Below are positions 1 through 33,922 of a DNA stretch of 33,922 nt, in pieces. Made by a program: the position numbers and the translations under genes. Source of the DNA: Alphaproteobacteria bacterium. Lineage in GTDB: Bacteria; Pseudomonadota; Alphaproteobacteria; Caulobacterales; Aquidulcibacteraceae. The stretch is from NCBI GenBank assembly GCA_027484265.1, contig JAIXTH010000085.1:1-33922 (forward strand), given 5' to 3'. The notes beneath the pieces are model-generated. The model was not told where the DNA came from. It did not search any database and saw only the letters and a program-made list of their open reading frames with translations. How positions within the stretch are numbered: position 1 is the stretch's first letter; the number at the start of each line of letters is the position of its first letter.

Positions 1-629
1 AACGTATAGAGATCAACCCGGTTGCCATCGTCCAGCTGATCGTCGGCCCGGGTCCAGTTGCCGGTGATGTCGATTGTGGTGGTGGCCTGGCCGCGCGCCG
101 GAGTTGGCGCAGCGCGGGCTGCCGGGGGCGGCGGAGGCGAGGGCCGCACGGCAGGCGGCGGCGGCGGCGCGGGGCGAGGCGGCGGCGGCGAAGGCTGGGC
201 CGACCGGCCTGCCCCTTGAACCGACAGGGTGAACGAGCCCTGCGCCCGCTCCATCGCCGTCAGCGCAACAGTATAGGTGCCGGCCGTCGGTGCGGTGAAG
301 GTGACCGAGTTCGGACTGGAATCCTCGGGCAGGGCCGAGAAGTCATTGTCACCCAGAATCACCGGCACGATCGTGAGTGTGCGGCTGGTCACCGTAATGG
401 TGACCGTCTCGCCCCGCCGCAGCTGGAGATCATAGCCGCGCAGCGGAAACTGATCGTCGAACAGCGGCTCGGTCCCGTCGAACCGGCCATTCACGGTCTG
501 CCCGACCGAAATCTGGGGAATGCCCTGCGCGGCGGCCGCTTGCGGGAGGGCCGCGAGACCTACGGCCATGATGGCGGGACCGGACAGCACCGAAGCCGTA
601 GCAAGGATCAAAGTCTTGAGTTTACGCAT
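1..629 (-). CDS. Secreted protein with PPC-like beta-sandwich domains (partial, runs off the left edge)
   Basis: Reading the minus strand from the ATG at 627-629 gives an open frame that continues past the left edge, so the C-terminus is missing. It starts with a basic MRKLK end, a hydrophobic stretch and a small-residue AAAAQ cleavage region, which is a classical Sec signal peptide. Residues about 38-130 look like a pre-peptidase C-terminal (PPC)-type beta-sandwich, with the usual order GQTVNGRF, a Tyr-Asp strand, RRGETVTITV, a GDND turn and GTYTVALT. A proline-rich linker of about 40 residues follows, and a second similar domain begins with RADDQLDDGNRVDLYT. A GGAG sequence lies about 11 bases before the ATG. 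It is probably a periplasmic, surface or secreted protein; PPC domains are often attached to secreted enzymes, but no enzyme domain is visible here. It is the last visible gene of a possible three-gene minus-strand operon. Confidence 0.8.
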   Translation of the reverse strand, partial: MRKLKTLILATASVLSGPAIMAVGLAALPQAAAAQGIPQISVGQTVNGRFDGTEPLFDDQFPLRGYDLQLRRGETVTITVTSRTLTIVPVILGDNDFSALPEDSSPNSVTFTAPTAGTYTVALTAMERAQGSFTLSVQGAGRSAQPSPPPPRPAPPPPPAVRPSPPPPPAARAAPTPARGQATTTIDITGNWTRADDQLDDGNRVDLYT

Positions 630-650
630 GTGAACAGTGTCTCCATTCCC

Positions 651-908
651 TCACGTGCCAACGTGGCCGACCACGCACGGCTCGGTCAAGCCCAATAACG
701 CCTGTGCCGCCGTCTGCTGGCACCATTGCCACACCGGCTGCCCGGCCCCGCAGATCCCCCAGCACAGGACTGTGAAAACAAGGGCCTTGCGATGGGGGCC
801 CGACAGGTCGCCGCGAACGCCCCGCATCAGAGCCAGGGCCTTGATCCCCCGCAAGCCGCGGAACAGGGGGCGGCGGATGAAACCGTCCGCCAGCGCTCGC
901 AGTGTCAT
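651..908 (-). CDS. Small hypothetical membrane protein (85 aa)
   Basis: This short minus-strand frame lies between a 95-residue membrane protein (32 bases upstream) and the secreted PPC-like protein (21 bases downstream). The first 40 residues are basic and rich in Leu and Arg, followed by one likely membrane segment (KALVFTVLCWGICGAG) and a Trp/Cys/Gln patch (VWQWCQQTA). I recognise no family. The spacing and shared strand suggest one transcript with its neighbours. The ribosome binding site before the ATG at 906-908 is not convincing, and two other frames overlap it, so this is a tentative gene. Confidence 0.45.
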   Translation of the reverse strand: MTLRALADGFIRRPLFRGLRGIKALALMRGVRGDLSGPHRKALVFTVLCWGICGAGQPVWQWCQQTAAQALLGLTEPCVVGHVGT

Positions 909-940
909 TCAAGGCTGACCCGGCAGGATCGCAGCGTGGC

Positions 941-1228
941 TCAGAGCCCGCCCGTGGAGGTGATATAGTGCAGGATCTCGCGCCACAGTCCGGTGAAGAT
1001 CAGCGCGAGGGCGCCGCCGCCGGCAAGGCCGATCACGAAGGTCAGCGCACGGCCGCTGCGTCGGACAGGACCATCCACCAGAGAATAGCGCTGCTCGCGC
1101 CCCCGCAACCCTGCGAGCAGCGTCAGAAGCAGGATTGTCCCGATTGGGGCCGCAATCAGCTGCCACGTCTCGATACCGAGACGTCCAGCGATCCATTCCG
1201 GGTCGGTCAGGTGCCACATGCGCCACAC
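941..1228 (-). CDS. Small hypothetical two-helix membrane protein (95 aa)
   Basis: The frame begins with a GTG at 1226-1228, with an ATG three codons in (1217-1219) as the alternative start. The N-terminus carries Trp, His and acidic residues (WHLTDPEW). Two clear hydrophobic helices follow at about residues 22-42 (LIAAPIGTILLLTLLAGL) and 62-84 (ALTFVIGLAGGGALALIFTGLW), separated by a basic loop (LRGREQRYSLVDGPVRRSGR). The basic loop between helices suggests a cytoplasmic hairpin. I recognise no family. It sits at the head of a possible minus-strand operon with the 85-residue protein and the secreted PPC-like protein, and is divergent from the TerB/J-domain gene. The alternation of helices and charged loop argues that it is real. 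Confidence 0.6.
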   Translation of the reverse strand: MWRMWHLTDPEWIAGRLGIETWQLIAAPIGTILLLTLLAGLRGREQRYSLVDGPVRRSGRALTFVIGLAGGGALALIFTGLWREILHYITSTGGL

Positions 1229-1322
1229 GGCGCAAGAACCGTGCCCATTAACCGCGCAGCGCCGGCGTCCCCCTGCGCGGTGGCTTTGCCAGGGCGGCGC
1301 AGCCTGCTAGGAGCGCGCGGCC

Positions 1323-1994
1323 ATGCCGACTTCACCGTCCATCTGGCAGCGACTGGCGGAGCTGGCCCAGTCGCTGTTCCGCGATCCGGCTGCCGATGAT
1401 CCGCAGACCGATGCGATGTTCGCCGCTGCCGTGGTGGCGCTGGCGGCCAAGATGGCGCGGGCCGATGGCCGGGCGACGCTGGACGAGGCGGCTGCGTTCC
1501 GCGCCGCCTTCCCGATCCGCCCCGCTGACCGCCCGCTGTTCGACCGGCTGTTCGCGCTGGCGCAGGAGACAGTGGCGGGTTTCGAGGGCTATGCCCGCAA
1601 GCTGGCGCGGCGCTGCCGCCGCCACCCGGGCCTGCTGGCGGATGTGCTGGAAGTGCTGTTTGCGATCGCCGCCGTCGACGGGCGTCTGACCGACGGCGAG
1701 GAAGACTACCTGCGCCAGGTGGGCGAGCTGTTCGGGATCCGGGGGCCGCATTTCGAGCAGATCGCCGGGCGCCACTTTCCGGGCCGCGAGCCGGACCCCT
1801 GGTCGGTGCTGGGCGTGGCGCCCGATGCCGATGATGCCACCATCCGCCGCGCCTGGCTGAAACAGGTGGCCGAGAACCACCCCGACACGTTCCTGGCCCG
1901 GGGGGCCCCCGAGGCCTTCATTGCAGCCGCCAACCGGCGCACGGCCCAGGCCAATGCCGCCTATGGTGCCATCAAGGCAGCCAGGGGCAGCTGA
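1323..1994 (+). CDS. TerB/J-domain (DjlA-like) co-chaperone
   Basis: The 223-residue product combines a TerB-like helical domain (about residues 28-140) with a C-terminal J domain (about 158-220). The J domain carries the HPD tripeptide at 186-188, which in this family stimulates the ATPase of DnaK. The TerB part shows the paired acidic loops typical of the fold: ADGR at 47-50 and VDGRLTDGEE at 118-127. This is the layout of DjlA, but the N-terminal membrane helix of enterobacterial DjlA is missing, so the protein is probably cytoplasmic or peripheral. The ATG at 1323 gives the full domain order. It converges with the Pro/Arg/Trp-rich secreted protein gene, with a stem-loop between them. The domain call is secure; the client proteins cannot be inferred. 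Confidence 0.9.
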   Translation: MPTSPSIWQRLAELAQSLFRDPAADDPQTDAMFAAAVVALAAKMARADGRATLDEAAAFRAAFPIRPADRPLFDRLFALAQETVAGFEGYARKLARRCRRHPGLLADVLEVLFAIAAVDGRLTDGEEDYLRQVGELFGIRGPHFEQIAGRHFPGREPDPWSVLGVAPDADDATIRRAWLKQVAENHPDTFLARGAPEAFIAAANRRTAQANAAYGAIKAARGS

Positions 1995-2008
1995 CCGCGC
2001 CAGACAGA

Positions 2009-2041
2009 GCGCGCGCCCCCGGTGGAACCAGAGGCGCGCGC
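2009..2041. terminator. Stem-loop between convergent genes
   Basis: A 9-bp perfect stem (GCGCGCGCC at 2009-2017 with GGCGCGCGC at 2033-2041) closes a 15-base loop. It lies between the stop codons of two convergent genes at 1994 and 2057. There is no strong T-run on either side, only a short GGCTTT on the plus side, so it is at best a weak bidirectional terminator. Confidence 0.45.
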
Positions 2042-2056
2042 ACAGGCTTTGACAGC

Positions 2057-3412
2057 TCAGAACTGACCGGTGAGCGCCCGGCCAAGGCCGATGTCCGACG
2101 GGGCCACCGCCAGGAGGATCAGCACGCCGTCATCGTCGCGGGTGTAATAGGCGCTGCGGTGCCAGTCATACCAGTAGCGCCGGTTCACGCCCCGTAGGAA
2201 CACCCAGTCGCCCCGGTCGGCCAGCCAGAAGATCCGGTTCGAGCGGTCCACCCGCACATCCGGACGCGGGTCGCGCCAGCTGCGGAACACCAGCACCTGA
2301 TAGACACGTGCGCCGCGCGCGGCCCGTTCCCAGACCCAAGGGCTCGGCACCCAGGCATGGCCGTTCCAGTAGAAGCCGCGGTTGCTGTTGGGCGGCGGGG
2401 CCGAGGCATTCCAGCCCGGCTGCCAGCCACGGTTCCAGCTGTAACCCGGATACTGCCAGCCCTGGTAGCCATAGCCCCAGGTGCCCTGCCAGCCGCCGCT
2501 CCAGCGCTGGTCATACCAGTCGCGGCGCCAGCCCTGGCGGCCGTAATAGTCCTGCCACTGACGGTCGCCCCAGCGCGGGTCGCGCCAGTCGCCACCGCCC
2601 CAGCCGCGACCCCGGTCGCGCCATTCACGGTCGCGGCGGCCCCGGTCACGCCAGTCGTCATCGTCATAGCGGTCCCGGGCCGGGCGGCCCTCGCCGCGTG
2701 CCAGGCCATTGACGGCACCGGCCGCGGGTCCGCTGCCGCGCACCGGAGGTCCGGTGAAGACCGGCGGTGGTGCAGGGGGCGGCGGCACGGTTACGGGCGG
2801 CGGCGCGCGCCAGTCTCCGCCCCGGCTGTCGCGGCCCCGGTCGTCATCGCGGTCACGGCCATAGCCGCCGCGGTCATCACGATCCCGGCCATCACGGTCA
2901 TCGCGGCCCCGGCTGTCACGGACAGGCGGCGGTGCGGGGGGCGGGGTCCAGGCCTGGGCCACCGCAGGCGGCGGCGGGGGCGGCAGGACCGGCGCCGGGG
3001 GCGGTGTGTAGACAGGCGCAGGCTGTACGGGCGGCGGCTGCCAGCGCTGCTCGGGCTCGGGCGCGCGCCACTCCTGCGGCGGCGGGCCACGGCGTCCGCG
3101 GCGGCCTTCGGTGAACTGCGGATTGGTGTCGTCATCATCCGCTTCCGGGCGCGGCTCGGGATCGCGCACCCGCACGGGTGGATCGGCCCGGGCATAGTCG
3201 GGCCCGGCGCTGAAGGCCGTGCGCGCAGGGGCGGGGCTGAACCCGGTATCGGGCAGCGGCGCTGCCTGGGGCGCGGTTTCGGCGCGGGCTTCGGTCTGTT
3301 CCTGTGCTTCCTGGGCGGCGCGCGCCATGGCCCCTGGCCCTGCCAGAGCCGGCATGGCGACGAGGGCCGCAAAGGCAGCCAGTGAGGCAGTGGCGAGTAG
3401 GTGCGTCTTCAT
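2057..3412 (-). CDS. Secreted Pro/Arg/Asp/Trp-rich protein, possibly RcnB-like at the C-terminus
   Basis: The start at 3410-3412 is chosen because it has a good AGGAG upstream and gives an immediate Sec signal peptide (MKTHLLATASLAAFAALVAM, ending PALAG). The frame stays open further upstream, but that part has no coding character. The 451-residue product is mostly low complexity: an acidic/proline segment, a stretch of PPPP and PPAP runs, a segment of Arg-Asp repeats, and a segment very rich in Trp, Tyr and Gly (DWRDPRWGDRQWQDYYG and similar). The last 100 residues are ordered and include WNGHAWVPSPWVW and the ending YYTRDDDGVLILLAVAP. That ending resembles the short periplasmic RcnB (nickel/cobalt homeostasis) domain, but the match is by eye and weak. 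The protein should be periplasmic or surface exposed. It is divergent from surE. Confidence 0.75.
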   Translation of the reverse strand: MKTHLLATASLAAFAALVAMPALAGPGAMARAAQEAQEQTEARAETAPQAAPLPDTGFSPAPARTAFSAGPDYARADPPVRVRDPEPRPEADDDDTNPQFTEGRRGRRGPPPQEWRAPEPEQRWQPPPVQPAPVYTPPPAPVLPPPPPPAVAQAWTPPPAPPPVRDSRGRDDRDGRDRDDRGGYGRDRDDDRGRDSRGGDWRAPPPVTVPPPPAPPPVFTGPPVRGSGPAAGAVNGLARGEGRPARDRYDDDDWRDRGRRDREWRDRGRGWGGGDWRDPRWGDRQWQDYYGRQGWRRDWYDQRWSGGWQGTWGYGYQGWQYPGYSWNRGWQPGWNASAPPPNSNRGFYWNGHAWVPSPWVWERAARGARVYQVLVFRSWRDPRPDVRVDRSNRIFWLADRGDWVFLRGVNRRYWYDWHRSAYYTRDDDGVLILLAVAPSDIGLGRALTGQF

Positions 3413-3626
3413 GACACGTGGCTCCTGGCGGCCGGGTGAATGCCTGTCCCTGACGGGTCCGGCCGACTGCATGGAAAGCTCGCATCCCCGCTCTGAACCC
3501 ATACTGAACAAGACCTTCAGATAGGGCGTGATGCAGCTGGCAGCGCTCCGGCCCTCGCAGCCCGGCACGGGAAGTGATAGCGCACGCGGCGGGCGTCCGC
3601 GATTGCGTGTTCTGGGGATAGAGGCC

Positions 3627-4415
3627 GTGCGCATCCTGATTTCGAATGATGACGGCATCCATGCACCGGGCCTCGCGGTTCTCGAGGCCATGGCCCGCAC
3701 CCTGACCGATGACATCTGGATCGTCGCGCCGGAAGTCGAGCGCTCGGGCGCCTCGCGCGCCCTGACCCTGACCGAGCCCGTGCGGATCCGCGAGGTGGCC
3801 CCGCGGCGGTTTGCCTGTTCGGGCACCCCCACCGACTGCGTGCTGCTGGGCGTGCGGACCCTGGTGGAGGGCGCCGCCCCCGATCTGGTGCTGTCCGGCG
3901 TCAACAATGGCCAGAACATCGCCGAGGACGTGACGGTTTCGGGAACCGTGGCGGCTGCGGTCCAGGGCATGCAGATGGGGATCCCCTCGATCGCGCTGTC
4001 GCAGGCCAAGGGCTTCCGGGCAGGCGCGTCGATCCCCTGGCAGACGGCTGCGGCCCACGGACCGGCGGTGCTACGCGCCCTGATCGCGGCCCGCTGGCCG
4101 GACGGTGTGGTGATGAACGTCAATTTCCCCGACTGCCTGCCCGGCGATGTCACGGGGATCGAGGCCACCTTCCAGGGCGAGCGCGACGAGGATGTGACCC
4201 ATGTCGAGCGGCGCCTCGACCTGCGGGGCAACCACTATTTCTGGATCGGCTATGCAGCCAAGCTGTCGCGCCCGCCCGAGGGCTCGGACCTGCGGGCGGT
4301 GTATGACGGGCGCATCTCGGTCACGCCGCTGCAGATGAACCTGACCTCGGCTCCGACGCGGGCACAGCTGGCCCCGGTTCTGGCCGGGCTGGCGACGGCG
4401 GAGCTGGCGCCATGA
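3627..4415 (+). CDS. surE: 5'/3'-nucleotidase SurE
   Basis: SurE is a metal-dependent survival-protein phosphatase acting on nucleoside monophosphates in the cytoplasm. The product begins with the family signature VRILISNDDGIHAPG, whose Asp-Asp pair binds the metal. It also has WIVAPEVERSGAS, the SGTPTDCV region and LSGVNNGQN, which are all standard active-site blocks. I chose the GTG at 3627, preceded by a GGGGATAGAG purine stretch, because SurE proteins start directly at this motif; the upstream ATG at 3528 would add 33 residues without family resemblance. The resulting 262 residues fit the family. The stop overlaps the pcm start (ATGA), so the two genes are translationally coupled. Confidence 0.95.
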   Translation: MRILISNDDGIHAPGLAVLEAMARTLTDDIWIVAPEVERSGASRALTLTEPVRIREVAPRRFACSGTPTDCVLLGVRTLVEGAAPDLVLSGVNNGQNIAEDVTVSGTVAAAVQGMQMGIPSIALSQAKGFRAGASIPWQTAAAHGPAVLRALIAARWPDGVVMNVNFPDCLPGDVTGIEATFQGERDEDVTHVERRLDLRGNHYFWIGYAAKLSRPPEGSDLRAVYDGRISVTPLQMNLTSAPTRAQLAPVLAGLATAELAP

Positions 4416-5050
4416 GCGGCGCGGTGGACCCGCGCGCGCGCCTGATGCTGCAGCTGCGCAAGGCGGGGATTACCGATCCGACCCTGCTGTCGGTCATGGA
4501 GCGGATCCCGCGCGACCTGTTCGTGGACGCAGCCTTCGCCGCCCGTGCCTGGGACGACGCGCCCCTGCCCATCGCCGAGGCCCAGACCATCAGCCAGCCG
4601 TTCGTGGTGGGCGCCATGACCGCCGCCCTCGAACTCGACGGGCGCCAGAAGGTGCTCGAGATCGGTACGGGGTCGGGCTATCAGACCGCGATCCTCGCCC
4701 AGCTGGCGCGGCGGGTCTATACGGTGGAGCGCTACCGCTCGCTATTGCGCCTGGCGCAGGGGCGGTTCGAGGCGCTGGGGATCACCAATGTGGTGGCGAC
4801 CTGTTCCGATGGCGGGGCCGGCTGGCCGCAGCAGGCGCCGTTCGAGCGCATCATCATGACCTGCGCCGCCCCCGAGCGGCCCGATGCGCTGCTGACCCAG
4901 CTGGCACCGGGCGGGGTGCTGGTGGCGCCCGTGGGATCAGGGCCGGTGCAGGAGCTCTTGCGCTACCGCCTGCGGGCCGACGGGGTGTTCGAGGAGGAGC
5001 ATCTGATGGATGTCCGCTTCGTCCCGCTCCTGCCCGGCACCAGCAGCTAG
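4412..5050 (+). CDS. pcm: Protein-L-isoaspartate O-methyltransferase
   Basis: The enzyme transfers a methyl group from S-adenosylmethionine to L-isoaspartyl residues of damaged proteins and starts their repair. The 212-residue product shows the N-terminal helical part with MERIPRDLFVD, the family block PLPIAEAQTISQPFVV, and the SAM-binding motif LEIGTGSGYQTAILA with YTVERY after it. The length is normal. It overlaps surE by four bases (ATGA), an arrangement common in proteobacteria where both genes belong to stress survival. Its stop codon lies only nine bases from the stop of the convergent secF gene, leaving no room for a separate terminator. Confidence 0.96.
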   Translation: MSGAVDPRARLMLQLRKAGITDPTLLSVMERIPRDLFVDAAFAARAWDDAPLPIAEAQTISQPFVVGAMTAALELDGRQKVLEIGTGSGYQTAILAQLARRVYTVERYRSLLRLAQGRFEALGITNVVATCSDGGAGWPQQAPFERIIMTCAAPERPDALLTQLAPGGVLVAPVGSGPVQELLRYRLRADGVFEEEHLMDVRFVPLLPGTSS

Positions 5051-5059
5051 AGCCCGCCC

Positions 5060-6028
5060 TCAGGCGAGCTCTTCCTCGCCTTCCACCAGGTTCGACTTGC
5101 GCGGCGGCTCGCCGCCCCGCTTGGGCGGCCACACCATCAGCACCGGCGCGGCGACATAGATCGACGAATAGGTGCCGATCACCACGCCGAAGATCATCAC
5201 CAGGGTGAACACCCGCATGGTCTCGCCGCCCACCACCGTCAGGCCGATCAGCGCCAGCAGGGTCGTGAGGGCGGTGATGATGGTGCGCGACAGGGTTTCG
5301 TTGGTGGACAGGTCGATGATCCCGCCCAGCGGCATCTGCTTGTACTTGCGCATGTTCTCGCGCATCCGGTCGAACACCACCACAGTATCGTTCATGGAAT
5401 AGCCGATGATGGTCAGGATCGCGGCGATGGTGGTGAGCGAGAACTCGAGCTGCGTGAGGCTCATGAAGCCGAGTGTCAGGATCACGTCGTGCGCCAGCGC
5501 CACCACCGATCCGAAGCCCATCTGCAGCTGGAACCGGATCCAGACATAGATCACCACCAGGCCGATGGCGATGAACAGCGCGATCAGCGAATTGACCGCA
5601 AACTCGCCCGATACCGCAGGCCCCACCACTTCGACCCGCGGATACTCGACGCCCGGCATGGTGCCGCGCAGGGTTTCCTTCACCCGGTCCACCGTGGCCG
5701 ACGCGTCGGCGCCATCGGGGGCGAGGAAGCGGATCATCACCTGCTTGCCCGCCAGCGCCGGGTCGGTGCCGCCCACATCCTGCACGGCCACGTCCTTGAG
5801 GCCGAGCGGCTGCAGGGCCTGGACCACCTGGGTCTGGTCGATGGTCTGGGTCCAGGTGGCCTCCACCAGGGTGCCGCCCTTGAAGTCGATCCCGAGATTG
5901 AGGCCCCGGGTGAACACCAGCACCAGCGACGCGATGCACAGGATCACCGACACGATCGCCGCCGCCTTGGAGAAGCGGACGAAACCGAACTTGGTGTTCT
6001 TCGGTATGAGCTTGATCAGCGGCCACAT
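5060..6028 (-). CDS. secF: Protein translocase subunit SecF
   Basis: SecF works with SecD at the periplasmic side of the SecYEG channel, using the proton gradient to pull exported proteins through. The ATG at 6026-6028 gives 322 residues, the usual size. The first membrane helix is at about 20-40, followed by the conserved GLNLGIDFKGGTLVE block, the periplasmic domain, and five helices from about residue 135. Helix 4 contains IGYSMNDTVVVFDRMREN, which carries the conserved Asp and Arg of the proton pathway. The longer open frame upstream overlaps the gap after secD and lacks family similarity. It is the last gene of yajC-secD-secF, 47 bases after secD. It converges on pcm. Confidence 0.96.
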   Translation of the reverse strand: MWPLIKLIPKNTKFGFVRFSKAAAIVSVILCIASLVLVFTRGLNLGIDFKGGTLVEATWTQTIDQTQVVQALQPLGLKDVAVQDVGGTDPALAGKQVMIRFLAPDGADASATVDRVKETLRGTMPGVEYPRVEVVGPAVSGEFAVNSLIALFIAIGLVVIYVWIRFQLQMGFGSVVALAHDVILTLGFMSLTQLEFSLTTIAAILTIIGYSMNDTVVVFDRMRENMRKYKQMPLGGIIDLSTNETLSRTIITALTTLLALIGLTVVGGETMRVFTLVMIFGVVIGTYSSIYVAAPVLMVWPPKRGGEPPRKSNLVEGEEELA

Positions 6029-6075
6029 GGCTGTTGGTCCTTGGGGTTTCAGGTTCCGTTGGCGATGGAGCCGGA

Positions 6076-7719
6076 TCAGATCGGGAGTTTCTTGGCGCGG
6101 GTCGACCAGTACCACCAGGCCACCATCACCTGGGTCATCAGGATGGCGGTGAACAGCGAGGTGACCACGCCGATGGACAGGGTCCAGGCAAAGCCGCGCA
6201 CCGGCCCTGCCCCGAAGAAGAACAGGATCAGCGCGGTCAGCAGGGCCGTGATGTTGGCGTCCAGCACCGTGACGATGGCGCGCTTGAAGCCCGCATCGAT
6301 CGACAGCGCGGCGCTGCGGCCCGACAGCTCTTCCTCGCGCATCCGCTCATAGATCAGCACGTTGGCGTCCACCGCCGCACCGATGGTCAGGATCAGGCCC
6401 GCGATGCCCGGCAGGGTGAGGGTTGCCCCCACCACGCTCATGGCCGCGATGATCAAGGTCAGGTTCACCGTCAGCGCGATGATGGCGATGCCGCCGAACA
6501 CCACGCCATAGGTCAGCAGCATGAACACCACCACCAGCACCATGGCGATCACGCTGGCCAGGGCCCCGGCCTGGATGGCCTCGGTCCCCTGGGTCGGACC
6601 CACCGTGCGCTGTTCCTGCACGATCAGCGGTGCCGGCAGGGCACCGGCGCGCAGCAGCGTCGCCAGTTCATTGGCGCTTTCGGGGGTGAAGCTGCCGGAA
6701 ATCTGGCCGGTGCCCCCGGTGATGGCCTCGCGGATGACGGGGGCGGAGATCACCTTGTCGTCCAGCACGATGGCGAAGCGCTGACCCACCGCGCGGCGGG
6801 TGGCATTGCCGAAGTCGCGGGTGCCCGACGGGTTGAAGGCAAAGGTCACCACCCATTCGCCGGTCTGGGTATCCAGCGTGCCGGTTGCGTTCACCAGCTG
6901 CTCGCCATCCACCAGCGCCCGCTGGCGCACCACGATCGAACCGCCCTGGTCGACATTGGGCAGGATCTCGGAGCCGGGCGGCACGATCCCTGCCGCGATG
7001 TCAGATGGCGAGACCGTCTCGTCCACCATCTGGAAGGTCAGCTTGGCGGTCTGGCCGATCAGGCGCTTGAGGGTCTCGGGGTCGCTCTCGCCGGGGGCCT
7101 GCACCACGATCCGGTCGAGGCCCTGGCGAGTGATGGAGGGCTCGCGCGTGCCGGTCTCGTCGATCCGGCGACGGATCACCTCGATCGACTGGTCGACGGC
7201 GCGGCGGGTCATGGCGTTGCGCGCCGCTTCGCTGACCCGCACCTCGATGACGTTGCCGGGGGCAGTGGTGACTTCAAGGTCGGTGGTGGCCACCGTGCCC
7301 GAGATGCCGTCGACCGCCATGCCGAGCGCCGCGATCCGCTCGCGCGCCTCGTCCAGCTGGGCAGGATCTGTCACCACCAGCCGCACGAGCGTGCCGTCGG
7401 CACTGACGGCACGGCCGGTGAAGGCGATCGGGGCCTTGCGGTCCTCCGGTGTGTCGCCCGGACGGCGCCCGCGCAGGGCAAAGCCGGCCTCGTCAGCCAC
7501 CGTCTCGAGGCGGCCCCGCACCAGGGCGCTGGAGTCCACCTCGAACAGCAGGTGGGAGCCGCCTTGCAGGTCGAGGCCCAGATTGACGCTCTCGCGCGGC
7601 ATGAAGGCCGGCAGGGACTGGCGCATCTGCGGCGACAGGGCATTGGGCAGCGCCCAGATCACCCCGAGGATCGCAACGATCAGGACGGCGAAGATCCGCC
7701 AGCGGGCCACATGCAACAC
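6076..7719 (-). CDS. secD: Protein translocase subunit SecD
   Basis: SecD is the larger partner of SecF in Sec export. The 547-residue product starts with a GTG at 7717-7719 and has an N-terminal membrane helix (WRIFAVLIVAILGVIWALP), then the signature VNLGLDLQGGSHLLFEVD. The large periplasmic P1 region follows, with paired family blocks such as RRRIDETGTREPSI. The five-helix C-terminal half includes LTLPGIAGLILTIGAAVDANVLIYERMREE, summarised here by its key residues GAAVDANVLIYERM, where the Asp is the essential proton-transfer residue. The head of the frame is not extended because family members begin at this helix. It is preceded by yajC (81-base gap) and followed by secF. Confidence 0.96.
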   Translation of the reverse strand: MLHVARWRIFAVLIVAILGVIWALPNALSPQMRQSLPAFMPRESVNLGLDLQGGSHLLFEVDSSALVRGRLETVADEAGFALRGRRPGDTPEDRKAPIAFTGRAVSADGTLVRLVVTDPAQLDEARERIAALGMAVDGISGTVATTDLEVTTAPGNVIEVRVSEAARNAMTRRAVDQSIEVIRRRIDETGTREPSITRQGLDRIVVQAPGESDPETLKRLIGQTAKLTFQMVDETVSPSDIAAGIVPPGSEILPNVDQGGSIVVRQRALVDGEQLVNATGTLDTQTGEWVVTFAFNPSGTRDFGNATRRAVGQRFAIVLDDKVISAPVIREAITGGTGQISGSFTPESANELATLLRAGALPAPLIVQEQRTVGPTQGTEAIQAGALASVIAMVLVVVFMLLTYGVVFGGIAIIALTVNLTLIIAAMSVVGATLTLPGIAGLILTIGAAVDANVLIYERMREEELSGRSAALSIDAGFKRAIVTVLDANITALLTALILFFFGAGPVRGFAWTLSIGVVTSLFTAILMTQVMVAWWYWSTRAKKLPI

Positions 7720-7800
7720 GGGATACCGACCTTGTCTTGTCGGGTGCGCGCGCCCTCAGAGCCGCGCACCGCCTGAAACCTCAACCGCCGCTGCGGCCTG

Positions 7801-8154
7801 TCACTTCTTGCCGTCGTTGGCCGGGACCGGATCAGTCTTGTTGCGGACTTCCCCGATCGTGTGGCGCAGCACACGGATCACTGTGTCGGTGGCGATCTCG
7901 ACCGAGACTTCGGTGTCGTCCACCTTGGTCACCTTGCCGATGATGCCGCCTGAAGTGACCACGACATCGCCCCGGCGCAAGGCCGCCACCATGTCCTGAT
8001 GCTGTTTCATGCGCTTCTGCTGCGGACGGATCAGCAGGAAATAGAAGATCACCAGGATCAGGACCAGCGGCAGGAGCTGGATCAGGAAGGCTTCCATGCC
8101 GGGCTGGCCCGCAGCAGACGAACCCGCCTGAAGCAGGGTGAAGGGGACTTGCAT
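7801..8154 (-). CDS. yajC: Preprotein translocase subunit YajC
   Basis: YajC is the small single-helix partner of SecDF in the inner membrane. The 117-residue product has a short periplasmic N-terminus, one long hydrophobic helix (LVLILVIFYFLLIRP) and the diagnostic PQQKRMKQHQDM block. After it comes the RRGDVVVTSGGIIGKVTKVDD cytoplasmic segment, shown here by its core GDVVVTSGGIIGKV. The ATG at 8152-8154 is chosen because it leaves the usual short N-terminus; longer frames upstream are compositionally non-coding. It is the first gene of the yajC-secD-secF unit, with a possible promoter about 40 bases upstream. Confidence 0.96.
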   Translation of the reverse strand: MQVPFTLLQAGSSAAGQPGMEAFLIQLLPLVLILVIFYFLLIRPQQKRMKQHQDMVAALRRGDVVVTSGGIIGKVTKVDDTEVSVEIATDTVIRVLRHTIGEVRNKTDPVPANDGKK

Positions 8155-8192
8155 TGCATCCTCGCAGGTTTGGCGGCACCCCGCCCGACTGC

Positions 8193-8221
8193 CGGATAAA
8201 ACAAGGCTGGCAGACCGGCAA
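8193..8221 (-). promoter_or_regulatory. Possible promoter of yajC-secD-secF
   Basis: On the minus strand a TTGCCG (-35, 8216-8221) is separated by 17 bases from TATCCG (-10, 8193-8198). The first transcribed base would fall near 8186, giving a leader of about 32 bases before yajC. The match is moderate and was found by eye only. Confidence 0.35.
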
Positions 8222-8630
8222 AGGCAGGTGCCCATACGCAGGGCGCGCCTAGCACCCCTCGCGGCGCCGGGCAACGCGCAGGGGCAGGCGCCCCCGTCCC
8301 ACTGCCACAGATCCGGTGCCGGCGCGCGCGACGCGGCGGGGCCCGGGCTTTGCTTCCCTGCGTCAGCGGGGGAGAAACCGGACGGCCGGAGCAATCTCCA
8401 ACCTGCCCCCAACCCGCAAACCCGCGCTTCAATGCCCCCACGAAACCGGCCCCCAAGCCGGAGCCGACCCCCGTTCACGATCCCAGACCCCTGAAGCCGT
8501 CCAGGAGCGGCAGCGCTGCGACAGGCTGCGACGACCTGCCACGCACGGGAGGGCGGGTGCAGGGTCTATCAGGGCTCGCAGGACGCCGTCTTTGCTCCGG
8601 TGGGCGGGTCTGAACAGAGGATTGTCGATC
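8222..8630. other. Gene-free divergent region between yajC and the channel gene
   Basis: The whole gap between the divergent yajC and channel genes is 476 bases (8155-8630). Frames here on both strands are short, mutually overlapping, Pro/Arg/Ala-rich and lack any start with a ribosome binding site. I see only a short GGGGC/GCCCC hairpin near 8280 and no RNA gene. Apart from the possible yajC promoter, nothing can be supported. Confidence 0.5.
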
Positions 8631-9095
8631 ATGCCACCGGACACGCCGCATTTCGTTGCCAACCTGCTGGTGGCATCGGCCATGGTGGTGCTGACCACCA
8701 CGATCCACTTCTTCGCCATGCTGGCCCTCACCGTCGTGCTGCGGCGGGTGGCGGATGACCGGCTGGAGGAGCGGCGGCATCTGCTCAAGCGGTTTGCGGG
8801 CATCCTGTTCGTGGTGCTGGGGGTGTTCTTTGCCCATACGGTGGAGATCTGGAGCTATGCCCTGCTGTTCCGCTATCCGCTGGGGCTGTTCGGCGACATC
8901 GAGACCGCGCTGTATTTCGCCACCCAGAGCTTCATCTCGCTGGGCTACGGCGATGTGTCGGTGCCCACGGAATGGCGGCTGGTGGGCGCGATTGCTGCCT
9001 GCAACGGGCTGATCCTGGTGGGCTGGTCCACAGCTTTCCTGATCTCGGTGATGGGCCGTCTGCGCGCCCTCGAGCACGAATGGCTGGATCATTGA
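8631..9095 (+). CDS. Small pore-loop ion channel (Ion_trans_2-like)
   Basis: The ATG at 8631 gives a 154-residue membrane protein with a helix at about 8-36, a second at 50-75, a pore loop and a last helix at about 122-145. The pore loop reads TQSFISLGYGDVSVP. This is the potassium-channel selectivity filter layout, with GYGD kept but SLGYGD in place of the usual TVGYGD. There is no RCK or cyclic-nucleotide domain, so any gating signal is not apparent. Longer open frames upstream run through non-coding sequence. It is probably an inner-membrane cation channel; potassium selectivity is inferred from the filter only. The last seven bases overlap the end of the convergent CPBP-like gene. Confidence 0.85.
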   Translation: MPPDTPHFVANLLVASAMVVLTTTIHFFAMLALTVVLRRVADDRLEERRHLLKRFAGILFVVLGVFFAHTVEIWSYALLFRYPLGLFGDIETALYFATQSFISLGYGDVSVPTEWRLVGAIAACNGLILVGWSTAFLISVMGRLRALEHEWLDH

Positions 9096-9892
9096 CGAGG
9101 CGGCTGGCGCTTCCCGCCCCGCCACACCGCCACCAGCAGCACCACCAGCAGCACCAGCGTCAGCGCCCAGGTGCCGTAGCTGTCCTGATCGCCCACGGCC
9201 CCGAGCCCGGGCTCCAGCTGCCACTGCCACAGCGACCGCCACACCACGGTTTCGAGCCAGCTCCACAGGCCATGCGCGAGGCCGGCCGCCAGCACCCCGC
9301 CCGGGCCGCGCGCCACAAGGCCGAACAGGCACCCCAGCAGGAAGCTGTTCACCAGCAGCACCGGCGCCACATAGCCCTGCAACGCCTGCACCCCGGTCCA
9401 GACCAGCGCTGCCACCAGGATACCGGCCCAGGCACCGCGCCACCGCTCGGCCCGATCCTGTGCAAGCCGGTGCACCAGATACTGCTCGCTCAGCCCATGC
9501 AGCACCATCCAAGGCAGGGCGAAAGCCGCCAGCGCAACCGGCGCGGTAGTGTCGCCGATCCATCGGGGCGAAGACGCGGCTCCGGTGGCGATCAACAGCC
9601 CCCAGGCTGCCAGCAGGACACCCAGCGCGAGGACAGCCCCCACCATCGCGCCCGGCCCTGCCTGCCCCAGCCGGATCGCTGTCGCCGGCCCGAGCCTGCT
9701 GAAGGCCAGCCAGCCGACCGCCAGCACCATCAGCAGATTGAGTGGCTCGCGCAGCGGGACCTGCAACCCGGCAGTGACCAGCAGCCCCGCCAGCTCCGCC
9801 GACGCAAACCCCGCCGCCACGGTCCCGGCTAGCGCGATCAGCACCGCCAGCAGCACCTGCCGGCCGGACGACGGGCTGGCGGGACCGGTCAT
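9089..9892 (-). CDS. CPBP-family (Rce1/CAAX-like) membrane protein with altered active site
   Basis: The 267-residue product has about eight hydrophobic segments and the three-motif layout of CPBP intramembrane proteases. Motif 1 reads SEQYLVHRL: the first Glu (E136) is kept, but the second Glu is Gln (Q137) and the following Arg position is His. Motif 2 has Gln (Q169) where the catalytic His is expected. Motif 3 keeps its His (H207, GLAHGLWSW), but the Asn four residues later is Ser (S211). The fold is therefore recognisable, but proteolysis is doubtful. It starts seven bases after the DUF3108 gene, so the two probably form an operon. The alternative is an unrelated polytopic protein with a chance resemblance. 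Confidence 0.8.
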   Translation of the reverse strand: MTGPASPSSGRQVLLAVLIALAGTVAAGFASAELAGLLVTAGLQVPLREPLNLLMVLAVGWLAFSRLGPATAIRLGQAGPGAMVGAVLALGVLLAAWGLLIATGAASSPRWIGDTTAPVALAAFALPWMVLHGLSEQYLVHRLAQDRAERWRGAWAGILVAALVWTGVQALQGYVAPVLLVNSFLLGCLFGLVARGPGGVLAAGLAHGLWSWLETVVWRSLWQWQLEPGLGAVGDQDSYGTWALTLVLLVVLLVAVWRGGKRQPPRQ

Positions 9893-9899
9893 GGACGGC

Positions 9900-10682
9900 T
9901 CAGCGCCGCCCGGTGAGCGAATAGCGCCGGGCCTGGAGGGTCACGAGGCCCGCATCATCGGTGGGCATCTGGATCCGGATCGGCACGAAATAGCCATTCA
10001 CCGGTGCCAGCAGGAACGTCAGGGTCGAGGCGGATGTGGGGTCGCTGAAGCCGGCGATCGGCGTGAACCGCACCGAGCAGCGCCTGGCCTCGCCCCGGAA
10101 ACCGGCGATGTTCACCCGCTCGGTCCCGCGCGGGGTCATCACCAGATCGAACCGGCGCCGCCCCTCCATATAGATCCGCAGGGTCTGGCTGCAGGGATCG
10201 CCGCGCGAGACCAGCAGCTGGGCCATCATCGTCACCTGGTCGATGGTGTTGGCGCGCTGGGCCGGGGTGGCTGGCGGATTGCCCATGCCCATCGGCGGTG
10301 TTGCAGTGGTGACGGCATTGCTGTCCGAGAAGGCCACCTGGACCACCCGGTTCCGGCTGCCACCGGAGTGGCGGTAGGATCGGGGACGCAGATCCCCATC
10401 GGCTTCCTGGACCCCGGAAACCGAGTAGCTGTAATCCTGCGACGAGCCGCCCATGCTGCGGGCCACACCCGTGAGGCGATGGCTGGCGGTCGCCGAATAG
10501 CGCCCGCTGCCAAACGTGTACGTGTAGTTCGCCTCGGCAGCGGTGACGCCACGGGCAGTGACGCCGAACTGCACCGAGAAGGCCGTCAGCGGAACGGGCG
10601 CGGGCGGCGGGGTCTGCGCCCCCGTCGACAGGGGCACCGCGACCAGCGCGGCGGTCAGCAGAGCTGCAAGACGGGTTTTCAT
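9900..10682 (-). CDS. DUF3108 domain-containing exported protein
   Basis: The 260-residue product has a clear Sec signal peptide (MKTRLAALLTAALVAVPLSTGAQ), given here by its core LAALLTAALVAVPLSTGAQ, then a predicted all-beta protein. Typical DUF3108 features are the opening YxxxFGV-like strand, repeated Tyr/Ser strands (YSATASH, QDYSYSVSG), the DQVTMMAQLL block and the ending LVTLQARRYSLTGRR. The family is periplasmic and of unknown function, common in alphaproteobacteria. It is upstream of, and probably cotranscribed with, the CPBP-like gene. The start at 10680-10682 is well placed for the signal peptide. Confidence 0.88.
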   Translation of the reverse strand: MKTRLAALLTAALVAVPLSTGAQTPPPAPVPLTAFSVQFGVTARGVTAAEANYTYTFGSGRYSATASHRLTGVARSMGGSSQDYSYSVSGVQEADGDLRPRSYRHSGGSRNRVVQVAFSDSNAVTTATPPMGMGNPPATPAQRANTIDQVTMMAQLLVSRGDPCSQTLRIYMEGRRRFDLVMTPRGTERVNIAGFRGEARRCSVRFTPIAGFSDPTSASTLTFLLAPVNGYFVPIRIQMPTDDAGLVTLQARRYSLTGRR

Positions 10683-10840
10683 GGGTACCTCACGGGCCTA
10701 GGCCTCTAGCGCCGCCGCGGTGCAACCGCAACGCGCCAACAGTATCAACACACTGCACCCTCTGCCATGAATGCGGGCTGAAGGGCGCATGAGGCCGGAC
10801 ACGGCGCGGCACTGCCCCTACCCTGCAGAATCATGGAGTG

Positions 10841-11977
10841 ATGAGCCTCATGGCACGTCGAGCACGCAACCTGGCCACGGCAGGCATCTTGCTGGGCAGC
10901 CTCCTGACCGTCGGCTGCGGGCCGAGCAAGCCGATGGGCGAGACCGTGGGTGGACCCGGCCCGGCCCCGGCTGGCTTCAACGCCGTGGCGGTGCAGCCGG
11001 GCGGACCGCCGGCGATGGTGCTGGCTCTCGACGGCAGGGATGGCGCCCGGGCCTGGGCGGCGGGACGGGCCCGGCGCGGCTCGGACGAGCCCGTCATGCC
11101 CGATGCGCCGGTGCGGATCGCCAGTGTCACCAAGACGTTCCTGGCCGCTGCCCTGTTGCGGCTGTGGGAACAGGACCGGCTGGATCTCGATGCGCCGATC
11201 CGCGCACTGCTGTCGGACGAGACCCGCGATGCCCTGGACGGCGACGGCTATGATACCGGCGCCATCACCACCCGCCAGCTTCTGGCCCATACCAGCGGCC
11301 TCGCCGATCACTGGGGCATGCGGCTGTATCAGCTGCAGGCCCGCTATCTGCCGGGGCGGCGCTGGACCCGGATCGAGCAGGTGCGGTTTGCCATGCGCCA
11401 TGGCGAACCGGTCGGCCAGCCGGGCGAGCGCTTCTTCTATTCCGACACCGGCTATCTGGTGGCAGCCGAGGTACTGGAACGTGCCAGCGGCCAGACCATG
11501 GCCCAGTCGGTGCGGAGCCTGCTCCGCTTCGAGGCCATCGGCCTGAACGCGACCTGGTTCGAGACCCTCGAGGCGCCGCCGCCCGGCGCACCCCTCCAGG
11601 CCCGCCAGTATATCGGCTGGCAGGATGGCAGCAGCATCCACGCCTCGTTCGATCTGTATGGCGCCGGAGGACTGGTGGCGAGCGCCCCCGACCTCGCCCG
11701 CTTCTTCCGGGCATTGGCGGGCGGCAGCGTGTTCGAGCGGCCCGAGACCTTTGCCCTGATGGCGCAGCCGACGCCCCAGAGCCGCGCCGGTGGCGCCGAC
11801 TATGGGCTGGGCCTCAGCCTGCTGACGATTGGCGGGCGGGCCTGCATCGGCCACGGTGGGTTCTGGAGCCACCTGGCCTGGGTGTGTCCGGATACCGGCG
11901 CGGCAGGCGCGATCTTCGTGACCGATACCGAGCGGGCAGGCGCCCTGGGTGCGGTGCTGGATTCGCTGACCCCTTGA
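10841..11977 (+). CDS. Lipoprotein serine hydrolase of the beta-lactamase/class C family
   Basis: The 378-residue product starts with basic residues, a hydrophobic helix and a lipobox LLTVGC, with Cys26 as the likely lipidated residue, so it should be anchored in the periplasm. The nucleophile motif is S95-V-T-K98 (RIASVTKTF), the second motif is YSDTGY at about 206-211, and GHGGFW stands near the C-terminus at the place of the KTG/HxG motif. These define the beta-lactamase/DD-peptidase-like serine hydrolases, which include peptidases and esterases; substrate cannot be told. The start is uncertain: GTG at 10838, ATG at 10841 or ATG at 10850 are all in frame. It is convergent with the L,D-carboxypeptidase gene, 17 bases apart. 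Confidence 0.9.
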   Translation: MSLMARRARNLATAGILLGSLLTVGCGPSKPMGETVGGPGPAPAGFNAVAVQPGGPPAMVLALDGRDGARAWAAGRARRGSDEPVMPDAPVRIASVTKTFLAAALLRLWEQDRLDLDAPIRALLSDETRDALDGDGYDTGAITTRQLLAHTSGLADHWGMRLYQLQARYLPGRRWTRIEQVRFAMRHGEPVGQPGERFFYSDTGYLVAAEVLERASGQTMAQSVRSLLRFEAIGLNATWFETLEAPPPGAPLQARQYIGWQDGSSIHASFDLYGAGGLVASAPDLARFFRALAGGSVFERPETFALMAQPTPQSRAGGADYGLGLSLLTIGGRACIGHGGFWSHLAWVCPDTGAAGAIFVTDTERAGALGAVLDSLTP

Positions 11978-11994
11978 GGCGGCAGGGCCGCTGC

Positions 11995-13068
11995 TCAGCT
12001 GACCGCAGGTGCCAGCAGGCGCAAGGTGCCCGCTCCCGCATCCAGCTCCACTTCCGCACCGAGCGGCAGGAAGGGCTGGTCGGCAATATGGCCGATCATC
12101 AGGCCGTTGAAGGCCGGCACGCCCAGCGGGCGGATATGCTGGTCGAGCAGCTCGGACACCAGGAAATTGCCATAGCCCGGGCCGCTGTCGGTGCAGCTGG
12201 TGCACTGGCCGAACACGAAGCCGGCAATCCCGTCCAACAGGCCTGCGAGCCTGAGCTGGGTCAGCATCCGGTCGATCCGGTACTCGGCCTCGTTGATGTC
12301 CTCCAGCACCAGGATCGCGCCGCGGGTGTCGGGCATGTAGGGCGTGCCGGCCAGGGCCGAGAAGACAGTGAGATTGCCGCCGATCAGGCGCCCGCGCGCC
12401 ACGCCGGGGGTGAGGGTCACGGTGCGCGCCCGCCTTTGCACCAGCCGCTCTTCCCGGGCGGGCACGTTGCGGAACTCGGCCGCCGCGCCGTCCACCAGCA
12501 GCTGGTTGAACGAGGCCACGCTGAGCGGGCCCCAGGCATTGGCGGCATTGGCACCGTGGAAGCTGATCAGCCCCGCCCGAGCCTGCAGCGCCATGTGCAG
12601 GCCAGTGATGTCGGAATAGCCCATCACGGCCTTGGGGTTGGCGCGCACCAGATCGAAGTCGACGAACGGCAGCATCCGCGCCACCCCCCAGCCGCCGCGC
12701 ACGCACAGGAGTGCCTTGACCTCGGGATCGGCGAACATCGCATTCACATCCGCCGCCCGGTCGCGGTCCTGACCGGCGAGATAGCCATAGCGGTCCATGC
12801 TGTGGCGGCCATGGCGCGGCACAAAGCCCAGAGCCCGCACCACCTCATCCACGATCGCCCGGTCGTCGGCCTCGTAGGTCGCCCCCGACGGCGCCACCAG
12901 CCCGATCACATCCCCCCGCCGCAGCCGCGGCGGTCGCACCAGCGACCCGGGAGACGGCGCAGCCTGTTCGGCCCGGACAGGGGCAGCAGCTACGAGACAG
13001 GCAGCAAGTCCTGCCAGAAGGGCGCGCCGGTCGGGCGTCATCGAAGCGGGTGACGGGTCTGCGGTCAT
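11995..13068 (-). CDS. Exported LD-carboxypeptidase (peptidase family S66)
   Basis: Family S66 enzymes remove the terminal D-Ala from murein tetrapeptides. The catalytic triad is visible: Ser152 in GYSDITGLH, Glu256 in LVLEDINEAEYRID and His327 in GHIADQPF. Also conserved are LVAPSG near the start and the CVRGGWGVARMLP block. The 357-residue form starts at the ATG at 13066-13068. Its first 33 residues look like a twin-arginine export signal (TPDRRALLAGLAACLVAAA followed by PVRA), unlike the cytoplasmic LdcA of enterobacteria. It is therefore likely periplasmic. It converges with a lipoprotein serine hydrolase gene. Confidence 0.92.
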   Translation of the reverse strand: MTADPSPASMTPDRRALLAGLAACLVAAAPVRAEQAAPSPGSLVRPPRLRRGDVIGLVAPSGATYEADDRAIVDEVVRALGFVPRHGRHSMDRYGYLAGQDRDRAADVNAMFADPEVKALLCVRGGWGVARMLPFVDFDLVRANPKAVMGYSDITGLHMALQARAGLISFHGANAANAWGPLSVASFNQLLVDGAAAEFRNVPAREERLVQRRARTVTLTPGVARGRLIGGNLTVFSALAGTPYMPDTRGAILVLEDINEAEYRIDRMLTQLRLAGLLDGIAGFVFGQCTSCTDSGPGYGNFLVSELLDQHIRPLGVPAFNGLMIGHIADQPFLPLGAEVELDAGAGTLRLLAPAVS

Positions 13069-13210
13069 GGGCAAGCTGTACCACGCCCGGCGCCGGACGG
13101 AAGCCTCCCCAAGGTTCTCCGTCCTCCTCCGGACGGGGTAGGACGGCCTGCACCAATTGTTCACGGGCTGTCTGGCAGATCAGGCGCGCGTTCGAGAATC
13201 AGGGGCAGTC

Positions 13211-14194
13211 ATGACACAGCGCGTGATCGTGTGCGGCGGGGCCGGCTATGTGGGCAGCCATGCGGCGCGGGCACTGGCCGGGGCGGGGTATCTGCCCGTG
13301 GTGGTGGACAGTCTGTCGGGCGGACATGCCGATGCGGTGCGCTGGGGGCCGCTGGAGCAGCTGGATATCCGCAAGACCGCCGCGCTCGCGGACGTGATGC
13401 TGGCCCATGCGCCAGTCGCCGTGCTGCACTTTGCCGCGTCGATCGAAGTGGGGATCGGCGAGCGCGAGCCGCTGGCCTTCTATGACAACAATGTCGCCGG
13501 CACGATCTCGGTTCTGGCCGCCATGAAACAGGCAGGGGTCGGGAGGCTGGTGTTCTCCAGCACCTGCGCGGTCTATGGCGCCGCCGCCCCGCCTCTGACC
13601 GAGGAGATGCCGCACCGGCCCGGCTCGGTCTATGGGCGCACCAAGTCGATGGTCGAGACCATCATTGCCGACACCGCCCGGGTGCAGGGCCTGAAGGCTG
13701 CGTGCCTGCGCTATTTCAATGCCGCCGGCGCGGCCCCCGACGGGCTGACCGGCGAGCGGCATGATCCCGAGACCCACCTGATCCCGCTGGCGCTGGCGGC
13801 TGCAGCGGGGCGCGGCCAGGGCCTGAACGTGTTCGGCACCGATTATGACACGCCCGACGGCACCGCCCTGCGCGACTATGTGCATGTGTGCGACCTCGCC
13901 GATGCCCATGTCGCCGCCGTCCGCTGGCTGGAGGACGCCGAAGCCGGTGCCCATGCCTTCAATCTGGGAACCGGAGAGCCGCTGTCGGTGTTGCAGGTGA
14001 TGGCCGCGGTCCAGCGGGCCACCGGCCTCGCCGTGCCACACACCCTCGGCCCGCGCCGTCCCGGCGATGTTCCGGTTCTGACAGCCGATACCAGCAAGGC
14101 CCGCACCGTGCTGGGCTTTGCGCCGCGCCTGTCGGACATCGATACCATCGTCCGGACTGCCTGGGCTTTCCATCGCCGCCAGTGGGGACTGTGA
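13211..14194 (+). CDS. galE: UDP-glucose 4-epimerase
   Basis: GalE interconverts UDP-glucose and UDP-galactose in the cytoplasm using bound NAD. The 327-residue product has the Rossmann motif CGGAGYVGSH, LHFAASIEVGIGE, the catalytic Ser/Thr in FSSTCAVYG and the YGRTKSMVE motif (Tyr and Lys of the YxxxK pair). LRYFNAAGAAPDGLTGE and LRDYVHVCDLADAH are also typical of GalE. The ATG at 13211, after AGGGGCAG, is preferred over the upstream start at 13157, which adds a non-conserved extension. It leads a short block of sugar genes with the AGE isomerase 51 bases downstream. The product probably feeds surface polysaccharide synthesis. Confidence 0.94.
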   Translation: MTQRVIVCGGAGYVGSHAARALAGAGYLPVVVDSLSGGHADAVRWGPLEQLDIRKTAALADVMLAHAPVAVLHFAASIEVGIGEREPLAFYDNNVAGTISVLAAMKQAGVGRLVFSSTCAVYGAAAPPLTEEMPHRPGSVYGRTKSMVETIIADTARVQGLKAACLRYFNAAGAAPDGLTGERHDPETHLIPLALAAAAGRGQGLNVFGTDYDTPDGTALRDYVHVCDLADAHVAAVRWLEDAEAGAHAFNLGTGEPLSVLQVMAAVQRATGLAVPHTLGPRRPGDVPVLTADTSKARTVLGFAPRLSDIDTIVRTAWAFHRRQWGL

Positions 14195-14245
14195 GCGCAG
14201 GTCCGCAGGACGCTTGCCGACACGCCACCGGGAGACCCGCCGCCC

Positions 14246-15382
14246 ATGCCCGCCCAGACCATCCGCCAGCTCCAGCACTGGGCCTTCGAGACAGCCCTGC
14301 CCTTCTGGTTCGAGGCCGGACCGGACCGGGCTGCGGGCGGATTCCACGAGCAGCTGGATTTCGCCGGCAAGCCGGCGCCCTGCGGGTTCCGCCGCCTGCG
14401 GGTGACGGCGCGGCAGGTCTATGTGTTCAGCCATGCAGCCGTGCTGGGGCACACCGATGGCCTGGCGGCGGCGAGCGGTGCGCTGGACCTGATGTGGGAG
14501 CGGGCCTGGCAGGGACCGGACCGGGGATGGGCGCGGCTGCTGGATGACACCAACCAGGTGCTGGACCCCACCGCCGACCTGTATGACTGCGCCTTCATGC
14601 TGTTTGCCCATGGCTGGCACCACCGGGCCACGGGCGACGCCCGGTCGCTGGAACGGGCCGATGCCACGCTGGACTTCATCGAGCAGCGCATGGGCCACGG
14701 GGCAGGCGGCTTCGTGAACCTGCTGCCCGTGGCCCCAGGACCGCGCCTCCAGAACCCGCACATGCACCTGGTGGAGGCGCTCCTGGCGCTGGTGGAGGCC
14801 ACCGGGGCAGACCGCTACCGCGATCTGGCGGCCAGTCTGATCGCGCTGATCCGGACCCGGGCCATCGACCGGGCAACCGGCACGCTGGGCGAGCGGTTCA
14901 CCGATGACTGGCAGCTCTGGCCGGGCGCGGACGGCGCCGTGCGCGAGCCCGGACACCAGTTCGAATGGGTCTGGATCCTCGACAAGGCCCGTCAGCTGCT
15001 GGACATCGACATCACGGCGGATGCCCGCATCCTGTATGACAGCGCGGCGCGACTGGGCATCAACCGGGCCACGGGTCTGGTGTGCAACGCCATCGACCCG
15101 CAGGGCGCCGTGCTGGATGGCGGCTCGCGCTCCTGGACCAATACCGAGCGGCTCAAGGCCGAAGTGGTGGCCGGGCGCCTGTTCGGGCTGGACACCGCTG
15201 CCGGGATCGAGGCGAGTGGCCGGGCGCTCCTGGACCGCTATCTGGCTGCGCCGGTGCCCGGCACCTGGATCGATGCGTTCGATGCCGACGGCCAGCCGGT
15301 GGCAAAGGCCGTGCCCGCCTCGATCCTCTATCACCTGTTCCTGGCGATCTGCGAAGCCGGCTCAGTCCTGGACGAAGCCTGA
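14246..15382 (+). CDS. AGE-family sugar epimerase/isomerase
   Basis: The 378-residue product is an all-helical (alpha/alpha)6-barrel protein of the N-acylglucosamine 2-epimerase family. Recognisable blocks are the N-terminal ALPFWFEAG with GGFHEQLD, LYDCAFMLFAHGW, QNPHMHLVEALLAL, and EPGHQFEWVWIL, which includes the catalytic-region His. A last His lies in ILYHLFLAI. The family includes mannose and mannose-6-phosphate isomerases. The convergent neighbour is mannose-1-phosphate guanylyltransferase, which makes a mannose-6-phosphate isomerase role plausible, but this is inference. A GGAG stands 14 bases before the ATG. Its last 21 bases overlap the 3' end of the neighbour on the other strand. 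Confidence 0.9.
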   Translation: MPAQTIRQLQHWAFETALPFWFEAGPDRAAGGFHEQLDFAGKPAPCGFRRLRVTARQVYVFSHAAVLGHTDGLAAASGALDLMWERAWQGPDRGWARLLDDTNQVLDPTADLYDCAFMLFAHGWHHRATGDARSLERADATLDFIEQRMGHGAGGFVNLLPVAPGPRLQNPHMHLVEALLALVEATGADRYRDLAASLIALIRTRAIDRATGTLGERFTDDWQLWPGADGAVREPGHQFEWVWILDKARQLLDIDITADARILYDSAARLGINRATGLVCNAIDPQGAVLDGGSRSWTNTERLKAEVVAGRLFGLDTAAGIEASGRALLDRYLAAPVPGTWIDAFDADGQPVAKAVPASILYHLFLAICEAGSVLDEA

Positions 15383-16438
15383 CGCCTTCAGCGCAGCCAG
15401 CAGATCCTTGGTGCGCTGGGCCTCGCCCTTGGGCAGTACCAGCACGCCCTGGGGCGTGGCGACCACGATCAGGTCGCTGAGCCCGTGCACCGCAACCGGC
15501 ACGCCGTCGCCGATCACCAGACAGCCCGAACTGGCCTCCGCGACCGCCTGCCCGCGCAGCACCATCGCGTCGGTCCCGTCACCGGCGGACAGACGCCACA
15601 GCTCGGACCAGGATCCCACATCCGCCCAGCCGAACGCACAGGGCAGCACGGCCGACTGCGCCGTCCGCTCCATGATCGCCACGTCGAACGCCTGTGCCGG
15701 GACGGCGCCGAATGCCTCGGCCGGCAGCCAGGTATCCTTGCCGTCGCGCCGCGCCGAAGCGAGCGCGCGCAGCACAGTGTCGCGGATATCGGGTGCGAGA
15801 CCGAACTCGGCGCGGACGGTAGCGGGTGCGAACAGAAAGATGCCTGCGTTCCACACATGCCCGCCCGCGGCCAGCATGCCCTCGGCGCTCGCCCGGTCAG
15901 GCTTTTCGCGGAAGCGGGCGATGGCGCGCACCGGACCGGCCAGCACCGGCCCCATCTCGATATAGCCATAGCCGGTTTCCGGCCCGGTCGGCTCGATGCC
16001 GAAGGTCACGATCCGCTCGCGTGCCACCGGTGCGGCGGCAGCCAGGGCTGCGTGGAAGGCCGCGGTGTCCTCGATCACATGATCGGCGGGCAGCAGCAGT
16101 ACCAGCGCCTGCGGATCGATGGCGCCGGCCGCTTCGGCCGCCAGCAAGGCTGTTGCAGCCGTACCCCGGCCCATCGGCTCGAGGATCACACCGGCAGGGG
16201 TGATTCCGGCCTCCGCCAGCTGGTCGTGGACCAGGTCGCGGTGCCCGGCGCCGCAGATCACCAGCGGCTCCGTGAAGCGCAGGCCACAGGCAGACGCCGC
16301 AAACCGGCCTGCGGTGGCCTGGATCATGGTGTCGGGCCCGGCCAGACGATGGAACTGCTTGGGGCTGGCCTGGGTCGAGACCGGCCACAGCCGTGTGCCC
16401 GCACCGCCCGACATGATGGCAGGAATGATCGTGGTCAT
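15362..16438 (-). CDS. manC: Mannose-1-phosphate guanylyltransferase
   Basis: The enzyme makes GDP-mannose from mannose-1-phosphate and GTP. The 358-residue product begins with the pyrophosphorylase signature IPAIMSGGAGTRLWPVS with PKQF, and has LLPADHVI, the FREKPD sugar-binding motif and FGWADVGSW. The length is that of the single-domain form; the fused C-terminal phosphomannose isomerase domain of many bacterial ManC proteins is absent. The isomerase step may be supplied by the neighbouring AGE-family protein. The start at 16436-16438 directly precedes the signature. It is transcribed towards the AGE gene and overlaps it by 21 bases at the 3' ends. Confidence 0.93.
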   Translation of the reverse strand: MTTIIPAIMSGGAGTRLWPVSTQASPKQFHRLAGPDTMIQATAGRFAASACGLRFTEPLVICGAGHRDLVHDQLAEAGITPAGVILEPMGRGTAATALLAAEAAGAIDPQALVLLLPADHVIEDTAAFHAALAAAAPVARERIVTFGIEPTGPETGYGYIEMGPVLAGPVRAIARFREKPDRASAEGMLAAGGHVWNAGIFLFAPATVRAEFGLAPDIRDTVLRALASARRDGKDTWLPAEAFGAVPAQAFDVAIMERTAQSAVLPCAFGWADVGSWSELWRLSAGDGTDAMVLRGQAVAEASSGCLVIGDGVPVAVHGLSDLIVVATPQGVLVLPKGEAQRTKDLLAALKASGFVQD

Positions 16439-16501
16439 GGACTGTCCCTAGCATCCAGAGCTGAACGCTTGCTTGCGCTGGCACCGGATCGGGCGCGCAC
16501 C

Positions 16502-17716
16502 TCAGCCTTCCTCGATCACCGGGCGCCGCGCCAGCAGCAGGAACAAGGCCCCCGCCAGCGGGAACAGCCCCACACCCAGCCACAGGCCGATATCATAGCT
16601 GCCGGTCGCGCCATGCACCCAGCCCATGAACCAGACCCCCACCGCCGTCCCCAGCAGACCCATCATCACCCCGGCACCATAGATCGACGAATAGCGCCGC
16701 ATCCCGAACTGGCGCACCGTGAAAAAGGCCAGCAGGTCGGTCTCCGACCCCTGCTGCAACCCCACCAGAACAACGGCCACCACGGCCACCGCCGGGGTCA
16801 GCTCGGGCACCGCCACCAGCATCAGGCATCCGATCGCTGGCAGCGATGTGAACACCGCCGCCACCCAGCGCGGCGGCAGCCTGTCGAGCAGCAGCCCCGA
16901 CCCGATCCGCCCCACCAGCACCGACACCGCCAGCACCGACAGCAGCCCCGCCGCCACCCTCCGCGTCAGACCCATATCGGTCAGAAGCGGCACCATCTGG
17001 GTCACCAGCGCGCTGGCCGGCGCATTCATCACCAGCAGGGCCCCGGCCAGCACCAGAAAGTCGCGCGACTTCCACAGCCCGTCCAGCTTGCGTCCGGGAT
17101 AGGCTGTTGGCAGGGCCGGGCCGGGCTTGGGCGGCTCGGCCCGCTCGTGCACCAGGAACAGGATCGCCGGAATCGCCACCAGCAGGCACAGCCCCGCCAG
17201 CATCAGATAGCCCGCCCGCCAGGACACCGTGTCGATCACCTCGCGCAGCACGGGCGGCAGCAGCGTGGCGGTCACGGTCACCCCCGCCAGCGTCACCGCC
17301 AGAGCAAGGCCCCGACTGGCGCTGAACAGGCTGGAGATCGGCCGCGTCAGGGTCAGCCCCCCGGTCCCGGCGCCCACCATCGCAAAACAGGCCATCAGCA
17401 CGAACAGCAGCGCCAGCGATGCCGTGGCGGCGGCAAAGCCGAGATACACCAGCGCCAGCAGGATGAAGCAGACCACGGCGGTGGGCCGGGTGCCGAACCG
17501 GTCGGTCGCCCGTCCGATCAGTGGCGCGGCCAGGCCGCCGACCAGGCCGATCGCGGAAGCCGTGGAGATGTCGCCCCGGGTCCAGCCCATCTCCTGCGAC
17601 AGCGGCTCGATGAACAGGCTGGAGACATAGCCGAACAGGGCATAGCCGGTTCCGAATGCAATCCCGCTGCCCGCCACCACGCGCCAGTGCGCCGCCCACT
17701 CTTCCCGCGCACCCAT
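16502..17716 (-). CDS. MFS transporter (OFA/monocarboxylate-type)
   Basis: The 404-residue product has twelve hydrophobic helices and a long central cytoplasmic loop ending KLDGLWKSRDF. Helix 10-11 carries GLQQGSETDLLAFFTVRQFG followed by YSSIYG, here named by its core GSETDLLAFF; this block is typical of the OFA/monocarboxylate branch of the major facilitator superfamily. The substrate is unknown. The ATG at 17714-17716 has a strong GGAGG ten bases upstream, and the longer open frame is Gly-rich and non-coding in look. It is divergent from the ChrR-like cupin gene. The ManC gene lies 63 bases downstream on the same strand but is functionally unrelated. Confidence 0.9.
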   Translation of the reverse strand: MGAREEWAAHWRVVAGSGIAFGTGYALFGYVSSLFIEPLSQEMGWTRGDISTASAIGLVGGLAAPLIGRATDRFGTRPTAVVCFILLALVYLGFAAATASLALLFVLMACFAMVGAGTGGLTLTRPISSLFSASRGLALAVTLAGVTVTATLLPPVLREVIDTVSWRAGYLMLAGLCLLVAIPAILFLVHERAEPPKPGPALPTAYPGRKLDGLWKSRDFLVLAGALLVMNAPASALVTQMVPLLTDMGLTRRVAAGLLSVLAVSVLVGRIGSGLLLDRLPPRWVAAVFTSLPAIGCLMLVAVPELTPAVAVVAVVLVGLQQGSETDLLAFFTVRQFGMRRYSSIYGAGVMMGLLGTAVGVWFMGWVHGATGSYDIGLWLGVGLFPLAGALFLLLARRPVIEEG

Positions 17717-18075
17717 CCAGCTGCCTCCGCCCCCGTGACCGGTCAGCCTAGCGCCGCCCGCCCCCTGTGCAACACAATTCGCCGGGGCACCGCCTCCAGC
17801 CCGTGCCAGTCCGCGAACACCCCGACAAATGCAACCGCCCCGGGACCCCAGCACGCGGGCCGGTTGCGACCCCTTGACGCAGAGGCAGTCGGATCAATAT
17901 TGCGCCAAGTCGGCTTGACAGTTCGGACGCCAAGGCAATCGGACAGTTCATGGCGACGGTGCGGACCCCGACTTCCCGGAAGCGGTGTGTGCGTGCCGGA
18001 GTGGCGGGTTCGGGCGCAGACGGTTCTGGCGGCATCGCTGCCAACCAGTCTGCCACCAGAGGAAGACGGCGGGTC
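17717..18075. other. Divergent intergenic region upstream of the MFS and cupin genes
   Basis: This stretch separates two divergent genes. On the plus strand a perfect TTGACA stands at 17915-17920; 17 bases later is ATCGGA, a poor -10 match, so a promoter here is only a suggestion. The plus-strand frame of the cupin gene stays open back to an ATG at 17950, but those 42 residues are Arg/Gly/Ala-rich with no family resemblance. I see no RNA gene. Confidence 0.4.
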
Positions 18076-18741
18076 ATGACAGGCAGGAATGGACCAGACG
18101 GGATGGAACTGGCGGCTGAACGGCCGCTGGATCCGGGCCTTGTCCTGCTGGCCGAGACCCAGGCTGCCCTGCGCGGCGATTCGGCCCGGGTGCGGGACGC
18201 AGTCTCGATGCTGGGCGGTGATGCGCTGGAGCTGGAAGCCCCATCGAGCCTGTCATTCGGTGCGCTCGACAGTGTGATGGCGCGGATCGACGCCCTGGAG
18301 ACCGGCGCCGATCAGTCGCGCCGCGCCGGACGTGCGGCCGGGCGGGCCATCTCGGAAGTCCTCGAACTGCCGGAGCCCTTGCGGGAGGCTGCCCTGTATG
18401 CCCTGGGCGGACGTGGCTGGCAGATGGCCGGACCCGGCCTCAAGGTGCTGGATCTGGATGTCGGCTCGCAGCACGAGGTGCAGCTGCTGCGGATCGAGCC
18501 GGGGTCCGGGGCGCCGCGCCATGATCACTCCGGCATCGAGCATACGCTGGTGGTCACCGGCGCGTTCCGTGACGAGACCGGCCTGTTCCGCAGCGGCGAC
18601 ATCGCCAGCAAGGCGCCGGGCGACGTGCACCGCCCTGTCGCCGAACCGGGCCGTGTGTGTTTTGCCCTGGCGGTCAGCACCGGCCATCCGGAATTCACCG
18701 GCGCGCTGGGCTTCGTCACCCGGCTGCTGCGCCGCTCCTGA
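18076..18741 (+). CDS. ChrR-like cupin protein with degenerate anti-sigma zinc motif
   Basis: The 221-residue product resembles ChrR, the zinc anti-sigma factor that holds an ECF sigma factor until singlet oxygen or similar stress. The C-terminal cupin (about 125-205) keeps the metal ligands in RHDHSGIEH (H149, H151, E155) and DVHRP (H185); Cys195 follows in RVCFAL. The N-terminal segment LLAETQAALRGDSARVR lines up with the zinc motif HxxxCxxC, but the three ligand positions are Gln29, Arg33 and Ser36. Sigma binding through zinc is therefore unlikely. No sigma factor gene is adjacent, although ChrR-type genes usually follow one. The ATG at 18076 is preferred because upstream residues are not conserved; 17950 and 18103 are alternatives. 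It may be a free-standing metal cupin. Confidence 0.85.
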   Translation: MTGRNGPDGMELAAERPLDPGLVLLAETQAALRGDSARVRDAVSMLGGDALELEAPSSLSFGALDSVMARIDALETGADQSRRAGRAAGRAISEVLELPEPLREAALYALGGRGWQMAGPGLKVLDLDVGSQHEVQLLRIEPGSGAPRHDHSGIEHTLVVTGAFRDETGLFRSGDIASKAPGDVHRPVAEPGRVCFALAVSTGHPEFTGALGFVTRLLRRS

Positions 18742-18860
18742 GCCACAGCCCTTCTGTTCCGAGCGGGGCTTGCACCACCGTCCAATCCGGTGAACGAGGC
18801 CAATGAACCAGGCCCGTGAGCGAAGTCCGTCGTATCACCCTGCGTCATGGAGCGCGCCCG

Positions 18861-20000
18861 ATGAAGTCTGCCCCCTTCCTCGCCATCACCGCCCTCATCG
18901 CAGCATCTCTGGCAGGCGCCTGCCAGCGCGGCGTGGAAGCGCCGCCAGCGGCCAATAGCGGCACGGTCAAGCTGCAGGTGAGCGAACTGGCGACCGGGCT
19001 CGAATATGCCTGGGGCGCCGCCGTCCTGCCGGATGGTCAGATCCTGGTGACCGAGCGCGCCGGCCGCCTGCGGGTGATCCGCGATGGTGCGCTGGTGGCG
19101 CAGCCGGTGGCAGGTGTGCCGCCGGTGCTGGATGCCGGTCAGGGCGGGCTGTTCGATGTGGCGCTGCATCCGCAGTTTGCCGAGAATGGCCTCGTGTATC
19201 TGGCGCTCGCGCGCGGGACCCAGCAGGAAAACCGCACCGCTGTGGTGCGGGGCCGCTTCACCGGCACCGCGCTCGAGAACGTCGAGACCGTGTTCGAGGC
19301 CAGCCCTGCCAAGAGTGGCGCGGCCCATTTCGGTGGCCGCCTGCTGTTCCTGCCGGACGGGACCTTGCTGGTGACGCTGGGCGACGGGTTCGACCTGCGC
19401 GACGAAGCGCAGAACAAGGCCTCCGACCTCGGCAAGATCGTGCGCATCACCGACACCGGCGCCCCCGCCCCCGGCAATCCGTTTGCGGGCGAAGCCGGCG
19501 CCCGGGCCGAGATCTACACGCTCGGCCACCGCAATGTGCAGGGCATCGTCCGCGACCCGGCCAGCGGCACCATCTATGCCGTCGAGCATGGCCCCAAGGG
19601 CGGCGATGAGGTGAATGTGCTGCGGCCCGGTGCCAATTATGGCTGGCCGGTGATCACTTACGGGGTCGACTATTCCGGCCTGCCGATCTCGATGCGCTCG
19701 GCAGCGGACGGGATGGAGCAGCCACTGGTCTATTGGGTGCCGTCGATCGCACCGGGGGGCATGGCCTTCTATGACGGGGCGATGTTCCCCGCCTGGCGCG
19801 GCGACCTGTTGGTGCCGGCACTGGCGGGCCAGCATTTGCGCCGGGTCGATCTGGAAGGCGGCACCGTGCAGGGGCAGGAAAGCCTGCTGGCCGAACGCGA
19901 GGAGCGCTACCGGCAGGTGATCGTCGCACCCGATGGTGCGCTGCTGCTGCTGACCGATGCGCAAGAGAGCAAGGTGCTGCGGGTGGTGGCCGCACCGTGA
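18861..20000 (+). CDS. PQQ-type sugar dehydrogenase lipoprotein (GSDH family, YliI-like)
   Basis: The family comprises soluble aldose dehydrogenases with pyrroloquinoline quinone in a six-bladed beta-propeller. The 379-residue product starts at 18861 with a signal peptide ending in a lipobox (SLAGAC), so it is likely anchored in the periplasm. Typical propeller blocks are YAWGAAVLPDGQILVTER, QGGLFDVALHPQF, LLVTLGDGFDLRDEAQN with SDLGKIVRI, YTLGHRNVQGI and VEHGPKGGDEVNVL followed by GANYGWP. An upstream in-frame start at 18816 would add 15 residues before the signal peptide and is rejected. No PQQ synthesis genes are in the window. Its stop overlaps the start of the alpha/beta hydrolase gene. 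Confidence 0.92.
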   Translation: MKSAPFLAITALIAASLAGACQRGVEAPPAANSGTVKLQVSELATGLEYAWGAAVLPDGQILVTERAGRLRVIRDGALVAQPVAGVPPVLDAGQGGLFDVALHPQFAENGLVYLALARGTQQENRTAVVRGRFTGTALENVETVFEASPAKSGAAHFGGRLLFLPDGTLLVTLGDGFDLRDEAQNKASDLGKIVRITDTGAPAPGNPFAGEAGARAEIYTLGHRNVQGIVRDPASGTIYAVEHGPKGGDEVNVLRPGANYGWPVITYGVDYSGLPISMRSAADGMEQPLVYWVPSIAPGGMAFYDGAMFPAWRGDLLVPALAGQHLRRVDLEGGTVQGQESLLAEREERYRQVIVAPDGALLLLTDAQESKVLRVVAAP

Positions 20001-20920
20001 GCCAACCCGTGGACTTTGGCGAGCCGCTCGCCATCAGCCTCAGCGGACAGACCGGACATGTGGGCGGGCGCCGCTGGGGCCGTGGCCCGGCGGCCCTGGT
20101 GTTCCTGCATGCCAACGGCTTTTGTGGATCGACCTATGCCCCGTTGCTCGCACCGCTGGCAGAGGGGCTGGCGGGTTGCAGTGTGGTGAGCCTTGACTTG
20201 CGCGGCCATGGCCTGACCACCCTGCCCGCCGATCCGGACCGGCAGGACCGCTGGACCATCCACCGCGACGATATCGCCGCCGCCATCAACGCCCTCCCAG
20301 GCGGGCTGGTGCCGGAGGGCGCGGTGCTGGCGGGGCATTCCATGGGCGGGACCAGCGCGCTGCTGGCAGCGGGCGCCGGACTGGTGCCGGGGGTGCGCCA
20401 GCTGGTGCTGTTCGATCCGGTGTTCGCGCCGCGCGGATTCTATCTGTATGCCCGGGCGCCGTGGGTGTTTGCCCTGTGGCGGCGCCACTTCCCCATGAGC
20501 GCGGCTGCCCTGCGGCGGCGGCGGCAGTTCGAGAGCCGGGAGGCGGCGGCCGCGAGCTGGCAGGGGCGCGGGGCGTTCCGCACCTGGCAGCCGGGCTTCC
20601 TGGATGGCTATTGCCAGGACGGGCTGCGCCCCCGGCCCGGCGGAGAGCTCACCCTGTCGTGCGCGCCGGAGTTCGAGGCTGCCTGCTTTGCAGGACAGCG
20701 CCACGATCCGCACGGCGCCCTGAAGCGCCTGACCATCCCGCTGCAGGTGCTGCGGGCCGAGCATCACTCCACCCTGCGCGCCTCGCAGATCGCGGCCTTC
20801 ATGCGCGCCGGCGCGCAGGTCGAGACCATAGCAGGCGCCAGCCACTTCCTGCCGATGGAGCAGCCGGACCTGTGCCGCGCGGCGCTGGCCGCCGCCATCA
20901 CCCCACCGCCAGCACGGTGA
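19997..20920 (+). CDS. Alpha/beta hydrolase
   Basis: The GTG start at 19997 overlaps the preceding TGA (GTGA), so translation is coupled to the sugar dehydrogenase gene. The 307-residue product has the oxyanion-side motif FLHANGFCGSTY, the first acidic strand VVSLDLRGHG, the nucleophile elbow GHSMGGTSAL and the C-terminal catalytic His in GASHFLPME. These are the standard features of this large hydrolase family; the substrate cannot be told. No signal peptide is present, so it is probably cytoplasmic although its coupled partner is exported. Its last 23 bases overlap the end of the convergent EamA gene. Confidence 0.92.
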   Translation: MSQPVDFGEPLAISLSGQTGHVGGRRWGRGPAALVFLHANGFCGSTYAPLLAPLAEGLAGCSVVSLDLRGHGLTTLPADPDRQDRWTIHRDDIAAAINALPGGLVPEGAVLAGHSMGGTSALLAAGAGLVPGVRQLVLFDPVFAPRGFYLYARAPWVFALWRRHFPMSAAALRRRRQFESREAAAASWQGRGAFRTWQPGFLDGYCQDGLRPRPGGELTLSCAPEFEAACFAGQRHDPHGALKRLTIPLQVLRAEHHSTLRASQIAAFMRAGAQVETIAGASHFLPMEQPDLCRAALAAAITPPPAR

Positions 20921-21824
20921 GCACCACCCCCGCCACGATCAGGACCGAGCCCGCCACCTTGGCCAGGTCCGGCCGCTCCTTGAACCGGACCCAGCCATAG
21001 ACCGCCGCGACCGGTGCATCGATCACCGCTGCCGCCGCCCGCACCAGGGCAGCGGGCGCGAGCGTGAGGGCGGCAAACCAGCACAGCGAGGCCGCTGCCC
21101 CGGCAAAGCCCGCTGTCAGCGACGCCTTCAGATCATCCCGCAGCGCCCGCAGTGCCCCCCGGTCCACCGCCAGCAGGATCGCCCCCAGCACCACCGTCTG
21201 CAGGGTCTGGATGATCAGCAGCGTCAGGCTCGAGGAGAAGAACGGCGAGCCGGGATCCAGCGTGGTGCCGCAGATCCGGTAGCAATTGGCCGACACCGCA
21301 AAGCAGGCCCCGGACGCCACCCCGAACAGCACCGACTTCAACCCCTGCACCCCGCTGCCAGGCCCGCCCAGCAGTGCCGGCAGCAGACCCTGCGGCGGCC
21401 GCGCCGCCAGCACCAGCCCGGCTGTGGCCAGGCCGATGCCGGCCCAGCCCGACAGGCCGAGCCGGTCCCCCAGCACCACCGCACCGAACAGGGCCGTGAT
21501 CGGCAGCGCGAGGTGCTGGAACATGGTGCCGGGCGCAAAGCCGCTGACCCGCATCGCCTGCAGGAGGGCCGCCGTCGCCAGCACCTGTGCCGTTGCCCCC
21601 ACCACCGCTGCCACCCAGAAGCGGGGCGGAAACTGCGGGCTGACCGGCGGGAACAGCAGATAGGCCGCCGCCACGAACAGCACGGTGAACGGCACCCCGA
21701 ACGCAAACCGCACCAGTGTGGCACCCCACGGCCCGGCCTGGTCGGTCAGGCCGCGCTGGGCGCCGTTGCGCAGGGTCTGGAACAGGCCCGAGATCACCAC
21801 CAGCGGCATCCAGATCGCCAGCAT
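20898..21824 (-). CDS. EamA-family (DMT) membrane transporter
   Basis: The 308-residue product has ten hydrophobic helices in two halves, the layout of the drug/metabolite transporter superfamily. Family features include the N-terminal GLFQTLRNGAQRGL, the end of the first half TALFGAVVLGDRLGLSGWAGIGLATAGLVL (core FGAVVLGDRL) and the second-half counterpart PVAAVYGWVRFKERPDLAKVAG (core YGWVRFKERP). The ATG at 21822-21824 follows a good GGGAGGCAGAG; a start further out would add a basic tail that is not a helix. Substrate is unknown. It overlaps the alpha/beta hydrolase gene by 23 bases at the 3' ends. Confidence 0.9.
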   Translation of the reverse strand: MLAIWMPLVVISGLFQTLRNGAQRGLTDQAGPWGATLVRFAFGVPFTVLFVAAAYLLFPPVSPQFPPRFWVAAVVGATAQVLATAALLQAMRVSGFAPGTMFQHLALPITALFGAVVLGDRLGLSGWAGIGLATAGLVLAARPPQGLLPALLGGPGSGVQGLKSVLFGVASGACFAVSANCYRICGTTLDPGSPFFSSSLTLLIIQTLQTVVLGAILLAVDRGALRALRDDLKASLTAGFAGAAASLCWFAALTLAPAALVRAAAAVIDAPVAAVYGWVRFKERPDLAKVAGSVLIVAGVVLTVLAVG

Positions 21825-22007
21825 GCTCTGCCTCCCTCTCCTGCGCGCCCTGAAAAGCTGCAACACCGCGCCAGCGTCCTTGCAGGGCCGCGCCTACGGT
21901 TTCACGGCTCCCTGCCATGAACCGGCCTGAATGTACCACCACTGTCGCGGTGAGGGACGAAGAGGCAAGGGCGGCCGGCTGGCCGCATCAGGTACCGGGG
22001 GGCAGTC

Positions 22008-22751
22008 ATGTCCGAACGCATTCCATCATCCGCCGCGCTCAATCTGGCAGCGGCGGCCATCCTGGCCGTGGGGATCGCAGCCGCAGGCTGGTTCGCCGGC
22101 TCGTCCCTCGTGGAATCGCGGCTGGGCTTCCGCACCGTGATGGTGAAGGGGCTCGCCGAGAAAGAGGTGAAGGCCGATCTCGGCTTCTGGCCGATCAGCT
22201 TCGTCGCCACCGCCGGCACGCTGGAGGACGCCCGCCAGCAGCTGAGCGGCTCCGAGGCAGCGGTGAAGGCGTTCCTCACCGCCCAGGGCTTCCCCGACAC
22301 CGCGGTTCAGGTCCAGGCAATCCGGGTCGAGGACAAGTTCGCCAATTCCTATGGCTCGGTGGTGGAGGGGGCGCGGTTCGTGCTGACCGAGACCATCCTG
22401 GTGCGCACCACTGATGTCGACCGGCTGGCGGCGGCCTCGCGCAATGTGGGCGAGCTGATTCGCAGCGGGGTGGTCTTCTCGTCCAACGACATGGGCGCCG
22501 GGCCGAGCTATCAGTTCACCGGCCTCAATGACATGAAGGGCGAGCTGCTCACCCAGGCCACCCAGCGCGCCCGCGAAGCCGCCCAGAACTTCGCCCGCGA
22601 GAGCGGTGCCCGGGTCGGCGGCATCCAGAGCGCCAGCCAGGGCGTGATCGAGGTGAATGCCGCCGTCGAGATCCCCAACAGCTCGCCCGACAGCCAGATC
22701 GACAAGAAGGTGCGGGTGGTGACCACCATCACCTATTTCCTCAAGGGCTGA
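22008..22751 (+). CDS. SIMPL domain-containing exported protein (DUF541)
   Basis: The 247-residue product has an N-terminal hydrophobic segment (about 10-32, LAAAAILAVGIAAAGWFAG) that is either an uncleaved anchor or a signal peptide. The SIMPL (YggE/BP26-like) domain follows, with the opening VMVKGLAEKEVKADLGFW, the repeated helix-strand units and the ending KKVRVVTTITYFLKG. Members sit in the periplasm or outer membrane and form channel-like oligomers in some species; their role is poorly known. The ATG is preceded by GGGGGGCAG. It is convergent with the Flp pilin gene, whose terminator lies just downstream. Confidence 0.9.
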   Translation: MSERIPSSAALNLAAAAILAVGIAAAGWFAGSSLVESRLGFRTVMVKGLAEKEVKADLGFWPISFVATAGTLEDARQQLSGSEAAVKAFLTAQGFPDTAVQVQAIRVEDKFANSYGSVVEGARFVLTETILVRTTDVDRLAAASRNVGELIRSGVVFSSNDMGAGPSYQFTGLNDMKGELLTQATQRAREAAQNFARESGARVGGIQSASQGVIEVNAAVEIPNSSPDSQIDKKVRVVTTITYFLKG

Positions 22752-22762
22752 GCCCTTGTCCC

Positions 22763-22796
22763 AACAACGAAAACGCCGGAGCCATCGGCTCCGGCG
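22763..22796 (-). terminator. Rho-independent terminator of the Flp pilin gene
   Basis: A perfect 10-bp stem (CGCCGGAGCC at 22774-22783, GGCTCCGGCG at 22787-22796) with a 3-base loop is followed on the minus strand by TTTTCGTTGTT. The T-run defines the minus strand as the terminated one. It stands 40 bases after the pilin stop codon. Confidence 0.9.
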
Positions 22797-22836
22797 TCTG
22801 CGCTGTAGCTGGCCCTGAGGCCTGCCATCGAACCGC

Positions 22837-23013
22837 TTAGCGGCTCGGGGTGGCGATACGGGTCGACAGGTTGCCGAACTGGTTCGCCATGTTGTTGCCG
22901 AGGGTGCCCAGGGCAGTGATCAGCATCACGGCGATCAGAGCGGCGATGAGGCCGTACTCGATGGCAGTGGCGCCCTTCTCGTCTTTGCGCAGACGCGCGA
23001 TCATCTTCTTCAT
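22837..23013 (-). CDS. Flp-type IVb pilin
   Basis: The 58-residue product is a typical Flp/Tad prepilin: a short basic leader (MKKMIARLRKDEKG), the processing site G/ATAIEYGLIAALIAV with the Glu-Tyr pair, a hydrophobic helix and a short polar tail. Prepilin peptidase would cut after the Gly and the pilin would be assembled by a Tad machine. No cpa/tad genes are in the window, so this is an orphan copy here. The ATG at 23011-23013 has GGGAGACTG upstream. It ends in a strong terminator, which fits a highly expressed single-gene transcript. Confidence 0.94.
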   Translation of the reverse strand: MKKMIARLRKDEKGATAIEYGLIAALIAVMLITALGTLGNNMANQFGNLSTRIATPSR

Positions 23014-23342
23014 CTTCAGTCTCCCGTTTGTTGCACGCAGCAGGGACCTGGATGGCGTCTGTTCTGTTGCCACCGGTCACGGGCGGTTATCGCAGGCATA
23101 TCCTAAGGCGGCGTGAAGCGCTGTGGTAAACGCGCCATCAATGTTTGAGGGACAATCCGATTGACTTGCAGCTGCTTCCTTCGCCCAAATCAAGGGGACA
23201 GCCGTGTGGAGCACGGCAGCCCGGGCAGGGCTGCCGGCACCGCGCCCACGGAGGAACCCGCAGGCATCACCCCCTGCCGTGCCTTCCCCCTCCACCACGC
23301 TCTGCGCGGTCCCCTCCGCGGCGGGCGCGGTGGCGAATGGCG
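23014..23342. other. Gap between flp and the Cys/Met PLP gene, with a double hairpin
   Basis: No convincing gene lies here. Two overlapping hairpins occur at 23201-23234: GCCGTG/CACGGC with a 5-base loop, then GCAGCCC/GGGCTGC with a 5-base loop. On the minus strand they are followed by TCCCCTTGATTT, so they could weakly terminate the PLP-enzyme transcript whose stop is at 23343. The pilin promoter should also be here, but I cannot pick it confidently. Confidence 0.35.
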
Positions 23343-24641
23343 CTAGACTGTCTCCAGGGCCTGGGTGAGGTCGGCTATCAGGTCGTCGGGGTGTTCGATG
23401 CCGACGGAGATGCGGATCAGGGCGTCGGTGACGCCGAGGCGGTCGCGCAGGTCGCGGGGGACGCCGGAGTGGGTGGTGCTGGCCGGGTGGCTGGCCAGGG
23501 TTTCGGTGCCGCCGAGGGAGACGGCGAGCTTCACCACCTGCAGCGCATCCAGCAGGCGGAAGGCTTCGGCCTCGCCGCCCTTGACCTCGAACGAGAAGGT
23601 CGAGCCGGCTGCCTTGCATTGGCGGGCATAGACCTTGCGGTGCGGGTGGCCCTTGGGGAGGAAGTCGAGGAACCACACGCCCGCGACTTTCGGATGGTCC
23701 TGCAGGAAGCGCGCGACCTTCACCGCATTGGCGGCGGCCCGCTCCATCCGCACCCCGAGCGTTTCCATCGAGCGCATGATCATCCAGCTGGTATGGGCAT
23801 CGAGCTGGGTGCCGATGGCCCCGCGCAGCGCCCGCACCGGCTTCATCCAGGCCGTGGAGCCGGTGGCGCCGCCCGCCACCAGGTCGGAGTGGCCGCCGAC
23901 ATATTTGGTGAGGGAATAGACCGCCACGTCGGCGCCGTGCTCGAGCACGTTCTGGAACACCGGACCCAGGAAGGTGTTGTCGCACACCACCGGCGGGCGG
24001 TGACCGCCCTGCTGGGTGGCGATCCAGTCGGCCAGGTCCTTGACCATGGCGAGGTCCACCAGCGCATTGGTGGGATTGCCCGGCGTCTCGACCATGATGG
24101 CGCCGATCCGCCCCTTGCGGCCGCGCCCGGTCTGCTTGAGAGCCCGGCGGGCCGCAGCCATCGCCTCGGCCTTCGAGCAGCCGTCCTGCCAGGCGACGGG
24201 GGTGAAGCCATAGTTCGGCAGCACCTTCTCGATCAGGGTCTCGGTGCCGCCATAGAGCGGCTGGCAGATCAGCAGCACGTCGCCCGGGCGCAGGAAGGCC
24301 AGCAGCGTGGTGGAGATGGCCGACATGCCGCTGGAGAACACCGCTGCGCTCTCGGCCCGGTCCCAGATCGCCAGCCGGTCTTCCAGCACCTCGAGGTTCG
24401 GGTTGTTGAAGCGGGAATAGACCAGCCCGCCTGCCTTGCCCGGCGGCGGCTCGCGCCGGCCGGCGGTGAAGTCGAAGAAGTCCTTGCCGTCCTGGGCGGT
24501 CGGGAAGACGAAGGTGGAGGTGAGGAAGATCGGCGGCTTGAGCGAGCCTTCCGACAGATGCGGGTCGAAGCCATAGCCCATCATCTGGGTTTCGGGGGAC
24601 AGCGTGTGTCCGCCCACTGTGCGCTTGTGATACCGGGCCAA
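23343..24641 (-). CDS. Cys/Met metabolism PLP enzyme (cystathionine gamma-synthase/methionine gamma-lyase type)
   Basis: The 432-residue product has the whole trans-sulfuration enzyme fold. Blocks seen are KPPIFLTSTFVF, YSRFNNPNLEVLEDRLA, the cofactor-phosphate region FSSGMSAIST, YGGTE, VETPGNPTN and CDNTFLGP, and the PLP lysine in YSLTKYVGGHSD. The C-terminal part has SLGGTETLASHP and RISVGIEHPDDLI. Such enzymes make cystathionine, or cleave or form homocysteine or methionine; sequence by eye does not fix which. The frame is slightly long at the N-terminus. It may be the last gene of a murQ-EVE-PLP enzyme unit on the minus strand, 104 bases after the EVE gene. Confidence 0.9.
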   Translation of the reverse strand: MARYHKRTVGGHTLSPETQMMGYGFDPHLSEGSLKPPIFLTSTFVFPTAQDGKDFFDFTAGRREPPPGKAGGLVYSRFNNPNLEVLEDRLAIWDRAESAAVFSSGMSAISTTLLAFLRPGDVLLICQPLYGGTETLIEKVLPNYGFTPVAWQDGCSKAEAMAAARRALKQTGRGRKGRIGAIMVETPGNPTNALVDLAMVKDLADWIATQQGGHRPPVVCDNTFLGPVFQNVLEHGADVAVYSLTKYVGGHSDLVAGGATGSTAWMKPVRALRGAIGTQLDAHTSWMIMRSMETLGVRMERAAANAVKVARFLQDHPKVAGVWFLDFLPKGHPHRKVYARQCKAAGSTFSFEVKGGEAEAFRLLDALQVVKLAVSLGGTETLASHPASTTHSGVPRDLRDRLGVTDALIRISVGIEHPDDLIADLTQALETV

Positions 24642-24745
24642 ATGATGCCCTCCCCTTGTGACTGCCTACCGGCCCATAGGATGCGCCGGGCAAGCTGGCG
24701 AGAGGCAGTTTGGACCGGGTGCGCCCGGATGGGGATAGCCTGGCA

Positions 24746-25165
24746 TCAGACCGGCGCAGTTCCACCCGCCAGGGCCAGAACCCGGGTCCACTGCAGCTGC
24801 GTGACCGGCTGCACGGACAGCCGCGCCTGCCGGACCAGCGCCATGTCGGCGAGGGCCGGGTCGGCCTTGATCGCGGCGAGTGTCACGGGCTGACGCAGGG
24901 CTGCCTCGGCCACAAGGGTCACGCAGTCCCAGGCCGGGTCGGTGGGGTCGGGCCAGGCGGCGCGGATCACCCGCGCGACGCCCACGATCTGCCTCTCGCC
25001 GCCCGTGTGGTAGAAGAAGGCCTGATCGCCCACCTGCATCGCGCGCAGGAAGTTGCGGGCCTGATGGTTGCGCACCCCGGTCCAGGGCTCGCCTCCGGCG
25101 CCGCGTGCCACCTGGTCGGCAAACGAGAATTCGTCGGGTTCGCTCTTCACCAGCCAGCTCGCCAT
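24746..25165 (-). CDS. EVE domain-containing protein
   Basis: The 139-residue product is a single EVE domain: MASWLVKSEPDEFSF at the start, WTGVRNHQARNFL, MQVGDQAFFYHTG and IVGVARV. EVE domains belong to the PUA-like fold and are related to YTH domains; they are thought to bind modified nucleic-acid bases. The protein is the stand-alone thymocyte-nuclear-protein-1 type, not fused to a restriction domain. The ATG at 25163-25165 gives the family start. It lies 51 bases downstream of murQ on the same strand. Confidence 0.93.
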   Translation of the reverse strand: MASWLVKSEPDEFSFADQVARGAGGEPWTGVRNHQARNFLRAMQVGDQAFFYHTGGERQIVGVARVIRAAWPDPTDPAWDCVTLVAEAALRQPVTLAAIKADPALADMALVRQARLSVQPVTQLQWTRVLALAGGTAPV

Positions 25166-25216
25166 GCCATGCTCCCTTTGCCCGGTCTGATCCTGAACCC
25201 TGTTCCAGGCGGCCTG

Positions 25217-26116
25217 TCAGCCACCGTCGTGGCTGCGGTCGGCGAGGGCGCGGCGCAGGCTGCCGCCTGCTTTCGCCAGAAGCCCGGCCCGTGCAGCGGG
25301 ATCGGTGATGCCGGCGCTGACGAGAACAGCCTGCTTGATGTCGCCGCCTGCCAGGTCGAGGGCACTGGCGGCGGCGGCGTGATCAACCCCCGCCAGCTCG
25401 GCCACGATCCGGACCGAGCGGCTGCGAAGTTTCGCGTTGGTGGCCTTCATCCCCACCATCAGGCCGCGATGCACCTCGCCCAGCTGCACCATCAGGGCTG
25501 TGGACCAGATGTTCAGCGCTACTTTCTGCGCCGTACCGGCCTTCATCCGGGTGGAGCCCGCCACCGGTTCCGGCCCGGTATCCAGCAGCACCGGACAGGC
25601 GGCGGCTTCCAGCAGCGGCGTGCCTGGATTGTTGGCCAGCGCGATGGTCAGCGCACCCCGCGCACGGGCCTGGCGGATCACACCGAGGGTGAAGGGCGTG
25701 CGGCCGCTGGCGGCCACGCCGATCACCACATCATCGGGCCCGACGCCCAGCCGGTCCATCTCGGCGGCGCCGGCCACAGCATCATCCTCGGCATTCTCCA
25801 CCGCCACCATCAGGGCGTCGGGGCCGCCGGCCATGCAGAAGGCCATCCGCTCCCACGGCCAGCCATAGGTGGGATGCAGCTCGACCCCGTCCTGGACCGC
25901 TATCCGGCCGGAGGTGCCGGCGCCTGCATAGACCAGCCGGCCGGCCGTGCCGCGCATCCGCCCGGCGGCCGCCTCCACCGCTGCGGCCAGCTGCCCGCGC
26001 GCGGCGGCAACAGCCGAGACCGCTGCCATCTGGCCCTCCACCATGGCGCCGATCGCCTGCTCGGCGGGCCAGGCATCGAGGTCGGTGAAACGGGGGTCGT
26101 GGGCTTCGGTGGACAT
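25217..26116 (-). CDS. murQ: N-acetylmuramic acid 6-phosphate etherase
   Basis: MurQ cleaves the D-lactyl ether of MurNAc-6-phosphate to give GlcNAc-6-phosphate and lactate in peptidoglycan recycling. The 299-residue product has LVYAGAGTSGRIAVQD with VELHPTYG, whose Glu matches the first catalytic Glu, then VAVENAEDD with the second one, and GVAASGRTPF in the SIS sugar-phosphate site. It also has EPVAGSTRMKAGTAQK. The ATG at 26114-26116 fits the family start; the much longer open frame upstream is antisense to the zinc peptidase gene. No anmK or MurNAc transporter gene is adjacent. It may be cotranscribed with the EVE gene. Confidence 0.95.
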   Translation of the reverse strand: MSTEAHDPRFTDLDAWPAEQAIGAMVEGQMAAVSAVAAARGQLAAAVEAAAGRMRGTAGRLVYAGAGTSGRIAVQDGVELHPTYGWPWERMAFCMAGGPDALMVAVENAEDDAVAGAAEMDRLGVGPDDVVIGVAASGRTPFTLGVIRQARARGALTIALANNPGTPLLEAAACPVLLDTGPEPVAGSTRMKAGTAQKVALNIWSTALMVQLGEVHRGLMVGMKATNAKLRSRSVRIVAELAGVDHAAAASALDLAGGDIKQAVLVSAGITDPAARAGLLAKAGGSLRRALADRSHDGG

Positions 26117-26227
26117 GGCTGCCAGACTAGCCACAGTGGCTGACGGTGACCAGCACCCGGCTGCCGTCAGCAGGTCGTGAACGCTGGCGGGCTTGAAGGC
26201 GCGCCAGCGCAAAGCCATGTCTGGTGC

Positions 26228-26908
26228 ATGATCATCCTCGGCATCCTGGGCCTTGCCCTCCTTCTGGCGCTGGTGTTCGGCCCGCAGTGGTGGGTGCGGC
26301 ACACGATCCGGCGCCATGGACGCCACCGCCCGGATCTGCCGGGAACCGGCGGCGAGCTGGCCCGGCACCTGCTGGACCAGGCCGGTCTTGGCGATGTGCG
26401 GGTCGAGGAGACCACCGAGGGCGCCGACCACTATGACCCGATGGAACGGGCGGTGCGGCTGTCGCCATCGGTGATGGACGCACGCTCGATCAGTGCGGTG
26501 GCGATCGCAGCCCATGAGGTCAGCCATGCCCTGCAGCACCGCGACGGCGATGCGCTGCTGGTGACCCGCACCCGCTGGGCCACCACGCTGGGATGGGTGG
26601 ACCGGGCGGCGTTCTTCATCCTGATGTCGATCCCGGTGCTGGGGCTGATCCTGCGCTCGCCGCTGCTGGTCGTGGTGCAGATCGGAGCGATCGTGCTGCT
26701 GATGGGCGGACGGGTGCTGGTGCATGTGCTGACCGTGCCGCTGGAGATCGATGCCAGCTTCAAGCGGGCTCTGCCGCTGCTGCAGGCGGGCGGCTATCTG
26801 CCGGCAGGGGACATGGGGGCAGCGCGGTCGGTGCTGCGAGCGGCGGCGGCCACCTATGTGGCATCCGCGATGGCGACCCTGCTCGATATCATCCGCTGGA
26901 TTCGCTAG
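26228..26908 (+). CDS. Membrane zinc metallopeptidase (YugP-like)
   Basis: The 226-residue product begins with a membrane helix (MIILGILGLALLLALVFGP) and has the zinc site AAHEVSHALQH, an HEXXH motif with a third conserved His. Two more helices follow at about 127-150 and 155-180. DHYDPMERAVRLSP and LPLEIDASFKRAL-type blocks (here VPLEIDASFKRAL) are typical of the YugP/Zn-peptidase family. The ATG at 26228 is preferred to the upstream GTG at 26177, which adds residues without family support. It is divergent from murQ. The substrate is unknown. Confidence 0.92.
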   Translation: MIILGILGLALLLALVFGPQWWVRHTIRRHGRHRPDLPGTGGELARHLLDQAGLGDVRVEETTEGADHYDPMERAVRLSPSVMDARSISAVAIAAHEVSHALQHRDGDALLVTRTRWATTLGWVDRAAFFILMSIPVLGLILRSPLLVVVQIGAIVLLMGGRVLVHVLTVPLEIDASFKRALPLLQAGGYLPAGDMGAARSVLRAAAATYVASAMATLLDIIRWIR

Positions 26909-26947
26909 CCGCGGGGCAGCCGGGGCAGCAGACAAAGAGCAGCAGAC

Positions 26948-26982
26948 AAAAAAATGGCCGCGCCTGGCGAACCGGCGCGGCC
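26948..26982 (-). terminator. Rho-independent terminator
   Basis: Perfect 9-bp stem (GGCCGCGCC at 26956-26964 with GGCGCGGCC at 26974-26982, plus-strand reading), with seven A residues at 26948-26954 that become a U-run on the minus strand. It terminates the candidate small RNA and/or the two-gene glycosyltransferase transcript. Confidence 0.9.
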
Positions 26983-27046
26983 TGCTCGGATGAACCGAGT
27001 CCAGAAGGCGTCTCCTCCCCGAAACGCCGCAGGCCCGAAGGCCTAC
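26948..27046 (-). ncRNA. Candidate structured small RNA
   Basis: On the minus strand this gap forms four stem-loops in order. First, GUAGGCC-UUCG-GGCCUGC (27046-27029), with a cUUCGg tetraloop. Second, GGCGU/ACGCC (27028-27007), with the loop UUCGGGGAGGAG. Third, CUCGG-UUCAU-CCGAG (26999-26985). Fourth, a 9-bp stem at 26982-26956, followed by AUUUUUUU. The last is a textbook rho-independent terminator. The flanking genes end at 26908 (plus strand) and 27149 (minus strand), so the RNA is either its own unit or the processed 3' tail of the glycosyltransferase transcript. A TTGACT lies at 27081-27076, but the -10 is poor. I recognise no Rfam family. No protein frame with a ribosome site is present. 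Confidence 0.5.
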
Positions 27047-27075
27047 ACGGACTGTGTCGCAATGTGTCATTTGTG

Positions 27076-27081
27076 AGTCAA
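27076..27081 (-). promoter_or_regulatory. Possible -35 element of the small RNA
   Basis: CTTGACT occurs on the minus strand, with TTGACT at 27081-27076. A -10 at 17 bases spacing would be GACACA, a weak match, so this rests on the -35 alone. The start site would then fall close to 27046, exactly where the first stem begins. Confidence 0.25.
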
Positions 27082-27148
27082 GCGCTGTTTGCGTAGCGGA
27101 TATGTGATTTTGCATGGTGCAGCGCAACATGAATGGCCGGAGTGGCGG

Positions 27149-28174
27149 TCAGTCACCGCCGCCGCCTCCGCCACCATCACCGCCGCCCCCGCTACTGTCG
27201 CTGCCATTGCTGCCGTTGCTGTCAGCGACGGTATCGTTCCCCCATTTGCTGGAAGCACCGCCGCCACCGAAGCTGCCGCCCTCGCCATCGCCGTCGGGTG
27301 ACCGGTCCAGCCGTGTGCCCACACTGTCGCCGCCGGGGGCGGACAGGCCAATAGTGGTCATGCCGCCATCATCGTCGCCCTTGCGCCGGGCATCGGCTCG
27401 GGCTGCCCGCGCCAGAATGCGCCGCTCCCAGTGCTTGGCCACCCGCCAGAACCGGTAGGAGGCATAGTTCATGGCGGTGATGAAGCCGTAGGTGCCGCGC
27501 AGCACGTGGCGGCGCTGGAAATAGGCCTTGAGGAAGGCGAACGGGAACTCGAGCAGCAGCCGGATCCACGGCAGCCTGCGGCCCCGGATATCGAGGTCCT
27601 CGGCCTGCATGTCGGAATAGCGGTTCAGCTTCTCCATCGTGTGCCCGATGGAGCGCGAGCAGTAATGCAGGATCCGGCCCTTGAGCTTGCGGGGCACCAC
27701 GCCGGGTTCGAGCTTCACCCGGTCATGCACGATCGAGTCTGCATAGCGTCCGGTGCTGCGGTGCCAGAAGCGGACGATGTCGTCGGCAAAGGCCAGGCCG
27801 TGGGGGATGGTCTCGCCGGGGAACACCTCGACGATATTGAGGCGGTAGGCGGCGGGCTGCGGCGGGCCGCTGGCGAACAGGTCGCGCAGGGCCTGCGCCA
27901 TGTCGGGCTGCATCACCTCGTCGGCATCCACATTCAGCAGCCAGTCGTGGCGGCACTGGTCCTCTGCAAAGCGCTTCTGCGGGCCGTAGCCGGGCCAGTC
28001 ATGGTGGATCACCCGTGCGCCCGCCCCCGCGGCAATGTCCTGGGTGCCGTCGGTGGAGCCCGAGTCCACCACCACGATCTCGGCCACCAGCCCCTGCAGG
28101 GCTGCCAGAACAGGTGGCAGCCTGTCGGCTTCGTTCCGGGTGATGATGAAGGCAGAGATCGGCAGTGGTTGCAT
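27149..28174 (-). CDS. Family 2 glycosyltransferase (WaaE/KdtX-like) with a low-complexity tail
   Basis: The 341-residue product has a GT-A domain: ISAFIITRNEADRL, VVVDSGSTDGT, the metal-binding DAD at 83-85 (LLNVDADEV) and RFWHRSTGRYADS. These match the LPS-core glucosyltransferase-like group of family 2. A hydrophobic/basic amphipathic region at about 200-245 probably touches the inner membrane. Residues about 266-341 are unlike the family: a Gly/Asp/Ser-rich, Lys/Arg-poor tail ending in seven Gly and an Asp. The enzyme is 21 bases downstream of the GT4 gene and they form one transcript ending at the terminator near 26950. It probably adds a sugar to lipopolysaccharide or another surface glycan. 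Confidence 0.92.
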   Translation of the reverse strand: MQPLPISAFIITRNEADRLPPVLAALQGLVAEIVVVDSGSTDGTQDIAAGAGARVIHHDWPGYGPQKRFAEDQCRHDWLLNVDADEVMQPDMAQALRDLFASGPPQPAAYRLNIVEVFPGETIPHGLAFADDIVRFWHRSTGRYADSIVHDRVKLEPGVVPRKLKGRILHYCSRSIGHTMEKLNRYSDMQAEDLDIRGRRLPWIRLLLEFPFAFLKAYFQRRHVLRGTYGFITAMNYASYRFWRVAKHWERRILARAARADARRKGDDDGGMTTIGLSAPGGDSVGTRLDRSPDGDGEGGSFGGGGASSKWGNDTVADSNGSNGSDSSGGGGDGGGGGGGD

Positions 28175-28195
28175 GGCTCCCTCCAGATCGGGGTT

Positions 28196-29239
28196 TCAGC
28201 CCATGGCGCCAAGGGCCTGCACCAGCGCTTGCGCAGCCGGGTGGATATCATAGCGCGACAGGGCTGTGGTGTGGGATCGATGGCCCAGGGCGCGGGCGGC
28301 TGCGGGGTCGGCGAGCAGGGCCTCCAGGGCATCGGCCAGGGCGGCTGCATCCGCCAGCGGGACCAGCCGCCCGGCCGTTCCGTCTGCGAGAATCTCGGAC
28401 GGTCCCTCCGACGCCGTCGCGACAAGGGGCAGGCCCTGGGCCATGGCTTCGAGCACGACGATCCCGAACGGTTCATGATGCGACGGCACCACGGCGATAT
28501 CGAGACTGTCGTAGAACCGCTGCCGGTCATCGACCCAGCCGGCGAAGCCGAGAACCGGGTCCAGGCCAAGACCGGAGGCCTGCGCCTTCAGTGCCGCCTC
28601 CTCCTCCCCTGAACCGGCAAGCACCGCCTGGAACCGGCAACCGCGGGCCAGAAGCAGGCCCAAGGCCGCCACAAACACCTCGAAGCCCTTCTTCGGCACC
28701 AGCCGCCCGATCGATCCGATGACCGGGGGATCGCGCCAGGCCGAGCGGGCTGCGGGCACGGTGGCCGCAACCCGCACCAGATTGCCGATCCGGTGGATCC
28801 GCTGCTGCGCCACGCCTCTGGAGGCCACAGCCTGCGCCAGATCGTGGGTAAGGGCCAGCACATGATCTGCGTGGGCGATGTGCTTGAGGGAATAATTGTG
28901 GGTGATGCCCACCACCTGGCAGCCCGGCAGTGCCCGCCGCACCAGCGGACTGGCCGCCAGCTTCAGGGCCTTGTTCCCATGGCACAGCACATGGGTCGGC
29001 CCGAAGGCCTGCAGCAGGCCGAGCAGCCGGAACGGCGCCCACAGCCCCTCCAGACCGCCCAGCCGCAGCTCGTCCCGCGCCAGCCCGGCGGCATCCAGCC
29101 CGGCACAGGCCCAGGCCCCCGGCACCGTGATGGTCTTCACCGGCACACCGGCCAGCTGGAGGGCTTCGGCGAAATCCACCGCTGCCTGCTCCAGCCCGCC
29201 GCGCCCGACGCCCAGCATCAGATTGGCTACACGCATCAT
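28196..29239 (-). CDS. Family 4 glycosyltransferase
   Basis: The 347-residue product is a GT-B enzyme: LMLGVGRGGLEQAAVDFAEAL at the start (core GRGGLEQ), an N-terminal domain with THNYSLKH, the interdomain region VIGSIGRLVPKKGFEVFV, and the nucleotide-sugar motif SHHEPFGIVVLEAMAQGLP with the E-x7-E pair. SEGPSEIL and GRLVPLAD are also family blocks. The first Met could be 29239 or the next one at 29236; the longer open frame upstream is not supported. It leads the two-gene glycosyltransferase operon. The sugar donor and acceptor cannot be told. Confidence 0.93.
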   Translation of the reverse strand: MMRVANLMLGVGRGGLEQAAVDFAEALQLAGVPVKTITVPGAWACAGLDAAGLARDELRLGGLEGLWAPFRLLGLLQAFGPTHVLCHGNKALKLAASPLVRRALPGCQVVGITHNYSLKHIAHADHVLALTHDLAQAVASRGVAQQRIHRIGNLVRVAATVPAARSAWRDPPVIGSIGRLVPKKGFEVFVAALGLLLARGCRFQAVLAGSGEEEAALKAQASGLGLDPVLGFAGWVDDRQRFYDSLDIAVVPSHHEPFGIVVLEAMAQGLPLVATASEGPSEILADGTAGRLVPLADAAALADALEALLADPAAARALGHRSHTTALSRYDIHPAAQALVQALGAMG

Positions 29240-29291
29240 GCCCCGTCCATGCCTGTGTGCACGGCTGCTGGAAAGGGGCCGGGAGGCGCGA

Positions 29292-29771
29292 TCAGCCCTG
29301 GATCTCGCCCATGGCGGTCTGCAGGTAGTTTTGCAGGCCAACCTTGTCGATCAGGCCGATCTGGGTCTCGAGGAAGTCGATGTGCTCCTCGGTGTCGTCG
29401 AGGATCTTCACCGCAATCTCGCGCGAGACGAAGTCGCGCACCGATTCGAAATGCTGCACGGCTTCGATCAGCGTATCGCGCCCCTTGTATTCCACCGCCA
29501 GATCGGACGCGAGACACTCGGGCACTTCTTCCCCGACTTTCAGCTTGTGCATGTCCTGCAGGTTCGGCAGGCCATCCAGCATCAGGATCCGCTCGATCAG
29601 GAGATCGGCGTGCTTCATCTCGCCGATCGATTCCTTGTAGGTGACTTCACCAAGCTTGTTCAGGCCCCAGCTCTTGTACATGCGGGCATGCAGGAAGTAC
29701 TGGTTGATCGCCGTCAGCTCGTTTGTGAGAATGGCATTCAATCGCGGGATAACGCCGTCGGCTGCTTTCAT
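29292..29771 (-). CDS. bfr: Bacterioferritin
   Basis: Bfr forms a 24-subunit heme-containing cage that stores iron in the cytoplasm. The 159-residue product has all ferroxidase and heme features: LTNELTAINQYFLHARM with the first Glu, IGEMKHADLLIERIL, which carries the Glu, heme-ligand Met and His, and DDTEEHIDFLETQ with the last Glu and His. RILMLDGLPNLQD is also a family block. The ATG at 29769-29771 is preferred; the frame opens ten codons earlier without support. It follows bfd by 67 bases on the same strand and is likely expressed with it. Confidence 0.97.
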   Translation of the reverse strand: MKAADGVIPRLNAILTNELTAINQYFLHARMYKSWGLNKLGEVTYKESIGEMKHADLLIERILMLDGLPNLQDMHKLKVGEEVPECLASDLAVEYKGRDTLIEAVQHFESVRDFVSREIAVKILDDTEEHIDFLETQIGLIDKVGLQNYLQTAMGEIQG

Positions 29772-29838
29772 GGGACACGCTCCATCTGTCTGGCGTGTCA
29801 CTTAGTCTGATCCGGACTGTGCGGCAAGTATTTCCAGA

Positions 29839-30024
29839 TTATTCCGCTGCAAGAGCAACATTATTGCGCACGTTATTCAGAAACGTTTGCATCTCTTGCA
29901 CGCAGCGCCCGCATTGTGCCTTGCAGCCCTGGCGCTGGAACACCTCGCAGGCCCGGTCGGCGCCATCCATGGCGGCCTGATGGACCTCGCGTTCGCGGAT
30001 GCCATTGCAGTTGCAGACGTACAT
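29839..30024 (-). CDS. bfd: Bacterioferritin-associated ferredoxin
   Basis: Bfd is a small [2Fe-2S] protein that passes electrons to bacterioferritin so that stored iron is released. The 61-residue product begins MYVCNCNGIRE, has the four cluster cysteines in CxC and CKAQCGRC, and ends with a short helix. The ATG at 30022-30024 gives the standard start; the longer open frame is not conserved. It is upstream of bfr in the same direction. A probable Fur operator and promoter lie directly upstream, so transcription should rise under iron starvation. Confidence 0.96.
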   Translation of the reverse strand: MYVCNCNGIREREVHQAAMDGADRACEVFQRQGCKAQCGRCVQEMQTFLNNVRNNVALAAE

Positions 30025-30041
30025 CGGGTGCAGACCTGTTC

Positions 30042-30088
30042 TTGCGACTTGGTCGCAATGAGATAGCGCCCCGCCCCGCCTCTTGCAA
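30042..30088 (-). promoter_or_regulatory. bfd promoter with a Fur-like operator
   Basis: On the minus strand TTGCAA (-35, 30083-30088) and TATCTC (-10, 30060-30065) are spaced by 17 bases. Directly downstream, over the expected start site, is a perfect palindrome TTGCGA-CTTGG-TCGCAA at 30042-30058. TTGCGA-N5-TCGCAA is the core of Fur boxes in several proteobacteria. The distance to the bfd ATG is 17 bases. The position on the start site suits repression by iron-loaded Fur. Identity of the regulator is inferred. Confidence 0.65.
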
Positions 30089-30192
30089 GTGCCTCGCAGA
30101 TTCACGGATGCATGTGTCCACAGGGGGGACAGCAGTCGCCTGTGGCCGGACGCTTGGGCGGCGCGCAGCCTTCATGCTATCGCCCCCCGGCC

Positions 30193-31212
30193 ATGCCTGC
30201 CGCCGCCCCTGCCCTGTTCCCGGACCCGCTCGACGATGTCCGCAGCCGCTATCCCGAAGCGGTGACGGACCAGATGCGGGCGCTGATCGATCCGGCCGAT
30301 CCTGCCGATCCGATCGCGCTGCAGTTCCTGCCTGACCTGCGCGAGCTCGACCAGCTGCCGGTGGAGGATGGCGACCCGATCGGCGATGACCGGTTCAGCC
30401 CGCTGCCGGGGGTGGTGCACCGCTATGCCGACCGGGTGCTGTTCAAGATGATTGCCGCCTGCCCGGTCTATTGCCGCTTCTGCTTCCGGCGCGAGATGGT
30501 GGGACAGGGGGAGCCGGGTCTGAGCGGGCCGGCACTGGACGCGGCGCTGGCCTATGTGGCGGCGCGGCCCGCGATCCGCGAGGTGATCCTCACCGGGGGC
30601 GATCCCTTCATGCTGTCGGCCCGGCGGGCTGGCGAGCTGACACGGCAGCTGGCGGCGATCGCGCATGTGGAGCTGATCCGCTGGCACACACGGGTGCCTG
30701 TGGTGGATCCGCAGAGGGTGGACAGCACCTATGCCGAGGCGCTGCGGGTGAGCGGTGCCGCCACCTATGTGGCGATCCACGCCAATCATCCGCGCGAGTT
30801 CACCCCGGCGGCCGAGGCCGCGCTGGCGCGGCTGGTGGATGCCGGGATCGTGCTGGTGTCGCAGTCGGTGCTGCTGAAGGGCGTGAATGATGATGCCGGC
30901 ACGCTGGCGGATCTGATGCGGGCGTTCCTGCGCAACCGGGTGAAACCCTATTACCTGCACCACCCGGACCTCGCCCCCGGCACCGGCCACTTCCGCCTGT
31001 CCATCGCCAGGGGGCAGGCGCTGATGGCACAGCTGCGCCGCACCATCAGCGGCCTGGGCCAGCCGACCTACATCCTCGATGTCCCAGGCGGTGCCTCCAA
31101 GGCGCCCCTCGGCCCCGCCTATCTGCGCGAAGACCCCGAGGGCGGCCTCGAGGTGCTGGGCGCCGCCAATGGCTGGCAGCCCGTGGCAGCGGCGCAGTCG
31201 CCCGGGGACTGA
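30193..31212 (+). CDS. Lysine 2,3-aminomutase-like radical SAM protein (EpmB-like)
   Basis: The 339-residue product has the radical SAM cluster motif CPVYCRFCF (CxxxCxxC), LTGGDPFML, HTRVPVVDP, VAIHANHPREF, and the PLP lysine in DVPGGASKAPLG. It also has VSQSVLLKGVND and KPYYLHHPDLAPGTGHFR, whose core is YYLHHPD. The length is closer to EpmB (EF-P lysine modification) than to the longer catabolic lysine 2,3-aminomutase, but no efp or epmA gene is in the window. The ATG at 30193 is preferred because the upstream extension in the frame overlaps the divergent promoter region. It is divergent from bfd. Its stop lies nine bases from that of the convergent MATE gene. Confidence 0.9.
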   Translation: MPAAAPALFPDPLDDVRSRYPEAVTDQMRALIDPADPADPIALQFLPDLRELDQLPVEDGDPIGDDRFSPLPGVVHRYADRVLFKMIAACPVYCRFCFRREMVGQGEPGLSGPALDAALAYVAARPAIREVILTGGDPFMLSARRAGELTRQLAAIAHVELIRWHTRVPVVDPQRVDSTYAEALRVSGAATYVAIHANHPREFTPAAEAALARLVDAGIVLVSQSVLLKGVNDDAGTLADLMRAFLRNRVKPYYLHHPDLAPGTGHFRLSIARGQALMAQLRRTISGLGQPTYILDVPGGASKAPLGPAYLREDPEGGLEVLGAANGWQPVAAAQSPGD

Positions 31213-31220
31213 CAAGGAGG

Positions 31221-32588
31221 TCAGGGCACGGCAGTCGGCCGCGTCTTGCGCCAGAACCGCACCGGCAGGATCACGGCTGCAATGGCGAGACCGGCGCCGA
31301 AGCCGCTCCACAGCCCGACCGCACCCAGCCCCAGCGGAAACGCCAGCAGCCAGGCCAGGGGCAGCGAGACCACCCAATAGGTCACCAGCGACAGGCCCGA
31401 GGGAAAGTCGGTGTCGTGCAGGCCGCGCAGGGCGCCCAGCGCCGACGACTGCAGCCCGTCCGCCACCTGCATCAGCGCCACCACCACGAATATCGCCCCA
31501 GCCAACCGGGCCACCTCCGGCTCGTCGGTGATCCGGCGCGCGAGGTCGTCGCCTGCAAACCAGAGGATCGTGGCCGTGGCCAGCATCCAGACCGTGACGG
31601 TGCCCATGGCCGCGAGGCCAATGGGCCGCAGCCGCCAGCGCTCGCCGGCGCCATCGGCCTGGCCGATCCGGATCGCCACGGCGCCCGCCATGCCCAGCGG
31701 CACCATATAGAGCAGCGAGCCCACCGAGCTGGCCACCTGATTGGCCGCCAGCACGACCGCGCCCAAGAGGCCCAGCATCAGCGAGGCCACCGCCATCGCA
31801 CCGGACTCGGCTGCATAGCCAAGACCCAGCGGCGCACCCTCCCGCGCAAGCGCCAGTGCCGTGCCGGGCCGCGGCCTGCCGCGCACCCGCAGCCGCCGGG
31901 TGGACCGCGCCACCCGCCACCACAGCCACGCAGCCAGGCACGCCAGCGTCTCGGAGATCAGGCTCGCAATCCCGGCACCGGTGAGGCCGAGCTGCGGAAA
32001 CGGTCCGATGCCATGGATCAGCACGTAGTTCAGCGGCACATTGATCACCACGCCGGTGAAGGCGAAGGCCACCCCGGTCCAGGGCCGGTCCACGGCCTCG
32101 AACAGCTGCTTGAAGATCAGCAGCACCGCGAATGGCACCAGCATCGCAGCCATCGAGAACCAGTAGGGGCCCATCAGCGCCAGCACCTCCGGCGGCTGCC
32201 CGAGATGGGGCAGCGCCAGCCACATCAGGCTGAACAGCACCGTCGCAACAGCGCCCCAGGCGAGCCCCAGCCGGATGCCGCTGCGCACCAGGGCGGCAAT
32301 CACCCGCGCCTCGCCCGCACCCCAGGCATTGGCCACCGCAACGCCGAACGACGACAGCGCGCCATAGACGGCCGCATAGAAGATCACGATCACGGCGGTG
32401 GTGATCCCCACCCCGGCCAGCGCCTGCGTCCCCAGTGGCGCCACCATCACCGTGTCGGTCACGCCGATCAGGGTGGAGGCCGCAAGGCCGATGACCAGCG
32501 GTACCGCCAGCCGCACCAGCGACCCGATTTCGGCGAGCGCTGCGGGTATGGCGGGCCTGGGGCCGGGGGAAGGGGGCGGCTGGGTCAT
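31221..32588 (-). CDS. MATE-family efflux transporter
   Basis: The 455-residue product has twelve hydrophobic helices. Family features are the N-terminal LVRLAVPLVIGLAASTLIGVTDTVMVAPLG (core GVTDTVMVAPLG), the first-half GLTGAGIASLISE, VVLAANQVASSVGSLLYMVPLGMAGAVAIRIGQ (core ANQVASSVGSL) and the second-half QVADGLQSSALGALRGLHDT. Members exchange drugs or other organic cations for Na+ or H+ across the inner membrane. Substrate is unknown. The start at 32586-32588 leaves a short Pro-rich cytoplasmic tail. No good ribosome site is visible. Confidence 0.94.
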   Translation of the reverse strand: MTQPPPSPGPRPAIPAALAEIGSLVRLAVPLVIGLAASTLIGVTDTVMVAPLGTQALAGVGITTAVIVIFYAAVYGALSSFGVAVANAWGAGEARVIAALVRSGIRLGLAWGAVATVLFSLMWLALPHLGQPPEVLALMGPYWFSMAAMLVPFAVLLIFKQLFEAVDRPWTGVAFAFTGVVINVPLNYVLIHGIGPFPQLGLTGAGIASLISETLACLAAWLWWRVARSTRRLRVRGRPRPGTALALAREGAPLGLGYAAESGAMAVASLMLGLLGAVVLAANQVASSVGSLLYMVPLGMAGAVAIRIGQADGAGERWRLRPIGLAAMGTVTVWMLATATILWFAGDDLARRITDEPEVARLAGAIFVVVALMQVADGLQSSALGALRGLHDTDFPSGLSLVTYWVVSLPLAWLLAFPLGLGAVGLWSGFGAGLAIAAVILPVRFWRKTRPTAVP

Positions 32589-32700
32589 GCTGGCAACGGG
32601 AGGAGGCCGCGCTGCCTAGCCCGGCCAGCGCCATCTGGCGACGCTGCCATGAACACGAATGCGGCATCGCACAGCCCGAACACAGCTGCCGGCCCATCGC

Positions 32701-32743
32701 CCAGCACCTGCGCCAGCACCTGCGCCCCCGGCGGATGCCGGGG
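32701..32743 (-). repeat. Tandem 12-mer and hairpin downstream of the 243-residue protein gene
   Basis: Two exact copies of CCAGCACCTGCG lie head to tail at 32701-32724. Immediately after is a 7-bp hairpin CCCCGGC-GGAT-GCCGGGG (32726-32743), abutting the stop codon of the minus-strand gene. It may slow or end transcription but has no T-run. Confidence 0.35.
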
Positions 32744-33475
32744 TCAGGACCAGTGGGGGGCTGCGTCGGGGAGCCAGTCGGGCCAGGGGCGGTTCGGGGC
32801 GAGCAGGCGGACGCGCGGTCCGTCGCTGGCGGCCGGTGGCAGGGGGGCCAGTGGCGGGGGGCGGCTGCGGCTGCGGGTGCGGATGTCGTGGGCCAGGGCG
32901 CTGAAGGTCAGGCCGGCCTCGGTGCTCCACAGCCTGCGCACGGTGCCCGGCACCCGCAGGTCCGGGTCGGGCACCGGCAGCCAGCCCGGATGGCGCCGGG
33001 CGATGGTCCAGGCCAGCCGCCGCGCCCGCTGCATCGGATCGTCGGCGATCGCCGTCAGCAGCTGCAGCCGCCGGTAGAGGCGGCCCATGAACACCGGGAC
33101 CGGCGCGGGCGGGGCCCGCCAGCGCCGCTCCCGCTTCAGCTCGTCGTGCAGGTCCTCGATCCGGTCGCGGTCGGGCGCGGACATGAAGCGGTCGACCAGC
33201 ACGCGGAACACCGGGCGCGGGTCGAAGCAGCGGCGGCTTTTGGTGCGCTTTTCCTGCCCCGGCCGGTCCACCAGCCCGTGCTCGAGCTCGAGTGCCAGCA
33301 CGATCAGCACCCGGCGCAGATAGGCCTCGATCAGCCGGATCCCCGCCAGCAGCCGCCGCGCCACTGCCCTGGGCGCGCGGCGCGGGCGGTTGATGTCGAC
33401 GGTGCCGCGCACGCTGTCCACCAGGTCCTGGAGGATGCGCAGGAACGAGCCGAAGGTCTTGAGGGCCGGATGCAT
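32744..33475 (-). CDS. Hypothetical protein (243 aa), family not recognised
   Basis: The product begins with an amphipathic helical region (MHPALKTFGSFLRILQDLVD) and is strongly basic. A hydrophobic/aliphatic helix at about 50-70 (LIEAYLRRVLIVLALELEHG) and repeated Arg-rich segments follow, then an acidic/basic coiled stretch and a Pro/Arg-rich end (SRPPPLAPLPP). I see no known catalytic motif or signal peptide. Codon composition and the ordered helices look coding, and the competing frames are shadows. It lies downstream of a large palindrome and upstream of the MATE gene on the same strand, 155 bases away. A DNA- or membrane-associated role is possible but unsupported. Confidence 0.65.
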   Translation of the reverse strand: MHPALKTFGSFLRILQDLVDSVRGTVDINRPRRAPRAVARRLLAGIRLIEAYLRRVLIVLALELEHGLVDRPGQEKRTKSRRCFDPRPVFRVLVDRFMSAPDRDRIEDLHDELKRERRWRAPPAPVPVFMGRLYRRLQLLTAIADDPMQRARRLAWTIARRHPGWLPVPDPDLRVPGTVRRLWSTEAGLTFSALAHDIRTRSRSRPPPLAPLPPAASDGPRVRLLAPNRPWPDWLPDAAPHWS

Positions 33476-33570
33476 GGCGGCATTGAAGCCCAGGTTCTGC
33501 GGGCGGGGATAAGTTTGCCGGGATCCACTGGCGCGCGCCCATCGACCAACCGCCGCGCAGACCTGTTGCC

Positions 33571-33642
33571 CCGCTGGACCGCGCGGCTCCTGCCGCGCCC
33601 ATGGCGGGGGCGATGCGCGGCAGGAGCCGCGCGGTCCAGCGG
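33571..33642. repeat. Perfect 28-bp inverted repeat with a 16-base spacer
   Basis: The left arm 33571-33598 (starting CCGCTGGACCGCGCGG) is an exact reverse complement of 33615-33642 (ending CCGCGCGGTCCAGCGG). The arm ends are sharp: the next outer bases (C at 33570, T at 33643) do not pair. The spacer is 33599-33614. No T-run follows, so a simple terminator is not supported. Confidence 0.9.
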
Positions 33643-33737
33643 TCCAATCGATACGAAGCAGCGCCTGCCCGACCGCCGCCTGGCCCCCGAGGTTCTGTCA
33701 CCAGCCCTGCTGGCGCCAGAACCAAGACTACGGTGTT

Positions 33738-33807
33738 CCGCCTTGCGGCCCCGTCAAGGCAACCCCTCCGGGGCGGCTTCGCCAGCCTTGACCGGGCCGC
33801 AAGGCGG
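33738..33807. repeat. Second large inverted repeat, 22-bp arms with one mismatch
   Basis: 33738-33759 (CCGCCTTGCGGCCC...) is the reverse complement of 33786-33807 (...GGGCCGCAAGGCGG), with a single mismatch near the inner end. The 26-base spacer itself contains short pairing (GGC/GCC). It lies about 95 bases to the right of the perfect palindrome. Confidence 0.85.
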
Positions 33808-33922
33808 GTGGCCAGCTCCCCCTTTTATTTGGCGAGCCCCGAGCGGAAAAAGACCTCTCCTTGAGCTGGTGCGCGCCAGCGCACAGCTTTTGGCCCTTCC
33901 TCTGAAACCCTTTTCCCCGGTG

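Follow-up and report, generated by a model that had tools for sequence, protein, structure and literature searches.

The window, i.e. the whole stretch of 33,922 nucleotides that was analysed, carries on its minus strand a predicted small RNA of about 99 nt (26948–27046). It is placed between a glycosyltransferase (GT2) gene (27149–28174, minus), which ends at 27149, 102 nt upstream of the RNA and on the same strand, and a plus-strand Zn_peptidase_2 gene that converges on it and stops at 26908. Long open reading frames crossing the RNA were discarded as mechanical frames of GC-rich DNA. The genuine minus-strand gene beyond the RNA appears to resemble MurQ, judging its translation by eye. The GT2 protein has a long C-terminal tail of low complexity, rich in Gly, Ser and Asp (...GGGGDGGGGGGGD).

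Four stem-loops in tandem make up the RNA, and both folding and inspection of the sequence place them, together with the 9-bp terminator stem and the T7 tail, exactly where an earlier note had located them. SL1 (27029–27046, minus, as all features listed here) is a 7-bp stem, GTAGGCC-TTCG-GGCCTGC, closed by the cUUCGg loop pointed out in that note. SL2 (27007–27028) is composed of GGCGTTTC-GGGGAG-GAGACGCC with the 5' arm GGCGUUUC, and reads GGCGUUUCGGGGAGGAGACGCC in full. It is followed by SL3 (26985–26999), a 5-bp stem CTCGG-TTCAT-CCGAG, and by an intrinsic terminator (26956–26982) with the stem GGCCGCGCC...GGCGCGGCC and the terminal T7 run (26948–26954). The predicted RNA has a minimum free energy of -58.6 kcal/mol, compared with a mean of -43.4 kcal/mol (sd 3.5) in shuffled sequences (z -4.33), and none of 200 shuffles was as good. 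The stable UUCG loop is incidental, and SL2 is the informative element.

A -35 element TTGACT is located at 27076–27081, and a 17-nt spacer, as inferred for Caulobacter CrfA, leads to the presumed -10 position GACACA (27053–27058), which is off-consensus, in agreement with the weak -10 reported in the earlier note. With a further 6-nt gap, the predicted start falls on 27046, the first base of SL1. This start was derived by matching residue numbering to C. crescentus CrfA, which fits identical spacer and gap arithmetic and in which the SL2 loop begins at G49 of the published numbering (PMC12559287). Of 138 distinct homologues, 134 carry TTGAC at a distance of 50–85 nt before SL2 (4% expected from shuffles), and its spacing is the same in the closest relatives. 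Since GACACA is a poor -10, an activator may be involved. A scanner for consensus promoters and terminators called neither at the RNA, because its rules demand a better -10, and because the terminator stem is bulged in its upper part and separated from the T-run by an A. A candidate regulator site, the palindrome GTGACANNNTGTCAC, lies across the spacer and -10 of the crfA-like promoter in genus g6 (e.g. L003 and L010 among the Aquidulcibacter/Phycosocius loci); only a degenerate half of it is kept in the window.

Conservation of the stems was assessed in two alignments. Among nine sequences of the window's own family (f1), 14 cells showed changes in both partners of a pair, a value reached in none of 500 shuffles, with four compensated pairs in SL1 and two in the terminator. 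Four families contributed 36 distinct homologues to the second alignment, in which 92.5% of cells were paired (73.3% in shuffles) and 146 cells were double-sided (46.8 ± 4.7 in shuffles). Having been fitted to the model, this larger alignment is biased in its favour, while the nine-sequence alignment is free of such fitting. Double-sided changes in the larger set concern all seven pairs of SL1 and all nine pairs of the terminator, the latter being 96% paired. A plain MAFFT alignment with flanks misplaced SL3 and the terminator and was replaced by a trimmed alignment together with a covariance model. SL2 is near-invariant across the order: the 5' arm and the loop do not vary, and core pairs change only between A and G, in the 3' arm. 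Because the 5' arm is identical to the alphaR8 site, these changes preserve both the hairpin and the pairing with alphaR8. No general conservation was found for SL3, which can be aligned in close relatives only. The homologue alignment proposed in the earlier note therefore revealed compensated SL1 and terminator stems, and not stems changing without compensation. Of the four stems that it listed, SL3 is the sole one without wide conservation.

As one exact copy, SL2 occurs in 48 of the 60 genomes of f1. In f3, which CrfA scores and named records indicate to be Caulobacteraceae, it is exact in five of ten genomes and has one mismatch in the other five. Exact SL2 was also detected in two f4 genomes, and the covariance model found it in the f2 genera g308 and g316; it was not found in the sampled f5 genomes. 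In the rest of the class, two of about 380 genomes (G109, G367) have a match with one mismatch each; neither is accompanied by a promoter or terminator, and both were dismissed as chance. A match at a contig end was noted in a "Clostridia" MAG (L142). Named carriers among the matches listed comprise Caulobacter, Phenylobacterium, Brevundimonas, Asticcacaulis, Aquidulcibacter, Phycosocius, Pseudaquidulcibacter, Terricaulis, Maricaulis and other Caulobacterales. In genome G018, the CrfA-like gene is followed in tandem by a further, incomplete copy (TCGGGGAGGAAGCGCC and tail; L014, about position 1650 up to the end of the contig), which may be a duplication or an artefact of the assembly end. One Caulobacteraceae-type genome gave, besides its full CrfA, a second weak CrfA match (G046:C9:31565-31690, 24.8 bits), possibly a paralogue or chance.

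The genomic setting of the RNA is variable, and a search for synteny conserved over the whole group found none. Upstream of the RNA, genus g13 carries the same GT2 gene (51–54% identical), and other lineages carry different genes (monooxygenase-like, his genes and others). In Caulobacter, Asticcacaulis and Maricaulis (L116, L140, L115), the crfA-like gene was seen by eye downstream of hisS/hisZ/hisG; this location suggests the ancestral position, in place of which the window and g13 have GT2. These observations bear on the alternative that the RNA is merely the 3' UTR of the GT2 gene with its terminator. The RNA persists where the upstream gene changes, TTGAC stands between the two in nearly all homologues, and conservation extends beyond the terminator to SL1 and SL2, so that this explanation is very unlikely, even with a same-strand gene only 102 nt away, a terminator that could be shared by read-through, a weak -10 and the recurrence of GT2 in g13.

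Comparison with Rfam using cmscan gave CrfA (RF01527) as the best match by E-value (33.6 bits, E 1.2e-4), running end to end over 26942–27046, and this is the only RF01527 match in its own genome. No Rfam family passes its gathering threshold for the RNA, the RF01527 cut-off being 38 bits, and the covariance search suggested in the earlier note was thus productive below that threshold only. The RF01527 gathering score is reached by ten genomes, all in f3, and by none in f1. A covariance model built without Caulobacteraceae (R1) recovered CrfA in a Caulobacter-type genome at RF01527's own place, with 35.8 bits. At about 33 bits, R1 picks up alphaR8 genes as well, so weak R1 matches alone are not specific; those with about this score in family f2 (e.g. 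G041) fall on alphaR8 genes and were left out of the CrfA count.

Two traits of CrfA were recognized in the RNA: the second hairpin, with its GGGGAG loop on the GGCGUUUC/GRRACGCC stem (27028–27007), and complementarity to the core of the alphaR8 sRNAs of the same genome. An independent gene with its own promoter and intrinsic terminator is predicted, TTGAC and terminator being conserved and the -10 weak. On these sequence grounds, the RNA is a divergent CrfA homologue, from a Caulobacterales MAG outside Caulobacteraceae. As the cut-off is missed and the working likeness is strong, we use the term "CrfA-like homologue" and do not claim formal RF01527 membership. The earlier label of an uncharacterised small RNA is accurate in that the locus is an ordered, selected sRNA gene, and it needs correction in that the RNA is of the CrfA type, whose mechanism was published in 2025 (PMC12559287). 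Membership in alphaR8/suhB (RF00519) was rejected, as the UUUCCUCCCU core is absent and its complement is present (17.1 bits, cut-off 41).

Caulobacter CrfA (RF01527) is a sponge sRNA of carbon starvation, with a mechanism worked out in 2025: in C. crescentus its hairpin captures the alphaR8 sRNAs SisA-D at GGCGUUUCCUCCC, and SisA-D protect CrfA residues G49-C63 (PMC12559287). Two alphaR8 genes were identified in the window's own genome, G000:C203:3708-3807 (44.4 bits) and G000:C67:6864-6941 (40.4 bits, just under the RF00519 cut-off of 41), and both contain GGCGTTTCCTCCC. The second of them (L093) is located, by eye, between isocitrate-dehydrogenase-like and flagellin-like genes, away from the N-formylglutamate amidohydrolase gene that is the usual neighbour of the family. 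The 11-mer GCGTYTCCTCC occurs three times in the 3.07 Mb genome, in the two alphaR8 genes and antisense of SL2, and its reversed control does not occur there. The predicted binding stretch GGGGAGGAGACGCC, formed by the SL2 loop and 3' arm (27007–27020) and corresponding to G49-C63 of CrfA, pairs with the two alphaR8 RNAs over 15 and 13 contiguous positions. Shuffled runs of complementarity, G-U allowed, reach 17 and 14, and the argument therefore lies not in run length but in the uniqueness of the 11-mer and in conservation. The computed net binding energies, -12.1 and -14.5 kcal/mol (6 and 1 of 300 shuffles as good, respectively), both weaken to -3.3 when the loop is swapped in silico to UUCG, the change made in the published mutant CrfA-M2. 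The alphaR8 core is identical in genomes in which CrfA was not found; CrfA thus appears to follow alphaR8, not the reverse. Hfq was not found in the window's own assembly (87% complete). It is present in 35 of 37 genomes searched, including each of the 33 with a completeness of 90% or more.

This specificity also weighs on what SL2 would bind. Activation of TonB-receptor mRNAs through direct pairing with their 5' UTRs is the earlier CrfA model, reported in PMC12559287. The perfect 11-base complement of SL2 in the window's own genome is confined to alphaR8 genes, though, and in C. crescentus no CrfA-mRNA chimeras were found, the effect was traced to SisA, and all target effects were reported lost on deletion of the alphaR8 genes (PMC12559287). 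Direct mRNA activation is accordingly highly improbable for this RNA. The G/A-rich SL2 loop might also act as a Shine-Dalgarno mimic that binds ribosomes or an RNA-binding protein instead of an sRNA, and GGGGAGGA does look like a Shine-Dalgarno sequence; conservation continues, however, into the 3' arm (ACGCC), which is superfluous for such a mimic and used in alphaR8 pairing, making this reading extremely unlikely. Finally, chance hairpins of GC-rich intergenic DNA, which folds easily (as the shuffle mean of -43.4 kcal/mol illustrates), are already refuted by comparative data, with z -4.33, covariation and near-invariant SL2 all supporting the earlier preference for an RNA.

We consider it highly likely that the locus is a stand-alone CrfA-like sRNA gene whose product is an alphaR8 sponge acting through SL2, and the RNA of about 99 nt is probably linked to carbon supply. 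The minus-strand transcript would expose GGGGAG in the SL2 loop, and loop and 3' arm would pair, probably on Hfq, with the core GGCGUUUCCUCCC carried by both alphaR8 sRNAs (suhB/MmgR family). Such pairing would mask the alphaR8 anti-Shine-Dalgarno seed and probably trigger alphaR8 decay, so that the presumed mRNA targets of alphaR8 would be released. Carbon starvation may be the inducing signal, by analogy with the C. crescentus RNA. In a broader frame, the CrfA-alphaR8 sponge circuit is likely an ancient Caulobacterales module, older than Caulobacteraceae, in which selection froze one 22-nt hairpin, with loop and 3' arm capturing alphaR8 and the 5' arm repeating the alphaR8 site, while the rest of the RNA, the terminator and the genomic position turned over.

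The 2025 revision of CrfA function, from mRNA activator to sponge, came from one species (PMC12559287). Retention throughout the order of exactly the hairpin that binds alphaR8 is independent comparative support for the sponge reading, and indicates that selection holds the sponge site fixed. The family reaches beyond Rfam detection, as most homologues outside Caulobacteraceae escape the Rfam CrfA model. A simple search motif for homologues is TTGAC, 50–80 nt, GCGTTTCGGGGAGGARRCGC and a terminator.

Among known systems, QrrX of Vibrio (cited in PMC12559287) likewise sequesters a family of sibling sRNAs, an analogy of function only; it is not known to be related in sequence, hosts or signal. 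With alphaR8/suhB/MmgR (RF00519, including SisA-D), the RNA has in common GGCGUUUC and a GGCCGCGC-type terminator, which account for the weak RF00519 cross-match of 17.1 bits; unlike alphaR8, it bears the complement of the core instead of a single-stranded UUUCCUCCCU, and alphaR8 is its predicted ligand, not the same RNA. It differs from CrfA in length (about 99 nt, the model having 136 positions), in score (33.6 against the cut-off of 38) and in a terminator without the CGAUUAUCCCC loop. Compared with Caulobacter CrfA, sequence is not conserved outside SL2 and the gene neighbourhood is different, with GT2 in the window and his genes upstream at the Caulobacter, Asticcacaulis and Maricaulis loci (by eye). 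Shared with CrfA (RF01527) are the order of hairpins, the SL2 sequence GGCGUUUCGGGGAGGRRACGCC, complementarity to the alphaR8 core, a single copy per genome, TTGAC about 35 nt before the start, and the terminator.

Follow-up and report, generated by a model that had tools for sequence, protein, structure and literature searches.

The closest described systems to the repeat reported here are the REPINs of Pseudomonas fluorescens SBW25 and their RAYTs (REP-associated tyrosine transposases, HUH/Y1 enzymes; PMC3116915; RAYT group 3 or subclass 2.5 in PMC6006769). As set out in the accessible text of these papers, REPINs are inverted doublets of REP hairpins with a fixed spacer length, they occur in dozens to hundreds of intergenic copies, and RAYT genes are flanked by the repeats (PMC3116915, PMC6006769); Pseudomonas doublets are also better conserved than single REPs (PMC3116915). 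Our repeat, taken together with the related hairpins at RAYT genes, resembles them in these respects. It is also like the GTAG and CGTC REP superfamilies, which the available sections of PMC3733652 describe as short palindromes that carry a tag, recur between genes in large numbers, and are frequently paired and near gene 3′ ends, with CGTC REPs dominant in alphaproteobacteria and reported without a transposase. According to the accessible text on E. coli, TnpA-REP contacts the GTAG foot via residues including Q95 (PMC6006769, PMC8266576) and tolerates no change in the REP foot (PMC8266576). The automatic REP search described in the available part of PMC6006769 required GTAG or GTGG.

The window analysed here is a whole contig (C68) of 33,922 nucleotides from an alphaproteobacterium. 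Near its end, at 33571–33642, the original prediction placed a perfect palindrome, and this is real: two 28-nt arms (33571–33598 and 33615–33642) are fully complementary, with 0 mismatches and 16 nt between them, and an inverted-repeat search returned at the same site a longer arm pair of 33 nt at 94%. In keeping with its description as far beyond chance, no perfect inverted repeat in the window (spacer ≤60) is longer; three mononucleotide shuffles gave 10, 13 and 14 bp. The folding energy of the palindrome as single-stranded DNA is −48.3 kcal/mol, a z of −10.4 relative to 200 shuffles.

The 72-nt element opens with CCGCT and closes with AGCGG. Inside the opening pentamer lies the left REP (33576–33598, plus strand), consisting of the foot GGACC (GGAC plus C), the stem strand GCGCGGC, the loop TCCT and the stem strand GCCGCGC; it is followed by an asymmetric 16-nt spacer, CCATGGCGGGGGCGAT (33599–33614), and by an exact inverted copy of the arm, with the right REP at 33615–33637 on the minus strand. 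Each arm by itself folds as a single strand into a small hairpin with the GGACC foot, a 7-bp stem and a 4-nt loop, a design that is also seen in the hairpins beside RAYT genes of relatives. By modelling, the whole palindrome can form either one long hairpin or two small ones.

Two inverted REP hairpins with their tags outside, together forming a longer hairpin, give the anatomy of a REPIN, and because the foot is of the GGAG/GGAC kind instead of GTAG/GTGG we class the palindrome as a REPIN with a variant tag, a membership that the anatomy supports well. The foot is one of its differences from the SBW25 REPINs (GTAG/GTGG there, GGAC/GGAG here); others are its alphaproteobacterial host and a genome in which we found no family-specific RAYT. 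It falls in neither large REP superfamily: its foot is GGAC rather than GTAG, with GT[AG]G at only 4 of 107 RAYT-flanking hairpins of relatives, and CGTC is absent from its ends. We consider it very probable that the palindrome is a REPIN in the full sense, two inverted REP hairpins and a short spacer that multiply jointly as one non-autonomous mobile unit.

The original prediction had named a repeat element among its readings, correctly, and the check it proposed, a search for multiple genome copies, found them. In the source assembly (3.07 Mb, 326 contigs, 87% complete), a search with 131 nt around the palindrome gave at least 87 match rows among the best 40 of 179 candidates scored, many of these rows being one place seen on both strands. 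Across the whole genome the 23-nt arm core matched 71 times on the forward and 69 times on the reverse strand (≤3 mismatches; 140 in all), against 0 and 1 for the reversed control. We surveyed copies in 68 fetched stretches (393 kb), which were picked for holding hits and are not a fair sample, and found 139 arm matches (≤5 mismatches). Among them are 52 inverted doublets with their feet outside, 46 of which have a 16-nt spacer and 44 of which are exactly 72 nt long; the other 35 arm matches are single or broken arms, with chance probably accounting for the weakest.

The prevalence of doublets among the arm matches and the conservation of their spacer mark the doublet as the unit. Among the 46 spacers of 16 nt, 42 differ from the asymmetric consensus at four positions or fewer and the other four at 7 or 8; such conservation among copies implies that the two arms and the spacer between them spread together, and identity is higher in doublet arms (95.6%) than in single arms (92.5%). 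Column counts were restricted to the 44 doublets of exactly 72 nt, of which 4 pair without fault over 28 bp, 13 contain a single mismatch and 27 contain several. The earlier statement that exactness implies recent origin holds in part: it suits the family as a whole, with its closely similar doublet arms, but most individual copies are inexact. One right-arm column is split between A and G (20 and 22 of 44) and accounts for many of the mismatches. Apart from this column, arm changes are nearly all one-sided, and we dropped the idea that the whole 28-bp pairing is under selection. Two copies (C257 and C309) have a collapsed form in which the outer ends are joined and the middle is gone. They resemble the ‘double foot’ REPs (subclass 2.4), which according to a proposal in the accessible text of PMC6006769 arose when an inverted REP dimer lost its centre; the window copy is a full dimer. 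Rfam returned no family at gathering score for the palindrome, and its sub-threshold hits were microRNA models that fit any long hairpin.

The claim that the palindrome lies in gene-free DNA holds for a simple codon-statistics gene finder, although longer, spurious frames run across the site. The last called gene is on the minus strand at 32744–33475, without a Pfam match and unassigned to a family, and the palindrome lies 95 nt upstream of its start. Other genes near the site (25217–32588) encode a SIS-domain protein, two glycosyltransferases and a MATE efflux transporter. On the other side only the run up to the contig end remains, 280 nt away. This run (33643–33922) is itself a compound dispersed repeat whose modules occur in varying combinations beside REPINs; it contains a two-part hairpin, GGTTCTG...CAGAACC, at 33691–33723 and a second, different palindrome at 33738–33807 with 23-nt arms at 96% and a 24-nt spacer. 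The compound repeat with the latter palindrome gave 31 match rows at about 23 genome places, some of them partial. A further hairpin, GGGGATAG...CTATCCCC, directly adjoins the left end of several REPIN copies (for example, at L036:1923–1994).

Copies are dispersed and almost exclusively intergenic, with 51 of the 52 doublets between genes in a survey where 16.7% of bases are intergenic (simple self-trained gene finder). They also favour the downstream ends of genes: 50 of 74 adjacent gene ends are 3′ ends, where 46% would be expected by gap length, and where the genes on both sides of a doublet were called (23 cases), 11 lie between convergent, 9 between codirectional and 3 between divergent genes. 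This placement, and the convergent pairs in particular, would suit a hairpin that acts as RNA at gene ends (as a terminator, attenuator or mRNA 3′-end stabiliser) and whose copies are kept for that purpose, with no need of present mobility. A stable RNA fold (−74.9 kcal/mol), a T–G pair at one position in half of the copies, which RNA can tolerate, and the view in the available sections of PMC3733652 that REPs elsewhere act within transcripts all point the same way. The flanks do not: TTTT occurs within 12 nt at 0 of 102 flank ends, and 33400–33922 has no terminator-like site, which bears out the earlier remark that no T-run follows the palindrome. The G+C-rich stem thus lacks the T-run of an intrinsic terminator, and the plain terminator named as an alternative in the original prediction is unsupported at this site. 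On its visible side, moreover, the window copy stands before a gene start and not behind a gene end, and near-identical arms and spacer at dozens of places exceed what a terminator needs. We judge retention for an RNA role improbable as the explanation of the family, while noting that a mobile repeat can also be employed as RNA, so that both can hold. Apart from side effects that it may have at the RNA or DNA level, the window copy itself probably serves no particular function.

Non-coding, numerous, near-identical copies with inverted ends would also be expected of a MITE, which is palindromic, has terminal inverted repeats and depends on a DDE transposase for its movement. The search for adjacent target duplications, which the original prediction had recommended, revealed none: 50 copies, examined with two choices of ends, showed no clear excess at 2–8 nt over shuffled flank pairs. 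Single-strand transposition of the IS200/IS605 kind is expected to leave no target duplication. The element moreover consists of two hairpins of REP design, the same design that flanks HUH/Y1 RAYT genes, and we regard a MITE as very unlikely. For a REPIN, movement would begin with the region in single-stranded form, as can occur on the lagging strand; a RAYT would recognise the small hairpin with its GGAC or GGAG foot and cut beside it, and the single-stranded unit would go in elsewhere without duplicating the target. Joined flanks, searched against the fetched stretches only, gave no clean empty site, and the hits obtained were self-matches or shared repeat modules.

The position of the palindrome close to a contig end is shared by many copies. 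In a count of 47 of the 52 doublets (five were left out), 26 are no more than 500 nt away from a contig end, against 10.6% expected, a pattern that could also arise if assembly had created false hairpins at contig ends. Repeats ordinarily break short-read assemblies, which would account for the same pattern without error. The remaining 21 counted doublets lie deeper inside contigs, and the spacer is both asymmetric and conserved. The arm core is also found in public genomes from other laboratories, and of all the readings weighed here we give an assembly artefact the least credence. The REPIN copies instead explain part of the fragmentation of this assembly.

In the public genome collection, whose search may exclude records of the window's own genome, the exact 23-nt core occurs at 31 sites in 29 stretches. 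By their titles, these stretches belong to what we take to be alphaproteobacteria: Hyphomicrobiales/Rhizobiales and Hyphomonadaceae MAGs, a Rhodospirillaceae isolate and Vineibacter terrae. At 23 of the 31 sites the next 75 nt contain a similar head in inverted orientation, whose stem usually differs. No RAYT was detected in the 29 stretches (tblastn, 29 RAYT queries), no viral contig contained the exact arm, and the first 15 nt of the arm core had 0 matches in the text of papers.

Within the source genome, a search with the Pfam Y1_Tnp profile at E 1e-3 gave no match, and the RAYT of a relative (G015) used as query recovered one gene, C158:19599–20027 (E 2.9e-15, 37% identity). This gene is the sole match place in the genome for the NCBIfam REP-associated tyrosine transposase model (E 6.9e-18; 64.9 bits, under the cut-off of 80); it scores 18.6 bits against Pfam Y1_Tnp, below the cut-off of 23, and matches the TnpA-REP of PDB 4er8 (E 1.3e-5). 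Its H-A-H motif and downstream tyrosine region align with those of relatives. On both sides it is flanked by a REPIN of a sister family, whose hairpin is GGAG-CGCAGCTGC-TT-GCAGCTGCG. This hairpin has 41 and 45 matches in the genome (control, 0 and 0), and in many of its variants the two stem strands have changed together, as in CAGTTG/CAACTG or CTGCTG/CAGCAG. Since the REPIN flanking this RAYT differs from that of the window, at least two REPIN families are present in the genome, and the detected RAYT belongs with the sister family.

No RAYT flanked by REPs of the window family, with the stem type GGACCGCGCGGC, was found in this 87%-complete, repeat-broken assembly. We infer that a RAYT was responsible for moving the copies of the window family; the family's own enzyme may have been lost or be missing from the assembly, or the resident RAYT may serve both families. 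A link to relatives is given by the RAYT locus of G015, which holds GGACCGCGCAGCTCCTGCTGCGCAT, the window arm with a paired stem change (a compensatory variant) that is present in the source genome too (C158:25008–25030). In relatives with the window stem type, the RAYT mostly has a WAxD motif. A search of 60 relatives did not recover the complete 72-nt element in any of them, and eight gave arm-sized or weak matches (E 1e-3; best 14 candidates per genome).

We surveyed RAYT loci of relatives and of other alphaproteobacteria for their own hairpins. A Y1_Tnp match is present in 27 of 60 genomes of the same family (own genome included), and hairpins were listed without requiring a tag (perfect stem ≥7, loop 2–5, at least two occurrences per locus), their feet being counted afterwards; an earlier, tag-based listing gave 6 chance hits in 89 kb of shuffled sequence. 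The first set comprised 36 loci, 30 from the Y1_Tnp survey and 6 of 10 found later, leaving out L150 and L155 (duplicates of L054 and L081) as well as L158 and L159. Repeated hairpins occur in 28 of the 36, and the foot is GGAG or GGAC in 95 of 107 hairpins and GT[AG]G in 4, against 8.6% (GGAS) and 6.6% (GT[AG]G) at random places in the same loci. A repeated GGAS-footed hairpin is found in 26 of the 36 loci, on both sides of the gene in 21.

The second set of 18 loci (16 new, plus L158 and L159, already seen) gave similar proportions, with GGAS feet in 34 of 40 hairpins, GT[AG]G in 4, and GGAS-footed repeated hairpins at 13 loci, on both sides at 11. Repeated GGAS-footed hairpins were not found at the remaining 10 of 36 and 5 of 18 loci. 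Two of the four GT[AG]G feet in the second set come from a G-run at a contig end (L220) and two are true GTAG hairpins (L231), whose presence in the list establishes that the method is able to see GTAG feet. The latter locus (L231:1225–1960), a same-family RAYT with canonical GTAG-footed hairpins, is an exception among its neighbours. A further 30 Y1_Tnp loci from the class encode mainly enzymes that are IS200-like or longer, and there GGAS feet were found at 0 of 6 repeated hairpins.

Two loci of relatives were of separate interest. On the 3′ side of one RAYT (frame 1435–2175, minus strand), GGAS hairpin pairs form an array with a 73-nt period (L068:856–1412). In L053, from the same family of bacteria, a gene for a longer Y1 enzyme lies between GGGGACAC-type inverted repeats (63–98 and 1306–1339) that fit the TIR motif GGGGWSAS given in the accessible text of PMC3733652. 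This locus is like the TIRYT elements described there, in which Y1 genes are flanked by inverted repeats, and with its longer enzyme and GGGG-type ends it is unrelated to the window repeat.

Foot and enzyme could be compared at 34 of 48 RAYT loci examined, namely those where the motif was readable and a GGAS REP was repeated. At the position aligned with Q95, glutamine accompanies GGAG in 8 of 9 loci and arginine accompanies GGAC in 9 of 9; alanine and serine (13 loci) occur with either foot, and 3 loci have other residues. The association between foot and residue has a Fisher p of 2.6e-4 with kinship ignored. A tree of the 34 loci requires 6 tag changes, 3 of them forced by well-supported branches, from which we conclude that the foot switched repeatedly. 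Only two supported independent pairs bear on the Q/R link, both in its favour and too few for significance, so that the alignments give a hint that Q or R at this position is linked to the tag. A separate prediction is that GGAC feet should shift the cut too.

Neither GGAG nor GGAC is named as a REP tag in the accessible text of PMC3733652, PMC3116915, PMC6006769, PMC8266576, PMC2817692 or PMC3686654, and a search of titles and abstracts (subscription papers and supplements being outside its scope) returned nothing on GGAG/GGAC REPs or alphaproteobacterial RAYTs. Pseudomonas REPs starting GTAGGAGC, described in the available part of PMC2817692, have GGAGC in common with the GGAG foot of the alphaproteobacterial hairpins; GGAG may thus be a remnant of such a head, and in that case the tag would be less novel. 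Judged from sequence, the hairpin repeats of this bacterial lineage bear a recognition tag different from the well-known ones. It is possible, and in our estimate still rather doubtful, that they represent an undescribed alphaproteobacterial REP superfamily, tagged GGAG/GGAC instead of GTAG/CGTC and with its own RAYT clade, in which the guide was rewritten several times and the Q95-equivalent helps to read the last base (Q with GGAG, R with GGAC), with a predicted shift of the cut dinucleotide. Unlike the CGTC REPs, for which the accessible text of PMC3733652 reports no transposase, GGAS hairpins flank RAYT genes, and they would supply alphaproteobacterial REPs with the transposase reported missing for the CGTC type. 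With dozens of natural RAYT/REP pairs footed GGAG or GGAC, it would become possible to test directly how guide and enzyme co-evolve.
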